Below are positions 1 through 64,000 of a stretch of 64,000 nt of DNA, piece by piece (the first letter of the stretch is position 1; every line of letters starts with the position of its first letter). Source of the DNA: Vescimonas coprocola (lineage in GTDB: Bacteria > Bacillota > Clostridia > Oscillospirales > Oscillospiraceae); assembly GCF_018408575.1 (NCBI RefSeq), contig NZ_AP023418.1:1330415-1394414 (forward strand), given 5' to 3'. The notes under the pieces were generated by a model. That model was not told the DNA's origin and made no database searches. It saw only the letters and a program-made list of their open reading frames with translations. Position numbers and translations under genes: made by a program.

Positions 1-233
1 ATTGCCATACGCTCGTTGCAGGCTTGGTCGATCTCGGCAAGGTGCCGATGCAGCGTTCCGCTTGTGAGCAGGCTTGCATAGAGAACCGGACGATGTTCTT
101 TCAGATAGTTGCGGCGCATACGCCCGTACTTGCCGATCTGGTATTCTGGTTCGTCCGGCAGCGCAAGGTTCGGGATAAGATAATCACCCTCCTGACGGTA
201 AGTGCCGCCCATTTCCTCAAATAGAGATTTCAT
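1..233 (-). CDS. tnpV: TnpV-type transposon-encoded protein (partial)
   Basis: The reading frame opens at 233 behind an AGGAG site about 9 nt upstream and runs off the left edge, so only the first 77 or so codons are visible. It begins MKSLFEEMGGTYRQEG and continues with a segment containing LRRNYL-like basic residues. This resembles the small TnpV proteins carried by Tn4451-type elements and many Firmicutes conjugative elements. Their biochemical role is unknown. It lies next to a serine recombinase remnant and tnpW, as expected for this element type. The C-terminus cannot be assessed. Confidence 0.8.
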   Translation of the reverse strand, partial: MKSLFEEMGGTYRQEGDYLIPNLALPDEPEYQIGKYGRMRRNYLKEHRPVLYASLLTSGTLHRHLAEIDQACNERMA

Positions 234-268
234 AAAGTTCAGCTCCTTTTTGTGTTGATTTGCAGCGG

Positions 269-472
269 TTATAAGTTTTTTGTCTCCTTTCCTACAACTG
301 CTGTTCCATTCACCACAAATGAGCCGCAGTCATATGTATTAGGTGGGAGAAACCACCCTCTACATAGTAACTCTTGATTGGAAATGGAATTGCTTTCGCC
401 TTGCAGCTCGTCCTCATGGGATAGTCTTGGGTAAAGGGCGGTAATTGGTTGTTGGTTGGTCTGTCTTAACAT
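269..472 (-). pseudogene. Truncated N-terminus of a large serine recombinase (TnpX-like)
   Basis: The start at 472 has a good GGAGG site. The first 33 or so residues (MLRQTNQQPITALYPRLSHE, then DELQGESNSISNQ) match the opening of the resolvase domain of Tn4451/TnpX-type large serine recombinases, including the YPRLSHED catalytic-arginine strand. After SNQ the sequence changes to an unrelated tail and stops at residue 67. Family members are about 500-560 residues, so the rest of the resolvase, zinc ribbon and coiled coil is missing. This is a deletion remnant and cannot catalyse excision. A small GGTGG/CCACC repeat sits near the junction at about 340-356. Confidence 0.7.
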
Positions 473-583
473 AAAATCCTCCGTTTCCGACAGCCAGCCC
501 CACTATTCCGTACCTTGATTGTACCACATGGGGCGGCTGTCTGTATAGCGGCAAAAGCGTCAAATCTGCTTCTTTATGGTCGG

Positions 584-772
584 TCAAATCGCCGTTTTTT
601 GTGTAGCAGCTTCCGCTTCCAGCACTTTCATCATCTTGTCGGCTGCGGTGTCGGTTGCGCCCTGCTTGAAGAAGCCGGAAACGGTAAGGACGGAGTTGCC
701 CATGCGGATTTCCGTCACACAGTCCGGGCGGCGGTCTGTTTTGGTGGTGCTTGTCTGTTTCGTTTCTGTCAT
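584..772 (-). CDS. tnpW: TnpW-type transposon-encoded protein
   Basis: This 62-residue protein begins MTETKQTSTTKTDRRPD and contains TEIRMGNSVLTVSGFF, the hallmark block of the TnpW family named from Tn4451. I start it at 772 rather than at the longer open frame because AGGAG lies about 8 nt upstream and the ATG overlaps the stop of the DnaC-like gene in an ATGA junction, which suggests translational coupling. Function is unknown. Family members sit beside conjugative-element replication genes, as here. Confidence 0.8.
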   Translation of the reverse strand: MTETKQTSTTKTDRRPDCVTEIRMGNSVLTVSGFFKQGATDTAADKMMKVLEAEAATQKTAI

Positions 773-1623
773 AGGCTCTCCTTTCGCTGCTTCATCAGTT
801 GCTTTAAGCGTTCCAGCTTTTCCTGTGCGGTTTCCTTTCGGAAGTTGCTGCCCGTGAAGCGGACGGGGGCGCACATGGAAGTCAGCCTGTCATAGATACG
901 GGCGTGGGGCGTGTCCTGCGGGTGCTGCAATTCCTCCAGCGTGAGGTTGGTCGTGGCGATCAGCGGCTTGCCGCTTCGGTAACGGCTGTCAATCACGCTG
1001 TAAACCTGTTCCAGCCCGTATTCTGTTCCTCGCTCCATACCGAAATCATCAAGTATCAGCAGAGGGTAGCTGCAAAGGCGGGAAATATATTCGTTCCTGC
1101 CCTCAAAGCTGGCGGCAAGGTCACCCAGTATCGTTGCAAAGTTTGTCATGCAGACGGCAACCTCTTTTTCCATAAGGGCGTTGGCGATACAGGCGGCAAG
1201 GTAGCTTTTTCCCGTCCCCACGCCGCCCCAAAACAGGTAGCCGATATTTTCAGCCTGCATGGTTTCCCAGCTCTCCACATAAAAGCGGGCGGTTTCGGTC
1301 TGCGGGTTTCTGCCGTTGTCATGCTCAAATGTCCAGTTCCGCATAGCAGGGTCGGTAAAGCCCCGGCGTTTCAAGTCCTCCACTTTTTCAAGGTGCTTCT
1401 GTCGGCTTTCGGCGGCTTGCTGCTTTTCACGGGCTGCCCGCTGGCAGTCGCACTCTGCCGGGTGGCGGTCACGCCCGAAACAAGTCTTTCCCTCTGCAAA
1501 ATAGGCTTCTTTGGGCGTATGGCACTTACCGCAGTATAAAAGCCCGTCCTCGCCTGTGTAGTCCTCCGCTTCGGCGGTAGTGGCTGTAATGTCCGTAATC
1601 ATAGCTTCAATTCCGTTTTTCAT
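769..1623 (-). CDS. DnaC-like helicase-loader ATPase of a conjugative element
   Basis: This 284-residue P-loop ATPase is of the DnaC/IstB type. Cysteines cluster near the N-terminus (about 31, 34, 48, 58 and 60), a possible zinc site. Walker A is GGVGTGKS at about 133-140 and Walker B is LLILDDFG at about 188-195. A TTN sensor-1 element (IATTNL) and a basic C-terminus follow. Family members load replicative helicase, and in mobile elements they act with a replisome organizer, which is the gene immediately upstream. Start 1623 is chosen for its AGGAGGG site and ATGA overlap with that gene. Confidence 0.88.
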   Translation of the reverse strand: MKNGIEAMITDITATTAEAEDYTGEDGLLYCGKCHTPKEAYFAEGKTCFGRDRHPAECDCQRAAREKQQAAESRQKHLEKVEDLKRRGFTDPAMRNWTFEHDNGRNPQTETARFYVESWETMQAENIGYLFWGGVGTGKSYLAACIANALMEKEVAVCMTNFATILGDLAASFEGRNEYISRLCSYPLLILDDFGMERGTEYGLEQVYSVIDSRYRSGKPLIATTNLTLEELQHPQDTPHARIYDRLTSMCAPVRFTGSNFRKETAQEKLERLKQLMKQRKESL

Positions 1624-2369
1624 AAGCTCTCGCCCTCCTTGCATGAATAATCGGGTATGCCCTGTTTCGGGGCAGCCTTGCCTTTGGCAGCGTCCTCCTG
1701 CGCCCACTTGTAAATGGTGGCTGCATGGCTGTGGTACTGTTTCCCGGTGGAAGCGATATGGCAGGAAAGCCGGTCAATATAATACTCCCACTTGTCGGGC
1801 AACTCTGTTTTTAGCCCGGAAAGCTCTGTATCGGTCAGTATCACATTGTTGTATCTGCCATAAGCGGCGGGGGCGGGGTGTCCCGTTTCTCCCTCTCTCT
1901 CTTTTTCTATCTCTATCTCTTTCTCTAACTCTATCTCTATCTCTGGTGGACGAATGTCGGACAAATGTCCGCCTTTTGTCCGGGGCGGTAAAAGTGCCTT
2001 GTTTTCCAGTCTTGCAGCCCGTTTCCGCTCGGCTTCGGTAGAGGACTGTCCTATCATCAGCTCAATGTCGGTCATATAGAAAGCCCCGCTGTCAAGCTGC
2101 TCCACAAGCCCCAACTGCCGGAAAATCTCTAAAGCCCTCTCAACCGTCCCTATCTGGTGGCGGGTCAGTGTCGCTATCATCTGCGCTGTGTAGGGGATAT
2201 GCTCGTCAAGCTGCAATTTCCCGCCGTTTTTCAGCGATTTTAAGTACAGCTTCAAGAGGATATTGGAGTATAAAATCCCGTCTTTCATATCTTCCAGCAG
2301 CACAATGGAGTCGCTGTCAAAAAAGTTCTCTTTCAGCTTGAGGTAGTAATACTTGCGGTTATCTGCCAT
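1620..2369 (-). CDS. Replisome organizer N-terminal domain protein
   Basis: The 249-residue protein begins MADNRKYYYLKLKENFFDSD, the classic opening of the phage replisome-organizer N-terminal (winged-helix) family. The first 120 residues carry the winged helix (IATLTRH..IGTVERALEIF). A Glu/Lys/Ile-rich stretch at about 165-185 is encoded by a CT-rich simple repeat (1890-1940). The C-terminal 60 residues resemble a DnaD-like tail. It probably binds the element's replication origin and recruits the downstream DnaC-like loader. Start 2369 is the family-typical Met; the longer open frame upstream has no support. Confidence 0.85.
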   Translation of the reverse strand: MADNRKYYYLKLKENFFDSDSIVLLEDMKDGILYSNILLKLYLKSLKNGGKLQLDEHIPYTAQMIATLTRHQIGTVERALEIFRQLGLVEQLDSGAFYMTDIELMIGQSSTEAERKRAARLENKALLPPRTKGGHLSDIRPPEIEIELEKEIEIEKEREGETGHPAPAAYGRYNNVILTDTELSGLKTELPDKWEYYIDRLSCHIASTGKQYHSHAATIYKWAQEDAAKGKAAPKQGIPDYSCKEGESL

Positions 2370-2571
2370 TGTCCCTGTCCTCCTTTTTCCGGCGTTTGGA
2401 GTAGTAGTGGGGGCAGAGTATGATAACCGCCCGGAAGCTCTGCTTGCAGCTATGGGTACAGCCCCGGCAGAGGTCATTGTATGTGATACGATCGCAGGTG
2501 GAATTCCCGACTTTCACTTGCCGCAGGAAAAAAGACCATTCCAGCCGCCGTTTCTTGCTCATTCTTGGCAT
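2359..2571 (-). CDS. Small cysteine-containing mobile-element protein
   Basis: This 70-residue basic protein begins MPRMSKKRRLEWSFFL. It has the pattern C-x8-C-x2-C-x3-C (DRITYNDLCRGCTHSCKQ), suggesting a small zinc-binding fold, and ends in a Lys/Arg-rich tail. Similar short ORFs upstream of replisome organizers are common in Tn4451/CTn-like elements. It overlaps the downstream start (2369) by 11 nt, consistent with one transcript. Function unknown. Confidence 0.65.
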   Translation of the reverse strand: MPRMSKKRRLEWSFFLRQVKVGNSTCDRITYNDLCRGCTHSCKQSFRAVIILCPHYYSKRRKKEDRDNGR

Positions 2572-2756
2572 GGGTGCGCTCCTTTCTGCCGTTTCCGCTG
2601 GTGTGGCGGTATCGGCGGTAATTCTGTATCATCTCGGTATCATTTTCGGGTTTTTTCTGCCCTATAAGCCCGTTAAAAAATCCTTTGGTATTTGCGGATA
2701 GGGTACGGGGCAGCCCCCTTGTTCTGTATAGGTTCGGGTACATTTTGGGGCGGTTT

Positions 2757-4379
2757 TTATCGTTCCTGTTCCTGCCTTTTCACAGGCTTGCGCTCCCGGT
2801 GTAAAATCTGGTCGATATTGCCCTTGACAGTCTGTAAGCGGCGGTATTCCTCCCGTTTTGCCCGGTAATCGTTGTAGCCGCTGTTTTTCTCTTGGATAAG
2901 GGTTTCAATCTCTGCTTGCAGGGCTTTATAGCTCGGCAGCTTGGAAATGCCGTTTTCCCTGAAATAGCGGGCGGCTGCGTCTGCTATGATAAAGTCGCTT
3001 TCGTACTTCTGACGGTAGGCTGCTTTTGCTTTGGCGTTTTTCTGCTGTTTCAGCCCGTCCCGGACAGGGCGGGTCTTGGAATAGGCAAGCACCTGCCGTT
3101 GCAGCTCCTTTTTCCCGTTCAGCGTCTTTTCCATCTGCTTCAGCTCTGTAAGGCTTTCCCGCATGGCGGTATAGGCGGCAGAACAGGCTTCGTCCAGTTC
3201 CTCCGGGGAAGAAAAGCCGTACTGCTGATAGGCGGTAACGGTAGCTGCCATTTGCTTTAGGTTGTGCTTTGCCGCCCAGCGGTCATAGCCCACGCCCTTG
3301 CCCTCGGCTCGCTTGGCTTCCCGGTCAACCATGCGCTGCAAGGTGTTGTCTGCCGGGGTGGTTTTTGTGGTTTTTTCCCCTTGTGACAGCTTTTTAACCG
3401 CGGCAGGGTATTCGAGTATGGCTTTGCTCTGTTCGGCGGCTCTGTGGGCGTTCTGCGTAAGCAGGACAAGGACAGCAGCCTTGTCAAAATCGTCCCCCAG
3501 CTTCCGGGCTGTGATAGGCTTTGTCCTGTCCGGCGTGAGGTAGGAAAGCCGCCCCCGGCTCTCCTTGACGGTCACACCCTCCCGCAGCAAAAGGGAAGAA
3601 AATTCGTCAAAGCTGCCAGCTTGGGAAAGTGCCTGCCGTATCGTCCGGCGCAGCTTCGCCTTGTCCGTTTCAAACTTGGTGGGCTTGGTCGGCTGTCCTG
3701 CGGCTTCTCTGACAGCGTTCTCTTTATCAAGGGCAAGCTGTCCTTTCTTTGCCGCCCAGTATTCCCGTTCGGTTATCCGTTCCTTGCTGCCGCTTAGGAG
3801 GTCGATTTGGTAAAGCCCCTCCCGGTGGCACATCTCCATGACTTCACTCTTGAAATATTCCATAGCGGCGTTGGTGCAGCGGTGCTTGCAGCCCTCCCGT
3901 GTGTCGGCTGGTCTGTCCATGTAGGGCAGAAGCGGGACTTCATAAATCCGCAGGGAGTTGATGACGATATGCACATGGATATTGCCGCTGTGGTTATGCC
4001 CGTCCGGGTGGGTGCAGACTAAGGCTTGGTGTCCGGGGAAATGCTCTTTACAGAACTGCTCGCCCAGCTCCTGCGCCCGGTCTACGGTCAAGCCGTTGTC
4101 TGTCCCGTCCCGTGGGTCAAAGCTGATGATATAGTGGTGGCTTTTCACATCTTCCCGTTTTTGGTTTTTCTCATAGCGGAGATTAGCCCGCATACAGGCA
4201 ACAGCGAAATCCTCGCCCCCACAGTTGAGGGAAGAAATGCGGTAATCCTCCCTCGGTATCAGCCGCCCGTTTTCATCAAGGGTGGGCTTCATGGTAAACT
4301 CGTCATGCTCAAATGTGAGATAGGCTTCCGCTGCGCCATAGTCCGCATTTTTAGAGCTGATATGTTTGAATGTTGCCAA
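2757..4379 (-). CDS. MobA/VirD2-like relaxase
   Basis: This relaxase nicks the transfer origin of the element. The protein starts with ATFKHISSKNADYG, usual for the family. A histidine triad lies at about residues 128-137 (GHNHSGNIHVHIVIN), preceded by SHHYIISFDPRD. The C-terminal half is long, charged and helical (KTLNGKKELQ, QQKNAKAKAAYRQK). I chose the TTG at 4379 because relatives begin MATFKHISS. An in-frame ATG at 4409 would add ten non-conserved residues, so the start is uncertain. It overlaps the 3' end of mobC, a normal relaxosome arrangement, and is 540 residues with no visible break. Confidence 0.9.
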   Translation of the reverse strand: MATFKHISSKNADYGAAEAYLTFEHDEFTMKPTLDENGRLIPREDYRISSLNCGGEDFAVACMRANLRYEKNQKREDVKSHHYIISFDPRDGTDNGLTVDRAQELGEQFCKEHFPGHQALVCTHPDGHNHSGNIHVHIVINSLRIYEVPLLPYMDRPADTREGCKHRCTNAAMEYFKSEVMEMCHREGLYQIDLLSGSKERITEREYWAAKKGQLALDKENAVREAAGQPTKPTKFETDKAKLRRTIRQALSQAGSFDEFSSLLLREGVTVKESRGRLSYLTPDRTKPITARKLGDDFDKAAVLVLLTQNAHRAAEQSKAILEYPAAVKKLSQGEKTTKTTPADNTLQRMVDREAKRAEGKGVGYDRWAAKHNLKQMAATVTAYQQYGFSSPEELDEACSAAYTAMRESLTELKQMEKTLNGKKELQRQVLAYSKTRPVRDGLKQQKNAKAKAAYRQKYESDFIIADAAARYFRENGISKLPSYKALQAEIETLIQEKNSGYNDYRAKREEYRRLQTVKGNIDQILHRERKPVKRQEQER

Positions 4380-4749
4380 CAGCGTCACCCACTTTCTGCA
4401 AGACTTCAAACTTTAGGGCAGCAAGGTCGGAAACCGCCGCCCGTACCTCCCCGGCAAGCTGCGGGTAGGGGCTGTGCCACTCGTTCAGCGTCCGGGCTAT
4501 CTGGTTTAAGTTGCCGCCGATCCTGCCGTATTCGGCGGTCAGCTTCCCGACAGCGGCAAGCAACTCGTCATTGACGGGGGAAACGGTTATGATGGGGCGT
4601 ATGGCTGCCCCGGTTATGGCTTGCCGGATAAACTCGGCTTGGCTCATGTTGTAAGCAGAAAGCCTTTCCGCAAACTCGGCGTATTCTTCCTCGGTCATGC
4701 GTGTCTTGACTACCCGGCTGCGGTGCGGCGTGTTATATCGTTTTCGCAT
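4351..4749 (-). CDS. mobC: MobC-like relaxosome accessory protein
   Basis: This 132-residue protein begins MRKRYNTPHRSRVVKTRMTE. It has a ribbon-helix-helix-like N-terminus (RVVKTRMTEEEYAEFAERLS) and the MobC core GRIGGNLNQIARTLNEW at about 85-105. MobC proteins bind near oriT and help open it for the relaxase, whose gene overlaps downstream. Start 4749 follows AGGAGG at 7 nt. The longer open frame to 5076 crosses the presumed oriT and is rejected. Confidence 0.88.
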   Translation of the reverse strand: MRKRYNTPHRSRVVKTRMTEEEYAEFAERLSAYNMSQAEFIRQAITGAAIRPIITVSPVNDELLAAVGKLTAEYGRIGGNLNQIARTLNEWHSPYPQLAGEVRAAVSDLAALKFEVLQKVGDAVGNIQTYQL

Positions 4750-5373
4750 GGTAAAACCTCCTTCGGCTGTGCGTGGTGTCCTCTCACTAATAGGAGAAAA
4801 ACAGGGTGTAAAGCGGAACTGTTTTTGAAAAATCCGAAAAATTATTTTGAGGGATTTTCCAGCGGCGTAAGCCGCATAAGCAGGGTTTGGGGAAGGCACT
4901 CCCCAACAAGATTCCCGCAGGGGCAAAATGAGCGATAAGCGAATTTTGGTACTGCGGTAGAATCTTGCTCTGAAAAACTCCGGCGTTCCCCGGCTTCCGT
5001 ACTTTCCGCTAACAAGACGTTTCAAAAGGGCTTTGCTACCCGCTATTCCGGCATATCTTGAAAATTTTCCTTTCACTACCTACAACACCACGCAAAGCAA
5101 AATGGACGGAGATTTTTAGAATTTCCCCTTATTCCCTACAACACCACGCAAGCCGAAAAAGGCGGACAATGGCAGTATTTTTTTCTTTGATACCCTCCAC
5201 GGATAAGTAAGGGATTTTGCCAACTGCGGCGGCAATTTTCCCTTTTGTTTTTTCATACTGGGGATTTTCAAAAATGCCAAACAGGAACGAAAAAAAGCAG
5301 CAAATCTGTTGAATAGATTTACTGCTTTCTGGTTGCCGGCGAAGCGGCGGTTATTCAGTTGTAGGCGGTAGGG
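4750..5373. other. Noncoding region upstream of mobC; candidate oriT with hairpins and direct repeats
   Basis: There are 620 bases without a convincing gene. It contains a GCGGC-GTAA-GCCGC hairpin (about 4863-4876), a TTGGGGA-AGGCAC-TCCCCAA hairpin (about 4888-4908) and two 17-bp direct repeats (5079-5095 and 5135-5151). Position beside mobC/relaxase and inverted repeats fit an oriT of the MOBP type. The nic site itself cannot be assigned by eye. Confidence 0.45.
5079..5151. repeat. Pair of 17-bp direct repeats
   Basis: The sequence CCTACAACACCACGCAA occurs at 5079-5095 and again, identically, at 5135-5151, with starts 56 nt apart. The intervening DNA is not repeated. Such spaced repeats upstream of mobC could be binding sites for MobC or for a replication/transfer initiator. 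This is inference from position only. Confidence 0.7.
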
Positions 5374-5577
5374 CTATCTCCCAAAGCGGAACTTGAAAAT
5401 AGCTGTGAGAAGCGTCTGGGTGATGTAGTCCTCTGTATCTTGGTCTACCCGTCCATTCACACGGGCGGCACATTGTATGCGGCGGCGGTAATACTGCAAT
5501 ACAGTTCCCACCGCTTCCGGCTCCCCGCTGGTGGCTTGGACGATTGTTTCATAGGGGAGAAGCCTATTATTTCTCAT
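5374..5577 (-). CDS. Small helix-turn-helix protein of a conjugative element
   Basis: The 67-residue protein begins MRNNRLLPYETIVQATSG and contains EPEAVGTVLQYYRRRI followed by TQTLLTAIFKFRF. This is the pattern of the short HTH-domain proteins encoded just downstream of a sigma-70-like factor in Tn916/CTn-type elements. It overlaps the sigma-factor gene by 11 nt. Start 5577 is taken from that conserved opening. A regulatory role in transfer-gene expression is inferred. Confidence 0.75.
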   Translation of the reverse strand: MRNNRLLPYETIVQATSGEPEAVGTVLQYYRRRIQCAARVNGRVDQDTEDYITQTLLTAIFKFRFGR

Positions 5578-6013
5578 ATGCCATTCCCTCCATTTCCGCT
5601 TGGAGCTGCCGTAGGACTTTTCGGATATGGTAGCCCGCTGTGCTGCGGCTGCGCCCGTACTGTCTGCCAATTTCGTGCTGTGGAATACGCTTGAAAAAGG
5701 ACAGGTAAATCATTTCCCGCTCCCGTTCGTCCAGCCGTGACAGGGCTTCCGCAAGTAAGCCGCTGCTGAAAATGACCGTATCGCCGCAAAGGGTAAGTAT
5801 GTATTCCTCGTCCGGCTCCGGGGCTTGGAAATATTCATCTGTCGTGCCTAAAGGGTAGTGCTTTTCGTCTGTGAGGTATTCAAGGGATATTTCTCTTTTG
5901 TGCTTCCTGCTCCGTGTCCTCGCTGCGTTGATCGTTGCATTTCGGATAACGACTTTGCAAAAGGCATGGAAAGTGTACTCGATATGTTCCCGATATTCTT
6001 CTGTACAGGTCAT
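5567..6013 (-). CDS. Sigma-70-family RNA polymerase sigma factor (element-encoded)
   Basis: This 148-residue protein has region 2-like N-terminal residues (EEYREHIEYTFHAFCKVVIRNA) and a region 4 helix-turn-helix at about 95-140 (LSRLDEREREMIYLSFF, then QHEIGRQYGRSRSTAGYHI). Short sigma-like proteins of this kind are encoded in Tn916-like elements and are thought to control conjugation genes. The start at 6013 has a GGAGGAAAGGGGG site. The downstream HTH gene overlaps its end. Confidence 0.85.
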   Translation of the reverse strand: MTCTEEYREHIEYTFHAFCKVVIRNATINAARTRSRKHKREISLEYLTDEKHYPLGTTDEYFQAPEPDEEYILTLCGDTVIFSSGLLAEALSRLDEREREMIYLSFFKRIPQHEIGRQYGRSRSTAGYHIRKVLRQLQAEMEGMAYEK

Positions 6014-6217
6014 GGAAAATCCCCCTTTCCTCCCAAAAGGGCTGTGGCTGGTTAGTAGTTGCTTTTTATGATAGTAAGGGGCGGCAGCACTTTAGGCTGT
6101 CGCTCCTTGACTGCCTAACTGCAAAACCGGGCGGGGCTGTCAACGGCGGGCGAAGCCCGTTCATCTTGACCGTTGACTGGCTCGGCCAGGTTTGCTATTT
6201 ATCCGGCAAACTTGAAT

Positions 6218-6985
6218 TTATTTTAAGCTATCACGTTTTACCTTTTTAAGCCTTACTATCATTACCATAGGAATTTCTTTGTTGTTTTTGAAACATTCTT
6301 CATAAAATCCATCAATGACAAATCCAGCTCTAAAACAAAGGTTAAAAATATCTTGTATGGAACGATGATAATAAATCTGCTCCTCCGGTTGCCCTTCAAT
6401 CGCTATACCATAGTAACTGTGCGGTGTCATATATTTTTCAGTCAACGTGATAAAACAAGGGTGTTGCGTTGCAAAGACAAAAATTCCGCTTTCCTGCAAC
6501 AGTTCATAAACAGCCATAAGAAGTGGTTCAATATCCGTAATATCCATAATTGCCATATTAGAAACTGCTTTCGTAAAGGCTCGATTTCTTTTTAATTCTA
6601 ATATACTTTTTCTATCGGTCGCATCCGCCACACAAAATTCAATTTGTTTTGCATATTGTGATTGCCGTCTTTTAGCCAATTCTATCATTTTTTTGCTGTA
6701 ATCAAAAGCGACAACCGAAGCGCCTCTTTGTGCAAGATACGAAGAATAATTTCCATTGCCACACGCAATATCCAAAATGTAATCCGCAGGATTAGGAGAT
6801 AGAAGTTCCGTTACTTTGGGACGCACTACCTCTCTGTGAAATTCATTAGATTCGTCACCCATTGCATTATCCCAAAATTGTGCGTTCTCCTCCCAGATTT
6901 TTTTACTTTCCTCTGTTCCCATGTTCTCTCCCACTCCCAAAATTTGCTTTTTTGCTTCCATTAAATCTTCCTTACTATATTCCAT
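6218..6985 (-). CDS. Class I SAM-dependent methyltransferase
   Basis: The 255-residue protein has the SAM-binding motif I ILDIACGNGNYSS at about residue 75, motif II acidic residue in VVAFDYSKKMIE and a later FCVADAT block. Substrate cannot be inferred. It lies just downstream of tet(W) on the same strand, and AT-rich codon use differs from the core genes. I start it at 6985 (MEYSKEDLMEAKK) behind GGAGG 8 nt upstream; the longer frame would overlap tet(W). It could be read through from tet(W). The 200 bp between it and the sigma gene contains only a CGGGC-GAA-GCCCG hairpin. Confidence 0.82.
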   Translation of the reverse strand: MEYSKEDLMEAKKQILGVGENMGTEESKKIWEENAQFWDNAMGDESNEFHREVVRPKVTELLSPNPADYILDIACGNGNYSSYLAQRGASVVAFDYSKKMIELAKRRQSQYAKQIEFCVADATDRKSILELKRNRAFTKAVSNMAIMDITDIEPLLMAVYELLQESGIFVFATQHPCFITLTEKYMTPHSYYGIAIEGQPEEQIYYHRSIQDIFNLCFRAGFVIDGFYEECFKNNKEIPMVMIVRLKKVKRDSLK

Positions 6986-7035
6986 TGTTACCCTCCATAA
7001 CTTCTGATTGTTGCCGTCTTGACGATTATGTATCT

Positions 7036-8955
7036 TTACATTACCTTCTGAAACATATGGCGCACCTTGTCCAGGCGGCTGTTTGGACGGCGGGGCTGGA
7101 TGACCGGCTGACCGACAGCGGCCTGATATCCTTTCAGCTCTGTAAGGCATACGCTCCGCCCGTTGGTGTAAAAGGCCAGATCAGTACGGTATGCCTGTAT
7201 ACAGCGGGCGGGAATCTCGCCAGTAAAGACAACTTCATCCTTTTTTACCTGGGCCGTTTCGATGGTGGCACAGTATTTCGGTGCATCATGATAAGCCCTG
7301 GAAAGGTATTCCTGGGGCGCATAGAGGATGAAGGAGAGATAAGGTTCCAGCAGCTGCGTCCCCGATTCCTTCAATGCCTGTTCCAATACAATCGGGGCCA
7401 ATGAGCGGAAGTCCGCCGGCGTGCTGACCGGACTGTAATAAAGCCCGTATTCAAAGCAAATCTTACAGTCCGTTACGTTCCAGCCGAACAAGCCCTGCTC
7501 CAGCCCGTAACGGATACCATCCCTGACAGCGTTTTGAAAACTCTGGTTCAAGTATCCCAGCGAAACCCGGCTCTCGTATTGTACACCGGAGCCAAGCGAG
7601 AGTGGTGTAACAGACAGTCCTATGGATGCCCAAAACGGGTTGGGCGGCACCTCGATATGGATGGTGTGGCTGGCTGCTTTGAGCGGCCGCTCCATATAAA
7701 TGACGGAGGGTTCCTTTACCACTGTTTCAAGCTTGTATTTTTCCGACAGCAAAGCGGAAACAACCTCCAACTGCACCCGGCCCAAAAAAGAAAGAATGAT
7801 CTCATGGGTGATGGAATCCACTTCGCAACGCAAAAGCGGGTCAGTATCCGCAAGTTGCGTAAGAGCGTCCAGCAGCCGTTCTCTTTGCGCTGCCGTTTTC
7901 GGCGCAATCGTCGTCCGCAGCATGGGGAGGGGGTCCTCGCGCCACCTTTTACGAGGGAGCCGGGTTTGGTCCCCTAATACATCGTTTAACCTCACGCTGT
8001 CGCTGGGAAGGATAACAATTTCACCCTGATAAGCGGTGTCTGTCCGAACAATTTCCCCTTTGGATGGAATACGCATCTCTGTGATTTTCAGCTTTTCTCT
8101 CCCGGCCAGGGCCACCGTATCCCGCAGGCGCAGCGTTCCGCTGTATAACCGTAGATAGACACGCCGCTGGCCGCAATCGGTGTACTCAACCTTGAAAACG
8201 CTGCCGCATAGGGCGGCGCCCCCCTGTTCCCCAATCGGTTGGAACAGCCCTGTCACCGCATCCATCAACGGTTGAATGCCAAGGCCATTTTTGGCGCTGC
8301 CATGATAGACTGGGAACAGGGAGGCGTCTTGAACCCGCTGCTGTTCCTCCCGCGCAAGTTTTTCCCGGCTGATTGGTTCTCCTGCGATATACTTTTCCAA
8401 TAATTCATCGTTATTTTCGATGACCGCATCCCATGCTTCTATGTCGGTATTTTCCTCCAGGACTATTTCCGGGGACAGCGACACCGTCTGCTTGATGATA
8501 ATATCGGCGGAGAGCTTATCCCGAACAGACTGAACCACGCTCTGCAAATCAACGCCAGCCTGGTCGATCTTGTTGATAAAGATAACGGTGGGAATGTTCA
8601 TTTTCCGCAGGGCATGGAACAGAATACGGGTCTGGGCCTGCACGCCATCTTTAGCGGAGATCACCAAGATGGCCCCATCTAAAACAGCCAAAGAGCGGTA
8701 CACCTCCGCCAAAAAATCCATGTGGCCGGGCGTATCCACAATGTTAACTTTACATCTGTGCCACTGGAAGGAAGTGACTGCCGCTTGAATGGTAATCCCA
8801 CGCTGCCGCTCCAAAAACATGGTGTCCGTCCTCGTTGTCCCTTTTTCGACGCTCCCCGGTTCTGAAATGGCTCCGCTGGCATATAGCAGGCTCTCCGTCA
8901 AGGTCGTCTTTCCAACGTCTACATGGGCAAGAATTCCAATATTGATTATTTTCAT
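7036..8955 (-). CDS. tet(W): Tetracycline resistance ribosomal protection protein Tet(W)
   Basis: The 639-residue translational GTPase matches my recollection of Tet(W) in length and sequence from [13 protein letters not shown] to the C-terminal VRHMFQKVM. It binds tetracycline-stalled ribosomes and releases the drug, with GTP hydrolysis. The GTPase motifs are visible: P-loop AHVDVGKTT (10-18), RGITI switch I, DTPGH and NKID. EF-G-like domains III-V follow. The usual residue at position 14 is Ala; here the codon is GTT (Val). RBS GGGAGGA lies 9 nt upstream. Expression is probably attenuated by the leader at 8994-9164. Confidence 0.95.
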
Positions 8956-8987
8956 GTGATTGTCCTCCCTTTACAGCCCCAAAGGGC

Positions 8988-9028
8988 ATAAAAATCCCCA
9001 GCAGTAAAATACTTTTACCACTGGGGAT
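8988..9028 (-). terminator. tet(W) leader attenuator terminator
   Basis: On the minus strand ATCCCCAG and CTGGGGAT arms (8994-9028) flank an inner AGTAAAA/TTTTACT-like stem and are followed by a T run. It sits between the leader peptide and the tet(W) ribosome site, as in the tet(M)-type attenuation arrangement. Confidence 0.8.
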
Positions 9029-9092
9029 TCTAATTTGCGGACATACACATATACAGCATACACCTATTTGTGATTGCTGTTTTTTGAATATG

Positions 9093-9164
9093 TCAAAATT
9101 GATAAGGCAAAAGTATTCTTAAATTGGGTACAAAAAACCAAGCCCCCACAAAAGGAGCTATCAT
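9093..9164 (-). CDS. tet(W) leader peptide
   Basis: A 23-codon ORF begins MIAPFVGAWFF and ends LLPYQF, located between the tet(W) promoter and the attenuator terminator. Its 3' half pairs with upstream leader RNA: the segment at about 9106-9124 is an inverted copy of about 9198-9215. Tetracycline slowing of translation would disturb this folding and let polymerase read into tet(W), by analogy with tet(M) leaders. The ribosome site (GTGGGAAC) is weak. Confidence 0.6.
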   Translation of the reverse strand: MIAPFVGAWFFVPNLRILLPYQF

Positions 9165-9248
9165 AATTCTTTGTTCCCACTATTTGATTATAGTTTTATT
9201 TAAGAATACCTTGCCGCATATTTTTTACTCCTTTTCTGGAATGAAGCT

Positions 9249-9277
9249 ATTATATCACATCAGTTTTAGGAAAGCAA
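9249..9277 (-). promoter_or_regulatory. Promoter for the tet(W) leader
   Basis: The -35 is TTGCTT (9277-9272), followed by a 17-nt spacer and -10 TATAAT (9254-9249) on the minus strand, about 85 nt before the leader ORF. Confidence 0.75.
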
Positions 9278-9316
9278 GTACCTAAAAGAAATTTTTCTTC
9301 CCCTTATATGTAACAA

Positions 9317-9838
9317 TCATACCGGCTTCCTAGCGTTCAGAATGTTTTCTGCTGTCTGCTGTGGTGTTTGGTTGGAATTGTCCAACCAAAAGCCGATCCG
9401 TGGTGTTGTCTGCATAAATGTATCGTATAAGGTTTCAACCGTAAAGCCGGAATAGCCTGTTTTCTCCCTGTATCGTTCCCTTTCTTTTATTGTTTCCACA
9501 TCTGGACAAAGAACGACAACCTCAACAGGGTATTTATGCAGATAATTTATCATTCGGTTTAATTCATCACCGTAGTAGTTATCTTGGATCACTACAGAAA
9601 AGCCGTTGTCAAAGTATGACCTTGCCGCATCAGCAGTCAATTTGTATCGAAGGTACAGCTGGCGGACTGCTTCCGCTGATGGGGTAGCTGACATATTTTC
9701 TCTGCCTGAAATAATCATTTTTCGGAACACATCACCACGAAGATGGACGCATTTTTCTATTGATTTTGCCAGTAAATCGGAAACTGTAGATTTTCCAGAA
9801 GCCATTAAGCCTGTAATGAGATAAATTTTTTGTTTCAT
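9317..9838 (-). CDS. P-loop kinase-like protein (AAA_33 / phosphotransferase type)
   Basis: The 173-residue protein has Walker A GLMASGKST at about 10-18, a RGDVFRK block and a lid-like RERERYREK segment near 120. It resembles the small zeta/chloramphenicol-phosphotransferase-like kinases, but the substrate is unknown. RBS GGAGG lies 8 nt upstream of 9838. It sits directly upstream of the tet(W) promoter on the same strand, with AT-rich composition like the element. It may be resistance-associated cargo; I cannot name an antibiotic. Confidence 0.72.
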   Translation of the reverse strand: MKQKIYLITGLMASGKSTVSDLLAKSIEKCVHLRGDVFRKMIISGRENMSATPSAEAVRQLYLRYKLTADAARSYFDNGFSVVIQDNYYGDELNRMINYLHKYPVEVVVLCPDVETIKERERYREKTGYSGFTVETLYDTFMQTTPRIGFWLDNSNQTPQQTAENILNARKPV

Positions 9839-10121
9839 TTCACTTCCTCCGGCACAAAAAATATGTACATGTAACTAATTCAACACATTTATAATTTGAA
9901 TAGGGACATTATAGCATTTACTAAATACAAATTCAATGTATACGGAAAGAAAGATATAAGGAGTGGGAGGGATTCCGCCGTAGTCGGCATTGTAGGAAAA
10001 TCCAAAAGTTTAGATTTTCCCACAATGCTTATCTTTTGGTCTTTGGTTCGGAATAGTGTAGTGCTGGCGGTCTATCTCTTGTTTTCGGTTGCTTGCTTCC
10101 TTACCGTACATGAGCATTTCT
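9839..10121. other. Probable right border of the mobile element, noncoding
   Basis: No gene is seen. Composition shifts from AT-rich element DNA to GC-rich core DNA between about 9900 and 10121. The only strong structure is the inverted repeat at 9988-10027. The exact end cannot be placed without an empty-site sequence. Confidence 0.5.
9988..10027. repeat. 15-bp inverted repeat near the element border
   Basis: CATTGTAGGAAAATC (9988-10002) and GATTTTCCCACAATG (10013-10027) pair over 15 bp with one G-T position around a 10-nt loop. No T run follows on either strand, so a simple terminator is not favoured. It may be an element-end structure. Confidence 0.65.
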
Positions 10122-11453
10122 TCACAGCTTCTCCTGTGGCAGCTCCAGCAGCACGGAGGCGCAGAACATTCCGTCTCTCGGCTCCAGTCGGCACACGCCG
10201 TGGTACTTCTCAGCGATGCTGCGGACGGAGGCCGTCCCCAGCCCCAGTCCGGCGTGCTTGGTGGAGAGGAATCCACCGGTGGTGCGGCGCACTGTGCCGG
10301 TGAAAGTGTTGTCCACGGCGGCGCAGAGGGTGTGGGCATCGGCGGTAATGCGGACCACAATGCGGGGCGATGCCTCCTGCATACAGGCGGTGAGGGCGTT
10401 TTCAAGCAGATTGCCGAACAGCACCGCCAGATCCGGGTCAGCGACGCCGGTATACTCCGGCAGCTGGGCCTTCACGGAGAACTCCACCTGCTGGGCCGCC
10501 GCCTGCTGGGCAAAGTAGGACAGTACGGCATTGACGGCGGCATTGCCGCAGAATTGCAGCTGCCGGGCGTCGGGCAGCGTCTCCTGATACCGATCCAGAT
10601 ACGCCTGCATGGCGTCGTAGTCCTTCCGCCGGAGGCAATCCTGCAGCAGCGCGATGTGGTGGCGCACATCGTGCTTGGCCTGCCGGGCCTCGGCAATACG
10701 TTCCTGCAGGTTCTCGTATTGCAGGCTCTGCATGGCCAGCGCATAGTTCTTCTGCTGCAGGGCAACCAGCTTCTCCTGCTCCAGCACCAGTCGGGCCACC
10801 ACATAGTACACCAGCGCCGCCCCGGTGTTGATGAAAAGCAGCACGATGGTGCTGCTGGGCCGCAGGGCGATCTCCAGCCCTGTCAGGTTGGTGTTGCCGT
10901 AAATGACGTAGTACCAGATAAGATAGAAGGTGGCGGGGATGAGCCACAGATAGCGCCATGCCAGCCCCGATGTCTCCTGCTCCACGGCGGGAGTATAGAC
11001 CTTCCGGACATACAGCAGCAGCGGCAGGAACAGCACCGCCTCCACCGCCAGCATCATCAGGGCGAAGGACCATCGGTAGGACTGCACCGCCAGCGCCGGG
11101 AACATCTGTCCCTCCAGGCACTTGGCGGCGATCACCACCAGATTGGCCAGATTAGAGATCATCAGCAGGGTAAACAGCGTCTTGCCGGGATAGGCCCGCA
11201 CCGCCAGAAAGTAGAACACGGCGTACAGCCCCGTGCTGACGGCGCTGAGAAGGCTGCCCCGCCCCGGCGTGAAGAAGGCAGCGCACAGGCCCAGTCCCAT
11301 TTGCAGCAGCGTCAGCACTGCCACCAGCGCCGCCGCCACCGCCGGAGAAAACCGCAGTCTCCGCCGGAAGGGATAGAGGGCCATGGCCAGAAAGGGCAGG
11401 AAGTTCGTCAGCGAATAAACGCAGACCTCCAGCATCCGATACAGCGGCGGCAT
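10122..11453 (-). CDS. GHKL-family sensor histidine kinase (AgrC/LytS-like)
   Basis: The 443-residue protein has six or so N-terminal membrane helices (about 10-240), a coiled segment, then a DHp-like helix with the phosphoacceptor motif KHDVRHH at about 265 and a GHKL ATPase domain: N box NLLENALTA and G box GLGLGTASVRS. It probably phosphorylates the LytTR response regulator encoded upstream, whose stop overlaps this start. Polytopic sensors of this class often read peptide or cell-surface signals, but no agrB/agrD genes are nearby, so the ligand is unknown. Confidence 0.88.
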   Translation of the reverse strand: MPPLYRMLEVCVYSLTNFLPFLAMALYPFRRRLRFSPAVAAALVAVLTLLQMGLGLCAAFFTPGRGSLLSAVSTGLYAVFYFLAVRAYPGKTLFTLLMISNLANLVVIAAKCLEGQMFPALAVQSYRWSFALMMLAVEAVLFLPLLLYVRKVYTPAVEQETSGLAWRYLWLIPATFYLIWYYVIYGNTNLTGLEIALRPSSTIVLLFINTGAALVYYVVARLVLEQEKLVALQQKNYALAMQSLQYENLQERIAEARQAKHDVRHHIALLQDCLRRKDYDAMQAYLDRYQETLPDARQLQFCGNAAVNAVLSYFAQQAAAQQVEFSVKAQLPEYTGVADPDLAVLFGNLLENALTACMQEASPRIVVRITADAHTLCAAVDNTFTGTVRRTTGGFLSTKHAGLGLGTASVRSIAEKYHGVCRLEPRDGMFCASVLLELPQEKL

Positions 11454-12163
11454 CAGTCGACACCGTCCTTTCGCAGCCGGTCAAAGCGGAAGGCGGAGTA
11501 TGCCTCCTGCACCTCCCGTAACCTCCGGCGGCTGATGGGCAGACGGGTGCCGTCCTTCAGCAGGAACACGTCCTCCTGCCGGCCGGCCACCTCGTGGAAG
11601 TTCACCACCACGCCCCGGCAGATGCCGCAGAAGCACGGATAGGCGCACAGCAGCGGCTCCACAGCAGCAAAGGAGGTCCGCAGGGTACGGTCCCCATCCT
11701 TGCAGTGCAGCGTCACCCGGTGGCCGTCGGAGGCGGCGTAGCGAATGCTCCGCAGCACCACCTGACTGCCGTCCGGCAGCCGCAGCCGGCGGGAGCGCTC
11801 CAGCGCCTCCAGATCCAGCCGCTCCAGCATGGCCCGGACTCCCTCCGGCCGGAAGGGCTTTCGCAGATAGTAGCAGGCCCCCACCTCATAGCTCTCGCTG
11901 GCGAAGTCGTTGCTGGAGGTGGCGAAGGCCAGCCGCACCTGTCCGTCATCAGCCCGCAGCCGCCGGGCCACCTCCATGCCTGTGGCGCCGCCCATGTAGA
12001 TATCCAGCACCACCAGCTCAAAGGCGCCGGGCCGCCAGTCCGCCAGCAGCGCTTCCCCACTGCCGTAGCGGGAGATCTCCGTCTCCCGACCCAGCTGCTC
12101 GGTGAGATACTGCTCCAGCTGCGCCAGAGCCCTGGGATCATCATCCACCAGTGCGATCTTCAT
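11453..12163 (-). CDS. LytTR-family response regulator
   Basis: The 236-residue protein begins MKIALVDDDPRALAQLEQYL: receiver domain with acidic pair DDD, phospho-acceptor in VVLDIYMGG at about 56 and Lys in YLRKPF. The C-terminal LytTR DNA-binding domain (about 130-230) includes IRYAASDGHRVTLH and FCGICRGVVVNFHEV. It pairs with the overlapping GHKL kinase. Start 12163 follows GGAG about 9 nt upstream; the longer open frame adds non-conserved sequence. Targets are unknown. Confidence 0.88.
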   Translation of the reverse strand: MKIALVDDDPRALAQLEQYLTEQLGRETEISRYGSGEALLADWRPGAFELVVLDIYMGGATGMEVARRLRADDGQVRLAFATSSNDFASESYEVGACYYLRKPFRPEGVRAMLERLDLEALERSRRLRLPDGSQVVLRSIRYAASDGHRVTLHCKDGDRTLRTSFAAVEPLLCAYPCFCGICRGVVVNFHEVAGRQEDVFLLKDGTRLPISRRRLREVQEAYSAFRFDRLRKDGVD

Positions 12164-12343
12164 AGGCAGTGCTCCTCTCTGCATGATACTGTCTCCATCA
12201 TACTCCGTACCGGGCGAAAAAACAAGAAAAATGATATGCCCTGCCCAAAGCTGAAAATTTTTCTGAAACCCTCTCGCTTTTTGCATTGGGATGTGGTATG
12301 ATACCGAACGTATGGTACATATCACGACAGGAGGCCATGTTAC

Positions 12344-13021
12344 ATGGACATTTTCGATATTTTAGGCCCGGTGATGGTGGGTCCCTCCAGCTCCCACACC
12401 GCCGGAGCGGCCCGCATCGGCAAGATGGCCCGTACACTGCTGGGCGGTGAGCCGATGGAGGCCAGGATCCACCTCCACGGCTCCTTTGCCGAGACCGGCT
12501 CCGGCCACGGCACCGATCGGGCGCTGGTGGCGGGTCTGCTGGGCATGAACCCCGACGATATGCGGATCCCCTTCGCCTTTCAGGAGGCGGAGAAGGCGGG
12601 TCTGCACTTCACCGTGGATAAGATCGACCTGCGGGACGCCCACCCCAACACGGCGGTCATCGAGGTCCGGGACGCCCACGGCAAACAGCTGGAGCTGCAA
12701 GCCGCCTCCATCGGCGGCGGCCGCATCGTGGTGAACAAGCTGGACGGCATTGACGTCAGCTTCACCGGAGACTACAACACGCTGGTGGTCCGCAACCACG
12801 ATGAAAACGGTGCTCTGGCCGCCGTCACCACCATTCTCAGCCAGCTGCGGATCAACGTGGCCAATATGAGCCTGTGCCGCCACAAGCGGGGCGGTGACGC
12901 CCTGATGGTCATCGAAACGGATCAGCACATCAAGCCCCATCAGGTGAGCTTTCTGGCGGAGCTGCCGGGCATCCTGTCGGTGACCTACTATGATAAGGAG
13001 GACGAGGACCATGTCTCTTGA
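12344..13021 (+). CDS. sdaAB: L-serine dehydratase, iron-sulfur-dependent, beta subunit
   Basis: The 225-residue protein carries VMVGPSSSHTAGA at about 10-22 and GSFAETGSGHGTD at about 47-59, both diagnostic for the beta subunit, and an ACT domain in the last 75 residues (VVRNHDENGALAAVTTILS). With SdaAA it deaminates L-serine to pyruvate and ammonia using a [4Fe-4S] cluster, as expected for an anaerobe. AGGAGG lies 9 nt upstream. The alpha gene overlaps its 3' end by 11 nt. Confidence 0.95.
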   Translation: MDIFDILGPVMVGPSSSHTAGAARIGKMARTLLGGEPMEARIHLHGSFAETGSGHGTDRALVAGLLGMNPDDMRIPFAFQEAEKAGLHFTVDKIDLRDAHPNTAVIEVRDAHGKQLELQAASIGGGRIVVNKLDGIDVSFTGDYNTLVVRNHDENGALAAVTTILSQLRINVANMSLCRHKRGGDALMVIETDQHIKPHQVSFLAELPGILSVTYYDKEDEDHVS

Positions 13022-13880
13022 TTCGATGGCGGATATCCTGCACTGCATGGAGCAGGAGGGCAAGGAGTTCTGGGAGGTGGTGCTGGCAGCGGACATGGAG
13101 GAGCGGCAGGTGAGCCGGGAATCCTCTCTGTCCAAGATGCTCACCACATGGCAGGCCATGGTAGACGCCTCCGACAGCTATACCGGCGACCGCCGCAGCG
13201 TCAGCGGGCTGGTGGGGGGCGACGGTCTGAAAATGCAGCAGTACGCCATCCGGGGCAAGGCCATGTCCGGCGGCTACGTCAGCGAGGTCATCGCAGAGGC
13301 CCTCAGCATGGCGGAGTCCAACGCCTGTATGCGCCGCATTGTAGCGGCCCCCACGGCAGGCGCTTGCGGCGTGCTGCCGGCAGTGCTGCTGCCCCTGTGC
13401 AAGTATGAGGAGCTGAACCAGCGCCAGATTCTGGAGGCACTGTATGTAGCCAGCGGTATCGGTGCCGTCATCGCCTATCGGGCCTGTATCGCCGGTGCTG
13501 CCGGCGGCTGTCAGGCGGAGATCGGCACCGCCAGTGCCATGGCGGCGGGGGCTTTGGTGGCCCTCCGGGGCGGCAGCGGCCAGCAGATCTGCCACGCTGT
13601 GGCCATGGCTCTGAAGAATCTGCTGGGTCTGATCTGCGACCCGGTGGCAGGTCTGGTGGAGGTTCCCTGCGTCAAGCGCAATGTCGTCGGTGCCGTCAAC
13701 GCCGTCAGTGCGGCGGATATGGCGTTGGCGGGCATTGAGAGCCGCATCCCCGTGGACGAGGTCATCGACACCATGGGCGAGGTGGGCCGCCGCATCCCCG
13801 TGGAGTTCCGGGAAACAGCGCTGGGCGGTCTGGCGGACACCCCCACCGGCAAGGCCATCGAGGCAAAAATGCGGGGCTGA
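13011..13880 (+). CDS. sdaAA: L-serine dehydratase, iron-sulfur-dependent, alpha subunit
   Basis: The 289-residue protein contains VAAPTAGACGVLPAVL, GGCQAEIGTASAM and CDPVAGLVEVPC. These segments hold the cysteines that ligate the [4Fe-4S] cluster. It is the catalytic partner of SdaAB. Start 13011 lies behind AAGGAGG inside the end of sdaAB, so the pair is translationally coupled. The gene is followed by a bidirectional terminator. Confidence 0.95.
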   Translation: MSLDSMADILHCMEQEGKEFWEVVLAADMEERQVSRESSLSKMLTTWQAMVDASDSYTGDRRSVSGLVGGDGLKMQQYAIRGKAMSGGYVSEVIAEALSMAESNACMRRIVAAPTAGACGVLPAVLLPLCKYEELNQRQILEALYVASGIGAVIAYRACIAGAAGGCQAEIGTASAMAAGALVALRGGSGQQICHAVAMALKNLLGLICDPVAGLVEVPCVKRNVVGAVNAVSAADMALAGIESRIPVDEVIDTMGEVGRRIPVEFRETALGGLADTPTGKAIEAKMRG

Positions 13881-13898
13881 TGTCTCGACATGATGAAA

Positions 13899-13937
13899 AA
13901 GACGACCGTGGTACGATGTACCACGGTCGCCTTTTTC
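13899..13937. terminator. Bidirectional terminator between sdaAA and metI
   Basis: A GACCGTGGTAC / GTACCACGGTC hairpin with a 3-nt loop (about 13904-13928) is flanked by an A run on the left and a T run on the right, so it can stop both convergent transcripts. Confidence 0.85.
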
Positions 13938-13954
13938 ATACTTTATGCAATTTT

Positions 13955-14656
13955 TCACCTTTTCAGCCGCTTATCGCTGCGGCGGGCCAGCCACGTACCC
14001 AGACTCTGGAACAGCTGCACCAGCAGGATCAGGATCACCACCGCCACCAGCATCACCAGATACTTGTAGCGATAGTAGCCGTAGTCGATGGCGATCTTAC
14101 CCAGACCGCCGCCGCCGATGATACCGCTCATGGCGGAGTAGCCCAGAATGGTAGTCAGGGCAATGGTGACGTTCTGGATCAGGGACGGCACACTCTCCGG
14201 GATCATGACCTTGCAGATGATCTGCAGGGGTGTAGCACCCATGCTCTGGGCCGCCTCGATGATGTTGGGGTCCACCTCACGGAGACTGCTCTCCACCAGA
14301 CGGGCCACAAAGGGGAAGGCCGCCACCACCAGCGGAACGATGGTGGCTGTGGTACCTACCGCCGTGCCGATGATGAGCCGGGACAGGGGGAACACCATGA
14401 TCATCAGGATCAGGAAGGGCACCGAGCGCAGGAGGTTGATGATGACATTGAGCACCTGCAGCAGCCAGCGGGGCAGCGGCAGCACGCCGTTCTTCTCCCC
14501 CGCCACCAGCAGAACGCCCAGCGGCAGCCCCAGCACCAGCGACAACAGGGTGCTGAGCACCGTCACATAGAATGTCTCCCAAATGGCGTAGGGCAGGCTG
14601 GGCAGCACCGCCATCAGATCCTGCACGGAGCTTGCCGAAAACAGATCACTGTACAT
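13955..14656 (-). CDS. metI: Methionine ABC transporter permease MetI
   Basis: The 233-residue permease has about five membrane helices, with the ABC EAA loop at EAAQSMGATPLQIICKVMIPES (about 134-155) and the D-methionine-type LRSVPFLILMI motif. It forms the membrane channel with MetN and MetQ. Its start overlaps the 3' end of metN by 11 nt, so metQ-metN-metI form one minus-strand operon, controlled by the methionine leader upstream of metQ. Confidence 0.93.
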   Translation of the reverse strand: MYSDLFSASSVQDLMAVLPSLPYAIWETFYVTVLSTLLSLVLGLPLGVLLVAGEKNGVLPLPRWLLQVLNVIINLLRSVPFLILMIMVFPLSRLIIGTAVGTTATIVPLVVAAFPFVARLVESSLREVDPNIIEAAQSMGATPLQIICKVMIPESVPSLIQNVTIALTTILGYSAMSGIIGGGGLGKIAIDYGYYRYKYLVMLVAVVILILLVQLFQSLGTWLARRSDKRLKR

Positions 14657-15653
14657 GGCCGTCTACCTCCTCTACCCGAATGTTGCTCATGGTATCGATA
14701 TAATCCATGGCCCGCTGGAACTGGCCGCTGGGGATGCCCAGCAGCATACTGCCATAGACCTCCTCCGACAGCTTCTGGGTGGAGGCGGAGATCACCGTGC
14801 AGAGGATGCCCTCCTCGGAGGCCAGTCTCGCCACCAGCGGCGTGCCGGTGGTGACGCTGTCCCGGAAGGTCAGCCGCACCCGGCGCACCGCCTGCGGGTC
14901 GGACACCAGCGCATCGGCGCCGCCGGGGAACACCAGCCGCCGTCCTGCGGCGGACTTGGGAGCGGCGAACACTTCGGATACCAGCCCCTTCTCCGCCACC
15001 ACGCCGCCATCCAGAATAGCCACATGATTACAGATGGTCTTGACCACGCTCATCTGGTGGGTGATGACCACCACAGTGATGCCCAACTTCTGATTGATGT
15101 CCCGGATCAGCTCCAAAATCTGGTGCGTGGTATTGGGGTCCAGAGCACTGGTGGCCTCGTCGCACAGCAGCACCTTGGGCTGGGTAGCCAGCGCACGGGC
15201 AATGGCGATGCGCTGCTGCTGGCCGCCGGACAGCTGCGCCGGGTAGGCCTGTGCCTTATCCGGCAGGCCCACCAGCTCCAGCAGCTCCTTGGCCCGGCGG
15301 ACGGCGTCCGCCTTCTTCACCCCGGACAGTTCCATGGGGAAGCACACGTTTTGCAGGCAGGTGCGCTGCATCAGCAGGTTGAACCGCTGGAAGATCATGG
15401 TGATCTCCCGACGGGCCGCCCGCAGCTGCGCCGGAGTCATGGTGTCCAGCCGCTGGCCGTCCACCACCACCTCGCCCGCCGTGGGCTTTTCCAGCAGATT
15501 GATACACCGCACCAGCGTGCTCTTACCGGCACCGCTCATGCCGATGATGCCGTAGATGTCCCCGTCCTCAATGGTCAGGGAGACGTCCTTCAACGCATCT
15601 ACCCCTCCAGAATCGGAGTCAAAGGTCTTACTGACGTGTTTTAATTCGATCAC
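14646..15653 (-). CDS. metN: Methionine ABC transporter ATP-binding protein MetN
   Basis: The 335-residue ATPase has Walker A GMSGAGKST at about 38-46, signature LSGGQQQRIAIARAL at about 140 and Walker B VLLCDEATSALDP at about 160. The C-terminal 90 residues form the NIL/ACT-like methionine-sensing domain found on MetN proteins, which mediates trans-inhibition. Start is a GTG at 15653 behind GGGAG. It lies 21 nt downstream of metQ. Confidence 0.94.
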   Translation of the reverse strand: MIELKHVSKTFDSDSGGVDALKDVSLTIEDGDIYGIIGMSGAGKSTLVRCINLLEKPTAGEVVVDGQRLDTMTPAQLRAARREITMIFQRFNLLMQRTCLQNVCFPMELSGVKKADAVRRAKELLELVGLPDKAQAYPAQLSGGQQQRIAIARALATQPKVLLCDEATSALDPNTTHQILELIRDINQKLGITVVVITHQMSVVKTICNHVAILDGGVVAEKGLVSEVFAAPKSAAGRRLVFPGGADALVSDPQAVRRVRLTFRDSVTTGTPLVARLASEEGILCTVISASTQKLSEEVYGSMLLGIPSGQFQRAMDYIDTMSNIRVEEVDGHVQ

Positions 15654-15674
15654 AGACGTCTCCCCTCCTCTCTC

Positions 15675-16541
15675 TTACTTACCGCTGATGGCGTCCAGCG
15701 TGGTCTGCTTGCCGCCGTACAGGCCCATGGGCTCCACGTGGATGCCGCCCACGGACACGATGTGGGTGTTGTTCTGAGCGTTGAAGTCCTCCAGATAGGG
15801 CAGGTGCTGGAAGTAGTTGGCGGTGACGGTGCCGTCATCCACCACGGTATTGGGTACCACATAGTCGTTGTAGACCTGAATGTCCAGCGTCACGCCCTTG
15901 GCTGCCAAGATCTGCTTGGCGACCTCCAGAATTTCGGCGTGGGGCGTGGGGGAGGCGGCGACGGAGATGGTGGTGCCGTTCAGCGCATCATAATTCACAG
16001 AGGCATCATAGCCATCAGTGGGATTGGTGACCACGGACACCACAGAGCCGTCATACTTCTGGTTGATGTAGTCCACCACCTGCTGGCTCTCCAGAGCAGC
16101 CTTCAGCGCCTTAACGGCATCGGTGTTCTCGGTACCCTCCTTCACGGCCAGAATGTTGGCATAGGCGGAGGCGGAGCCCTCGATGAGCAGGGAGTCCTTC
16201 ACGGGGTTCAGGCCGGCGTTGATGGCGTAGTTGCTGTTGATGACGGCGTACTCGGCATCCGCCAGCAGGGAGGGCAGCTGAGCAGCCTCGGCCTCCACGA
16301 TCTCCACATGGTAGGGATTATCCACAATGTCGTTCTTGGTGGCGGTGATGCCGGCGCCGTCCTTCAGGGTGATGATGCCGTTCTCCTGCAGCAGCAGCAG
16401 CGCACGGGCTTCGTTGGTGGTGTCGTTGGGGACCAGAATTTTCACGCCGCTGTCGGACTTTTTGCCGCAGGCGGCCAGACTCAGAACCAGTACCAGCGTC
16501 AGAGCCAGCGTGACGATCTTTGCAAATACGGAATGTTTCAT
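15675..16541 (-). CDS. metQ: Methionine-binding lipoprotein MetQ
   Basis: The 288-residue lipoprotein has signal peptide and lipobox LSLAACGKK with the modified Cys at about 25. It has the NlpA/MetQ fold, with VEIVEAEAAQLPSLLADAE and NSNYAINAGL typical of methionine binders. It captures methionine outside the membrane for MetNI. AAGGAG lies 9 nt upstream of 16541. The 370-nt leader contains a Met-rich ORF and a terminator. Confidence 0.94.
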   Translation of the reverse strand: MKHSVFAKIVTLALTLVLVLSLAACGKKSDSGVKILVPNDTTNEARALLLLQENGIITLKDGAGITATKNDIVDNPYHVEIVEAEAAQLPSLLADAEYAVINSNYAINAGLNPVKDSLLIEGSASAYANILAVKEGTENTDAVKALKAALESQQVVDYINQKYDGSVVSVVTNPTDGYDASVNYDALNGTTISVAASPTPHAEILEVAKQILAAKGVTLDIQVYNDYVVPNTVVDDGTVTANYFQHLPYLEDFNAQNNTHIVSVGGIHVEPMGLYGGKQTTLDAISGK

Positions 16542-16578
16542 GATGATTTCTCCTTAATCTTCTCTCTTGAATAGTTGA

Positions 16579-16674
16579 TTATTGTATGGGGACAGTCCGG
16601 CGGCCCCTCTCGCCTGTGTGATTCATAACAGATACCGTGTCCAGAGGACACATTCGCTGGGTCAGCAGGATCAA
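16579..16674 (-). CDS. Possible second leader ORF ahead of metQ (TTG start)
   Basis: A 31-codon frame starts with TTG at 16674, about 9 nt after AAAAGGAG, and ends 37 nt before metQ. It contains two internal Met codons and RMCPLDTVSVMNHTGERG. It lies downstream of the attenuator terminator, so it would be translated only in read-through RNA. It may be fortuitous. Confidence 0.25.
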   Translation of the reverse strand: MILLTQRMCPLDTVSVMNHTGERGRRTVPIQ

Positions 16675-16698
16675 AGGGATCAGCTCCTTTTCGGCAAA

Positions 16699-16736
16699 AT
16701 AAAAACAGCGGGAGGTCATGCGACCTTCCGCTGTTC
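16699..16736 (-). terminator. Attenuator terminator upstream of metQ
   Basis: On the minus strand AACAGCGG-A-AGGTC pairs with GACCT-C-CCGCTGTT (16735-16704) around a GCAU loop, followed by TTTTTATTTT. It is a strong intrinsic terminator located 160 nt before the metQ start and after the leader ORF. Confidence 0.85.
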
Positions 16737-16784
16737 GTTAGCTTGGTTCACCCGGTGACGGGTCACAGAACAGATGCCGGAAAG
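16700..16784 (-). promoter_or_regulatory. Antiterminator/terminator of a methionine attenuator
   Basis: On the minus strand, the end of the Met-rich leader ORF (16784-16768, CUUUCCG-gcauc-UGUUC) can pair with the 5' arm of the terminator (16736-16724, GAACA-g-CGGAAGG). The pairing gives two helices of 5 and 7 bp that exclude the terminator. A ribosome stalled on the upstream Met codons would leave the first segment free to pair. A ribosome reaching the stop would cover it. Confidence 0.65.
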
Positions 16785-16870
16785 CAGACGACCGAATTGG
16801 CGCAGCGACGCATGCACATGGAGCCCATGCACATCCCCAGCATCATCATGTTGGTACGCAGCTTCTTCAT
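16763..16870 (-). CDS. Methionine-rich leader peptide of the metQNI operon
   Basis: This 35-codon ORF is MKKLRTNMMMLGMCMGSMCM at residues 1-20, then RRCANSVVCFPASVL. Seven of residues 8-20 are Met and two are Cys. It lies 43 nt downstream of a consensus promoter -10 and upstream of an intrinsic terminator before metQ. Such clustering of codons for the transported amino acid is the mark of ribosome-mediated attenuation (as in his, trp and leu leaders). The ribosome site AGGAAAGGA is somewhat distant (13 nt). Confidence 0.75.
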   Translation of the reverse strand: MKKLRTNMMMLGMCMGSMCMRRCANSVVCFPASVL

Positions 16871-16912
16871 GGTGCCGTCCGTCCTTTCCTCAAGCACTCT
16901 TGGGATGGTGGC

Positions 16913-16941
16913 ATTGTACCCCTCCCATCCCCTCTTGTCAA
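16913..16941 (-). promoter_or_regulatory. Promoter of the metQNI leader
   Basis: TTGACA (16941-16936), 17-nt spacer, TACAAT (16918-16913) on the minus strand. This is a near-consensus vegetative promoter that would start RNA about 36 nt before the leader ORF. Confidence 0.85.
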
Positions 16942-17013
16942 GTCTTTTCTGGGATTTCCCCGATTGTTCCAAAATTCCCGAAGCATTTCCTCCGGATTTC
17001 GTCTAAATCCCCA

Positions 17014-17346
17014 TTATCTGCCCTTGGGCAGCACCGCACGGATCACCAGCGGCTCTTCGCCGGTGTTGCGGACGCTGTGGCTGTGGCCTTGGGGACAGTA
17101 GTGCCACATACCGGGAGTCAGGGTCACCTCCGTGCCGTCGTCATGGCACAGCCCCGTGCCGGAGACGATGCACATCACCTCGCAGTTGTCGGTGTGGGTG
17201 TGGGGGCCGATGCTGCCACCCACCGGCACCGTCAGCTGCAAAATGCGGCCCATGTCATCGTCATAGGCCCGGACGGACACCACACCGTCCCCGCCCTTGA
17301 AGCCGGACACCAGCTGCTCCGGCAGACGATCAAAGGAAACGATCAT
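17014..17346 (-). CDS. Cupin-domain protein
   Basis: The 110-residue single-domain cupin has the metal-site motif PHTHTDNCEVMCIVSG at about 47-62 (two His, a Glu) and a second motif with GMWHYCPQGHSHSVRN near 80-95. Substrate is unknown; small cupins of this kind are often isomerase-like or regulatory. It follows rpoD by 11 nt on the same strand and may be co-transcribed with dnaG-rpoD. Confidence 0.82.
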   Translation of the reverse strand: MIVSFDRLPEQLVSGFKGGDGVVSVRAYDDDMGRILQLTVPVGGSIGPHTHTDNCEVMCIVSGTGLCHDDGTEVTLTPGMWHYCPQGHSHSVRNTGEEPLVIRAVLPKGR

Positions 17347-17357
17347 GCCCGCTCACC

Positions 17358-18710
17358 TCAGTTCAGGAAATCCTTCAGCTTCTTGCTGCGGGAGGGGTGA
17401 CGGAGCTTCCGCAGAGCCTTGGCCTCGATCTGACGGATGCGCTCACGGGTGACGTTGAACTCCTTGCCCACCTCCTCCAGCGTGCGGGTGCGTCCGTCCT
17501 CAATGCCGAAGCGTAGCTTCAGCACCTTCTCCTCACGGGGCGTCAGGGTGCTGAGCACATCCACCAGCTGCTCCTTCAGTAGGGTGAAGCTGGCGGCCTC
17601 GCTGGGCTCGGACACCCCCTCGTCGGGGATGAAATCTCCCAGATGGGAATCCTCCTCCTCGCCGATGGGCGTCTCCAGCGACACCGGCTCCTGTGCGATC
17701 TTCAGAATTTCCCGCACCTTGTCCACGGGCATCCCCATCTCCTCGGAGATCTCCTCCGGCGAGGGGTCGTGGCCCAGCTCCTGCATCAGCTGCCGGGACA
17801 CCCGGATGACCTTGTTGATGGTCTCTACCATGTGGACGGGGATGCGGATGGTGCGGGCCTGATCGGCAATGGCCCGGCTGATGGCCTGCCGGATCCACCA
17901 CGTGGCGTAGGTGGAGAACTTATAGCCCTTGGTGTAGTCGAACTTCTCCACGGCCTTGATCAGGCCCAGATTGCCCTCCTGGATCAGATCCAGAAACAGC
18001 ATCCCACGGCCCACATACCGCTTGGCGATAGACACCACCAGACGCAGGTTGGCCTCCGCCAGCTTCTGCTTAGCCTTCTCCCCCTGCTTCACGTCCTTTT
18101 TCAGGGCGGCCAGCTCCTCCTCCGGGATGATCTCGCCCTCCTTCTCCGCTGCCGCCATACGCTCCTTGGCGGCGTTGCCGGCGGACATGGCCGTAGCCAG
18201 ACGAATCTCCTCGTCCGCCGTCAGCAGCGGCACCTTACCGATCTCCTTCAGATACATCCGCACGGGGTCGTCGATGTTGAAGCTGTCCACCAGCGTGTTG
18301 GGGTCCACCAGCTCCTCTTCCTCGATCTCGGCGATCTCCTCCAGAGGCGGCTCCCCGTCATCGGGCAGGTCCGTCAGGAACTCATCGCTGCCCACCTCGA
18401 TGCCCAGATCCGCCAGCGAATCGTAGATGCGGTCCATCTGGTCGCCGTCCAGATCCATGGTATCCACCACGTCCGACAGCTCGCCGGGGTCCAGCTTCCC
18501 GGTCTTGCAGCCCTTGGCCAGCAGATCCTTCAATTTCTCGTTTGCGGTGATGAGGGTCGCCGCCGGAAGGGCGGCAATGGTCTTATCGTCCAGCTTCTTG
18601 CGGGATTTGGAGTCCTCTTCCTCCCGCTTGGCGGCATCCTCCGCCAAAAGCTGGTCGGCCATGGCCTCCAGATCCTGCTGCTCCAGCTGCTGATTCAACT
18701 TCTCACTCAT
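17358..18710 (-). CDS. rpoD: Primary RNA polymerase sigma factor RpoD (SigA)
   Basis: The 450-residue protein has an acidic N-terminal region 1.1, region 1.2 [16 protein letters not shown] at about 150-165, region 2 [22 protein letters not shown] at about 250-270, region 3 and region 4 ([14 protein letters not shown], then [18 protein letters not shown]). It directs housekeeping transcription. Its ATG overlaps the dnaG stop (ATGA) and its GGAGG site lies inside dnaG, the usual dnaG-rpoD macromolecular-synthesis arrangement. Confidence 0.97.
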
Positions 18711-20482
18711 GCTTGCTTTCCTCCGTAACCCTTTTTTTCTTTATACTTCTCCTGAGCCGCCAGAAGGGGATCGCCCTGTGCGTTCCGCTTCTGCGCCTCC
18801 TCCCGGATGATGCGTATATAATCCGCCAGCGCCCGCTGGGCCGAGGCCGTGGCCTCCGGCTTCTGCAATACGCCGGTGAGATGACTCATTTCCTCGCCGG
18901 ACAGCTCTCCGCTGAGTCCGGCCACGCTGAGGGGCCGTCCCTCCTGCCGCAGCTGCCACAGGCGGTCAAACACCCGGCCCAGCAGCGGCGAGGAAAACTC
19001 CTCCTGCCGCAGGGGCGCCTCCTCCGGAAAGACGCTCTCGTCCTTCAGCAGCAGGCGCAGCACCCCTTCCTCCGCCATGGCGCTCCGCACGTTCGTGTAG
19101 CGGATACCTCGCTCCTGGGGCTGTACCGACACGGCGGGATTCAGCTCCCGGCGCCGGAGGGCCTTGCGCTCCTTGCCCAGCTTTCGCCGCAGGGTACGCT
19201 CCACCTCCAGACGCATGGCCTCAGGCGTCAGGCCCGCCGCCTGAGCGGCACGGGTGGTGTATACCTCCCGCTCCACGGCGTTCTCCAGCTTGGCCAGCTC
19301 CTCGCTGACCTCCTGCGCATAGGCGATGCGCTGGGTGTCATCCGTCAGGTCGTACTTCCCGGCGATCTGATCCAGTCGGAACTCCACGCCATTTTCGCTG
19401 CCGGTCAAAAGCCGCTCGAAGGCCGCCGGCCCTTGAAACTTGATGAAGTCGTCGGCATCCTGCTTGATGTACTCCCCGTCCACCAGCCGCCGGGGCAGCT
19501 GCAGGACCTTCACGGAAAACTCGGAGTTGTTCAGCAGCTCCAGCGCCCGGCGGGTGGCCTGCTGTCCGGCGTTGTCGTTGTCGTAGCACAGCACCAGCTC
19601 CTTGGTGTAGCGACTGAGGAGCCGCAGCTGCTCCTGAGTCAGCGCCGTACCCATGGAGGCCACGGCATTGTCAAAGCCCGCCTGATGCAGCGTCACCACG
19701 TCCAGATTGCCCTCACAGAGGATGATATTGGACCGCTTGGACTTCTTAGCCAGATTCATGCCGTACAGAATACGGCGCTTGCTGTATGTAAGTGTTTCCG
19801 GGGTGTTCATATACTTGGGCTCGGACTTGTCCAGCACACGGCTGCCGAAGCCCACCACGTCGCCCCGCACATCAATGACCGGCAGCATCAGCCGGTTGCG
19901 GAACTTGTCATACAGCCGTCCGTTCTTCCCGTTCACCGCCAGACCGGCGGAGATCAGCTCCTGCTTGGTGTAGCCCTTGTGGGTCATGGCCGTCAGCAGG
20001 GCATCCCAGCTGTCCGGGGCCGCCCCCATACCGAACCGCACGGCAATGCCCCGGCGGATGCGGCGCTTGTCCAGATACGCCTGCACCGCCGCCCCCTCCG
20101 GGGACTGGAGCACACTGTAATAGTACCGGGCGGCATCCCGGTTCAGCGCCAGCATCCGGCTGCGGAGCTTTTCCGTTCCGTCGCTGCTCTCCTCCGGTAC
20201 CGGGAGGTTGGCCCGCTTGGCCAGAAAGCGGATGGCATCCGGATAGGTCAGTCCCTCCATCTCCATGACGAAGTTCACGACGCCGCCGCCCTTCTTGCAG
20301 CCGAAGCAGTGGTAAAACTGCTTGTCCGGCAGCACATGGAAGGAGGGAGTCTTTTCGTTGTGGAAGGGGCAGCAGCCCCAGTAGCTGCCGCCCTTGGGCG
20401 TCAGCGAGACGTAGCTGCCCACGATATCCACGATATCGCTGCGGGCCAGCAGCTCGTCCAGAAAATTCTGGGGAAACGGCAT
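18707..20482 (-). CDS. dnaG: DNA primase
   Basis: The 591-residue protein has an N-terminal CHC2 zinc finger ([23 protein letters not shown]; about 37-65), a TOPRIM core with [13 protein letters not shown] at about 255 and the [10 protein letters not shown] Mg site near 300, and a C-terminal helicase-interaction region. It makes RNA primers for replication. GGAGG lies 7 nt upstream of 20482. It is translationally coupled to rpoD. Confidence 0.97.
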
Positions 20483-20702
20483 CCGGCTCCCTCCTCTCCG
20501 CTGAATTTTCCCCCGGCACGGTGCGCCGGAGGGTCGTGCGTTCTCCGGCCCAGACCGTCGGAAAAACGACTTCTAATTTCTTATACCCATTCGGGTGGTG
20601 ATTTCCTCTTTTTCTGCGGAAATTTTTGAAAAAATCTCACTACGCAGCAGCACGGCGGAGGCGGACGCCGCAGCGTCCGCCTCCGTTTCTGTTCAAAATC
20701 AC
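20483..20702. other. Intergenic region with GC-rich hairpin (20656-20685)
   Basis: CGGAGGCGGACGC pairs with GCGTCCGCCTCCG around CGCA. A T-rich run follows only on the plus strand; on the minus strand the hairpin lies 18 nt past the GH25 stop and is followed by GC-rich then T-rich DNA. It may end the GH25 transcript. The remainder is the dnaG upstream region with no clear promoter. Confidence 0.5.
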
Positions 20703-22124
20703 TTACTCGTACCACACATTCATATCCACGCTGGCGGCCCGTCCATCCCATGTGGTGATGCCCGGCACTCGACCGTTGTCGGTGTACTGCCACATATCGT
20801 GGCTGCGGGGATAGCCGGTGGAATCGGCATAGCTGGCCATCCAGATGTAGTTATCCCCCTCCAGCTGGCCTATGTGCATCCGATCCAGCAGATAGTAATA
20901 GCTGGCATAGATGCCTGCCTTGTACCCGGCACCTCGCACCGTATCGCAGAACGCTCTGGCCACGCTGGTGCGCTGCGTCACGGACAAGTTGTTGGCCCGT
21001 CCGCCGGAGCCGTCATCCGGATCCCAAACATCCTCCAGATCGATAAAGATGGGCATATCCACCTGATAGCCCTGCACGTACTGCACGCACATACTGGCCT
21101 CTTCAATGGCCTCCTTCTCATTGACGGCCTGACTGAAGAAGTAAACACCCACCTGCAAGCCTGCCGCACGGGCGCCCTCGATGTTCTTGCGGAAGGAGCT
21201 ATCCAGTACCAGACGTCCGGTGCCGTAGCCCCGGAAGCCCAGCCGCAGGATCACATAGGACACACCGGAGGCCCTCACCTTCTGCCAGTCCACATTGGCC
21301 TGCCACTCGGACACATCGATGCCGATGCGGCCCATCAGCGCCCCGCCGGGGGTGAACCGATAGGCGGTGCCGTCGATGACCTGCGTGCCGGTGACACGCT
21401 CACCGGCGGCACTATAATAGTACTTCACGCCGTCCTCCGTCTGCCAGCCCCGCTTCACCGGTGTGGGCTCCGGTGTGGGCTCCGGGTCCGGATCGGGGGT
21501 GGGCTTCGGGTCTGGGGTGGGTTCCGGCTCCGGGGTGGGTTCCGGCTCCGGGTCCGGGGTGTCGATGGAGGGCGGCAGCTCCTCGCTGGAGCCGCTGCCG
21601 GCATCGTCCGGCTTCTTGTCGCCGTACTGTCCGTCCTCGGTGCGGGAGTCCACCTCGTCGGAGGAGACCACCTGATCCGACACGTCGATGACCTCTCGCT
21701 TCATGGGCTCCACCGTCACCACGGTGTCCTCCGGCATCAGAAAGCCCGCCAGCGTCCGCAGGTGGGCCGTATAGTCCCCCTCCGGCATGGCCTCCGTGGT
21801 GATGACGCCGTCCAGATCCCAGTCCTTACAGACCGTTTTCTGCCCGTCGCCGTCTATCAGCTCCACCACGAACAGCGCTCCCCGCACCGGCTCCTCCGTG
21901 TCCGCTGCCAGGACCCGCAGCACCAGCTGCTCCTCCTGAGTCTGGCTCTCCAGATGCACCGGCACCAGCGCCGTGTCCGTACCGAAGCTCACCGGCTTGG
22001 CCTGTCCCCGGCTCTCCGCCGCAGCCACATACTGCGGAGCCTCCGCCAGTTGCCACAGGCCCAGCGCCGTGGCGGCCACCAGCACCGCCATCATGCCGCA
22101 CAATATCCGTACATACTTTCCCAT
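20703..22124 (-). CDS. Secreted GH25 lysozyme-type muramidase
   Basis: The 473-residue protein has an N-terminal signal/anchor helix (about 5-30), a beta-rich middle region, a 35-residue Pro-Glu-Thr-Asp linker at about 190-225, a choline-binding-like WQTEDGVKYYYSAAGERV segment, then a GH25 domain (about 265-473). The GH25 domain starts RIGIDVSEWQ and has the catalytic acidic strand MPIFIDLED. It probably cleaves peptidoglycan beta-1,4 bonds outside the cell. GGAGGAGCACCC precedes 22124. Confidence 0.92.
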   Translation of the reverse strand: MGKYVRILCGMMAVLVAATALGLWQLAEAPQYVAAAESRGQAKPVSFGTDTALVPVHLESQTQEEQLVLRVLAADTEEPVRGALFVVELIDGDGQKTVCKDWDLDGVITTEAMPEGDYTAHLRTLAGFLMPEDTVVTVEPMKREVIDVSDQVVSSDEVDSRTEDGQYGDKKPDDAGSGSSEELPPSIDTPDPEPEPTPEPEPTPDPKPTPDPDPEPTPEPTPVKRGWQTEDGVKYYYSAAGERVTGTQVIDGTAYRFTPGGALMGRIGIDVSEWQANVDWQKVRASGVSYVILRLGFRGYGTGRLVLDSSFRKNIEGARAAGLQVGVYFFSQAVNEKEAIEEASMCVQYVQGYQVDMPIFIDLEDVWDPDDGSGGRANNLSVTQRTSVARAFCDTVRGAGYKAGIYASYYYLLDRMHIGQLEGDNYIWMASYADSTGYPRSHDMWQYTDNGRVPGITTWDGRAASVDMNVWYE

Positions 22125-22317
22125 GGGTGCTCCTCCCTATCTGACCACCGCATATCCGCCGGGACACCGACAAAATGCCGACCATGCCCCATTTTTCTCA
22201 TGATAATATCATCATATCCCATTTATTGCATTATGTCAACGGGGAAGTTCACCGCCTGTGGAAAAAATCAGCGCCAGAAGGGTACATGGTGTTCCCTCCC
22301 AGCGCACAATTTCATTG

Positions 22318-22854
22318 TCAAAGCTCCACCACCAGCGGCACATGGCCGGTGTGGGGCAGGAATTTCTCCAGCACATCCTCTGTCCGCAGCCGCAGGGAGC
22401 TGGTATTGCGGCAGGGATGGCAGCCGAACCACCGGCTTTCCGCCACCGCCCGATCCAGCACCAGCGTCACCCGATGCTCCGTGTCGTTCAGCAGTCCCAG
22501 CACCGACGCCGAGCCCGGCTGCACACCCAGCAGCTGCTCCAGATCCTCCGCCGTGGCAAAGCTCAACCGGGAGGAGCCGATCTGCTTGGACAGGTCCTTA
22601 GTCACAAAGGGCTTGTCCCCCGGCATGGCCAGCAGGTAAAAAGCCGACCGGTTCCGGGGCGTCAGCAGCAGATTCTTGCAGATGTCCGCCCCCAGCGCCT
22701 GAGAGATGACGGCGCAGTCCGCCATGTCCTCCGCCGGATCGTGATCCACCCGGTCAAAGGGGATGCCCAGCGCCGTCAGCGCCGCATAGGTGCGGTCCTC
22801 CACCGGCGTCCGGCTCTCCGCCGGGGCGCCGTGATACACAGGCGATACGTTCAT
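22318..22854 (-). CDS. proX: Cys/Pro-tRNA deacylase, YbaK/ProX family
   Basis: The 178-residue protein has the YbaK/EbsC fold: CKNLLLTPRNRSAFYLLAMPGDKPF with the catalytic Lys-type segment, and SVLGLLNDTEHRVTLVLD typical of the ProX/PrdX branch. It hydrolyses mischarged aminoacyl-tRNA (Ala-tRNA(Pro) or Cys-tRNA(Pro)) in trans. It starts 4 nt after the murC stop and is probably co-transcribed. Confidence 0.88.
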   Translation of the reverse strand: MNVSPVYHGAPAESRTPVEDRTYAALTALGIPFDRVDHDPAEDMADCAVISQALGADICKNLLLTPRNRSAFYLLAMPGDKPFVTKDLSKQIGSSRLSFATAEDLEQLLGVQPGSASVLGLLNDTEHRVTLVLDRAVAESRWFGCHPCRNTSSLRLRTEDVLEKFLPHTGHVPLVVEL

Positions 22855-22858
22855 GCTC

Positions 22859-24244
22859 TCACGCCCTTTCCAGCAGCTTTTCCCCGGCCCGGAAAATGTC
22901 TCCGGCCCCCACCGTCAGGATCAGGTCGCCGGGCTGGGCCAAAGAGGCCAGCGTATCCGTCACCTTCTCCAGACTGGAGCAGTAGATGGCGCCGGGGATC
23001 TCCCGTGCCAGATCCTGCGAGGAGATGCCGATGTCGTTCTGCTCCCGTGCGGCGTAAATTTCCGCCAGCACCGTCACATCCGGCAGCTTCAGCTCCTCCA
23101 CGAACTGGGAAAACAGCGCCTTGGTGCGAGAGTAGGTGTGGGGCTGGAAGGCACAGATGACCCGCTGATAGCCCATGGTGCGGGCGGTGGTCAGCAGAGC
23201 ATGGAGCTCACCGGGATGGTGGGCGTAGTCATCGTAGACCTCCGCCCCGTGATATGTCCCCTTGTGCTCCATGCGGCGGCCTGCGCCGTGGAAGGTCTCC
23301 AGCCCACGGGATACCGCCTCGCCGGGCAGACCCAGCACATACGCGGCCGACGCCGCTGCCAGCGTGTTGAGGATGTTGTGCTTACCGGGGATCTTCAGCT
23401 CCACATGGGCATAGACCTCCCCGTGGATCACCACATCGAACACCGGGCAGCCGTCGAAGAAGGACACGTTGTCCGCCACGCAGTCCGCCGTCCGATCCTG
23501 CACGGCGAAGGTGAACACCGGGTGCCGCAGTCCCTTCACAGAGTCCCGTGCGCCGGCGTCGTCGGCATTGGAGATGATGTAGCCCCGCTGGGGTACCAGA
23601 TCGGCAAAGGCATGGAAGGAGTGCTCGATATCCGCCAGATCCTTGAAAAAGTCCAGATGGTCCTCCTCCACGTTAAGGATCACCGCCACCGTGGGGAAGA
23701 AGTTCAGGAAGGAGTTGCAGTACTCGCAGGACTCCAGAATGATGGTGTCCCCCTGCCCCACCCGATAGCCGGAGTGCAGCAGCGGCAGCGTACCGCCGAT
23801 CATCACCGTGGGATCAGTTCCGGCCTCCATGAAGATATGGGTTGCCATGGAGGTGGTGGTGGTCTTGCCGTGGGTACCGGAGAAGCACACGGCATTTGCG
23901 TATTTCTGCATGATGGCGCCCCAGGCCTGCGCCCGCTCATATACGGGGATGCCCCGTGCGATGGCCCCGGAGATCTCCGGATTCTCGTCGTGGATGGCGG
24001 CGGTGCGGATCACCAGATCGCAGTCCTTGAGATTCTCCGCCGAGTGGCCGATGGCCACGTCGATGCCCAGTGAGCGCAGGTGCCGGACGGTATCGCTCTC
24101 GGACATATCCGAGCCCTGCACCGTCAGTCCCATGCCCCGCAGCACCTCCGCCAGCGGACACATGGACACGCCGCCGATGCCCGCCAGATGGACCCGGACA
24201 CCGGGCTTGAGATACGTATGGATATCCACAGTGGGATGGATCAT
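22859..24244 (-). CDS. murC: UDP-N-acetylmuramate--L-alanine ligase
   Basis: The 461-residue Mur ligase has an N-terminal Rossmann segment LAGIGGVSMCPLAEVL (about 20-35), ATP-binding FSGTHGKTTTT at about 116-126, EEDHLDFF at about 190 and the C-terminal YDDYAHHPGE motif. It adds L-Ala to UDP-MurNAc in peptidoglycan synthesis. Start 24244 has GGAGGAATCTG upstream. Confidence 0.96.
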   Translation of the reverse strand: MIHPTVDIHTYLKPGVRVHLAGIGGVSMCPLAEVLRGMGLTVQGSDMSESDTVRHLRSLGIDVAIGHSAENLKDCDLVIRTAAIHDENPEISGAIARGIPVYERAQAWGAIMQKYANAVCFSGTHGKTTTTSMATHIFMEAGTDPTVMIGGTLPLLHSGYRVGQGDTIILESCEYCNSFLNFFPTVAVILNVEEDHLDFFKDLADIEHSFHAFADLVPQRGYIISNADDAGARDSVKGLRHPVFTFAVQDRTADCVADNVSFFDGCPVFDVVIHGEVYAHVELKIPGKHNILNTLAAASAAYVLGLPGEAVSRGLETFHGAGRRMEHKGTYHGAEVYDDYAHHPGELHALLTTARTMGYQRVICAFQPHTYSRTKALFSQFVEELKLPDVTVLAEIYAAREQNDIGISSQDLAREIPGAIYCSSLEKVTDTLASLAQPGDLILTVGAGDIFRAGEKLLERA

Positions 24245-24356
24245 ATTCAGATTCCTCCTTCATTTCCCGCCGAAAACCTGCTTTTCGGCAAGCGCTTGCG
24301 GAGCTGTATGCTGCGCCCCGTCATTATAATACGCCGCTGCGGCGGATGCAAGCCCC

Positions 24357-25235
24357 TTACTCCCTCCGGCGCAGCAGGCTCTTCCAGTCCAGCTCCATCA
24401 CCAGCAGGCTCACCATCATCAGCGCCGCCCCGATGTAGCCCCGCAGCTGCAAAACCTCATGGGCAAAGAAATACGCCACGATGGCAGAGAACACCGGCTC
24501 CAGCGTGAAGATCAGCCCCACATGGCTGGCGGAGGTGTACTGCTGCTGCACCGTCTGGATGACGAAGCCCACGCCGGAGCAGAACACCCCCAGAAACAGG
24601 GCCGCTCCCCACACGGCAGGGGTCTGTGGCAGGCAGGGCTTCTCCAGCAGGAAGGCCAGTCCCAGCATCACGAAGCCCACCACCCCCAGCTGCAAAATGC
24701 CCAGCTGCAGGGCGTTGACCTGCGGATCGTGGACCGCCCGGTCCGTCAGCACCAGATCCCCGGCGTAGGCTACGGCGCATAGCAGGCAGATGATATCTCC
24801 CAGCGCCGGGCGCAGCGCCCCGTTGAGGGTCATGAGCCCCATGCCCACGGTACACAGCACCAGCGCCACCGCCAGCCGCCGATCCGGCCGCTTCCGCAGA
24901 AACAGCCACTCCAGCAGCGGCGTCACCACCACCGGCAGAGCGCAGATAAAGCCTGCGTTGGAGAGAGAGGTATACAGCACACCATAGGTGCAGCCGATGT
25001 ACGTCAGCACCAGGCACAGCCCGATGGGGATGCTGGCAAGCAGCGTCCGCCGGGAGATGCCCCGCAGCTTCCGGAAGAAGATGGCCCCCAGCACGAAAAA
25101 CGCCGTCAAAAAACGAAAGGCGTTCAGGGTCAGCGGCGGCAGCTCCGTCAGGCACAGGTCCAGCAGGTAGTAGGACACTCCCCAGAATCCGGTGGCCAGT
25201 ACCAGCAACAGATCCGCTTTACGCTGCCTGCTCAT
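24357..25235 (-). CDS. EamA/DMT-family transporter
   Basis: The 292-residue protein has ten predicted membrane helices in two repeated EamA halves: ATGFWGVSYYLLDLCL with RFLTAFFVLG in the first, LGVFCSGVGFVIQTVQQQYT with LEPVFSAIVAYFF in the second. Such carriers export amino acids or metabolites; the substrate is unknown. Start 25235 follows GGGAGGG. It is probably monocistronic, 110 nt upstream of the murC promoter region on the same strand. Confidence 0.9.
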   Translation of the reverse strand: MSRQRKADLLLVLATGFWGVSYYLLDLCLTELPPLTLNAFRFLTAFFVLGAIFFRKLRGISRRTLLASIPIGLCLVLTYIGCTYGVLYTSLSNAGFICALPVVVTPLLEWLFLRKRPDRRLAVALVLCTVGMGLMTLNGALRPALGDIICLLCAVAYAGDLVLTDRAVHDPQVNALQLGILQLGVVGFVMLGLAFLLEKPCLPQTPAVWGAALFLGVFCSGVGFVIQTVQQQYTSASHVGLIFTLEPVFSAIVAYFFAHEVLQLRGYIGAALMMVSLLVMELDWKSLLRRRE

Positions 25236-25304
25236 ATCTCATCCCTCCCGTACAGCATATCGCTTACGGGACATTATATCACACCTTTTCCCCAGTGAAA
25301 AGCA

Positions 25305-26372
25305 CTATTTCCATAGCCGCAGCCACCCGCTGTCATGGAGCTGCTTGACAAACAGCAGCGCCATGGGACACAGCACCATCCCAGCCACGCCGAAGGCGCA
25401 GAAGCCCACATACATGGCCGCCAGCGCCGCCAGCGGCGGCAGGTCCACCTGCGCCGCCATGATCTTAGGCTCCAGCACGCTCCGCACCAGCGAGATGACG
25501 CCGTACAGGGCCAGCAGCCCCAGCCCCTTGGGGACGTTCCCTGTCAGCAGGCACAGCGCCCCCCACGGCACCAGCACCGTCCCCGTGCCGAACACCGGCA
25601 GGGCGTCGATGACGGCGATCAGTGCCGCCAGCAACAGGGCATATCCCTGCCGCAGCAGGAGAAATCCCGTCAGCAGTTCACAGAAGGTGACCCCCAGCAG
25701 GATGCACTGGGCCTTGCACCACTTTCCCAAGGTGGCCAGCAGGTCCGCCTTGACGCCCCTGGCCTGCCGCAGCCTGTCCTCCGGCAGCTGCCGCCGGAGG
25801 AACGCCCGGATACGGGGATAGCTTCCGGCGGTGAACAGCACCGCCAGCAGCGTGGTAGCGCAGAACAGCACCGCCTGCGGCAGCGCCGCCGCTGCCGCCG
25901 TCACCGCCCGCAGGCACCGCTGGCCCATGCTCTCCAGCAGCTCCGCCAGCTGAGCCGACAGCCCATCCAGCAGAGCCTCCAGCCAGCTCCGCAGTCCCTC
26001 CGGGCAGGCAGCGCACAGCTGCTGCGCCCTGCCCCGTACCAGCTCCGTCCACCGGGGCAGAGCCTCCAGATACCCCGGCAGCCGACCCGACAGCTCACAG
26101 ACCTGCCGCAGCAGCACCATGGCCAGCAGCACCAGTCCCGCCGCCACCGTTCCCAGCACCACCAGACTCAGCACCGTGGCTGTAAAGCCCCGCCGCAGAT
26201 GCAGCCGTCTCCGGCACAGTACCACCGCCGGCTCCAGCAGCGCCGCCAGCGCCAGTGCAATGAAGAACGGCAGCAGCCACACCAGCACATACCGCACCAT
26301 CAGCCATATAAGCGCCAGCCAGACCGCCCCATAGGCGCATCGGATGAGAAACGTCAGCTTCGGATCCCGCAA
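25305..26372 (-). CDS. AI-2E/YtvI-family membrane protein
   Basis: The 355-residue protein has N-terminal helices (about 15-85), a central hydrophilic amphipathic region and a C-terminal helical block including IAVIDALPVFGTGTVLVPWG and GLVRSVLEPKIMAAQ-like residues, diagnostic for the family. Sporulating Clostridia have the YtvI subgroup, whose function is unclear; related members export Na+ or other solutes. TTG start at 26372 with GAGGGGA upstream. It is divergent from the ACT-protein gene. Confidence 0.85.
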   Translation of the reverse strand: MRDPKLTFLIRCAYGAVWLALIWLMVRYVLVWLLPFFIALALAALLEPAVVLCRRRLHLRRGFTATVLSLVVLGTVAAGLVLLAMVLLRQVCELSGRLPGYLEALPRWTELVRGRAQQLCAACPEGLRSWLEALLDGLSAQLAELLESMGQRCLRAVTAAAAALPQAVLFCATTLLAVLFTAGSYPRIRAFLRRQLPEDRLRQARGVKADLLATLGKWCKAQCILLGVTFCELLTGFLLLRQGYALLLAALIAVIDALPVFGTGTVLVPWGALCLLTGNVPKGLGLLALYGVISLVRSVLEPKIMAAQVDLPPLAALAAMYVGFCAFGVAGMVLCPMALLFVKQLHDSGWLRLWK

Positions 26373-26400
26373 AACCGTCCCCTCTTTCTTATAAAAACAG

Positions 26401-26429
26401 TTGTATTTTCTCCAAATACATGGTATGAT
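26401..26429 (+). promoter_or_regulatory. Promoter of the ACT-domain gene
   Basis: TTGTAT (26401-26406), 17-nt spacer, TATGAT (26424-26429), about 50 nt upstream of the start codon. Confidence 0.6.
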
Positions 26430-26482
26430 GCAGAGGAGAGAAATCCCGCCCGTCCCCGGACCGGCAAAAGGAGTGTAAGATC

Positions 26483-26920
26483 ATGGCAAATGAAAAGTTT
26501 TACATCGTAGCGGCGGACGCCCTGCCGGAGGTATTCCTGCGGGTGGCGGAGGCCCGGCGGATGCTTCAGGTAGGCGAGGCCGACACCGTGGGCGAGGCCG
26601 CCTGCAAGGCCGGCATCAGCCGCAGCGCCTTCTATAAATATAAGGATGCGGTGCAGCCCTTCCAGAACATGAAGGCCGGGCGCATCATCACCTTCTATAC
26701 TCTCTTGAAGGATACGCCGGGTGTACTGTCCAACATACTGTCTATTTTTGCCAATTCCGGGGCAAATATACTGACCATCAACCAGACCATTCCCACCAAC
26801 GGCTGCGCCGGTGTCACCGTCACCGCCGAGACCAGCGAGATGCACGAGTCGCTGGAGGAGATGATGACCGAGATCACCGCCGCCGAGGGCGTGCTGAAGT
26901 TTGAAATTCTGGCCGCCTGA
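26483..26920 (+). CDS. ACT-domain protein (PheB-like)
   Basis: The 145-residue protein has an N-terminal helical segment with an HTH-like stretch (AACKAGISRSAFYKYKDAV, about 36-54) and a C-terminal ACT domain (about 72-145: TLLKDTPGVLSNILSIFANS). This is the PheB/UPF0735 type. It probably senses an amino acid and regulates metabolism. It carries an AAAGGAG site and its own promoter and terminator, so it is monocistronic. Confidence 0.88.
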   Translation: MANEKFYIVAADALPEVFLRVAEARRMLQVGEADTVGEAACKAGISRSAFYKYKDAVQPFQNMKAGRIITFYTLLKDTPGVLSNILSIFANSGANILTINQTIPTNGCAGVTVTAETSEMHESLEEMMTEITAAEGVLKFEILAA

Positions 26921-26937
26921 CCCCTTCCATATCAAAG

Positions 26938-26978
26938 AACCGTCCCCTGTGCTGTCTTTGCACAGGGGACGGTTTTTT
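26938..26978 (+). terminator. Terminator of the ACT-domain gene
   Basis: AACCGTCCCCTGTGC pairs with GCACAGGGGACGGTT around a 7-nt loop and is followed by a T run. Confidence 0.9.
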
Positions 26979-27289
26979 GCAGCGGATGGATCACTGCCGC
27001 TGCTTCGTCTCTCTACCGTAGGCCCGACGGCTTTTCATCAGCAGAGCGGCTAGAGGTAGGGACGGTACCCCTGCTCCGCACCCTCCGCAGACCCGGCAGC
27101 TATGCGGCTCATTGAAAAAACTCCTTCGCAGCTAAATGCGACTTGATGGCTCGATATAGCACAGCTTTCGGGAAATTTCAACAGCCCCGCCGCCACAAAA
27201 GAGGGAGAGGCAGCGCCTCTCCCTCTCAAGCCCCGCCCCATGCAGACCGCAGGAGGCGGACACTCTGTTTTCCTTATCCTATGCGCCCC
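26979..27289. other. Intergenic region; spo0A terminator at 27197-27228
   Basis: There is no supported gene in these 310 bases. At 27201-27226 a GAGGGAGAGGC/GCCTCTCCCTC hairpin is followed on the minus strand by TTTTG, a good terminator for spo0A. Nothing else is recognised. Confidence 0.7.
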
Positions 27290-28045
27290 TCATGCCCGCT
27301 TCTTCTTGCGCTGCAGCTGCAGTCGGTCAGCGATCATGGCGATGAACTCCGAATTGGTTGGCTTGCCCTTGGCGGAATTCACCGTGTATCCAAAGTACTT
27401 CTGCAGGGTTTCCAGGTCGCCCCGATCCCATGCTACCTCAATGGCGTGGCGAATGGCCCGCTCCACCCGGCTGGGAGTGGTGGAAAAGCGCCGTGCCACC
27501 TCCGGGTACAGTACCTTGGTGACGGCGTTGATGACGTCCATGTCGTCCACCGCCAGCAAAATGGCCTCCCGCAGATACTGATAGCCCTTGATATGGGCCG
27601 GTACGCCGATCTCATGAATGATGGCCGTTACCATCCCCTCTAAAGCCGGGGAGTGGTAGGGCTCCTCTTGTTCCGGATGTACCGCCTGCCGCATCAGCTC
27701 CAGCAGAGACTCCTCGTTGACGGGCTTGGGCAAGAAGAAATACACGCCCAGTTCCACCGCCCGGCTCACGGCCTGCTGGCTGCAAAATGCGGATATGACG
27801 ATCACCTTCCTTTCTCCCGGCTCCTCTGCCAGCTGGCGCAGGATGCCGAAGCCATCCAGCCCCGGCAGTACCACGTCCATCAGGATCAGTTCCGGTTTTG
27901 TGCGGCGCACCAGCTCCATGACCATCGGCCCGTCGCCGGTGGACGCCGCCACCTCAAATTCGCCGGTTTCCTCCAGCAGCTGCCTCAGCAAAATGCGAAA
28001 CTCCTCATTCGCATCCGCCAGCAGCACTCTCGTCCTTTTTTCCAT
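27290..28045 (-). CDS. spo0A: Sporulation master regulator Spo0A
   Basis: The 251-residue response regulator has a receiver domain ([17 protein letters not shown], phosphoacceptor in [13 protein letters not shown] at about 56, KPVN) and the Spo0A C-terminal DNA-binding domain ([37 protein letters not shown]). It controls entry into sporulation. Start 28045 is the family-like [13 protein letters not shown] with AAAAGGA upstream; the longer frame is not supported. It is downstream of spoIVB with one gene between. Confidence 0.96.
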
Positions 28046-28163
28046 CGCATCCAATCCTTTTCCACAGTTTGCTCCGCCGCCCCCAAATGTTCTCCAGCCA
28101 TTCCCATTTGTCGTGCAGCTTGTGTATAATTTATCATATTTATCTGATAGTTTCAAGATTATT

Positions 28164-28172
28164 GTGTCGAAA
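28164..28172 (+). promoter_or_regulatory. Possible 0A box upstream of spo0A
   Basis: GTGTCGAAA at 28164-28172 matches the core of the Spo0A-binding consensus TTGTCGAA in 7 of 8 positions and lies about 120 nt upstream of spo0A, consistent with autoregulation. Not tested against other sites. Confidence 0.4.
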
Positions 28173-28318
28173 AATCCTCTTAAAAACGCATCTCATATCA
28201 AAAACCCGTTAAAGCCGATGAAAAATACAACAAAAATATCGCCCGGCGTGCTTTCAATGCCGGGCGATATTGTAACTCACGCTTTATTCAATTTTCGACG
28301 TCTGTCAGATATCTCCCC

Positions 28319-29599
28319 TTACAGGAACCGATCCAGCTCCGCCTCCACGTTCTTCCGGTGCTTCACCTGCGGCGCACGGTGCAGCTGCCCGTGGGACATG
28401 ACCAGCTCTACATGGCGCAGCGCCCGTAGGTCGGCCAGTGGGTCCGCCGCCGTAACGATGAGGTCCGCCGCCTTTCCCGGCTCCAGCGTGCCGGTCTCCT
28501 GACCGATACCCGCCAGATGGGCGCTGCGGCCGGTGGCGGTGTACAGAGCGAAGGCGTTGGACACCCCCACATACTTGTGGAAGTAGTACAGTTCCCGCCA
28601 GAAGTCGTACTGGGTGATCCACGGACAGCCCACGTCGTTGCCCAGCACCACCGGGATATCCTGCTCCAGCGCCGCCTTGGCGCATTCGATGATGCCCTCG
28701 AACACCACGTTGCCGTTGTACTGCTCCACCTCCGAGGCGTTGGAGACGGACCGGTCAAACAGCGCATAGGGCAGGGCCGGGGAGATGGTGGTACACAAAA
28801 ACGCCCCCCGCTCCCGGAACAGCCGCAGGATATCCGCATCGGGCTTGGCGCCGTGCTCAATGGAGTCCACGCCGTTCTCCAGTGCCACCCGTACGCCCTC
28901 CGGCGACTCCACATGGGCCGCCACGGTGTAGCCCATCTCATGCGCCCTCTCGCACACCACCTTCACCATCTCCGGCGGCATCTTCAGCTCGCCCGGCACG
29001 CCCTTCTCCTTGGCGTCCAGCACACCGCCGGTGATCATCAGCTTCACCAGATCCACGCCCTGCTGCCGTCCCTTCTCCAACTGGGCCAGTGCCTCGTCGA
29101 TGGTGTGGGCCGCCACCGCCACAGACCCGGCCATGTGGCCGCCGGGGACGGAGATGCCCTCGTTGGCCGCCAGGATGCGGGGTCCCACCCTCCGTCCGGC
29201 CCGAATATCGTCCCGCAGCCGGGTGTCGAAGTCCGCCAGACCGCCCACCGTACGGATGGTGGTGACGCCGGAGAACAGTTCGTCCTTGGCAAAGCCCGCC
29301 ACCATGCCGTAGGCCACCTTCCGGGTCAGGCCCGTGGAGAGGATGGTCTTTACCAGCTTCTCGTTGTCCCGCTGCTTCTTCTGGGGCTTGCCGCTGCCCG
29401 CCAGATGGACGTGCATATTGATGAGTCCCGGCATCAGATAGCCGCCCTTCAGGTCCACCACCTCATAGCCCGTCAGATCCGTCCCCTCCGGTACGATGTC
29501 CGTGATACGGTCGCCGTCGGTCCGCAGCACCAGTCCCTCACGGGGCTGCATCTCCCGTGTGCCGTCCAGTAGCTTGCCGCCACAAAATGCGTATTTCAT
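28319..29599 (-). CDS. Amidohydrolase-family metal-dependent hydrolase
   Basis: The 426-residue protein has an N-terminal beta sandwich, then the metal site MPGLINMHVHLAG at about 54-66, a Lys-containing VDLVKLMITGG strand at about 185, HVESPEG and SIEHGAK His strands, and the catalytic Asp near LGNDVGCPW. It resembles imidazolonepropionase-like/prolidase-type amidohydrolases; the substrate is unknown. It sits between spoIVB and spo0A, an unusual insertion. GGGGAG precedes 29599. Confidence 0.88.
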   Translation of the reverse strand: MKYAFCGGKLLDGTREMQPREGLVLRTDGDRITDIVPEGTDLTGYEVVDLKGGYLMPGLINMHVHLAGSGKPQKKQRDNEKLVKTILSTGLTRKVAYGMVAGFAKDELFSGVTTIRTVGGLADFDTRLRDDIRAGRRVGPRILAANEGISVPGGHMAGSVAVAAHTIDEALAQLEKGRQQGVDLVKLMITGGVLDAKEKGVPGELKMPPEMVKVVCERAHEMGYTVAAHVESPEGVRVALENGVDSIEHGAKPDADILRLFRERGAFLCTTISPALPYALFDRSVSNASEVEQYNGNVVFEGIIECAKAALEQDIPVVLGNDVGCPWITQYDFWRELYYFHKYVGVSNAFALYTATGRSAHLAGIGQETGTLEPGKAADLIVTAADPLADLRALRHVELVMSHGQLHRAPQVKHRKNVEAELDRFL

Positions 29600-29788
29600 C
29601 GCTCTCCCCGTCCTTTTCTCTTTCTATCGAGTGTTTTCTGTCCGCTATGTCTTAGCTTCTATGGATCCTTTACGGTACAATATAAGCTCCACCGCCCCGC
29701 CTGTCAATCGTTTTGCAGAGAAAATCCCGGTAAACCCGGCGCAGGAGGCCCGGAGCCGATGCTCCAGGCCTCCTGTCTCACAGGGCGC

Positions 29789-30817
29789 TTATCCCGCCGT
29801 GGTCAGCATATTCTCCAGGAAGATACCGTATCCCTCCGCCGGGTTTGCCACCAGCACATGAGTCACGGCTCCCACCAACCGTCCGTCCTGCAAAATGGGG
29901 CTGCCGCTCATCCCCTGCACGATGCCTCCAGTGGTCTCCAGCAGCTCCGGGTCCGTCACCCGCAGCAACAGATCCCGGCCGTCCCGACTCCGGGGGTTCA
30001 CTCGCAGGATCTCCACCTCATAGGCACGGGTATCGCTGCCGGAAATGGTACATAATATAGACGCCTCCCCGGCGTGTACCTCCTCCGGCTCTGCCACCGA
30101 TACCGCCTCGCCGGAGATAAAACCCGCATCCTCCACCGTGCCAAAGATGCCCTCGTTGCTGTTGACCGTCACCGTGCCTACATCCCGCTGCACGGTAAAG
30201 TCCCCCTTCAGCTCGCCGGGGTCGCCCCGCTGGCCCTTCTTCACCGCCTTCACCATAGTCTCCATAATAGAGCCGCTGGCCAGCGGCATCAGCTCCGCCG
30301 TGTCCACATCCGTGATACCGTGGCCCAGAGCGCCGTAACTACCGGTGGCGGGATCATAGTAGGTCAGCGTGCCGACACCCGCCATGCTGTCCCGGATCCA
30401 CGCACCCAACCGGATGCCGCCGTCCTCGCAAACCACTGGACTGGCCGTCACCTCCAGCGTTTTCCCGTCCCGCTGCACCGTCAGCTCCGCCGCCGTTTCG
30501 CCGTTTTCCGCCAGCATGGCCTGTAAATGCTCTGTGGAGCGGATCTTCTCACCATTGAAGGTCAGCAGGATATCTCCTTCTTTCAGGCCGCACTCCTTGG
30601 CCGGGGAGCGAGTCTCCTCCGTTCCCTGCACCGGCGACACGGATACCACCAGTACACCGTCGGCAAACAGCTTGATGCCCACGGCCTTGCCCACGGGGAT
30701 CAACTGCCGCCCCTCATCAGCCCACGTCCGCTGCCATCCCAACGACAGGGCCAGCACCATCGCCAGCAGTACGGCAGCGCCCCGCCGCACGCCTCGCCTT
30801 GCTTGCGTTTCATGCAT
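29789..30817 (-). CDS. spoIVB: SpoIVB peptidase
   Basis: The 342-residue protein has a signal/anchor helix (about 12-33), a PDZ domain (CGLKEGDILLTFNGEKIRS, about 75-95) and an S55 serine protease domain with GALGHGITD at about 165 and the catalytic GMSGSPILQDGRLVGAVTHV near 300-320. It signals from forespore to mother cell to activate pro-sigma-K processing. Nearby spo0A supports the assignment. RBS AGAGGTGATCC. Confidence 0.95.
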   Translation of the reverse strand: MHETQARRGVRRGAAVLLAMVLALSLGWQRTWADEGRQLIPVGKAVGIKLFADGVLVVSVSPVQGTEETRSPAKECGLKEGDILLTFNGEKIRSTEHLQAMLAENGETAAELTVQRDGKTLEVTASPVVCEDGGIRLGAWIRDSMAGVGTLTYYDPATGSYGALGHGITDVDTAELMPLASGSIMETMVKAVKKGQRGDPGELKGDFTVQRDVGTVTVNSNEGIFGTVEDAGFISGEAVSVAEPEEVHAGEASILCTISGSDTRAYEVEILRVNPRSRDGRDLLLRVTDPELLETTGGIVQGMSGSPILQDGRLVGAVTHVLVANPAEGYGIFLENMLTTAG

Positions 30818-31066
30818 CGGATCACCTCTTATTTTTTGTTTTCGTCGCCGGCGACACCATTACTTTGCGCCGCAGCCGCCGGTTTCATCGGCGTTAAATT
30901 CCGCCAGACATGGCAATCATCCCGCACGACTGTCACGCCGCCGCTTTTGCGCCGCAGGAAAAATTTTCCGCAGTGAAGCGCCAGCTTTTAGGACACCTCC
31001 CCCGTTTTTCTCCGTTGCAGCCCCGCCCGCTCCTATGTTATAGTAGAGGGGAAAGGACGTGAAGCC

Positions 31067-31573
31067 ATGAAAGGAACCACCCGCCTGCTGGCCCTGTGCG
31101 GCGTACTGACCGCCTTGGGCGTGGTGCTGCTGTGTCTGGGGGGCATCGTCCCCTTTGCCCTGTATATCTGCCCCATTCTGGCCTCCATCGCCCTGCTGCC
31201 GGTGCGCTCCCGCCCACGGTACGCATGGTGCTGCTATGGGGCCATCGCCCTGCTGGGTCTGCTGCTGTGCCCGGATAAGGAGGTATCGCTGCTGTTCTGC
31301 TTCACCGGCTACTACCCCCTGCTGAAGCCCCGACTGGACGCCCTCCGCAGCCGCCTTCTCTCCCTGACGCTGAAGCTTCTGTGGGCCGCCGTCTCCATGG
31401 CGGCGCTGTACGCCCTGATCCTCTATGTATTCTGCCTGCCCGCCGTGGTAGAGGAGTTCGCAGCCACCGGCCGCTGGCTGCTGGCCGCCACCATCGCCAT
31501 GGGCGTCGCCCTGTTCTTCGTCTATGATGTGCTGCTGGGCCGTCTTATGGCCCGCTGGCCCGCCAAGGTCTGA
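31067..31573 (+). CDS. Conserved membrane protein of unknown function
   Basis: The 168-residue protein has about five hydrophobic helices: 9-30, 33-50, 55-70, 100-125 and 135-160. There is no recognisable motif except a basic RPRY loop. GGAAAGGACGTGAAGCC precedes the ATG. It is followed by a short hairpin and T run at 31603-31624. It may be an ECF-S-like or sporulation-related membrane protein; the function is not inferable. Confidence 0.75.
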   Translation: MKGTTRLLALCGVLTALGVVLLCLGGIVPFALYICPILASIALLPVRSRPRYAWCCYGAIALLGLLLCPDKEVSLLFCFTGYYPLLKPRLDALRSRLLSLTLKLLWAAVSMAALYALILYVFCLPAVVEEFAATGRWLLAATIAMGVALFFVYDVLLGRLMARWPAKV

Positions 31574-31873
31574 GGGGCAGCGCCGTCTCTTGTAACCTTT
31601 TCGCCCGCCGCCGGGCCTCTTTTTCACAGAATATGGGAGTCAACGGTCGTTTCCGCCGTAGGCTCCCCTTTGCTTTTCCCGACACTTTCCCATCTATATG
31701 TCCCATTTCCGTCACAGTGCCTTGTGCATCCTGCCCAAAATTTCCGGGCGTTTTTTACCATTCTGAAAATTTTGTTATCAATTTGTAATTTTTGTGTAGC
31801 TTTTTTGATAGAGTTGTGGTATGATATCTCTCGTAGTTTTCCAAAACCAACGCAGAAAGGATGGCAAAAGCAT
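31574..31873. other. Intergenic region with short terminator hairpin (31603-31624)
   Basis: GCCCG/CGGGC with a short loop is followed by CTCTTTTT and probably ends the upstream membrane-protein gene. The rest is AT-rich leader before the NlpC/P60 gene, with no confident promoter. Confidence 0.5.
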
Positions 31874-32827
31874 ATGTCCAGAAAATTTGCCTGTCTCTAT
31901 CTGGCCGTTGCGCTGCTGGTGTCCAGCATCTGGATCGCCAGCGCCGATGAACGTGATACCGTACAACAGGAGGTGCAGTACAGCGCCGCTGTGGAGGCGC
32001 TGGATGCCGCCGGGCTCACCAGCCGCTCCAGCAATGTCCTGCCCAGCGGCGAGGGTCTGGCTCTGGCGCTGGAGTTGGGCCTGCCGGAGGAGGAGACCAT
32101 CTCCCTCTCCCAGCTGCCCACCGAGGCCCTCAAGACCAGTCAGGCCCAGGAGGACGCCGCCCGCCGCAAGCAGGCGGACACCGCCGCAGCCGCCGCTGAC
32201 GCCGCCGCCAAGGAGGCCGCCCGTCAGAGCCTGCTAAGCGAGTACGACGGCGTGCAGCTCACCGAGGCCGTTCGGCTTCGCAGTGCTGCCGATAACGACA
32301 CCGCCACCTCCCTCACCATCGACAGCGGCAAGGTGGCCCGCCTCAACGACTATCAGGACGGCTGGTACCAGGTCACCTTCGGCCAGTCCACCGGCTACAT
32401 CCCCGCCGAGTATGCCCAGCCGGTCCACTATGCCGACTATGAGGGTACCTCCGCCACCAACACCGTGCGGGAGGAGCTCATCGCCTACGCCTACACCTAT
32501 TTGGGAACGCCCTATGTCTACGGCGGCTCCAGCTACTCCGGTACCGACTGCTCCGGCTTCACCATGGCTGTATTCGCCAAGTTCGGCTACTCCCTGTCCC
32601 ACGGGGCCAGCGACCAGTATTACACCGCCACATCTGTCTCCTCCGAGGAGCGGCAGGCTGGTGATCTGGTGTTTTTCGATACCTTCGGCGGCATCAGCCA
32701 CGTGGGCATCTATTTGGGCGGCGGTCAGTTCATCCACGCCAGCTCCTCCGGCGGTGTGAAGGTCAACTCCCTTTACGAAAGCTACTACGCTGCCTGCTAT
32801 CTGGGGGCCGGACGCATCCTCCCCTGA
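31874..32827 (+). CDS. Secreted NlpC/P60 peptidoglycan hydrolase with SH3 domain
   Basis: The 317-residue protein has a signal peptide (about 1-24, ending WIASADE), an Ala/Lys/Glu-rich coiled segment (about 80-120), an SH3b-like domain (about 125-175; GWYQVTFGQSTGYIPAEY) and a C-terminal NlpC/P60 domain with catalytic Cys in GTDCSGFTMAVF, His in ISHVGIYLG and a second His in FIHASS. It probably cleaves peptide stems of the cell wall. The start at 31874 follows AGAAAGGA. Confidence 0.92.
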   Translation: MSRKFACLYLAVALLVSSIWIASADERDTVQQEVQYSAAVEALDAAGLTSRSSNVLPSGEGLALALELGLPEEETISLSQLPTEALKTSQAQEDAARRKQADTAAAAADAAAKEAARQSLLSEYDGVQLTEAVRLRSAADNDTATSLTIDSGKVARLNDYQDGWYQVTFGQSTGYIPAEYAQPVHYADYEGTSATNTVREELIAYAYTYLGTPYVYGGSSYSGTDCSGFTMAVFAKFGYSLSHGASDQYYTATSVSSEERQAGDLVFFDTFGGISHVGIYLGGGQFIHASSSGGVKVNSLYESYYAACYLGAGRILP

Positions 32828-32850
32828 AGCGTCACATAGAGACATCCTAA

Positions 32851-32882
32851 GAGAGCCGCCTGCGGGCGGCTCTCTTACTTTT
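32851..32882 (+). terminator. Terminator after the NlpC/P60 gene
   Basis: GAGAGCCGCC pairs with GGCGGCTCTC around TGCG (32851-32874), followed by TTACTTTTTCTTT. Confidence 0.85.
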
Positions 32883-32904
32883 TCTTTCGCCTCCGTATAT
32901 TCGT

Positions 32905-33043
32905 ATTTTTATTCATTTTCGCTGCATTTCCTTTGTGCAATTCGCTTCTTTCTTCCGCAATATTCAGTTCGGAAGCGAGCAGTTTGCATGATTCTCTCGT
33001 TTTTGCTGTAATTTTATTCATTTTACACTTGACTTTTATTCAT
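32905..33043 (+). promoter_or_regulatory. Three ARG-box-like operators
   Basis: The 12-mers ATTTTTATTCAT (32905-32916), AATTTTATTCAT (33010-33021) and ACTTTTATTCAT (33032-33043) resemble the B. subtilis ArgR/AhrC site, whose reverse consensus contains TTTTTATTCAT. The third overlaps the -35 region of the promoter at 33029. This suggests arginine-responsive repression of the downstream ABC transporter. Confidence 0.55.
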
Positions 33044-33057
33044 CTCCGTTGTATCAT
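33029..33057 (+). promoter_or_regulatory. Promoter of the amino-acid ABC transporter operon
   Basis: TTGACT (33029-33034), 17-nt spacer, TATCAT (33052-33057), about 88 nt upstream of the binding-protein start. Confidence 0.7.
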
Positions 33058-33144
33058 AACCACATCCTCCGGAACGCCCGGAGCCTTCCATCCACAAGGC
33101 CGCCTGCACAGGCGGCACAACGAATACAAAGTGAGGTATGAGAA

Positions 33145-33966
33145 ATGAAAAAAGTATTGGCCCTTCTGATGGCCGCCGCCATGATCCTGTCTCTGGCCGC
33201 CTGCGGCAACAAGAACCCCGACAGCAACGACGATAGCAACGACAAGAAAACCGCCCTGATCCTGGGGACCAGTGCCGACTACGCCCCCTTCGAATTCATG
33301 TATCCCGATGACAAGGGTGAACTGACCTACGCCGGCATCGACGTGTCCGTGGCTCAGTACATTGCCGACGACATGGGTCTTTCCCTTCAGGTGGAGAACA
33401 TGGCCTTCGAGTACCTGCTGACCTCTCTGGGCAAGGGCGACTTCGACATGGTGCTGGCCGCCATGGAGGCCACCCCCGACCGTCTGGAGAACGCCGATTT
33501 CTCCGACCCCTACTATAACGATATTCCCCCGGCCATTCTGGTGAAGGCTGACAAGGCCGACCAGTTCAAGACGCTGGCCGATTTCGCCGGCAAGTCCGTG
33601 GGCGCACAGGCTGCCACCACCAAGCTGGATATCATCGCCGACTCCATGCCCGGTGCCAACGCCGTGTCTCTCCAGTCCGTGCTGGATCTGATCAATGACC
33701 TGACCTACGACAAGGTGGACGCCATCGTGGTGGACGGCGGCGTGGCGCAGCAATATGCCGAATCCAACCCCGATCTGGTCATTGCCGGTGCCTCCAGCGA
33801 ACTGGGCGAGGCATCTGCCTACTGCGTGGCCGTGGCCAAGGGCGATCCCAAGGGTCTGCTGCCCGGCATCAACGCCGCTATCGCCAAGCTCAACAGCGAG
33901 AACAAGATGCAGAGCTTCATCGATGCCGCCAACGAGCTGGCCGCCAAGGCCGTGGACCCCAACTGA
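33145..33966 (+). CDS. Polar amino-acid ABC transporter substrate-binding lipoprotein
   Basis: The 273-residue lipoprotein has lipobox LSLAACGNK with the Cys at about 20 and the SBP family 3 fold (GTSADYAPFEFMYPDDKGEL; GIDVSVAQYIADDMG; SVGAQAATTKLDI). It captures a polar amino acid. The ArgR-like sites upstream suggest arginine, ornithine or lysine; this is inference. It is first in a three-gene operon with permease and ATPase. Confidence 0.92.
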   Translation: MKKVLALLMAAAMILSLAACGNKNPDSNDDSNDKKTALILGTSADYAPFEFMYPDDKGELTYAGIDVSVAQYIADDMGLSLQVENMAFEYLLTSLGKGDFDMVLAAMEATPDRLENADFSDPYYNDIPPAILVKADKADQFKTLADFAGKSVGAQAATTKLDIIADSMPGANAVSLQSVLDLINDLTYDKVDAIVVDGGVAQQYAESNPDLVIAGASSELGEASAYCVAVAKGDPKGLLPGINAAIAKLNSENKMQSFIDAANELAAKAVDPN

Positions 33967-34053
33967 TCCGAAACTGCACCCTCCCCGCTGCGCCCAGTGC
34001 CCCGCACTGGGCGCAGCGCCGGGTATTCTTCCATCTGAAAGGAGATGACGCCC

Positions 34054-34785
34054 ATGTGGTGGAGCGACCTGTTCACCGACATGAATCCCACCGATTTCTT
34101 CAACTTTTCCTTCCTGCCCAAATACGGCACCGCTTTCGTCCGTGGCATCGAGTACACCCTGTTGCTGGCCGTGGTGTCCGTGCTGCTGGCCATTCTCCCG
34201 GCATTGGGGCTGGCCCTTATGCGCCTGAGCCGGAAAAAGCCGGTGCGCTGGCTCTCCGGCGCCTACATCGCCGTATTCCGCTCCACCCCCATGCTGGTGC
34301 AGCTGTCCATCATCTACTACGGCCTGTTCTACGCCATCTCCCTGCCCCGGCTGACCCTCTTCGGCTTCGTGGATATCAGCCGCTTCATCCCCGGCGTGGT
34401 GGCGCTGGCCCTGAACAGCTCCGCCTACGTGGCGGAAATTTTCCGTGCCGGTATTCTGGCCGTGGATAAGGGGCAGGCGGAGGCCGCCCGTTCTCTGGGC
34501 CTCTCCCAATGGCAGAGTATGCGTCTGGTGGTGCTGCCGCAGGCGGTGAAGAACGTCCTGCCTGCGCTGGCCAACGAGATGGTCACCATGGTGAAGGAGT
34601 CCTCCATCTGCTCCGTGCTGGGCATGGCGGAGATGATGTTCGCCGCCAAGACCATCGCCGGCTCCACCGGCATCTCGCTGGCCCCCTACACGCTGGCGGC
34701 ACTGGTATATTTCTGCATCAACTACCCGGCCTCCAAGGGCATTGAGGCCATTGAAAGGAGGATGCGTCGTGGCGACAAGCAATAA
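34054..34785 (+). CDS. Polar amino-acid ABC transporter permease
   Basis: The 243-residue HisMQ-type permease has about five helices, [20 protein letters not shown] at about 72-92 and the EAA loop [24 protein letters not shown] at about 145-168. The ATG at 34054 is chosen over 34045 because the AAAGGAG site ends exactly at 34045 and needs about 9 nt spacing. It belongs to the binding-protein/ATPase operon; its 3' end overlaps the ATPase gene. Confidence 0.92.
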
Positions 34786-35515
34786 TGCACTCATCTCCGT
34801 CCGGCAGCTGACCAAGGAGTTCCGCCGCGGCGTGGTGGCTCTGGATCACTGTGATCTGGAAGTCTACCGGGGCGAGGTGGTGGCCATCATCGGCCCCTCC
34901 GGCTCCGGCAAATCTACCCTCCTGCGTTCCCTGAACCTACTGGAGCAGCCTACCTCCGGCGCCATCTACTTCGACGGTGCGGATCTGGCGGACAAATCCG
35001 TGAACATCGACCTTCACCGTCAGAAAATGGGTATGGTGTTCCAGCACTTCAATCTCTTTCCCCATAAGACCGTGCTGCAAAACATCACCATGGCCCCGGT
35101 GGCCCTGAAAAAGAAAACGCCGCAGGAGGCCCGGCAGCAGGCCATGACCCTCTTGGAGCGCATCGGTCTGGCGGATAAGGCCGATGAATACCCCAATATG
35201 CTCTCCGGCGGACAGAAGCAGCGCATCGCCATCGTCCGCTCCTTGGCCATGGAGCCGGAGGTGCTGCTGTTCGACGAACCCACCTCTGCGCTGGACCCGG
35301 AGATGGTGGGTGAGGTGCTGGACCTCATGCGCTCGCTGGCCGCCGACGGCATGACCATGGTGGTGGTGACCCACGAGATGGGCTTCGCCCGTGAGGTGGC
35401 CAGCCGGGTGGTGTTCATGGCCGACGGCCGAATTTTGGAGGAGGGCGCCCCCGCCGACCTCTTTGACCATCCCCAGGATCCCCGCCTGAAGGATTTTCTC
35501 AGCAAGGTGCTGTGA
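34769..35515 (+). CDS. Polar amino-acid ABC transporter ATP-binding protein
   Basis: The 248-residue ATPase has Walker [10 protein letters not shown] at about 40-48, a Q-loop, signature [15 protein letters not shown] and Walker [18 protein letters not shown] start at 34769 lies 7 nt after AGGAGG, and the frame overlaps the permease by 17 nt. It drives the transporter. A strong terminator follows. Confidence 0.93.
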
Positions 35516-35524
35516 CGTGCAAAT

Positions 35525-35562
35525 GCCCGCTGCTCTGGTTTACCAGAGCAGCGGGCGTTTGT
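35525..35562 (+). terminator. Terminator of the amino-acid ABC transporter operon
   Basis: GCCCGCTGCTCTGG pairs with CCAGAGCAGCGGGC around TTTA (35525-35556), followed by a short T stretch. Confidence 0.85.
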
Positions 35563-35693
35563 CTGGTTCGCCCCCTTTTGCGGAAATTCACTTGTATTCC
35601 ATTGCCTTTTTATATCCGACAGGCAGCTTTCTTTTTTGTCTCCCACGGGTAACCTTCTGCCGGTAGTGGCTATTACGATTTATGTCTCCGACA

Positions 35694-36092
35694 GCCCACT
35701 TTTCCCAGTAGCCGGAAAAGTGGGCAAAAGAGCCGCCAGAAACCAATGGTTTCTGGACTTCCTTTACACGCAAGAGCCTCGTTTGTTATCAGTCGTAAAG
35801 GGAATCGACTTAGCAACAGACCCGCTGCCGCTCCCGCTCTGGCGAAGAGGCGTGTGGGTCTACCGCCGAGAGCGGATTCCACGGTAGGACAGCAGACTCC
35901 CTCAATTTTTCAATGCAGCGGCAGCGATAGTAGAAATACGTCAATTCTCTGCTTCGGCAAATTTTAGGATGAAACTCTTGTACACCAAAAGAGGAAGTTT
36001 TGAAACCTTAGGTTTCAAGTGGCGTTCTTTCGTGCCTTTCTTTCGCTATTGAAAGAAAGGCACCCGTCGGAGACACAAAAGAAGAACGCCAC
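35694..36092. repeat. Intergenic cluster of nested inverted repeats
   Basis: This 400-base stretch contains four perfect or near-perfect hairpins: GCCCACTTTTCC (35694-35725), CCAGAAACC (35736-35756), TTGAAACC-TTA-GGTTTCAA (36000-36018) and a nested pair. The nested pair has outer GTGGCGTTCTT arms at 36019-36029 and 36082-36092, and inner GTGCCTTTCTTTC arms at 36032-36063. No convincing gene is present; an open frame at 35636-35887 has no ribosome site or recognisable motif. Confidence 0.8.
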
Positions 36093-36126
36093 CCGCCAAA
36101 GGCAGAACGCCCCCCAAACACACCAG

Positions 36127-36158
36127 AAGGCCCGTTTCCCTCACAGGAAACGGGCCTT
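36127..36158. terminator. Hairpin downstream of the zinc-ribbon membrane gene
   Basis: AAGGCCCGTTTCC pairs with GGAAACGGGCCTT. It lies 15 nt past the stop of the minus-strand gene ending at 36173. A T run is poor on both strands, so strength is uncertain. Confidence 0.5.
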
Positions 36159-36172
36159 GCAGCAGCTTCTAT

Positions 36173-36601
36173 TCAACTCTTGGTATGGATCTCCTCCCGG
36201 CACTTGGGACAGGTAATGACGATGCGTCCCTTCCCACGGGGAACCCGGCATACCGTCCGGCACTTGGGGCAGGCAATGTACTTGTGCTCCCGATCCCGCA
36301 TCCGGGTCCGGGTCAGGCCGAAGGCATTTTTTACCGGCCAGCACACCTTGCTCATGAACCACGCATTCTCCGCCCGGCGCTTGGCCAGATTCCGGGAGAA
36401 CATCCGCCACAGCGCCCACAGCACCATGGCCGTAGACAGGGTGGACAGGATCAGATACGGCACCTGATACCCCTTGATGAACAGACACACCACGTCGATG
36501 ACAATGGCCGTCCAGATGGTGGCCAGTCCCAGCCGATCTCCGCCGTTGCGGCCGTACATGAACCGGGCCATAGCGTTGCCGACCCGTTGGAAGAAACTCA
36601 T
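36173..36601 (-). CDS. Small membrane protein with C-terminal zinc ribbon
   Basis: The 142-residue protein has two hydrophobic helices (about 25-45 and 48-68), a basic segment, then a zinc ribbon formed by CPKC pairs at about 111 and 131 (IACPKCRTVCRVPRGKGR, then ITCPKCREEI). Function unknown; similar proteins are common in Clostridia. I take 36601 (MSFFQRVGNAMARF) as start because GAGG precedes it and the longer frame is unconserved in character. Confidence 0.75.
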   Translation of the reverse strand: MSFFQRVGNAMARFMYGRNGGDRLGLATIWTAIVIDVVCLFIKGYQVPYLILSTLSTAMVLWALWRMFSRNLAKRRAENAWFMSKVCWPVKNAFGLTRTRMRDREHKYIACPKCRTVCRVPRGKGRIVITCPKCREEIHTKS

Positions 36602-36764
36602 ACGCTCGCCTCTTTCCTCTGAAGAGATAACGTCCTCAGAAATTGACGATGCTATTTTAGCCGAAAAGTGAGGAAAGGTAAAGCCCTCTTGTGCAGAATT
36701 TACAGATTGGTCATGATTGCCCCGCCTTTCTTCCGCATTTCTCCGGGACAATCCGTTTTCTGCG

Positions 36765-36793
36765 TTGCAATCAATGACGGAAATTGATATAAT
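36765..36793 (+). promoter_or_regulatory. Promoter upstream of the rpe-recR run
   Basis: TTGCAA (36765-36770), 17-nt spacer, TATAAT (36788-36793). It is 185 nt upstream of rpe; the GC-rich leader between shows no recognisable riboswitch. Confidence 0.6.
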
Positions 36794-36977
36794 AATAGAA
36801 TATGAACTATGCACAACGGGGGCCGGCAGAACGCTCCGCCGACCCCCTATCTGAAAAGCGGCAGCCGGACGCTGTGGGTGCGGCTGCGGCGGGGGCGTCC
36901 CTCCCGCCCGGCCCTGCGCCGCTTATGGTATCCTATGCCGCAGCGGAGCCAGCGGTTCCGCAGAAAGGACAGTCATC

Positions 36978-37622
36978 ATGATCAAGATCGCCCCCTCCAT
37001 CCTCTCCGCCGACTTCGCCCATCTGGGCCGTGACATCCAGCGCATCTCCGACGCCGACTATGTCCACGTGGACGTCATGGACGGCCTGTTCGTCCCCAAT
37101 ATCTCCATCGGCATCCCGGTGGTAAAGTGCATCCGCCCGGTGACGGATCTGCCGCTGGACGTCCACCTGATGATCGACCGTCCCGTGCGGTATGTGGAGC
37201 AGTTCTGCGATGCAGGCGGTGACCTCATCACCTGCCATGTGGAGGCGGACACGGAGGAGAATATTCACTCCGCTATCGTCAAAATTCACGCCAAGGGCAA
37301 GAAGGCCGGTGTGGTGGTAAAGCCCAAGACCCCCGCCTCCGCCGTGCTGCCCTTCATCAACGAGGTGGAGCTGATCCTGGTCATGACCGTGGAGCCGGGC
37401 TTCGGTGGCCAGAAGTTCATGGCCGACATGATGCCCAAGGTGCAGGAGATCCGCCGCTACATCGACGCCATGAATCCCGCCTGCGAGCTGGAGGTAGACG
37501 GCGGCGTGGACCCCGTCACCTGCAAGCTCTGCACCGCCAGTGGCGCCAACGTGCTGGTGGCCGGCTCCTCCGTCTATAAGGCAGAGGACATCCCCGCCCG
37601 CATCCGGGAGCTTCGTGGCTGA
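36978..37622 (+). CDS. rpe: Ribulose-phosphate 3-epimerase
   Basis: The 214-residue TIM barrel has the family signatures IAPSILSADFAHLG at about 3-16, VHVDVMDGLFVPNIS at about 33-47, VMTVEPGFGGQKF at about 134-146 and VDGGV. It interconverts ribulose-5-P and xylulose-5-P in the pentose phosphate pathway. The start has GAAAGGA upstream. recR follows 45 nt downstream. Confidence 0.97.
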   Translation: MIKIAPSILSADFAHLGRDIQRISDADYVHVDVMDGLFVPNISIGIPVVKCIRPVTDLPLDVHLMIDRPVRYVEQFCDAGGDLITCHVEADTEENIHSAIVKIHAKGKKAGVVVKPKTPASAVLPFINEVELILVMTVEPGFGGQKFMADMMPKVQEIRRYIDAMNPACELEVDGGVDPVTCKLCTASGANVLVAGSSVYKAEDIPARIRELRG

Positions 37623-37667
37623 TCCTCTGCATTTACGCAATATCTTCACTGAAAAGGACATTATATT

Positions 37668-38267
37668 ATGGAATATTTCCCTGCGCCCCTTGAAAAACTG
37701 GTGGAGCAGTTCGCCCGTCTGCCGGGCATCGGCTCCAAGTCCGCCCAGCGTCTGGCCTTCCATGTGCTGAATCTGCCCATGGAGCAGGCGCAGGAATTTG
37801 CCAACGCCATCGTGGAGGCCAAGCAGAAGGTGACCCTCTGTCCCATCTGCCGCAACCTCACCGCCGGCGGTCCCTGCCCCATCTGTGCCAACCCCAAGCG
37901 GGACGAAAGTCTGCTGTGCGTGGTGGCGGATCCACGGGATGTCATCGCCATGGAGCGGGCCAGAGAGTTCCATGGCCGCTACCACGTCCTCCATGGCGTT
38001 CTGTCCCCCATGAACCATGTGGGTCCCGACGACCTCCAGATCAAGCCGCTGGTAGATCGGGTGGCGCAGGGCGGCATCCGGGAGGTCATCATGGCCACCA
38101 ACCCTGACACCGAGGGCGAGACCACGGCCCTGTATCTGGCCCGGCTGCTGAAGCCCTTCGGCGTGAAGGTCACCCGTCTGGCCTACGGCATCCCTGTGGG
38201 CGGACATCTGGAGTTTGCCGACGACGCCACTCTCACCCGTGCGCTGGAAGGGCGGCAGGAGCTATGA
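37668..38267 (+). CDS. recR: Recombination protein RecR
   Basis: The 199-residue protein has the helix-hairpin-helix start LPGIGSKSAQRLAFHVL, a C4 zinc finger (CPICRNL, CPICANP; about 56-72) and a TOPRIM domain (VVADPRDVIAMERARE; TNPDTEGETTALYLARLL). With RecF/RecO it loads RecA at gaps. Its stop overlaps the apbE start (ATGA), so the two are coupled. Confidence 0.96.
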   Translation: MEYFPAPLEKLVEQFARLPGIGSKSAQRLAFHVLNLPMEQAQEFANAIVEAKQKVTLCPICRNLTAGGPCPICANPKRDESLLCVVADPRDVIAMERAREFHGRYHVLHGVLSPMNHVGPDDLQIKPLVDRVAQGGIREVIMATNPDTEGETTALYLARLLKPFGVKVTRLAYGIPVGGHLEFADDATLTRALEGRQEL

Positions 38268-39274
38268 AACGACTGCTCTGCCTTCTGCTGGCCCTATGCA
38301 TGGTGCTGTCCCTCACCGCCTGCGGCGGAGAGCAGCCGGAGTCCGTCCAGCTTTTCGCCATGGACACGGTGATGGACCTCACCGCCTACGGTGAAAACGC
38401 AGCAGCCGCCCTGACGGATGCCAGCCGGGAGATCAACCGTCTGGAGCGACTCCTGTCCCGCACCATCGACACCAGCGAGATTTCTCAGATCAACGCCGGC
38501 GGCGCCGTTACCGTCTCCGAGGAAACGGCCTCCCTGCTGGCTCAGGCCCAGACCTATACCGCCGCCACCGACGGCGCCTTCGATATCACCATCGCCCCGC
38601 TGGTCTCCCTATGGGGCATCACCACCGACAGCCCCCGCATCCCCACCCAACAGGAGATCGATGTGTTGCTGCCACTGGTGGGGCCGGAGCATCTGCACCT
38701 GTCAGGGGACACCGCCACACTGGACGACGGCTGCGCCATCGACCTGGGCGGCATCGCCAAGGGCTACGCCTCCGACCGGGTGGCTGCCATTTTCGCCCGG
38801 CACGGCATTACCTCCGGCACCATCAGCCTCGGCGGCAATGTCTACGTCTGCGGCTCCAAGCCCAACGGGCAGCCGTGGGTGGTGGCCATTCAGGACCCCC
38901 GCTCCGACGGCTACGCCGTCACCGTGGCCCTGACGGACTCCTTCGCCGTCACCTCCGGCGGCTATCAGCGCTACTACACCGCCCCGGACGGCACGGTCTA
39001 CCAGCATATTCTGGACCCCAAGACCGGCTATCCCGTGGAGAGTGACCTGCTGTCCGTCTCCATCCTCTGTGACAACGGCACCATGGCCGACGCCTACTCC
39101 ACTGCCCTTTATGTGATGGGCAGTGCCGGGGCGCAGGCCTTCTGGCGCACCCACGGCGGCTTCGAGATGATCCTGATCACCACCGCCGGACAGGTGCTGT
39201 ACACCCCCGGTCTTTCCGAAAAAATCACTCCCACGGAGGGCAGCGGCTATGAATACGCATCCATTCTCCCCTAA
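38264..39274 (+). CDS. apbE: FAD:protein FMN transferase ApbE
   Basis: The 336-residue lipoprotein has lipobox SLTACGGE with the Cys at about 21, the FAD-binding DLGGIAKGYASDRV at about 163-177, SLGGNVYVCG and the C-terminal catalytic HILDPKTGYPV near 247-257. It attaches FMN covalently to extracytoplasmic redox proteins. It is followed by a NusG-II protein and a Gx-type transporter, a combination known from flavin-based electron-transfer loci. Confidence 0.95.
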   Translation: MKRLLCLLLALCMVLSLTACGGEQPESVQLFAMDTVMDLTAYGENAAAALTDASREINRLERLLSRTIDTSEISQINAGGAVTVSEETASLLAQAQTYTAATDGAFDITIAPLVSLWGITTDSPRIPTQQEIDVLLPLVGPEHLHLSGDTATLDDGCAIDLGGIAKGYASDRVAAIFARHGITSGTISLGGNVYVCGSKPNGQPWVVAIQDPRSDGYAVTVALTDSFAVTSGGYQRYYTAPDGTVYQHILDPKTGYPVESDLLSVSILCDNGTMADAYSTALYVMGSAGAQAFWRTHGGFEMILITTAGQVLYTPGLSEKITPTEGSGYEYASILP

Positions 39275-39650
39275 GCTTCGCCCCACCCTCTGGGACGGTG
39301 CAGTGGCAGCGCTGGTGGCCACTCTGGCCATCGTGACGGCTCTGTGCTTCTACGGCCGCCGCACCGGCGCACCCCAGACCGTCACCATCACCCACCGGGG
39401 CGCTCTGGTTCAGACCATCCGCCTCACCGGCCTGACCGAGACAAAAACCGTCGCCATCGACGGCGACTATCATCTGGAGATTCAGGTGGACAGCGGCGGC
39501 GTCTGCGTTGTCCACAGCGACTGTCCGGGGCAGGACTGCGTCCACACCGGCCGCATCACCCGCTCTGGCCAGAGCATCGTCTGCCTGCCGGAGCAGGTGG
39601 TCATCCAGCTCACCGGCGGCACATCGGATGCCGATGTGGTGTTGGGATAG
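39249..39650 (+). CDS. NusG domain II-containing protein (EetA-like)
   Basis: The 133-residue protein has one N-terminal membrane helix (about 18-38) and an extracytoplasmic NusG domain II with GDYHLEIQVDSGGVCVVHSD and the conserved cysteines of CPGQDCVHTG at about 94-103. Relatives (EetA in Listeria) occur with ApbE and Gx transporters in extracellular electron-transfer loci. It overlaps apbE by 26 nt and is followed closely by the Gx gene. Confidence 0.82.
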   Translation: MNTHPFSPKLRPTLWDGAVAALVATLAIVTALCFYGRRTGAPQTVTITHRGALVQTIRLTGLTETKTVAIDGDYHLEIQVDSGGVCVVHSDCPGQDCVHTGRITRSGQSIVCLPEQVVIQLTGGTSDADVVLG

Positions 39651-39660
39651 GGGGCGGCGC

Positions 39661-40182
39661 ATGAAACATATCTCCACCCGACAGCTGGCTCTGTGCGCCG
39701 TGTTGGCGGCGCTGGCACTGGGGCTCAGCACGCTGGAAAACCTCTTTCCCGTGACGCTGCTGATCCCCCTGCCCGGCGTGAAGCTGGGCCTTGCCAACAT
39801 CGTCACCGTGTTCGCCCTGTATCAGCTGGGCGCTCTCCCGGCGCTGGCCATTCTCACGGCCCGGTGCCTGCTGGGCGGTCTCTTCGCCGGGAACGCCTCC
39901 GCCATGCTCTTCTCCCTGCTGGGGGGCCTCACCGCCATGCTGGTGATGATCCTCCTGCGCCGCTTGAGATGCCTGTCCATCTACGGTGTCTCCATCGGCG
40001 GCGCTGCCGGCCATAACCTGGGCCAGATGGCGGCTGCCCTCATCACGCTGGGCAACACCGCCGTACTGGGCTACCTTCCCTTCCTGCTGGGCATCTCCCT
40101 GCTGACGGGGACCCTTACGGGCTTCGTCTCCTCTCTGCTGTTCCGGGCCATGGCCCATATCAAACTCTCGACAAAGGAGTAA
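39661..40182 (+). CDS. Gx transporter / heptaprenyl diphosphate synthase component I family protein (EetB-like)
   Basis: The 173-residue membrane protein begins KHISTRQLALCAVLAALALG and has about five helices, including PGVKLGLANIVTVFALYQ at about 41-58, the family hallmark. These proteins resemble ECF substrate-binding components. In EET loci the equivalent is EetB. Older annotation calls them heptaprenyl diphosphate synthase component I, but a synthase role is doubtful. It lies 10 nt after the NusG-II gene. Confidence 0.82.
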   Translation: MKHISTRQLALCAVLAALALGLSTLENLFPVTLLIPLPGVKLGLANIVTVFALYQLGALPALAILTARCLLGGLFAGNASAMLFSLLGGLTAMLVMILLRRLRCLSIYGVSIGGAAGHNLGQMAAALITLGNTAVLGYLPFLLGISLLTGTLTGFVSSLLFRAMAHIKLSTKE

Positions 40183-40188
40183 TCGACA

Positions 40189-41280
40189 ATGGATAAAAAA
40201 GACGAGATCATCCTCCAGCAGCTGGAGGTCATCCGCACCATGACGGAGCGCAACCTCCGCAGCATGGGCGACGATTTTTGGGGCACTCCCTTCGAGGGTG
40301 TCCTGTCCCCCAAGTCCCCCTCCGCCCCGCCCTCCGGCGGGAAGCCTGTAGGCAGCGCCGACGGCAAAATGCCCGCCCAGCCGTCCGATGGCAAGACCGC
40401 CGGCGGTCAGCCTGCCGCCAAGGCTGAGAAAACGGAGGTGGTGGAGCCCCTGCCCAAGGAGGACATGAAGGACCTGCAGGCGGAGCTGGACAGCTACATC
40501 GGCCTTGCCACCGTCAAGGAGGAGGTCCGCAACCTCATCAACATGGCCTCCGTCTACAAGCTTCGCCGCCAGCACGACCTGCCCACCACGGATATGTCCC
40601 TGCACATGGTGTTCACCGGCAACCCCGGCACCGGCAAGACCATGATGGCCCGGATGATGGCCCGTATCTACCGGAGTCTGGACATCCTCTCCAAGGGCCA
40701 GCTGGTAGAGGTGGACCGCAGCGGTCTGGTGGCCGGATATGTGGGCCAAACCGCCATCAAGACCCAAAAGGTCATCCAGAAGGCGCTGGGCGGCGTGCTG
40801 TTCATCGACGAGGCCTATGCCCTCAACGGTAAGAGCGAGAACGACTTCGGTCAGGAGGCCATCGACACCATCCTCAAGGCCATGGAGGATCACCGGGACG
40901 ATCTGGTGGTCATCGTGGCGGGCTACACCGATCTGATGGATCGGTTCATCCACTCCAATCCCGGACTGGAATCCCGCTTCAACCGTTTCCTGCTCTTCGA
41001 GGACTACACCCCCGATGAGATGCTGGATATCTTCAAGATGCAGTGCAAAAAGGGCTGCTATCAGTTGTCGGACGGCGTGGAGGAGCTGGTGCGGGACTAC
41101 ATCACCGAGGAAAACGGCGACCCGGAGACCTTCGGCAACGCCCGTGGCGTGCGGAACATCTTTGAGCACATTCTGGTGGCCCAGAATAACCGTCTGGCCG
41201 CCATGGAGACCGTCACCAAGGAGGACCTGATGACCCTCACACAGGATGACGTCCTCCACGCCAGAGGGAAGCTGGACTGA
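40189..41280 (+). CDS. AAA ATPase of the CbbX/SpoVK type
   Basis: The 363-residue protein has a low-complexity Pro/Ala/Lys segment at about 42-90, then an AAA+ module: Walker A TGNPGTGKT at about 143-151, Walker B VLFIDEAYAL at about 203-212, sensor-1 VIVAGYTD and Arg finger region ESRFNRF. It belongs to the SpoVK/CbbX family. Its role here may be sporulation or remodelling of a neighbouring complex. It ends the rpe-recR-apbE run and is followed by the typA promoter. Confidence 0.9.
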   Translation: MDKKDEIILQQLEVIRTMTERNLRSMGDDFWGTPFEGVLSPKSPSAPPSGGKPVGSADGKMPAQPSDGKTAGGQPAAKAEKTEVVEPLPKEDMKDLQAELDSYIGLATVKEEVRNLINMASVYKLRRQHDLPTTDMSLHMVFTGNPGTGKTMMARMMARIYRSLDILSKGQLVEVDRSGLVAGYVGQTAIKTQKVIQKALGGVLFIDEAYALNGKSENDFGQEAIDTILKAMEDHRDDLVVIVAGYTDLMDRFIHSNPGLESRFNRFLLFEDYTPDEMLDIFKMQCKKGCYQLSDGVEELVRDYITEENGDPETFGNARGVRNIFEHILVAQNNRLAAMETVTKEDLMTLTQDDVLHARGKLD

Positions 41281-41310
41281 CAAAAAATGCCGGAAAGCGT
41301 GAAAAACCTC

Positions 41311-41339
41311 TTGCATCCGGCTCCAAAAGAGCATATACT
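41311..41339 (+). promoter_or_regulatory. Promoter of typA
   Basis: TTGCAT (41311-41316), 17-nt spacer, TATACT (41334-41339), about 50 nt upstream of the TTG start. Confidence 0.65.
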
Positions 41340-41388
41340 GTTAAGGTTGATGTAAAACTATACCCACGAAAAGAAAGGGGTTTTTCCT

Positions 41389-43221
41389 TTGCAGAACGAA
41401 AAACTGAGAAACGTAGCCATCATCGCCCACGTGGACCACGGCAAGACCACGCTGGTGGACCAGATGCTCAAGCAGGGTGGCGTGTACCGGGAGAATCAGG
41501 AGACGGTGGAGCGTGTCATGGACTCCAACGATCTGGAGCGTGAGCGTGGCATCACCATTCTGGCCAAGAACACCGCCATCCAGTACGGCGACACCAAGAT
41601 CAACATCGTGGACACGCCGGGCCATGCCGACTTCGGCGGTGAGGTGGAGCGCATCCTGAAAATGGTCAACGGCGTTATCCTGCTGGTGGACGCCGCTGAG
41701 GGGCCCATGCCCCAGACCCGCTTTGTGCTGAGCCGTGCGCTGGAGCTGGGCCACCGGGTCATCGTGGTGGTCAACAAGATCGACCGCCCCGACCAGCGCA
41801 TCCACGAGGTCATCGACGAGGTGCTGGAGCTGCTGCTGGATCTGGACGCCACCCCGGAGCAGCTGGATTCCCCCATGCTGTTCTGCTCGGCCCGTCAGGG
41901 CGTGGCCTCCTACTCCCCCGACGTCCCCGGCACGGATCTCAAGCCCCTGTTCGACACCATCCTCAGCTACATCCCCGCCCCGGAGGCGGATCTGGATCAG
42001 CCCTTCCAGATGCTGGTGTCCTCCATCGACTATAACGAGTTCGTGGGGCGCATCGCCATTGGACGCATCGAGCGTGGTGTGCTGAAGCAGAATCAGGAGA
42101 TCGCCGTCTGCAACTACCACGACCCCGACGCCCCCGCCAAGAAGGCCAAGGCCGTCTCCATGTACGAGTTCGAGGGACTGGGCAAGAAGCCCATCACCGA
42201 GGCCACCGCCGGCAACATCATCGCCCTGTCCGGCATCCCCGATATCACCATCGGTGATACCATCTGCGCCACCTCCTGTGTGGAGCCTCTGCCCTTCGTG
42301 AAGATCTCCGCTCCCACCATGGAGATGACCTTCTCCGTCAACGACTCCCCCTATGCCGGGCGTGAGGGCAAGTTCGTCACCTCCCGCCAGCTGCGGGAGC
42401 GGCTGTTCCGTGAGACCCTGAAGGATGTCTCCCTGCGGGTCACGGAGCTGGATGGCGCCACCGACGCCTTCAACGTGGCGGGCCGTGGCGAAATGAGTCT
42501 GTCCATCCTCATTGAGACCATGCGCCGGGAGGGCTATGAGTTCCAAGTCTCTCCCCCCCGTGTGCTGTACCAGACCATCGACGGCAAGAAGTGTGAGCCC
42601 ATCGAGCGGCTGGTGGTGGATGTCCCCAGCGAGTCCGTGGGCGCCGTCATCGAGAAGCTGGGCGCCCGGAAGGGCGATCTGCTGGAGATGACCCCCGTGG
42701 GCAGCCGCATGAAGCTGGAGTTTCTGATCCCCGCCCGCGGCCTGTTCGGTTACCGCAACGAGTTCCTGACGGATACCCGTGGCGAGGGCATCATGGCCTC
42801 CGTGTTCGACAGCTACGCCCCCTATAAGGGCGACCTGAACCGGCGCAACACCGGCTCTCTGGTGGCCTTCGAGACCGGCGAGTCCGTCAGCTACGGTCTG
42901 TTCAATGCGCAGGACCGTGGCGCCCTGTTCATCGGCCCCGGCGTAAAGGTCTACGAGGGCATGGTGGTGGGTGTCAGCCCCAAGCAGGAGGACATCACCG
43001 TCAACGTCTGCAAGAAGAAGCAGATGACCAATATGCGGGCCGCCGGCTCCGACGATGCCCTGCGGCTGGTGCCGCCCCGCCGTCTGAGTCTGGAGCAGTG
43101 TCTGGAGTTTCTGGCCAACGACGAGCTGCTGGAGGTCACACCGGAGAATCTCCGCATCCGCAAGACCATCCTCAACCACGAAAAGCGCATGAAGGCCTCC
43201 CACGGCGGCAAGAAAAAGTAA
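41389..43221 (+). CDS. typA: Ribosome-binding GTPase TypA/BipA
   Basis: The 610-residue translational GTPase has G1 AHVDHGKTT at about 14-22, switch [22 protein letters not shown], and NKIDRP, then EF-G-like domains and the TypA-specific C-terminus. It acts in ribosome assembly at stress or low temperature. It starts at a TTG (41389) with AAAGGGG upstream. A strong terminator lies just after the stop. Confidence 0.96.
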
Positions 43222-43232
43222 ACAGCAACAAG

Positions 43233-43261
43233 CAGCGAGGGCCGTTGGCCCTCGCTGTTTG
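43233..43261 (+). terminator. Terminator of typA
   Basis: CAGCGAGGGCC pairs with GGCCCTCGCTG around GTT, followed by TTTGT. Confidence 0.88.
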
Positions 43262-43344
43262 TCATCTGCCCCTTTACGGCTGCACCGCTGCACTCCCCGG
43301 CAGCTCCATGCTATCTCACTTCAACCGGACTGTGCGCTCTGCTG

Positions 43345-43532
43345 GTGGCCGTGGCCGTGGCGCTGTTCCTGTCCCGCGGCGAAAAGGAGTACGCCTTTCT
43401 GGAGAAGGAGCCGCTGGAGGTGCCGCCGGAGCGGAGTTGTGTCATCTGGACGGTGTCCGGTGTGTTGTTCGGTGCCGTGATGACGGTGATGCGGCTGCTG
43501 AACCGAAAAAATAACCCCCCAAGGGGCTTTAG
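43345..43532 (+). CDS. Small membrane protein or gene remnant
   Basis: The frame from a GTG at 43345 encodes VAVAVALFLSRGEKEYAFLE, a charged loop, and a second hydrophobic helix VIWTVSGVLFGAVMTVMRL. Upstream in-frame sequence to about 43315 extends the first helix, but no ATG or ribosome site is found. The frame stays open to 43602, through the terminator at 43536-43568, so the C-terminus is unclear. It could be a decayed gene. Composition is core-like. Low confidence. Confidence 0.3.
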
Positions 43533-43535
43533 CCA

Positions 43536-43570
43536 AAAGGCCCGGAGGTCTGTGACCTCCGGGCCTTTGT
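43536..43570. terminator. Bidirectional terminator between the small ORF and glnS
   Basis: AAAGGCCCGGAGGTC pairs with GACCTCCGGGCCTTT around TGT; A and T runs flank it, so it can serve glnS on the minus strand as well. Confidence 0.88.
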
Positions 43571-43591
43571 TTGTTTTCCGACAGCTCCTCT

Positions 43592-45328
43592 TTACTTCTT
43601 GAAGCTGTCCTTCAGAGAAACGCTGCGGTTGAACACCAGATGCTCCGCCGTGCAGTCCCGGTTATCCATGCAGAAATAGCCGGTCCGCATGAACTGGAAG
43701 GTGGGTGCGTTGACGCCGGTACGGTTCTCCCGGCGGTCGAACTCCTCTGCCACAGCGGCCATGCTGCGTTCCACCTTGCAGCCCCGCAGCACCATCAGGG
43801 AGTCGGGATTCAGGCAGTCCAGGAAATTCTTGTCCGGGCCGTCGGGCTGGGGATCGGAGAACAGGTTGTCGTACAGCCGCACCTCGGCATCCAGACAGTT
43901 GTCGGCATCCACCCAGTGGAGGGTAGCGCCCTTGACCTTCCGCCCGTCGGCGGGGTCGCCGCCCCGGCTGTTGGGGTCGTACTCGCACAGCACCTCCGTC
44001 ACGTGGCCGTTCTCATCCTTGACGCAGCCGGTGCAGCGGATGAGGTAGGCACCCTTCAGACGGCACTCCGGGCCGTCGGGGTACAGGCGCTTATACTTGG
44101 GAATAGGCATCTCCAGAAAATCCTCCGTCTCGATCCACAGGTGGCGGCCGAAGGTGATCTCATGGGTACCCTGCGTGGGATCGGTGGGGTTATTCTCCAC
44201 GGTGAAGGTCTCGCTCTGTCCTTCCGGATAGTTGGTGACCGTGAGCTTCACCGGGTGCAGCACCGCCATGGTGCGCTGGGCCGTGGCGTTGAGATCCTCC
44301 CGCAGGCAATGCTCCAGAAAGCCGTACTCCACGGTGTTGGGGGACTTAGCCACGCCGATGCGCTCGCAGAAATTGCGGATGGAGCGGGCGGTGTAGCCCC
44401 GGCGGCGCAGGCCGCACAGGGTGGGCATCCGGGGGTCATCCCAGCCGGAGACCAGCTTCTCCTCCACCAGCTGACGCAGCTTGCGCTTGGACATCACCGT
44501 GTGGTCAATGCCCAGACGGGCAAACTCGATCTGCCGGGGCTTGTGATAGGGGATGGAGACATTGCTGACCACCCAGTCATACAGCGGTCGGTGGGACTCG
44601 AACTCCAGCGAGCACAGGCTGTGGGTAATACCCTCCAGAGCGTCCTGAATGGGGTGGGCAAAGTCGTACATGGGGTAGATGCACCACTTGGTACCCTGCC
44701 GGTGGTGATTGATGAAGCGGATGCGGTAGATGATGGGGTCACGGAGATTCAGATTGCCGCTGGCCAGATCGATCTTGGCCCGGAGGGTCATCTTTCCCTC
44801 CTCCACCTCACCGTTCTTCATCTTTTCGAACAGCCGCAGATTTTCCTCGATGGGCCGATCCCGATAGGGGGAGGTAGCGGGGATGCCGATGTCGCCCCGG
44901 TTGGCCTTGAACTCCTCTGGCGTCAGCTCGCAGACGTAGGCCAGCCCCTTCTTGATGAGCTCCACGGCATACTCGTAGTCCTTCTCGAAGTAGTCGGAGC
45001 CGTAGAAAAAGCGGTCGCCCCAGTCAAAGCCCAGCCAATGGATATCCTGCTGGATGGCGTCCACGTACTCGGTGTCCTCCTTAGCGGGGTTGGTGTCATC
45101 CATGCGGAGGTTGCAGAGACCGCCGAACTTCTCGGCGGTGCCGAAGTCGATGCACAGGGCCTTGCAGTGTCCGATGTGCAGATAGCCGTTGGGCTCCGGC
45201 GGAAACCGGGTGTGGACGGTCTGTCCCTGGAACTGACCACCCTCTGCGATGTCCTGGTCGATTAGGTTCAAAATAAAGTTTCTGCTCTCCTCCGTCTCAG
45301 GGGCGGCGGTGTTTCGTTCCTCGGTCAT
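43592..45328 (-). CDS. glnS: Glutaminyl-tRNA synthetase
   Basis: The 578-residue class I synthetase has the HIGH-like PEPNGYLHIGHCKAL at about 43-57, the MSKRKL motif at about 277-282 and GlnS-specific C-terminal beta-barrels. It charges tRNA(Gln) with glutamine directly, so this organism does not rely only on the amidotransferase route. CAAGGAG precedes 45328 and a promoter lies at 45391-45419. Confidence 0.96.
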   Translation of the reverse strand: MTEERNTAAPETEESRNFILNLIDQDIAEGGQFQGQTVHTRFPPEPNGYLHIGHCKALCIDFGTAEKFGGLCNLRMDDTNPAKEDTEYVDAIQQDIHWLGFDWGDRFFYGSDYFEKDYEYAVELIKKGLAYVCELTPEEFKANRGDIGIPATSPYRDRPIEENLRLFEKMKNGEVEEGKMTLRAKIDLASGNLNLRDPIIYRIRFINHHRQGTKWCIYPMYDFAHPIQDALEGITHSLCSLEFESHRPLYDWVVSNVSIPYHKPRQIEFARLGIDHTVMSKRKLRQLVEEKLVSGWDDPRMPTLCGLRRRGYTARSIRNFCERIGVAKSPNTVEYGFLEHCLREDLNATAQRTMAVLHPVKLTVTNYPEGQSETFTVENNPTDPTQGTHEITFGRHLWIETEDFLEMPIPKYKRLYPDGPECRLKGAYLIRCTGCVKDENGHVTEVLCEYDPNSRGGDPADGRKVKGATLHWVDADNCLDAEVRLYDNLFSDPQPDGPDKNFLDCLNPDSLMVLRGCKVERSMAAVAEEFDRRENRTGVNAPTFQFMRTGYFCMDNRDCTAEHLVFNRSVSLKDSFKK

Positions 45329-45390
45329 TGTCTCACACTCCTTGTAACGTTACAAAAATACGGCGGGATGACCCGCTAAAACAATGTAAT

Positions 45391-45419
45391 ATTATACCCA
45401 CCGCCGTCGGAAAAAGCAA
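45391..45419 (-). promoter_or_regulatory. Promoter of glnS
   Basis: TTGCTT (45419-45414), 17-nt spacer, TATAAT (45396-45391) on the minus strand, about 63 nt upstream of the start. Confidence 0.7.
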
Positions 45420-45443
45420 GCCCTTTTCCCGATTATCGGATGG

Positions 45444-45848
45444 ATGTTGATTTACAATTATATTGCAAATAGGCAGCGGCTGCGCTGCGTGCTGCAAATT
45501 AACGAAAGATCGAAGTCGGTAAGGAGTATGACGTGGAGTTTGACCAGCGTGGTTACGTTATCGGCTTTTCTTTTCCCGGTATGTTCCATCTCCACAACGA
45601 CCTCGCAGCAGCCGTTCTTTCCTTTTTGTATTCTCTTTCGCAATTTCGATGCGCTCTTTGATACGCTCGATGACAACCTCTTTCGGGTCCGTCAAGCCTA
45701 CCAGCTCCTGAATCCGCAGGGTCAGGAGGAGGCCGCCAAGCGCATAGAGGAATTGACCGAAATCCCAAAGTATAGGGAATCTCCCTCCGATAAGAAGTAA
45801 CCCCCCTCCCCTTGCATTGAACAGAACCAGTAAAACAGGACAATAGAC
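45444..45848 (+). pseudogene. Gene debris at the island border, including an XRE-regulator-like C-terminus
   Basis: No intact gene fits here. In the plus frame ending at 45800, residues LDDNLFRVRQAYQLLNPQGQ, EEAAKRIEELTEIPKYRE resemble the C-terminus of XRE-family phage-type regulators. The preceding frame is low-quality. A different frame at about 45505-45570 encodes RKIEVGKEYDVEFDQRGYV, a fragment of some other protein. I interpret the region as remnants left by insertions. Confidence 0.4.
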
Positions 45849-45854
45849 AAAATC

Positions 45855-45887
45855 CCCCCTGATGTAGGATAATAAGTACATCAGGGG
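45855..45887. repeat. Palindrome at the IS left end
   Basis: CCCCCTGATGTA and TACATCAGGGGG form a 12-bp stem around a 9-nt loop just before OrfA. It may block read-through from flanking genes into the transposase or be part of the end recognised by transposase. Confidence 0.75.
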
Positions 45888-45896
45888 GGATTCATT

Positions 45897-46184
45897 ATGA
45901 GCAAACGAAGATACACCAATATGCAGGTTCTACTACCGACCATAGAAAAGATGTTAGAATCAGGGAAGAGCCACAGGGAAATCGAAGCGGAACTTGGCTT
46001 GGAGGGAGACCGTCCGGTTCACAATCTGCTGAAGCGGCAACGCAAAAAAGCCGCCAAGGGTGCGCCGAAGTTTCGTGGCAGGAAGCCTGCAAAGACGCTG
46101 CAGGAATATAAGTATGAGAATAAGCGGCTCAAGATGGAAGTGAAATTACTGCAGGATTTTCTGCAGTCCACAGAAAGGAAGTGA
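45897..46184 (+). CDS. IS3-family OrfA (HTH protein)
   Basis: The 95-residue protein has a helix-turn-helix (ESGKSHREIEAELGLEGDRPV) and a C-terminal leucine-zipper-like segment (KYENKRLKMEVKLLQDFL). In IS3 elements OrfA pairs with OrfB, and -1 frameshifting near the overlap yields the OrfAB transposase. It overlaps OrfB by 4 nt. Confidence 0.85.
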   Translation: MSKRRYTNMQVLLPTIEKMLESGKSHREIEAELGLEGDRPVHNLLKRQRKKAAKGAPKFRGRKPAKTLQEYKYENKRLKMEVKLLQDFLQSTERK

Positions 46185-47032
46185 GGCCAAAGGCAAAGTA
46201 CGCCGTCATTCACCGTCACCGGGGAGAATACCCAATATCTGTTATGTGCAAATTCTTCGGGGTATCCAGAAGTGGTTACTACTGCTTTAAAAAGCGTCTG
46301 GGAGAGACGGATCGCGATGCTGTTGTGGCAAAGGAAATCGAGGAATGTCAGCGCAGGACAGATAAGACCTATGGCTATCGACGTGTATGGAAGTGGTTAA
46401 AAGGCAGAAATATTCAAAGAGATCCGAAGACTGTGCTCAGAATCATGAAAAAATATGGATTATTGTCTGAGGTTCGCCGACGCCGCCAATGGGTAAATCT
46501 TGGTCAGCAGGTACACAAATATGAAAATCTGTTGAACAGACAGTTCCGGGCGGTCAGGCCAAACGAGAAATGGGTCACGGACATTTCTTACATCCACACA
46601 AAAGAAGGCATTTTATATCTGTCCATGATCCGAGATCTGTATGACAACAGTATTGTGGCCTACAAGACTGCAAGTCGGCAGACTGTGAATCTTGTTCTGG
46701 ACACGATTCGTCTGGCAATGAAGAAAGAGAAAGTCGCTGCGGAGTTGCAGCTCCACAGCGACCAAGGCTTTCAATACACATCACAAGCATACTTCAAGCT
46801 AACACAATCTTACGGCATAACGCCGTCCATGTCAAGGAAAGGAAATCCTTATGACAATGCCATGGCAGAAAATTTCTTCTCCATTCTGAAAACAGAGTGC
46901 ATCTACCGCCACAAGCCAAAGACGCTCCAAGAAGCAAACGAACTGATCGACAGGTATATTTACTTCTATAACCACGAACGCATCCAAACAAAAACGGGAG
47001 TGGCACCGCTGTCGCTGCGCCACTCCGCTTAA
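46181..47032 (+). CDS. IS3-family transposase OrfB
   Basis: The 283-residue protein has the rve integrase core: first Asp in KWVTDISYIHT at about 130, second Asp in LHSDQGFQY at about 190 and Glu in NAMAENFFSILKTE at about 230 (DDE). An HTH_21 region (TYGYRRVWKWLKG) precedes it. The frame is intact, so the element may be active if OrfAB is formed. Confidence 0.9.
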   Translation: MRPKAKYAVIHRHRGEYPISVMCKFFGVSRSGYYCFKKRLGETDRDAVVAKEIEECQRRTDKTYGYRRVWKWLKGRNIQRDPKTVLRIMKKYGLLSEVRRRRQWVNLGQQVHKYENLLNRQFRAVRPNEKWVTDISYIHTKEGILYLSMIRDLYDNSIVAYKTASRQTVNLVLDTIRLAMKKEKVAAELQLHSDQGFQYTSQAYFKLTQSYGITPSMSRKGNPYDNAMAENFFSILKTECIYRHKPKTLQEANELIDRYIYFYNHERIQTKTGVAPLSLRHSA

Positions 47033-47111
47033 AACTCAATATCCTACATGGGGGCTTTTAGTGCTGTCCGCATAATCTGGTGCGGTTCACATCTGCACAG
47101 GGGAGGTCTTT

Positions 47112-47489
47112 TTATGCTTTATGCACCTCCTCGACGCACCGGATGGCCTCCCGCAGCGCCTCGGCGTATTCATCCACCGGTCCCGCCGCCGGTGCTTCTC
47201 CGGCAATGGCGGCCTCCACGCTCTCGTGGTAGTGCAGCAGCGCCGTCAGAATGGAAATTGTCCGCTCTCCCCTCTGGCCGCTCCCGCCGCCTCGCTCTGT
47301 GGGAAGAAGCGCCTGTATCGGCACACCCAGCACCTCGGCAATCCTTGCCGCCAGCTCCACGGATATCCTCCGCTGTCCCAGCTCGTACCGGCTCATGGCC
47401 GCCGCCGTCAGGCCTACCTTCGCTCCCAGCTCCCCCAGCTTCACCCCTTTCTTCCATCGAAGCTGCCGGATCCGCTCTCCAACGCTCAT
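47112..47489 (-). CDS. XRE-family transcriptional regulator
   Basis: The 125-residue protein has an N-terminal HTH_3 domain (MSVGERIRQLRWKKGVKLG, GLTAAAMSRYELGQRRIS, LGVPIQAL; about 1-62) and an Ala/Glu-rich C-terminal region. It may repress a nearby island promoter. It is divergent from the KTSC membrane gene across 78 nt, so the pair could be regulated together. Start 47489 has GGGGGTGAGG upstream. Confidence 0.85.
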   Translation of the reverse strand: MSVGERIRQLRWKKGVKLGELGAKVGLTAAAMSRYELGQRRISVELAARIAEVLGVPIQALLPTERGGGSGQRGERTISILTALLHYHESVEAAIAGEAPAAGPVDEYAEALREAIRCVEEVHKA

Positions 47490-47567
47490 GTCCTCACCCC
47501 CCTTTCAGTTCGTCCTTGCCCCCTCCCTTGCCGATGTGGTATGATGTCGTCAAAGGGAGGTATTTTC

Positions 47568-48746
47568 ATGCGAAAACGGTATCTGATTCCCATTTTCGCC
47601 TGCATCCTGCTTTTGTCCTGTTGCACGGTCGCCCTTGCCCACCCCGGAGACACAGACGCCAACGGCGGCCACTATGACCACTCCACCGGGGAATATCACT
47701 ATCACCATGGCTACCCAGCCCATCAGCACACCGACGGGAAATGCCCTTACGACTTCGATGATCGAACCAGCTGGAACAGCGGCAGTCCAGGCAATTCAGC
47801 AGGTTCGGACAGCACGCCCGCTTTTCTATCCGATGTGTGGGGCAGTCCGCTCATAATCTTTTATTTCATATGTCTCACCGCTTCAGTCATCTCCGGCATT
47901 ATGTGTCTTCCCTTCGTTGACAACTACTCCAAAACGCACAGTAGATTCAATTATCGCTTTGGCATAACGCCAAAGTACGCCGCCATCATCGGTGTCGTTG
48001 CTTTTGCGAACCTCGTTTCCGTTGTCGGCCTTTCCTATGTGCTCTTTGTGAGTTGCGGCGGCTTGTGTCTGCTTGTCCTCGCCACAAATTGTGTGTTCTG
48101 GGGAATATGTGCGTATTTGCGGTATCATCCTGTCCGTAATCACCCCGGAAATGCCAAGAAAATTGCAGGCTGGGCAATTTCAATCGCAAGTATTCTCTAT
48201 TCGTGCTTTACGGAATTTGAATTTATATTCTCGATCCTCGCCTGCTGTATCTTTTCTTATGCCGCAGTTAAGCTCCCCACGGAATTTCTCTGCGTTCGCC
48301 GCCTGCGCAATCAGCCAAAACCCAAGCCAAAACCCACACCGCCGAAGCCGCTTCCGACTCCGGAAGTGAAGTCCATTCCCCGCCCTGCGTTGCAGCACAA
48401 GGCGGAGAATAAACCTCTGAAGGTTGCGCCGGAGCTATCCTCCGCGCCCGGTCCCAAACCGCCTATTAAAATCAGGCCGGACCCGAAACCGCCCTCCAAG
48501 CTCAACCCGGCCAGCACCTGCCCCTATTACCATGACGGGCAAGTGATTACGCTCTATGCTGTAGAATCCTCCTACATATCCCATGTTGGCTATCTGCCCT
48601 TCCGGGATCAGCTTTTCGTCCGCACGAAGTCCGGCCGGGTCTATACTTACAACAACATCCGCCCGGAACTGTATTTGGAATTTATACACGCAGACTCTGT
48701 CGGGGAGTTCTACAACCAGCGCATCAAACGCAATCACAAGCAGTAG
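47568..48746 (+). CDS. YHYH-motif membrane protein with KTSC domain
   Basis: The 392-residue protein has a signal peptide (about 1-24), a YHYH segment (DANGGHYDHSTGEYHYHHG, about 31-49), about five membrane helices (90-245), a Pro-Lys linker (255-325) and a C-terminal KTSC domain (YLPFRDQLFVRTKSGRVYTY, NIRPELYLEFIHADSVGEFY; about 340-390). Each part is known separately; this combination is unusual. Function unknown. AAAGGGAGG lies 7 nt upstream of 47568; the longer frame is not supported. GC is lower than core genes. Confidence 0.75.
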   Translation: MRKRYLIPIFACILLLSCCTVALAHPGDTDANGGHYDHSTGEYHYHHGYPAHQHTDGKCPYDFDDRTSWNSGSPGNSAGSDSTPAFLSDVWGSPLIIFYFICLTASVISGIMCLPFVDNYSKTHSRFNYRFGITPKYAAIIGVVAFANLVSVVGLSYVLFVSCGGLCLLVLATNCVFWGICAYLRYHPVRNHPGNAKKIAGWAISIASILYSCFTEFEFIFSILACCIFSYAAVKLPTEFLCVRRLRNQPKPKPKPTPPKPLPTPEVKSIPRPALQHKAENKPLKVAPELSSAPGPKPPIKIRPDPKPPSKLNPASTCPYYHDGQVITLYAVESSYISHVGYLPFRDQLFVRTKSGRVYTYNNIRPELYLEFIHADSVGEFYNQRIKRNHKQ

Positions 48747-48845
48747 CAGGTGCCCGGCAGGTGTGTTGCGCCACACCTTAGTTGTACATTACCGCACTTA
48801 ATGCGTACTGTCAATCATTATTTTACTCCTCAAGTGTGAAAATTC

Positions 48846-48874
48846 TTGACAGATGTTATATTCCGTGGTTTAAT
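48846..48874 (+). promoter_or_regulatory. Promoter of the XRE regulator at 48894
   Basis: TTGACA (48846-48851), 17-nt spacer, TTTAAT (48869-48874), only 20 nt before the ATG, so the leader is very short. Confidence 0.65.
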
Positions 48875-48893
48875 GATGACAAGGAGGTGAATT

Positions 48894-49292
48894 ATGAGCG
48901 AAATCAATACCCGCATTGCGGAGGTGATCCGGGCCAGCGGACTTACCAAAACGGCATTCGCCGAAAGGATTAACGTTTCGCAGCAGCACATTTCCCGTCT
49001 CGCAAAGGACGGAACACCCAGCGACCGCACCATCGTGGACATCTGCCGGGAGTTCGGCGTCAACGAGCGCTGGCTTCGCACCGGTGAGGGTGAGATGCTG
49101 ATGCACCTATCCCGTGAGGAGGAGATCATGCGCTTCGCCGCCACGGTGATCCGGGACCCCTCCAGCGAGTTCCAGCGGCGCTTTGTCTCCGTCCTGGCCC
49201 GCCTCACCCCGGAGCAATGGCAGCTCATGGAAGAGATGGCCCGTAAGCTGCTTCAGGAGCAGCCCGAAGAGCCCCCCACCGACGCAAAATAA
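48894..49292 (+). CDS. XRE-family transcriptional regulator
   Basis: The 132-residue protein has an HTH_3 domain with GLTKTAFAERINVSQQHISR at about 16-35 and SDRTIVDICREFGVNERWLRTGEGEM at about 43-68, the phage-repressor-like variant. Residues 75-132 are Arg/Glu-rich. It is followed by a hairpin that is duplicated downstream of the hicB pair. It may regulate island genes. Confidence 0.88.
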   Translation: MSEINTRIAEVIRASGLTKTAFAERINVSQQHISRLAKDGTPSDRTIVDICREFGVNERWLRTGEGEMLMHLSREEEIMRFAATVIRDPSSEFQRRFVSVLARLTPEQWQLMEEMARKLLQEQPEEPPTDAK

Positions 49293-49328
49293 GAGAGCGG
49301 AGACCGCCCGGTCTCCGCTCTCTTGCTT
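49291..49328. repeat. 38-bp terminator-like repeat, copy 1
   Basis: AGAGAGCGGAGACCG pairs with CGGTCTCCGCTCTCT across CC, then CTTGCTT. The identical 38-bp sequence occurs at 50349-50386. It probably terminates the XRE gene; short T runs weaken it. Confidence 0.8.
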
Positions 49329-49359
49329 CAAATGTGTGTAAAAATATTTGTTTTCCCTA

Positions 49360-49388
49360 TTGACAAATATAATTATATGTGTTATTAT
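49360..49388 (+). promoter_or_regulatory. hicA promoter with palindromic operator
   Basis: TTGACA (49360-49365), 17-nt spacer, TATTAT (49383-49388). The spacer contains the perfect 12-bp palindrome ATATAATTATAT (49367-49378), a likely HicB binding site. Confidence 0.65.
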
Positions 49389-49411
49389 ATCATTGTCAGG
49401 AGGAAATACTT

Positions 49412-49609
49412 ATGAAGAGCTACTCGTCAAGGGAGGTTATTCAACTGCTGAAGGCGGATGGCTGGTTCGAGGTCAATGTAGTGGGCAGCCACCACCAGTT
49501 CAAGCACCCCACCAAAAAGGGCCGTGTTACTGTTAAGCACCCCGACAAGGACATCCCCCGTAAAACCCTCGCCAGCATTGAACGACAGTCTGGGTTACTG
49601 TTCCGGTAA
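49412..49609 (+). CDS. hicA: HicA mRNA interferase toxin
   Basis: The 65-residue double-stranded-RNA-binding-like protein begins MKSYSSREVIQLLKADGW and contains GSHHQFKHPTKKGRVTVKHP with the conserved catalytic His in the GSHH strand, and DIPRKTLASIERQSGL at the end. It cleaves mRNA unless bound by HicB. GGAGG lies 8 nt upstream of 49412. hicB follows 38 nt downstream. Confidence 0.9.
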   Translation: MKSYSSREVIQLLKADGWFEVNVVGSHHQFKHPTKKGRVTVKHPDKDIPRKTLASIERQSGLLFR

Positions 49610-49647
49610 CCCAGACCTCCTGACTTACTCGAATAGGAGGTCATTTT

Positions 49648-50052
49648 ATGAAACAGGTCGAACGCTATTTCTATCCCGCTGTCTTTAGCTATGCTCCGGA
49701 TCAGGAGATCGCCGTCACCTTCCCCGATTTGGATGTTGCCACCAGCGGCACCGACGATACGGATGCGCTGCTGTCCGCACGGGAACTGCTGGGCTGCGTC
49801 CTCTGCGGACTGGAGGAGGACGGCGAGGATATCCCCGCCCCCACCCCTCTGGCCGATGTAAAGCTGGAGGACGGCGAACGGGCCGTCCTTGTGGATGTGT
49901 ATATGCCCTCCGTCCGCTTGGCACGGGTCAACCGCAGCGTCAACCGCACCGTCACCCTCCCCGCTTGGCTTAATGCCGCTGCGCTGGAGCGGAATGTAAA
50001 CTTTTCTCAGGTGCTGCAAGATGCCCTGCGTACCCAGTTGCACCTCGGATAA
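49648..50052 (+). CDS. hicB: HicB antitoxin
   Basis: The 134-residue protein has an N-terminal degraded-RNaseH-like HicB domain (YYPAVF-type strand, ITVTFPDLDVATSG-like) and a C-terminal ribbon-helix-helix (RSVNRTVTLPAWLNAAALER, then NFSQVLQDAL). It neutralises HicA and autoregulates. It resembles the minus-strand HicB at 50395-50790. Confidence 0.9.
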   Translation: MKQVERYFYPAVFSYAPDQEIAVTFPDLDVATSGTDDTDALLSARELLGCVLCGLEEDGEDIPAPTPLADVKLEDGERAVLVDVYMPSVRLARVNRSVNRTVTLPAWLNAAALERNVNFSQVLQDALRTQLHLG

Positions 50053-50070
50053 GGCAAAAGAGGTAATCGC

Positions 50071-50331
50071 ATGAAACTTGTATATCCCGTTATCTTTACG
50101 GAGGACCCGGCAGGCGGCTATATGGCCTACGTGCCGGATCTGGAGATCAATACCCAAGGCGAAGATCTGGCGGAAGCCATTGCCATGGCCCGTGATGCTA
50201 TGGGCCTGGTGGGGATCGATATGGAGGACGATGGAAAGCCCTTCCCCGCCCCCAGTCAGCACGTGGATTGTCCCACCGGCGGCATTGTGTCACTGGTAGA
50301 TGTGGACCTTGTCGCCTACCGCAGCAGTTGA
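50071..50331 (+). CDS. HicB-like protein lacking DNA-binding domain
   Basis: The 86-residue protein begins MKLVYPVIFTEDPAGGYMAY and has the HicB N-domain strand PDLEINTQGEDLAEAIAMARDAMG, ending VDVDLVAYRSS. The C-terminal ribbon-helix-helix is absent. It may bind a toxin without DNA binding, or be a shortened paralogue. It lies 18 nt downstream of hicB on the same strand. Confidence 0.75.
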   Translation: MKLVYPVIFTEDPAGGYMAYVPDLEINTQGEDLAEAIAMARDAMGLVGIDMEDDGKPFPAPSQHVDCPTGGIVSLVDVDLVAYRSS

Positions 50332-50348
50332 ATGTCTGAGCACAGCAA

Positions 50349-50386
50349 AAGAGAGCGGAGACCGCCCGGTCTCCGCTCTCTTGCTT
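50349..50386. repeat. 38-bp terminator-like repeat, copy 2
   Basis: Identical to 49291-49328. It lies between the convergent orphan hicB and the minus-strand hicB, and may stop both transcripts. Confidence 0.8.
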
Positions 50387-50394
50387 GTCATCCG

Positions 50395-50790
50395 TTAAAT
50401 ATGCAGCTCCGCTTTCAGTGCATTTTGCAGGATCATGGAAAAATTGACCCCCTGTCTTTCCGCCATAGTGTTCAGCCACGCCGGAATGGTCAGAGTCTTT
50501 TTCACCGCTCGGTTGTCAAAAAACTTCCGATATTCGATGGTGTCGCAGCGGATTAGCGTCACCAACTGGTTTTCGGCGCAGACGATACTCCTTACATCGG
50601 AGGGCTCCGGCGGAACGGCTCCGCCCTCCTCCATGTCGTACAGCATCAGGCAAAGCGCATCCGCCGCCATTTCAATTCCCTCCTCCAGCGTTTCCGCCGA
50701 GGTGGCGCAGTCCGGCAAATCCGGGAAGGTGATGGAATAGCCCCCCTCCGCCTCATGTGTAAAAACTGCCGGATACACATATTTGGCCAT
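50395..50790 (-). CDS. hicB: HicB antitoxin (second module)
   Basis: The 131-residue protein has the HicB N-domain (VYPAVFTHEAEGGYSITFPD) and a C-terminal ribbon-helix-helix (NRAVKKTLTIPAWLNTMAER). It pairs with the hicA upstream on the minus strand. It resembles the plus-strand HicB in both domains. Confidence 0.88.
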   Translation of the reverse strand: MAKYVYPAVFTHEAEGGYSITFPDLPDCATSAETLEEGIEMAADALCLMLYDMEEGGAVPPEPSDVRSIVCAENQLVTLIRCDTIEYRKFFDNRAVKKTLTIPAWLNTMAERQGVNFSMILQNALKAELHI

Positions 50791-50876
50791 AATGTTCCTC
50801 CTAATCTTGTGGTTTTTGTTCTCGTTGCTCTTGCTTCTGTTTCTATGTATTATGCCCCGGAAGGGGGCGGGGCCTT

Positions 50877-51059
50877 TTACAGCCCCGCACTCTTCCGAAT
50901 GGACTTGAGCGTTCCAGCTGGGACTTCTTCTCTCATGTGCCGTGGCACTGAAAATTGTCTCCCGGTAATCGGACTATACCATATGTCGTGCTGCTTTCCG
51001 TGTCGGAGTATGTAGCAACCTGCCGCCCGAAGCTCTTTTGTCAGCTCGGCATATCGCAC
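50877..51059 (-). CDS. hicA: HicA toxin (second module)
   Basis: The 60-residue protein begins MRYAELTKELRAAGCYILRH and contains GKQHDIWYSPITGRQFSVPRH with the expected catalytic His, then VPAGTLKSIRKSAGL. Start is GTG at 51059 with AAAGGAGG upstream. It is a different HicA subtype from the one at 49412. Confidence 0.85.
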   Translation of the reverse strand: MRYAELTKELRAAGCYILRHGKQHDIWYSPITGRQFSVPRHMREEVPAGTLKSIRKSAGL

Positions 51060-51083
51060 TGTCTCACCTCCTTTCTGTTATGT

Positions 51084-51142
51084 ATTATAGCACGTATTCG
51101 CACGTATGTCAATAGTTTCTTACGTATTTATACGTATTTTTT
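51084..51142 (-). promoter_or_regulatory. Promoter and operator-like repeats of the second hicAB
   Basis: On the minus strand TTGACA (51112-51107), 17-nt spacer, TATAAT (51089-51084). Two similar palindromic blocks of the form ATACGT-NN-AATACGT overlap the spacer (about 51091-51106) and precede the -35 (about 51122-51138), probable HicB operators. Confidence 0.65.
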
Positions 51143-51309
51143 CAAAAAGAAAAGGGGCGGTCCCGCCGCCCCTCTCTTGCCAGAATCCCAAGCGTTTGGG
51201 ATTCTGCCGCCGCCCTCACACTATGTACAGCGCCGCCGTGTAAAGGACCCGTAGCTGCTCCTCCGTGGCCAATTCCAACAACCGGAGGATCTGTTCCATC
51301 CACATCTGT

Positions 51310-51513
51310 CTATTGTCCATAATAGTCCTCGCTCCATAACTCCTCGACGGTGGTGTGCAGCGCCTTGGCAATGCGGATAGCCGTTACCACGTTCGGCAGT
51401 CTCTCCCCCCTCTCTATCTCTCCGATGGTGGTTTTCCCGACGCCTACCAGCGCCGCCAGCTGGCGCTGTGAGAGTTCCAATCGCTCTCGCTCCCTTTTGA
51501 TTGTTTTCCTCAT
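51310..51513 (-). CDS. Small XRE-family regulator
   Basis: The 67-residue protein begins MRKTIKRERERLELSQRQLA and has a complete HTH_3 (ALVGVGKTTIGEIERGERLP). I choose 51513 because the upstream in-frame ATG at 51534 is preceded by a TACAAT-like -10 and no ribosome site. It is divergent from the integrase and may regulate excision or lysogeny-like functions. Confidence 0.8.
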   Translation of the reverse strand: MRKTIKRERERLELSQRQLAALVGVGKTTIGEIERGERLPNVVTAIRIAKALHTTVEELWSEDYYGQ

Positions 51514-51614
51514 TCCGCCGCCATTGTAGCACATATTGGGCGTTGTGTCCCATTTTGGCCGGGATTCAGTCCAAAATATCGTGATATACTACACCTATCC
51601 CGCCGCCGGAGCCC

Positions 51615-51644
51615 TTGACACCATGCCCGGAGCTGTCCTATAGT
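51615..51644 (+). promoter_or_regulatory. Promoter of the integrase
   Basis: TTGACA (51615-51620), 18-nt spacer, TATAGT (51639-51644), about 104 nt upstream of the start. Confidence 0.6.
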
Positions 51645-51747
51645 GTTAGTATCTCCCCGGCACTGGCAGCTATGCACCGCCGGGGCATGAAAAAAGCCGC
51701 CCCGGTCGAACACCGGAACGGCTGAAATGATAGAAGGAGGAACGCCT

Positions 51748-52890
51748 ATGGTCTGCCGCAAATGCCGCACCGCCCTGCCGGACGGCTCCAAGTATTGCCT
51801 GTCCTGTGGGGCCAAGCAGGATATCACCCGCCGCCCCCGGAGCCGTGGCAATGGCACCGGCAGCGTCTACCAGCTACCCAGCAAGACATGGATCGCCGTG
51901 CGGATCTGCGGCTGGTACACCGCCGAGGACGGCAGCATCCACCGCAAGACTCGCTCCAAGTCCGGCTTCCGCACCAAAAAGGAGGCGCTGGAGTATCTGC
52001 CGCTGCTGGCCGTCACTCCGGCACAGGAGCGCAGCCGGCACATCACCTACAAAGAGTTGTACGACAAGTGGTATCCCACCCACCGGGCCGGTGAGTCCAC
52101 CCTCGGCTGTTACCGTGCCGCCATCAAGCACTTCCGCCCCCTCTGGAGTGCTCAGCTGGCCGACATCGACGTGGACGACCTGCAGGAGTGCATGGATGAC
52201 TGCCCCGCCGGGAAGCGCACCAGGGAGAACATGAAGGCCCTCTGCGGCCTGCTCTACAAGTACGCCATCCCCCGACATCTGGCCACCCTGAATCTGGGGG
52301 AATATCTCATCGTGGGCGGCGGCGTGTCCGAGGAGAAGCGTGCGCTTCCCATGGAGGCCGTGCAGGCCCTCCAGCAGGCCGGGGCGTCTATCCCCTACGG
52401 GGAGTACATCGTGGCCCAATGCTATCTCGGCTTCCGGCCCTCGGAGCTGCTGGCGCTGGATATCGAGGACTACGACCCCCGACTGCGGAGCTTTGTTGGC
52501 GGCGCTAAGACGGAGGCGGGCCGCAGCCGTATCGTCACGATCTCGCCCAAGATCCAGCCCATCATTGACCGGCTGGTGGGCGGTCGTACCTCCGGGCCTG
52601 TGTTTGTCAGCGCCTCCGGCGGACGCCTGAGTCTCCGAGACTACCGGACAGCATTTTACGCCGCTCTGGACGCCATCGGCTTTGACAATCCCATGGAGGA
52701 GAGCAACGGCGTCATTCGTCACCGCTACACGCCCCACAGCTGCCGCCATACCTTTGCCACGCTGCTTAAGGACGTGCCGGCCCCCGACAAGGACAAGCTG
52801 CGTCTCATCGGCCATACCTCCGCCGAAATGCTCCGGCACTATCAGGACGTGGATGTGGATAGTCTCCGCCGCATCACCGACGCTTTGTAG
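51748..52890 (+). CDS. Tyrosine site-specific integrase with N-terminal zinc ribbon
   Basis: The 380-residue protein has a zinc ribbon (CRKCRTALPDGSKYCLSCG, about 3-21), an Arm/AP2-like region (NGTGSVYQLPSKTWIA), a SAM-like core-binding domain (about 95-180) and a catalytic domain with Arg in YLGFRPSELLALD, HSCRHTFATLL, the later GHTS and Tyr in RHYQDVDVDS. It would integrate/excise the island. The start at 51748 has AAGGAGG. The gene ends 107 nt from the 3' end of tRNA-Ala. Confidence 0.92.
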   Translation: MVCRKCRTALPDGSKYCLSCGAKQDITRRPRSRGNGTGSVYQLPSKTWIAVRICGWYTAEDGSIHRKTRSKSGFRTKKEALEYLPLLAVTPAQERSRHITYKELYDKWYPTHRAGESTLGCYRAAIKHFRPLWSAQLADIDVDDLQECMDDCPAGKRTRENMKALCGLLYKYAIPRHLATLNLGEYLIVGGGVSEEKRALPMEAVQALQQAGASIPYGEYIVAQCYLGFRPSELLALDIEDYDPRLRSFVGGAKTEAGRSRIVTISPKIQPIIDRLVGGRTSGPVFVSASGGRLSLRDYRTAFYAALDAIGFDNPMEESNGVIRHRYTPHSCRHTFATLLKDVPAPDKDKLRLIGHTSAEMLRHYQDVDVDSLRRITDAL

Positions 52891-52900
52891 CCGTTTCGGG

Positions 52901-52926
52901 CATTGGTAGTAGATTGGTAGTAGCGC
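52901..52926. repeat. Short direct repeat TTGGTAGTAG beside the integrase
   Basis: TTGGTAGTAG occurs twice (about 52902-52911 and 52914-52924), 12 nt apart, directly after the integrase gene. Integrase arm-type sites often look like this, but no matching att core was found elsewhere in the window. Confidence 0.5.
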
Positions 52927-52964
52927 AAGTTTTAGGAAAATAATATCCTTCAAAAAGTTATAAA

Positions 52965-52996
52965 AACAGGGTATTTTCATCGAAAATACCCTGTTT

Positions 52997-52997
<1 letters not shown>
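52965..52997 (-). terminator. Terminator downstream of tRNA-Ala
   Basis: AACAGGGTATTTTC pairs with GAAAATACCCTGTT around 3 nt, and on the minus strand is followed by TTTTTATAACTTTTT. It lies directly after the tRNA 3' end. Confidence 0.85.
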
Positions 52998-53072
<75 letters not shown>

Positions 53073-53113
53073 ATATTCACTTGCGTCGCTTGCTCACCGC
53101 AACTGACTTGGTC

Positions 53114-53142
53114 AGTATAATACAAAAGTCCGCATTTGTCAA
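53114..53142 (-). promoter_or_regulatory. Promoter of tRNA-Ala
   Basis: On the minus strand TTGACA (53142-53137), 17-nt spacer, TATACT (53119-53114), about 42 nt upstream of the mature tRNA. Confidence 0.85.
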
Positions 53143-53237
53143 CACCTAATTGCAATAATTTTCAGGGAAATTTTCGTTCCCGCTGATATGCCTTCCTCCA
53201 CCGAGGGGGGAGGGCGCAGACGCCCTCCCTCTTTCGC

Positions 53238-54305
53238 TCAGTTCAGCACAAAACGCATGGACACCGGATTGTGATCCGACCACGCAAAGCCCGTGTCCTC
53301 CACCACAGCCTGCTCCACGGTGACGTTGTCCGACACCACGAAGCCGTCCACCGTCAGCACGTACTGTCCCTCGTGATACGGAGCGTCGGCGTTGCGGCAG
53401 CTGGGGACGGGGTCCGTCTCGTCCAGCGGAGCCACCAGCGACAGATTGGTGCCGTCCCAGATACCCTCCGGCAGGGGCTGCGCCCAGGTGTAGCCCTCGG
53501 CAGAACCGCCGAAGATCTCCTCCGACTGGCCCAGCAGATCCTTATTGAAGTCGCCGCCGGCAATGCACCAGTTGCCCTTTTCATACTCCGCCTGCATATC
53601 CGCCCGCAGCAGCTCCAGCTGCTCCACAGCGATGGTACCGTCGGAGGTGTAGGCGGACAGATGGACATTATACAGCACCAGCTCCCGGCCGTCGGCAGCG
53701 GGGATGCGGTGGACGCTGTAACACCGATCCAGATCCACCAGCTTCATCACACCGGCCTCGATGGGCAGCTCCACCCGCCGGGTCTCGGTGATGCCGAAGG
53801 AGGAGAGGGTCAGCAGACCCGACACGGACTTGCCGTGGGGCTGGTCCAGCGGGTAGAACAGATACGGCGAGTCGTAGTTCTGCGCCCAGGTATAACCCAG
53901 CCCCGGCAGCTGCGCCGTCAGCATGGTGCCCTCATCCACGTGGTAACTGCGGGTGGAGTCCCGGTCCACCTCCTGCAACAGGTACAGGTCGGCATCCTGC
54001 TGCTGCAAAAACGCCCCGATGCGCTCGATATTGGCGGTAAGCCGCTCCTCAGACCATGCACGGGACTCCGTGCCGCCGTCCATGAAGAAGCTGTAATCGT
54101 CCTCATAAGCGCCGAAGCCGATATTATAGGAGAGGATGCCGTACTCCTTCCCCGCCTCCACGGTGGCAGCGGCGTTCCGCTCCACCGTCAGCTCCTGATT
54201 CCCGATGCGGTGATAGTCGATGAACACATAGGCCACGTACCCCAGCACCACCACCAGCAGCGCCAGCACCACAGCCAGCACGATCTTCCAAGCTTTTTTC
54301 AACAA
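53238..54305 (-). CDS. Endonuclease/exonuclease/phosphatase-family protein
   Basis: The 355-residue protein has an N-terminal membrane helix (about 8-30), then an EEP fold: LSYNIGFGAY at about 56, LLQEVDRDS at about 110, ELVLYNVHLSAYTSD, CIAGGDFNKDL near 250 and the terminal SDHNPVSMRFVLN (about 343-355). It is probably an extracytoplasmic metal-dependent hydrolase; the substrate is unknown. TTG start at 54305 with GAGGGGGAAGC. It is divergent from the rhomboid gene. Confidence 0.85.
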   Translation of the reverse strand: MLKKAWKIVLAVVLALLVVVLGYVAYVFIDYHRIGNQELTVERNAAATVEAGKEYGILSYNIGFGAYEDDYSFFMDGGTESRAWSEERLTANIERIGAFLQQQDADLYLLQEVDRDSTRSYHVDEGTMLTAQLPGLGYTWAQNYDSPYLFYPLDQPHGKSVSGLLTLSSFGITETRRVELPIEAGVMKLVDLDRCYSVHRIPAADGRELVLYNVHLSAYTSDGTIAVEQLELLRADMQAEYEKGNWCIAGGDFNKDLLGQSEEIFGGSAEGYTWAQPLPEGIWDGTNLSLVAPLDETDPVPSCRNADAPYHEGQYVLTVDGFVVSDNVTVEQAVVEDTGFAWSDHNPVSMRFVLN

Positions 54306-54319
54306 TGCTTCCCCCTCGG

Positions 54320-54348
54320 TTTACAAATTTGGATAAATCTATTATAAT
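54320..54348 (+). promoter_or_regulatory. Promoter of the rhomboid gene
   Basis: TTTACA (54320-54325), 17-nt spacer, TATAAT (54343-54348), 33 nt before the GTG. Confidence 0.7.
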
Positions 54349-54381
54349 CGAAACATTCCCATTTGGAAAGAGGTATGATGC

Positions 54382-54954
54382 GTGAAAAAACTGGTGATCC
54401 GATTCAATGCCCCGGTGGTGCTGCTGTTTGCCCTGCTGAGCCTGCTGGTCCTGCTGCTGGACGGCTGGACAGGCGGCGTCAGCACCACCCGGTTCTTCTG
54501 TGTATACCGATCGTCGCTGGCGGACCCGCTGACCTATGTACGCTTCTTCGGCCATGTGCTGGGCCACTCCGGTTACAGCCACTACATGAACAATATGCTG
54601 CTGCTATTGCTGGTGGGGCCGGGCTTGGAGGAAAAGTACGGCAGCCGCAACCTGCTGATGACCATTCTGGTAACGGCTCTGGTGACGGGACTGGTGCAGT
54701 TCATCTTCTTCCCCGGTACGGCGCTGCTGGGAGCCAGCGGTGTGGTGTTCATGATGATCGTGCTGAACTCCTTCACCGAGATGCGCCGGGGCGGCATCCC
54801 TCTGACCATGCTGCTGGTGGTGGCCCTGTATCTGGGCAACGAGGTGGTGGACGGTCTCTCCGAGAGCGACAACATCTCCCAGATGACCCACATCGTGGGC
54901 GGTCTCTGCGGCATCGTGTTCGGTTTCTCTCTGGCCCGTGCCAAAAAGAGATGA
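54382..54954 (+). CDS. Rhomboid-family intramembrane protease
   Basis: The 190-residue membrane protein has about six helices. The catalytic Ser is in LLGASGVVFMM at about 116, and the His in MTHIVGGLCGI at about 172. HVLGHSGYSHYMNNM at about 55-69 is the conserved N-terminal His/Asn segment. It cleaves membrane proteins within the bilayer; substrates are unknown. Start is GTG at 54382 with GAAAGAGG upstream. Confidence 0.9.
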   Translation: MKKLVIRFNAPVVLLFALLSLLVLLLDGWTGGVSTTRFFCVYRSSLADPLTYVRFFGHVLGHSGYSHYMNNMLLLLLVGPGLEEKYGSRNLLMTILVTALVTGLVQFIFFPGTALLGASGVVFMMIVLNSFTEMRRGGIPLTMLLVVALYLGNEVVDGLSESDNISQMTHIVGGLCGIVFGFSLARAKKR

Positions 54955-54961
54955 TCCCTAT

Positions 54962-55001
54962 AAAAAAGATGCGGAAGCCATATGACTTCCGCATCTTTTT
55001 T
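54962..55001. terminator. Bidirectional terminator between rhomboid and the ArsR-AraC gene
   Basis: AAAAAAGATGCGGAAG pairs with CTTCCGCATCTTTTTT around 8 nt. It overlaps the last bases of the minus-strand regulator. Confidence 0.88.
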
Positions 55002-55764
55002 ACGCCTGCTTATGGAGCCTTCGATACTCCGTGGGCAACATGGAAAATGCTTTTTTGAACTCCGAGGTGAACTTGCTCTGGCTCTCATAGCCCACGGTCC
55101 GGGCGACCTGAGCCACGCTGTCGTCGCTCTCCAGCAGCAGAGCGGAGGCCCGCTCCATGCGGTGCTGGCGGATATGGGCGGCGATGGAGCTGCCGTACAC
55201 CTCCTTGAACAGTTCCTTCATGGTGGAGGGGTTCATGAGAAACTGCCGGGACAGCTGCTCGATGGTGATGCGGCTGTCCAGATGCTCCGTCAGGAACCGA
55301 TGGACCTGCCGGATGACCTCCAGCTGCTCCGCCGGACAGCTACCGCAGTAGTCGTGCTGATCCAGCGGTGGCAGATGGGGCGCACCGGACACCAGCTGGC
55401 TGTCCGACTGGGGACACGTCACCTCCACCGTGCGCTCGATGATCTGGTGCAGCAGCTGGGCCACCTCCGTATCCGCCGCCCGGTAGTAGACCTCCTTCCC
55501 CACCCGGCGGCTGACGATGAGGCCGCTGTCCTTCAGCTGCCGCAGATGGTGGGAGGCGGCGGGGCTGCTCATACCCACCAGCGCCGATAGATTCATGACG
55601 CACTCCTCACAGTGGCACAGCAGCCAGAAGATCCGCACCCGGCTGTTATCCGACAGCAGGCGGCAGAGATTGGCCACCTCCTGAAAGCTCTCCGGCTCCT
55701 GAATGAAGCTTCGCAGCCGCTCCAACCGTTGCTGGTTCTCGTGATGATGGGGCAGTTCCCCCAT
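55000..55764 (-). CDS. ArsR-AraC fusion metal-responsive regulator
   Basis: The 254-residue protein has an ArsR winged-helix at about 25-105, with the CadC/ArsR-type site CHCEEC (50-55) and MSSPAASHHLRQLKDSGLIV. A linker contains YCGSC (139-143), and a C-terminal AraC domain (about 150-254) follows with TIEQLSRQFLMNPSTMKELF and DDSVAQVARTVGYESQSKF. The Cys residues suggest Zn/Cd/Pb sensing. It is divergent from the HMA/P1B-ATPase genes and probably controls them. Start 55764 has GGGAG; the longer frame is not supported. Confidence 0.88.
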   Translation of the reverse strand: MGELPHHHENQQRLERLRSFIQEPESFQEVANLCRLLSDNSRVRIFWLLCHCEECVMNLSALVGMSSPAASHHLRQLKDSGLIVSRRVGKEVYYRAADTEVAQLLHQIIERTVEVTCPQSDSQLVSGAPHLPPLDQHDYCGSCPAEQLEVIRQVHRFLTEHLDSRITIEQLSRQFLMNPSTMKELFKEVYGSSIAAHIRQHRMERASALLLESDDSVAQVARTVGYESQSKFTSEFKKAFSMLPTEYRRLHKQA

Positions 55765-55833
55765 GGTTCTCCCGCCTTTCTGTTCCGTTTGGAAGGACTT
55801 TTCGCCCGTTTGGAAGGGAAGCGTCTTTCCGCA

Positions 55834-55892
55834 TTGACTTTCTCGTCGGCATCTATTATAGTACAATCATCAAGATTAAACAAGTGCTTAAT
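55834..55892 (+). promoter_or_regulatory. Promoter and operator-like site for the metal-efflux genes
   Basis: TTGACT (55834-55839), 17-nt spacer, TATAGT (55857-55862). Just downstream ATTAA-N8-TTAAT (55875-55892) is an inverted repeat in the position expected for ArsR/SmtB-family repressors. Confidence 0.65.
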
Positions 55893-55925
55893 GGTTGAAA
55901 GCCGCCGCACGGAAGGAGCATTTTT

Positions 55926-56144
55926 ATGAAAAAGACCTATCAGATCGAAGTGGACTGTGCCAACTGCGCCAACCTCATGGAGGAGGCCACCAAAAAGACC
56001 GAGGGCGTGCAGGACGCCGTGGTGAACTTCATGACCCAGAAGATGATCGTGGAGTTTGCCGAGGGCAGCGACCCCAAGACCGTCATGAAGGCGGTACTGA
56101 AAAACTGCAAAAAGGTCGAGGACGACTGCGAGATCTATCTGTAA
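55926..56144 (+). CDS. Small heavy-metal-associated (HMA) protein
   Basis: The 72-residue ferredoxin-like HMA domain begins MKKTYQIEVDCANCANLMEE, with metal-binding CxxC at 11-14 (CANC). It probably chaperones a divalent or monovalent metal to the P1B-ATPase encoded 55 nt downstream, which has no HMA domain of its own. RBS GGAAGGAG. Confidence 0.88.
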   Translation: MKKTYQIEVDCANCANLMEEATKKTEGVQDAVVNFMTQKMIVEFAEGSDPKTVMKAVLKNCKKVEDDCEIYL

Positions 56145-56154
56145 GAAGCGAAAT

Positions 56155-56181
56155 GTGCCGGAGGACCTCCGGCACGTTTTA
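56155..56181 (+). terminator. Hairpin between HMA gene and P1B-ATPase
   Basis: GTGCCGGAGG and CCTCCGGCAC (56155-56175) are perfect arms, followed by GTTTTA. It may attenuate or process the transcript between the two genes. Confidence 0.55.
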
Positions 56182-56199
56182 TGAAAGGACGTGACCGAC

Positions 56200-58077
56200 A
56201 TGACAAAGAAGCAGAAGAAGGTCCTCTGGCGCATCATTGCCACTGCGGTGCTGGTGGCCGTGGTGAAGCTCTTCTCCATCGGCGGCGTGGCCGGGACGGT
56301 GCTGTATTTGGCTGCCTATCTCATCATCGGCTATGATATTCTCCGCAAGGCCTTCCGGGGCATCATCAAGGGCCAGGTGTTCGACGAGAACTTCCTGATG
56401 GCGGTGGCCACCGTGGGTGCCATTGCACTGGCCGTCTACGAGAAAAGCGGCGACTATCTGGAGGCCGTGGCCGTGATGCTGTTCTATCAGATCGGCGAGC
56501 TGTTCCAGAGCTACGCCGTGGGCAAGAGCCGCCGCAGCATCACCGCCCTGATGGACATTCGCCCGGATTATGCCAACATTGAGCAGGACGGCAAGCTGGT
56601 GCAGGTGGACCCGGATGACGTGGCTGTGGGCAGCATCATCGTGGTGCAGCCCGGCGAGAAGATCCCGCTGGACGGCGTAGTGACGGAGGGCAGCTCTACC
56701 CTGAATACCGCCGCCCTCACCGGTGAGAGCCTGCCCCGTGATGCCGCCGTCGGCGACGAGGTCATCAGCGGCTGCGTCAATATGACGGGCGTGCTGAAGA
56801 TCCGCACCACCAAGGCCTTCGGTGAATCTACCGTCTCCAAAATTCTGGAGCTGGTGGAGAACTCCAGCTCCCACAAATCCCGCTCCGAGAACTTCATCTC
56901 CAAATTTGCCCGCATCTACACCCCCGCCGTCTGCATCGGCGCTCTGGTGCTGGCGGTGCTGCCGCCGGTGGTGCGGCTGGTCATGGGCCTCAGCGGCGAC
57001 TGGGGCACTTGGGTCTACCGCGCCCTGACCTTCCTGGTCATCAGCTGCCCCTGTGCGCTGGTCATCAGCATCCCCCTGAGCTTCTTCGCCGGACTGGGCG
57101 GTGCCAGCCGGGCCGGTGTGCTGGTGAAGGGCTCCAACTATCTGGAGACCCTCTCCAAAACCCGTGTGGTGGTCTTTGACAAGACCGGCACCCTGACCCA
57201 GGGCGTCTTTGACGTCACCGGCGTTCACCACAACACCATGCCCCAGAAGAAGGTTCTGGAGTACGCCGCTCTGGCGGAGTGCGCCTCCTCCCATCCCATC
57301 AGCAAGAGCCTCCAGCGTGCCTACGGCGGCGAGATCGACCGCCACCGTGTCACGGACGTGCAGGAGATCAGCGGCAATGGCATCACCGCCAAGGTGGACG
57401 GCACCGACGTAGCCGTGGGCAACAGCAAGCTCATGGACCGGCTGGGCATTGCGTGGCACGACTGCCATAGCGTCGGCACCATCATCCATCTGGCCATCGA
57501 CGGTCAGTACGCCGGCCACATCGTCATTTCCGACGTGGTGAAGCCCCACGCCAAGGAGGCCATTGCCGCCCTGAAGCGGGCGGGCGTGGAAAAGACCGTC
57601 ATGCTCACCGGCGATATCCGGCGGGTGGCCGACCACGTGGCCGAAGAGTTGGGCGTGGACGAGGTACACAGCGAGCTTCTGCCTGCGGACAAGGTAGCGC
57701 AGGTGGAGCGCCTGCTGAGCAACGCCGACGGCAAGCTGGCCTTCGTGGGCGACGGCATCAACGATGCCCCGGTGCTGTCCCGTGCCGATATCGGCATCGC
57801 CATGGGTGCCATGGGCTCCGATGCCGCCATTGAGGCGGCGGACGTGGTGCTGATGGACGACGATCCTCTGAAGATCGCCAAGGCCATCCGCATCTCCCGC
57901 AAGTGCCTGCGGATCGTGTACGAGAACATCGTGTTTGCGCTGGGCATCAAGGGCCTGTGTCTGGTACTGGGCGCCATGGGCATCGCCAATATGTGGGCAG
58001 CCATCTTTGCCGACGTGGGCGTCATGGTCATCGCCGTGCTGAATGCCATCCGTGCCCTACAGGTGAAGAATTTATGA
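56200..58077 (+). CDS. cadA: Heavy-metal P1B-type ATPase (Zn/Cd/Pb type)
   Basis: The 625-residue pump has no N-terminal HMA domain; the first helix starts at about 11. It has the actuator TGESLPRD, SCPCALVIS CPC motif in helix 6, phosphorylation DKTGTLTQGVFD, the SSHPISKSL (HP) motif and GDGINDAPVLSRADIGIAMG. The CPC motif fits Zn/Cd/Pb export. I choose ATG 56200 over GTG 56191 because AAAGGA sits 1 nt from the GTG. It is probably co-transcribed with the HMA gene. Confidence 0.93.
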   Translation: MTKKQKKVLWRIIATAVLVAVVKLFSIGGVAGTVLYLAAYLIIGYDILRKAFRGIIKGQVFDENFLMAVATVGAIALAVYEKSGDYLEAVAVMLFYQIGELFQSYAVGKSRRSITALMDIRPDYANIEQDGKLVQVDPDDVAVGSIIVVQPGEKIPLDGVVTEGSSTLNTAALTGESLPRDAAVGDEVISGCVNMTGVLKIRTTKAFGESTVSKILELVENSSSHKSRSENFISKFARIYTPAVCIGALVLAVLPPVVRLVMGLSGDWGTWVYRALTFLVISCPCALVISIPLSFFAGLGGASRAGVLVKGSNYLETLSKTRVVVFDKTGTLTQGVFDVTGVHHNTMPQKKVLEYAALAECASSHPISKSLQRAYGGEIDRHRVTDVQEISGNGITAKVDGTDVAVGNSKLMDRLGIAWHDCHSVGTIIHLAIDGQYAGHIVISDVVKPHAKEAIAALKRAGVEKTVMLTGDIRRVADHVAEELGVDEVHSELLPADKVAQVERLLSNADGKLAFVGDGINDAPVLSRADIGIAMGAMGSDAAIEAADVVLMDDDPLKIAKAIRISRKCLRIVYENIVFALGIKGLCLVLGAMGIANMWAAIFADVGVMVIAVLNAIRALQVKNL

Positions 58078-58081
58078 CAGC

Positions 58082-58118
58082 AAAAGGGACGTCCGGTTAT
58101 CCGGACGTCCCTTTTGCT
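58082..58118. terminator. Bidirectional terminator between cadA and the MATE gene
   Basis: AAAAGGGACGTCCGG pairs with CCGGACGTCCCTTTT around TTAT; A and T runs flank it. Confidence 0.9.
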
Positions 58119-58131
58119 TATGTGAAAGGCT

Positions 58132-59487
58132 TCAGTGCATCTTCTGGAACGAATGGACCCAGTCGGCCTTCAGATAATACAGCAGAAACACCACGCAGCT
58201 GAGACACCACGTAATGGGGTATGCCCAGAAGATGGTGATAATATCCGGCCACACCTTCAGCGCCAGCGTGATATACGTCACACGGATGACGCACCAGCAC
58301 ACCAGCATGGTGTACATGGGCATCTTGGCCCGGCCCGCTCCCCGCATCACGGCGGAGATGCTGTGGGCGAAGGCCAGTGCAAAGTAGAACAGCGCCTCCG
58401 TCCGGGTCTGCCGTACGCCGATGGCGATGACCGCCGGGTCATCATTGAACAGGGCGATGGCATAGGGGGCCACCAGCAGTAGTGTCAATCCGATAAGCTC
58501 CGCCAGCAGCATGGAGCAGGTGAAGCCCACCCGTGCCCCCCTCTTGGCCCGTTCATACTGCCCTGCGCCCAGATTCTGCCCCGTAAAGGTAGTCAGTGCC
58601 ATGGCAAAGGAGGTGATGGGCAGGAACACAAAGCCCTCCACCTTGGCGTAGGAGCCGCAGCCCGCCATGGCATCGGAGCCGAAGGTGTTGATGTTGGACT
58701 GCACCACCACGTTGGCGATGGCGATGATGGAGTTCTGCACACCGGAGGGGATGCCCTGCGCCGTGATCTGCTTGAGCATCGGCAGCTCGAAGCGGATGCG
58801 CTTGGGAACCAGCCGATAGGGGCCGTCCGCCTGCATCAGCTTCCGGAAGCACAGCACAGCACTGACCATCTGGCTCACCACCGTGGCGATGGCGGCGCCG
58901 TTGACACCCCATTTCAGCGCTCCCACGAAGATCAGATCCAACGTCACATTGGTGATGGAGGAGATGATGAGGTAGCGCAGGGGACTGCGGCTGTCGCCCA
59001 CCGCCTGCAAAATGCCCATACAGGCGTTGTAGACGATCATAAAGAGGCTGCCCATGAAGTACAATCGGAAATATTGGATGGACTGGGGCAGCACGTCCTC
59101 CGGCGTCCGCATCCACACCAGGATCTGGGGGGTCAGGAAGATGCCCACCAGCATCAGCAAAACGCCGCAGACCATGGCGAAGGCCAGATCGGTATGCACC
59201 GCCGCCTCCAGCCGATCATAGCACTTGGCGCCGAAATAGCGGCTGATGATAACGCCGGCCCCCACAAACAGGCCCATAAAAAAGCCCGTCATCATAAAGA
59301 TGAGGTTCCCGCTGCTGGACACCGCCGCCAGGGCGTCCTTGCCCACAAATTTTCCTACAATGATGCTGTCCGCCGTGTTATACAGCTGCTGACAGAGATT
59401 GCCTAAAAACAGCGGCAGGGCAAAATACGCCAGTTGCTTCCAAATGACGCCCTGCGTCATGTCCATGCTCTGGTTTTTGCTCTTCAA
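58132..59487 (-). CDS. MATE-family efflux transporter
   Basis: The 451-residue transporter has twelve helices in two repeats: PLFLGNLCQQLYNTADSIIV in the first and FVFLPITSFAMALTTFTGQN in the second. It exports drugs or cations by Na+ or H+ exchange. I choose TTG at 59487 because GAGAGGGG lies 7 nt upstream; an ATG at 59466 is the alternative. Confidence 0.9.
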   Translation of the reverse strand: MKSKNQSMDMTQGVIWKQLAYFALPLFLGNLCQQLYNTADSIIVGKFVGKDALAAVSSSGNLIFMMTGFFMGLFVGAGVIISRYFGAKCYDRLEAAVHTDLAFAMVCGVLLMLVGIFLTPQILVWMRTPEDVLPQSIQYFRLYFMGSLFMIVYNACMGILQAVGDSRSPLRYLIISSITNVTLDLIFVGALKWGVNGAAIATVVSQMVSAVLCFRKLMQADGPYRLVPKRIRFELPMLKQITAQGIPSGVQNSIIAIANVVVQSNINTFGSDAMAGCGSYAKVEGFVFLPITSFAMALTTFTGQNLGAGQYERAKRGARVGFTCSMLLAELIGLTLLLVAPYAIALFNDDPAVIAIGVRQTRTEALFYFALAFAHSISAVMRGAGRAKMPMYTMLVCWCVIRVTYITLALKVWPDIITIFWAYPITWCLSCVVFLLYYLKADWVHSFQKMH

Positions 59488-59683
59488 TTCGGCACCCCTC
59501 TCCTTTGGATAAAATTTCTTTACAGTCCGTTTATTATACCGCCGCTTTTTCAAAAGGTCAAGAGACAGCAACACATCCCCGCACATTGTATACAACCGAC
59601 GCACAGTGCCGCTTTTCCCACGTTTTCGCCGCTTTGCCGGATTTGGAAGCCTTTTTTCTCCTCTTTTCCGGCATATCCCCGCA

Positions 59684-59711
59684 TTGACAAATTTCCCTTA
59701 CGCCGTATAAT
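59684..59711 (+). promoter_or_regulatory. Promoter of the CBS-PPase gene
   Basis: TTGACA (59684-59689), 16-nt spacer, TATAAT (59706-59711), 53 nt upstream of the start. Confidence 0.75.
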
Positions 59712-59763
59712 AATTATAATCAGTACATGAATCACTCCCACGGAACAAAAAAGGAGCTATTGT

Positions 59764-61374
59764 ATGAACGAGATCTATGTGGTCGGGCATCGGAACCCCG
59801 ACACGGATTCTATCGTGGCTGCCATGTCCTATGCCGCTCTGCGGAATGCTCTGGGCGACCGGGACTACGTGGCAGCCTATCTGGGCCACGTCAGCGACGA
59901 GACCCAGCGTCTGCTGGATCGCTTCGGTCTCCAGCCACCCCAGCTGATCCAAAATGTCCGCACACAGGTGGCGGATCTGGATTATGATACGCCGCCTGCC
60001 CTGAACGCCACCGTCACCATGGACCGAGCATGGCACATCATGCGGGAACAGCGGATATCCGCCATCCCCGTGGTCAACGAGGACGGCACCTTGTATGGGA
60101 CCCTCTCCGCCGGCGACATCGCCACCTACAGCATGAACACCATCAGTGAGCCACGCGTGGAGGCACTGCCCCTGTTCAATCTTCTGAGCGTCATCGAGGG
60201 CCGTGTGCTCAACGACACCGGTGATCTGGTGGACTCTGTTACCGGCGACGTGGTCATTGCCCTGCCCCAGAGCTGCGAGAATCTGCTGTGGAACGGTCGG
60301 GAGCATATCGTCTTGTGCGGCGACCAGCCGGACATGATCCGCCGGGCGCTGGAGACCAATGTAGGCTGCCTGATCCTGTGCCAGACGGAGGTAGATCAAA
60401 CGCTGCTGGCAGACGCTCAAAATACCTGCATCATTTCCAGCCCCTACGATGCCAGCCGGGTGGCCCGTCTCATCTATCAGGCCATCCCCATCTCCCGCCC
60501 CTGCCACACTGACGACATCGTCTGCTTCCATCTGTCGGACTACATCGACGATGTGCGGGAAGTGGTGCTGAAGAGCCGCTACCGCTGCTACCCGGTGCTG
60601 GACCAGAACGAGAAGGTCGTCGGTACCCTGTCCCGGTATCACCTGCTGCGCCCCCGGCGCAAGCGTGTGGTGCTGGTGGACCACAATGAGCGGGCGCAGG
60701 CCGTACAGGGTCTGGATCAGGCGGAGATTCTGGAGATCATCGACCACCACCGTCTGGCGGATATCCAGACCACCCAGCCCATCCGGGTCCGCAACGAGCC
60801 GGTGGGCAGCACCAATACCATCATCACCGGAATGTATCAGGAGCACGGCGTCATGCCCTCCCCGGCTATGGCAGGCCTGATGGCAGCAGCCATTCTGTCC
60901 GATACTGTCATGTTCAAGTCCCCCACCTGCACCAAGCGGGATGTGGCCATGGCCGAGCGCATGGCCCGCATTGCCAACGTCTCCCTCAACGAGCTGGGCA
61001 AGCTTCTCTTCGATGGCAGCTTTGACGGTAAATCCGCCGAGGAGCTGCTGCACAGCGACTTCAAGGAGTTCCACATTGCCGAGCAGAATCTGGGCGTGGG
61101 CCAGATCACCTGTCTGGATTCCGAGGATATGCTCCAGCGCCGGGAGGAGTTTCTGGAGGCTATGCGCCACGATCAGACGGAGCACCACTACGACATGGTG
61201 ATCCTGATGCTGACGGACGTGCTGATGGAGGGTACGCAGCTGCTGTATGTGGGCAGCGACGACGTCATCCGCAATGCCTTCTCCGCCGAGCCCAAGGACA
61301 ACAGCCTGTTCCTGCCCAAGGTCATGAGCCGGAAAAAGCAGATCATCCCCATGCTCACCGCCCTCTGGGGCTGA
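59764..61374 (+). CDS. ppaC: Manganese-dependent inorganic pyrophosphatase with CBS/DRTGG domains
   Basis: The 536-residue family II enzyme has DHH-type metal motifs GHRNPDTDSI (about 8-17) and EIIDHHRLAD (about 325). CBS domain pairs (AWHIMREQRISAIPVVNEDG and RYRCYPVLDQNEKVVGTLS) flank a DRTGG-like segment (about 130-245). It hydrolyses PPi; the CBS domains bind adenine nucleotides. AAGGAGC precedes 59764. Confidence 0.93.
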   Translation: MNEIYVVGHRNPDTDSIVAAMSYAALRNALGDRDYVAAYLGHVSDETQRLLDRFGLQPPQLIQNVRTQVADLDYDTPPALNATVTMDRAWHIMREQRISAIPVVNEDGTLYGTLSAGDIATYSMNTISEPRVEALPLFNLLSVIEGRVLNDTGDLVDSVTGDVVIALPQSCENLLWNGREHIVLCGDQPDMIRRALETNVGCLILCQTEVDQTLLADAQNTCIISSPYDASRVARLIYQAIPISRPCHTDDIVCFHLSDYIDDVREVVLKSRYRCYPVLDQNEKVVGTLSRYHLLRPRRKRVVLVDHNERAQAVQGLDQAEILEIIDHHRLADIQTTQPIRVRNEPVGSTNTIITGMYQEHGVMPSPAMAGLMAAAILSDTVMFKSPTCTKRDVAMAERMARIANVSLNELGKLLFDGSFDGKSAEELLHSDFKEFHIAEQNLGVGQITCLDSEDMLQRREEFLEAMRHDQTEHHYDMVILMLTDVLMEGTQLLYVGSDDVIRNAFSAEPKDNSLFLPKVMSRKKQIIPMLTALWG

Positions 61375-61390
61375 TATCCCCGCACTTCAC

Positions 61391-61424
61391 ACAAGGACAG
61401 GCTCCCGCCTGTCCTTGTTTTTCT
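61391..61424 (+). terminator. Terminator of the CBS-PPase gene
   Basis: ACAAGGACAGGC pairs with GCCTGTCCTTGT around TCCC, followed by TTTTT. The T run overlaps the -35 of the next promoter. Confidence 0.88.
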
Positions 61425-61443
61425 CTCCATATCGTGCTATACT
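61415..61443 (+). promoter_or_regulatory. Promoter of the LOG gene
   Basis: TTGTTT (61415-61420), 17-nt spacer, TATACT (61438-61443), overlapping the upstream terminator's T run. Confidence 0.6.
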
Positions 61444-61472
61444 GACACAAATCACCCACGGAGGTATCGCCT

Positions 61473-62003
61473 ATGCACATCACCGTATATCTGGGCGCCA
61501 GCTGCGGCACCGACCCCCATCTGGCGCAGGCCGTCCGGGAACTGGGAGCATGGATCGGTGCCGCGGGCCACACACTGGTCTACGGCGGCTCCAAAACCGG
61601 ACTCATGGGCCTGCTGGCCCAAAGCGCACTGGCGCAGGGGGGCAGCGTCATCGGCGTGGAGCCGGAGTGCTTCATGGCGCAGGACCTGCAGCACGACGGC
61701 CTGACCCAACTCATCGTCACCCGAAGCATGGCGGAGCGTAAGAGCAGAATGATCCAGCTGGGGGACGCCTTCATCGCCTTCCCCGGCGGCACCGGCACAC
61801 TGGAGGAGATCACGGAGGTCATGTCGCAGGTATCGCTGGGCCAGCTGTCCGCCCCCTGCATCCTCTACGATCTGGACGGCTACTATCGCCACCTGAAAGC
61901 CCTTCTGGACCATATGATCGCCTCCGGGCTCTCCTCCCCGGAGCGCCAACAGGGCATCCACTTCGCCCGGAGTCTGTCTGAAATTCAGGCGCTGCTGTCC
62001 TGA
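61473..62003 (+). CDS. LOG-family nucleoside-monophosphate phosphoribohydrolase-like protein
   Basis: The 176-residue Rossmann protein has YLGASCGTDPHLAQAV at the start, VYGGSKTGLMG at about 37-47, MAERKSRM and the diagnostic AFPGGTGTLEEITE near 103-116. Family members release ribose-5-P from AMP-like nucleotides. A role in nucleotide salvage is inferred. The start has CGGAGG upstream. Confidence 0.9.
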   Translation: MHITVYLGASCGTDPHLAQAVRELGAWIGAAGHTLVYGGSKTGLMGLLAQSALAQGGSVIGVEPECFMAQDLQHDGLTQLIVTRSMAERKSRMIQLGDAFIAFPGGTGTLEEITEVMSQVSLGQLSAPCILYDLDGYYRHLKALLDHMIASGLSSPERQQGIHFARSLSEIQALLS

Positions 62004-62060
62004 TCTCCCATCGGGCCAAATCACCCCCTCTGTTCCAAAGTCTTCGACTTTGGAACAAAA

Positions 62061-62090
62061 AAGAGCCTGCCGGCTGGCAGGCTCTTTTTG
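62061..62090. terminator. Bidirectional terminator between the LOG gene and rpsR
   Basis: AGAGCCTGCC pairs with GGCAGGCTCT (62062-62082), with A run on the left and T run on the right. Confidence 0.9.
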
Positions 62091-62099
62091 ATGACCAAC

Positions 62100-62351
62100 T
62101 TACTCGGTAACGAAGGGCAGCAGAGCGATCTGACGGGCACGCTTGATGGCCTCGGTCAGCTGACGCTGATGCATAGCGCAGGTACCGGTGGTACGGCGGG
62201 GCAGGATCTTGGAGCGCTCGCTGATGAAGCGGCGCAGCTTGGCGGCATCCTTATAATCGATATGCTCGCACTTATCCACGCAGAACTGGCAAACCTTGCG
62301 GCGCTTACGGCCGTTGCCACGGGGCGCTCTATTTTCACGTTCCATAGCCAT
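62100..62351 (-). CDS. rpsR: 30S ribosomal protein S18
   Basis: The 83-residue protein has [20 protein letters not shown], with the four-Cys-type N-terminal cluster, and the S18 core [19 protein letters not shown]. It binds S6 in the 30S platform. It is third in rpsF-ssb-rpsR. AGGAGG precedes 62351. Confidence 0.97.
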
Positions 62352-62392
62352 GGAAAATTCCTCCTTATAAAGATTTCATGTGCCTTGGCACA

Positions 62393-62851
62393 TCAGAACG
62401 GCAGGTCGCCGTCCTCCTCGTCGATCTCGGCAAAATCGGACGGGCCGCCCACCGGGGCGGAATACCCTCCGGCGGGAGCACCGTAGGCAGGAGCCTGAGA
62501 ATAACCGCTGTTATTCCCACCGGCGCCGCCGGGTCTGCTGTCACCGAAATAGACATTGTCGGCAACCACCTCCGCACTTCTGCGGTTGTTGCCCTCCTTG
62601 TCTTTCCAGTCACGGATCTGGAGCCGCCCCTCCACCACGGCCATGCGGCCCTTGGTGAAATACTTGGAGACGAACTCCGCCGTGCTGCGCCAAGCCACCA
62701 CATCGATGAAATCGGTCTCCTTTTCGCCGCTCTGGGACTTATAGTCCCGATCCACGGCCAAAGAGAAGCTGGTGACCGCCGTACCGCTCTGAGTACGCCG
62801 CAGCTCCGGGTCCCTGGTCAGGCGACCCATGATGAAAATCTTGTTCAGCAT
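62393..62851 (-). CDS. ssb: Single-stranded DNA-binding protein
   Basis: The 152-residue OB-fold protein begins LNKIFIMGRLTRDPELR and ends with the acidic partner-binding tip EEDGDLPF. A Gly/Tyr/Ala-rich linker lies at about 110-135. It coats ssDNA in replication and recombination and is encoded between rpsF and rpsR as usual. GGGGGAAG precedes 62851. Confidence 0.97.
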   Translation of the reverse strand: MLNKIFIMGRLTRDPELRRTQSGTAVTSFSLAVDRDYKSQSGEKETDFIDVVAWRSTAEFVSKYFTKGRMAVVEGRLQIRDWKDKEGNNRRSAEVVADNVYFGDSRPGGAGGNNSGYSQAPAYGAPAGGYSAPVGGPSDFAEIDEEDGDLPF

Positions 62852-62863
62852 TGTGCTTCCCCC

Positions 62864-63163
62864 TTACTCGTCCTTGCAGACGATCATGGAACGCATCACG
62901 CCCTCGGTAATGCCCAGGATACGATCCAGCTCCTTGGGGAATTCCGGTGCGCTGGTGAAGCTCATCAGCACATAGTAGCCTTCGGTCTTGTAATCGATGG
63001 CGTAAGCAAGACGACGCTTGCCCCACTCATCCACGACCACGTCGGAGCAGCCGTGCTGCTCAGCCAGAGCCTGGAACTTTGCCACATTGGCGGCAATAGC
63101 CTCCTCACCCTGTGCCGGGTCGAGAATGTAAACGACCTCATAGTTGGCGGAAATCTTAGCCAT
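62864..63163 (-). CDS. rpsF: 30S ribosomal protein S6
   Basis: The 99-residue protein begins AKISANYEVVYILDPAQGEE and has the S6 core with VVDEWGKRRLAYAIDYKTEGYY. It partners S18. Start 63163 follows AAAAGGAGG; the longer frame is not supported. The leader carries hairpins, possibly an S6:S18 autoregulatory site. Confidence 0.96.
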   Translation of the reverse strand: MAKISANYEVVYILDPAQGEEAIAANVAKFQALAEQHGCSDVVVDEWGKRRLAYAIDYKTEGYYVLMSFTSAPEFPKELDRILGITEGVMRSMIVCKDE

Positions 63164-63243
63164 ACTTTTTGCACCTCCTTTTGGACTTATGGCCCTCACG
63201 CTGCGGTGAGAGCAAGGATTTACCTGCATACGCAGGCCTAATT
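63164..63243 (-). promoter_or_regulatory. rpsF leader with hairpins, possible S6:S18 autoregulatory element
   Basis: The 80-nt leader contains CCTGC/GCAGG (63222-63236) and CTCAC-CGCAGC-GTGAG (63194-63209) hairpins. The latter places CACCG near its loop, similar to the known S6:S18-binding leader motif of Firmicutes. Structural match is by eye only. Confidence 0.45.
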
Positions 63244-63271
63244 ATTATACCGGATATCCGCCAAAAGTCAA
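63244..63271 (-). promoter_or_regulatory. Promoter of rpsF-ssb-rpsR
   Basis: On the minus strand TTGACT (63271-63266), 16-nt spacer, TATAAT (63249-63244). Confidence 0.8.
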
Positions 63272-63333
63272 GAAGTTTTTGGGAATATTCCGTGGAAAAT
63301 TCCCTCTTTTTTGCCCTTCCCGGCAGAAAGGGC

Positions 63334-63362
63334 TTGAAATTGCCGAAGGAATCCTTTAGAAT
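63334..63362 (+). promoter_or_regulatory. Promoter of the SpoU-type methyltransferase gene
   Basis: TTGAAA (63334-63339), 17-nt spacer, TAGAAT (63357-63362), 53 nt before the start. Confidence 0.6.
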
Positions 63363-63414
63363 AAGGTGTCAAATCATCCCTTCGGTGCATGAAAACGCCG
63401 GGAAAGGAATCCCT

Positions 63415-64000
63415 ATGGAGCATATCACCAGCCGTCACAACCCCCTCATGGGCCATATTCGCAAGCTGGTCGGCTCCGCCGCCTACCGGCGGGCGACGGG
63501 GGAATTTCTCTGTGACAGCCCCAAGCTGCTGCAGGAGGCCCTGCTGTGGCAGGCGGAGATCACCGCCGTGGTGACCATCTCCCCCCTGCCCCGGCTTCCG
63601 GAGTACATCCGACAGGTGCAGGTGCCGGAGGACGTCATGGCCTCCATCTCCCCGGTAAAGACCCCTCAGGGGGTGCTTTTCACCTGCCGCCTGCCTCAGG
63701 CTCCCCTGCCCCGGTCCCTCACCGGCCGGCGGTATGTGCTGCTGGACGGGGTGCAGGACCCCGGCAACGTAGGCACCATCCTGCGGACGCTGGACGCCTT
63801 CGACGCCGACGGCCTGCTGCTTACCGGCGGCTGCGCCGACCCCTACGGCTGGAAGGCGGTGCGCTCCTCCATGGGGGCCGTGTTCCGCCGCCCCATCTAT
63901 TTCGGTTCACCGGAGGAACTGGCGGCCCTGCTGCACCGCAGCGGCCTGCCCCTGTACGGGGCCGCCCTGCGGGAGGACACCGTGGACGCCCGGCAGGCGG
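63415..64000 (+). CDS. TrmH/SpoU-family RNA methyltransferase (partial)
   Basis: The 195 visible residues begin MEHITSRHNPLMGHIRKLVG and contain the SpoU-type substrate-binding domain (about 1-90) and the start of the knotted SPOUT domain: VLLDGVQDPGNVGTILRTLD at about 110-129, then the SMGAVFRRPIYF segment near 152-163. It methylates 2'-O-ribose in rRNA or tRNA; the target is unknown. The C-terminal knot with its last motif lies beyond the window. GGGAAAGGA precedes 63415. Confidence 0.9.
   Translation, partial: MEHITSRHNPLMGHIRKLVGSAAYRRATGEFLCDSPKLLQEALLWQAEITAVVTISPLPRLPEYIRQVQVPEDVMASISPVKTPQGVLFTCRLPQAPLPRSLTGRRYVLLDGVQDPGNVGTILRTLDAFDADGLLLTGGCADPYGWKAVRSSMGAVFRRPIYFGSPEELAALLHRSGLPLYGAALREDTVDARQA

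Follow-up and report, generated by a model that had tools for sequence, protein, structure and literature searches.

In Clostridia, methionine genes are expected to be under the control of SAM riboswitches and T-boxes. In the 64,000-nt stretch of DNA analysed here (the window), the methionine uptake operon metQNI is preceded by a short Met-rich ORF and a terminator, and the question raised by this locus is what these elements do. Judged by sequence comparison, the leader is very probably a ribosome-mediated transcription attenuator that reads the methionine supply ahead of metQNI.

All parts of the leader lie on the minus strand. A sigma-70 type promoter was read in the sequence at 16913..16941, with TTGACA at 16941-16936, a 17-nt spacer and TACAAT at 16918-16913. 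It is followed by a 35-codon ORF, conserved in the genus (16870-16763, i.e., 16763..16870), encoding the peptide MKKLRTNMMMLGMCMGSMCMRRCANSVVCFPASVL and then a stop codon. Met was found at residues 8, 9, 10, 13, 15, 18 and 20, giving seven Met within residues 8-20, and Cys at residues 14, 19, 23 and 29, giving four Cys. An intrinsic terminator hairpin, GAACAGCGGAAGGTC-GCAT-GACCTCCCGCTGTTT, occupies 16703..16736 and is followed by a T run to 16696; it was read in the sequence, and its arms coevolve. An earlier note on this DNA had described the promoter, the 35-codon ORF with its seven Met and its Cys, and the terminator, and all of them were found. The Met cluster (codons 8-20; 16811..16849) is the proposed stall site, on the evidence of its invariant Met columns and of a window scan. 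When the 95,967 stretches of 13 stop-free residues in the six frames of the window were scanned, at least 5 Met occurred only in the leader, with a maximum of 7. Chance was rejected as the origin of the Met run, as the count did not rise above 4 Met in any of 40 first-order Markov simulations of the window.

The genes 3' of the leader are, in order, metQ (15675..16541), encoding a methionine-binding lipoprotein, metN (14646..15653), encoding an ATPase with a NIL domain, and metI (13955..14656), encoding a permease, all on the minus strand. These identities bear out the earlier note, which had placed the leader upstream of metQNI. MetQ matched PF03180 in two pieces. In the window gene and in its close relatives L004-L018 the protein is circularly permuted compared with Pfam Lipoprotein_9, with profile positions 96-234 ahead of 1-95. 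MetQ in ordinary order was seen outside the genus and in four of its genomes (G003, G022, G024 and G026), and there was no Met leader within 900 nt at these genus loci. A small cupin gene (17014-17346, minus strand) lies between rpoD and the Met leader.

Conservation of the leader and its competing helices

A MetQ search of 60 relatives and then of 32 genus genomes gave 15 genomes with a close orthologue, our own included. A Met-rich ORF was present before metQ in 15/15 of these, with its end 160-259 nt ahead of the MetQ match and with 7-11 Met beyond the start codon. A terminator was present 3' of the stop codon in 15/15 (that of L005 was set by hand for this count, and a script later found the terminator of the same locus). 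TTGACA was located 63-85 nt ahead of the leader ORF in all 15, and a -10-like hexamer followed at 17-nt spacing in 14, the remaining locus, L018, having TATAAT at 18 nt. No such Met ORF was found within 900 nt at 12 more distant MetQ loci, from other genera and from the four genus genomes with ordinary MetQ. The single short match at one of these distant loci (L029) was to the second tiny ORF (uORF2) described below and not to the Met leader. Over 27 aligned leaders M13, M15, M18 and M20 were invariant and the mean column identity was 39%, and an Arg-Ala pair after the Met cluster was partly kept.

Three segments of the leader can form alternative helices. Segment 1 (16871..16896) is the leader RBS region up to the start codon, with AGGAAAGGA at 16890-16882, and can pair with segment 2. 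Segment 2 (16768..16793), the antiterminator 5' strand, lies at the end of the ORF and pairs with 16736-16714. Segment 3 (16714..16736), the antiterminator 3' strand, consists of the terminator 5' arm, the loop and the top of the 3' arm. These assignments are supported by coevolution. The complementarity between 16784-16768 and 16736-16724 that the earlier note had drawn as the antiterminator is present, but the helix is larger than drawn and takes in the loop and the top of the 3' arm. It may be extended by pairing of 16793-16790 (GGTC) with 16717-16714 (GACC), at the top of the terminator 3' arm. The helix between the RBS and the end of the ORF (RBS:tail) was missing from that note, as was the second conserved tiny ORF between the terminator and metQ.

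In the swap test, the pairing of each leader's own partners was compared with that of partners exchanged between genomes, in 20,000 permutations. The genus set comprised 13 nonredundant leaders after L007 and L017 were dropped as near L006 and L013; L053, L057 and L060 (near L049, L056 and L059) and L065 (leader DNA identical to that of L012) were also dropped before the counts. With segment 3 taken as the terminator 5' arm only, RBS:tail and the terminator were supported and antiterminator coevolution was absent (11,260/20,000 swaps as good), and this definition was rejected. The CTTTCC:GGAAAG half alone likewise showed no coevolution in the 13 genus leaders (19,209/20,000). Segment 3 was lengthened after an unplanned strong signal in a control pairing, that of segment 2 with the terminator 3' arm. 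Among the 13 leaders, with no account taken of shared ancestry among the rows kept, none of 20,000 swaps was as good as the native pairing for the terminator, the antiterminator or RBS:tail, compared with 16,369 and 9,036 for two control pairings. The native pairing was better than the median swap in 13/13, 13/13 and 12/13 leaders, respectively. Compensating changes in the upper antiterminator were GGTC/GACC in L004, GTCAA/TTGAC in L013 and L016, TCCAAC/GTTGGA in L011 and L018, and GTCCG/CGGAC in L014.

Because the longer segment 3 had been shaped by the genus data, a generic definition was applied, and the set outside the genus matters for this reason. Under this definition the swaps as good as native in the genus numbered 0 for the terminator, 1 for the antiterminator (12/13 leaders better than the median swap), 20 for RBS:tail (10/13) and 18,463 for the control, each of 20,000. 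For the 34 leaders outside the genus, antiterminator scores were -20.54 in native pairing versus -16.50 when swapped, with 0/20,000 swaps as good and 32/34 leaders better than the median swap, and RBS:tail scored -21.84 versus -18.69 (0/20,000; 27/34). The terminator was better in 34/34, and 6,361 of 20,000 swaps were as good for the control. When the ORF tail was shuffled within each leader, significance at the 5% level was reached by the antiterminator in 18/47 leaders, by RBS:tail in 17/47 and by a control stretch in 1/47. The own leader by itself was not significant, pairing as well in 21/100 tail shuffles with the terminator and in 73/100 with the RBS region; the control stretch before its RBS scored better (3/100 shuffles), and it was the sole leader with a significant control. 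Since the own-sequence pairings are not special in the shuffles, the case rests on the comparison. By that comparison, the terminator, the antiterminator and RBS:tail are three coevolving helices predicted to compete. The alignment check suggested in the earlier note turned out in its favour: the Met cluster was conserved in 15/15 genus leaders with the terminator kept, and compensatory changes in the alternative helices appeared as coevolution in the 13 genus leaders and in the 34 outside.

Occurrence outside the genus and other explanations

An HMM of 14 leader peptides (E up to 0.01) gave matches in 22 of 300 genomes of the family, spread over 12 of 106 genera with the own genus counted. 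Three of these matches were in the own genus, and the other 19 all precede Met genes: permuted metQ in seven cases, metN-metI in nine, metA in one, where metY is next (named by eye), and metY in two. Six of the 19 gene identities were checked by profile, with one MetA above the cut-off, two metY above that of TIGR01326 and three metN with ABC and NIL domains, and the other 13 were named by eye. Broader HMM searches, each including the own genome, matched 5/295 genomes in the order and 3/245 in the class.

In the named genomes a clear Met leader was found within 1000 nt of metQ at 17 of 50 permuted-metQ loci (L061-L111 less L110, which was excluded for having 1 nt of upstream sequence), and 33 of the 50 had none within that distance. 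Loci entered this set when their match was collinear with permuted MetQ, and a leader would be missed where metQ is not the first gene. L065 (Oscillospiraceae bacterium SIG465), whose leader DNA is identical to that of genus genome G002, is one of the 17. L100 has 5 Met in 20 residues, but these belong to a long frame at a great distance upstream, and the locus was left out of the leader count; L061 (3 Met in 20) appears in the terminator and generic swap tables and stands outside the 17. Further leader-bearing named genomes are Oscillibacter sp. ER4 (L062), Faecousia sp. (L086), Ca. Geddesella (L074) and Ca. Scatosoma (L099), and no Met leader was seen upstream of metQ of Faecalibacterium prausnitzii (L090). 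A hairpin with a T-rich run was found 3' of all 53 tabulated leaders by a finder run without a shuffled control.

The leader might instead sense cysteine, or Met and Cys together, as the cluster has Cys codons interspersed among those for Met. Cysteine feeds methionine synthesis via transsulfuration, and Cys is common in the leaders, with four in our own and a median of three over 47 leaders. However, four internal Met columns are invariant in the 27 aligned leaders and Cys is absent from 2 of 47 (L016 and L076). Met makes up 23% and Cys 8% of the residues after the start in the 47 leaders; those outside the genus were chosen as Met-rich, so that their Met content is not independent evidence, and fewer than 6 Met after the start were found in three leaders (L061 with 2, L038 and L063 with 4 each). 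The genes seen downstream are for Met uptake or Met synthesis. We regard cysteine sensing as improbable.

Still less probable is that a SAM riboswitch, a T-box or a repressor is the main control of the operon and that the ORF and terminator only trim basal expression. Such elements govern Met genes elsewhere, yet the only Rfam match in the window at gathering score was a tRNA, and a SAM riboswitch (RF00162) or T-box (RF00230) upstream of metQ was rejected as its control. Neither was found at 20 leader-bearing loci, the sole riboswitch there being a cobalamin riboswitch about 2 kb past metQ (L088:5315-5512). An Rfam search of 40 loci without a clear Met leader gave one T-box and no SAM riboswitch. 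This T-box (L083:2201-2450) is directly before a permuted metQ and has AUG at the specifier place by alignment, and metQ of L083 is apparently read by a different tRNA-Met sensor. In L169, L170, L173 and L175, inspection by eye showed TTACCTA...TAGGTAA-like palindromes on either side of the -35 box, ahead of the leader ORF. A repressor might use them as its operator at these same Met promoters; by eye, the own leader had no such palindrome.

Least probable of the three is that the ORF encodes a small protein with a function of its own, such as a metal-binding peptide rich in Met and Cys, and stands before a terminator by chance: the regular M-C-M spacing resembles metal binding, and the peptide is conserved within the genus with Arg-Ala partly kept, but the invariant columns over 27 leaders are all Met at a mean identity of 39%, RNA pairing with the terminator loop is maintained through coevolving changes, and the 19 family copies in other genera all precede a Met gene.

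The proposed switch and known systems

Since four kinds of Met locus follow the leader in other genera and its helices coevolve, the attenuation reading is supported. The leader has a codon run, a terminator before the first gene, a mutually exclusive antiterminator, a third helix, and codons that match the pathway, its translation being predicted from the sequence. With ample Met-tRNA, a ribosome would pass the Met cluster to the stop codon and cover segment 2, the terminator would form and metQNI would be off. Under a shortage of charged elongator Met-tRNA, the ribosome would stall in codons 8-20 and leave segment 2 free. Free segment 2 would pair during transcription with the terminator 5' arm, the loop and the upper 3' arm, and RNA polymerase would read on. 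On a leader without a ribosome, segment 2 would fold onto the leader's own RBS and hide the start site, the terminator would form and the operon would again be off. The minimum-energy fold of the own leader is the RBS:tail state. Met starvation would in this way induce uptake via a stalled ribosome, as the earlier note had proposed. We infer the stalling, the direction of the response and the nature of the signal, which we take to be Met-tRNA and not free Met, SAM or Cys.

Folding of the 47 leaders was compared with and without a ribosome mask. In nascent transcripts ending just past the antiterminator, the antiterminator probability was above 0.5 in 26/47 leaders when a ribosome was stalled at the last Met codon and in 3/47 when there was none; in 21/47 it was not favoured even in the stalled nascent state. 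With the ribosome at the stop codon the antiterminator was found in 0/47 by construction, as the mask covers segment 2, and the full terminator was favoured in 47/47. The terminator was favoured in 46/47 naked transcripts and, at full length and equilibrium, in 42/47 even with the stalled ribosome masked. Since the terminator wins at full-length equilibrium, the choice would have to be co-transcriptional, or kinetic, and made while segment 3 is transcribed. The median distance was 16 nt from the last Met codon to segment 2 and 4 nt from segment 2 to the stop codon (47 leaders), a spacing that fits coverage of segment 2 by a ribosome at the stop codon but not by a stalled one. Methionine is special among the signals of such switches in that the same amino acid starts every leader. 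Met starvation would also threaten initiation of the leader, and severe starvation should turn the switch off unless the initiator tRNA stays charged; this split between initiator and elongator Met-tRNA is testable.

Classical trp, his and leu attenuators of Proteobacteria comprise a codon run, a terminator, an antiterminator and a third helix. Like them, the Met leader has an ORF in which codons for the regulated amino acid are clustered, a terminator, an antiterminator that excludes the terminator, and a third helix that would release the terminator in the absence of translation. It differs from them in having Met as the amino acid, its own RBS as segment 1 in place of the codon run, and an antiterminator that continues through the terminator loop into the 3' arm. 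The comparison strongly supports placing the leader, as predicted, in the known ribosome-mediated kind, with a specificity (Met) new for Clostridia and an unusual segment layout. The amino acids sensed through leader-peptide attenuation in Clostridia would thereby come to include methionine, for which the competing helices have comparative support. A T-box with a Met specifier is likewise expected to sense tRNA-Met charging and stands before the same permuted metQ in L083; unlike the Met leader, a T-box binds uncharged tRNA directly and has no ORF. The SAM riboswitch likewise controls Met/SAM genes in Firmicutes, but it senses SAM and involves no translation. With 150 of 185 candidates scored, the own genome gave one copy, ahead of a gene read by eye as metK, and none before metQ, which suggests a division of labour in one genome between a SAM riboswitch at metK and a Met attenuator at the importer.

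The earlier note had set the usual control of met genes in Firmicutes, by SAM riboswitches, T-boxes or protein repressors, against the attenuation typical of his, leu and trp leaders. In published work, his leader peptides are known from bacilli (PMC2965389) and leu/ilv leader peptides from Staphylococcus aureus and Listeria (PMC5794164, PMC5864092), and a Met leader (metL) before metNIQ was proposed in Streptomyces lividans in 2021 (PMC8079986). Like the leader described here, metL is a short Met-containing ORF before the same transporter operon; it has 2 Met besides the start in 29 residues, is leaderless, and its terminator is left unclear in that paper (PMC8079986). The Met leader of the window has, in contrast, 7 clustered Met, a Shine-Dalgarno-like sequence, a strong terminator and comparative support. 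The end of metL, ...CRRMCAF (PMC8079986), looks no less like uORF2 (RMC) than like the Met cluster. No ORF with RMC or MCxMC was found in the first 2500 nt of L111 and L112 when a Streptomyces-like metL was sought there.

A second tiny ORF before metQ and metY

Between the terminator and metQ lies uORF2 (16579..16674, minus strand), which begins MILLTQRMCPLDTVSV... and is a weak copy of an element with the peptide NFRxGRM; the TTG start is the probable choice. Its motif CGA-ATG-TGT and the hairpin GTGTCC-TCT-GGACAC are located at 16637..16656. CGAATGTGTC was kept 3' of the terminator in 14/15 genus orthologues and was absent in L005. In 12 nonredundant genus orthologues it reads in frame as Arg-Met-Cys within a tiny ORF with an SD-like lead, which is a low bar. 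Versions in relatives, MKNTMEELVRANFRFGRM, MKQTFEKLLRANFRFGRMCCCR and alike, suggest what the genus uORF2 derives from. The hairpin GTGTCC-NNN-GGACAC was rejected as an essential part, being absent in L016 and L018, which both keep CGAATGTGTC; motif and hairpin together were found in 2/295 order genomes, the own included. A genome-wide operator role of CGAATGTGTC was also rejected, as the genome has 3 sites, the own included, versus 3 for the reversed control, and neither of the two remaining sites precedes a Met gene by eye. When NFRxGRMC was sought as a strict DNA pattern, 398 phylum genomes gave 0 matches; this sample, with only about 15 genomes of the own class, says little on the class.

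An HMM of the uORF2 peptide gave 27 matches in 25 of 341 class genomes (L141-L162 among the loci). The motif NFRxG-Arg-Met fits 25 of the 27, L163 and L165 being the misfits. The fitting uORF2s stand before metY in 21 cases, often with no Met cluster, before a permuted metQ in one, before an ordinary metQ in one and before neither in two. One of these last two, L160, is inside a 308-codon frame and may be a chance match. The Arg before Met is encoded by CGA in 25/25, and the HMM is blind to codons. In the same 25 the Arg of NFR is AGA in nine, CGT in six, AGG in six, CGA in two, CGC in one and a non-Arg residue in one, and CGA makes up 6 of 135 Arg codons in six window genes. In a his-leader assay CGA was reported to be a slow codon (PMC4046918). 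The Arg lies exactly 48 nt past the start, as codon 17, in 17 of 22 metY leaders and 57 nt past it in three; no start was found by script in two. We found no earlier description of the NFRxGRM peptide in the literature, judged mostly by listed titles and with subscription papers thinly covered. Expression of metY and metQ may be regulated by a new peptide encoded in the CGA-AUG ORF.

Tentatively, two Met-reading elements may stand in tandem, with uORF2 a new sensor in which the nascent peptide and a slow CGA in the P site would confer sensitivity to Met-tRNA at the next AUG and so set the expression of the next gene; that the ribosome stalls at the AUG behind CGA is our guess. Translational attenuation of the metY RBS by uORF2 gave 86/20,000 (n = 22, shared ancestry left in), which is weak support. 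A Met cluster, terminator and uORF2 in tandem were found in other families before metQ (L169, L170 and L172) and before metY (L173 and L175); the leader of L174 was not in view, as the script chose another frame. Genome G125 carries both the tandem metQ and the tandem metY element. The uORF2 of L169 reads NFRFGRT, with CGA-ACG instead of CGA-ATG and Met replaced by Thr, and offers a natural test of the Met codon.
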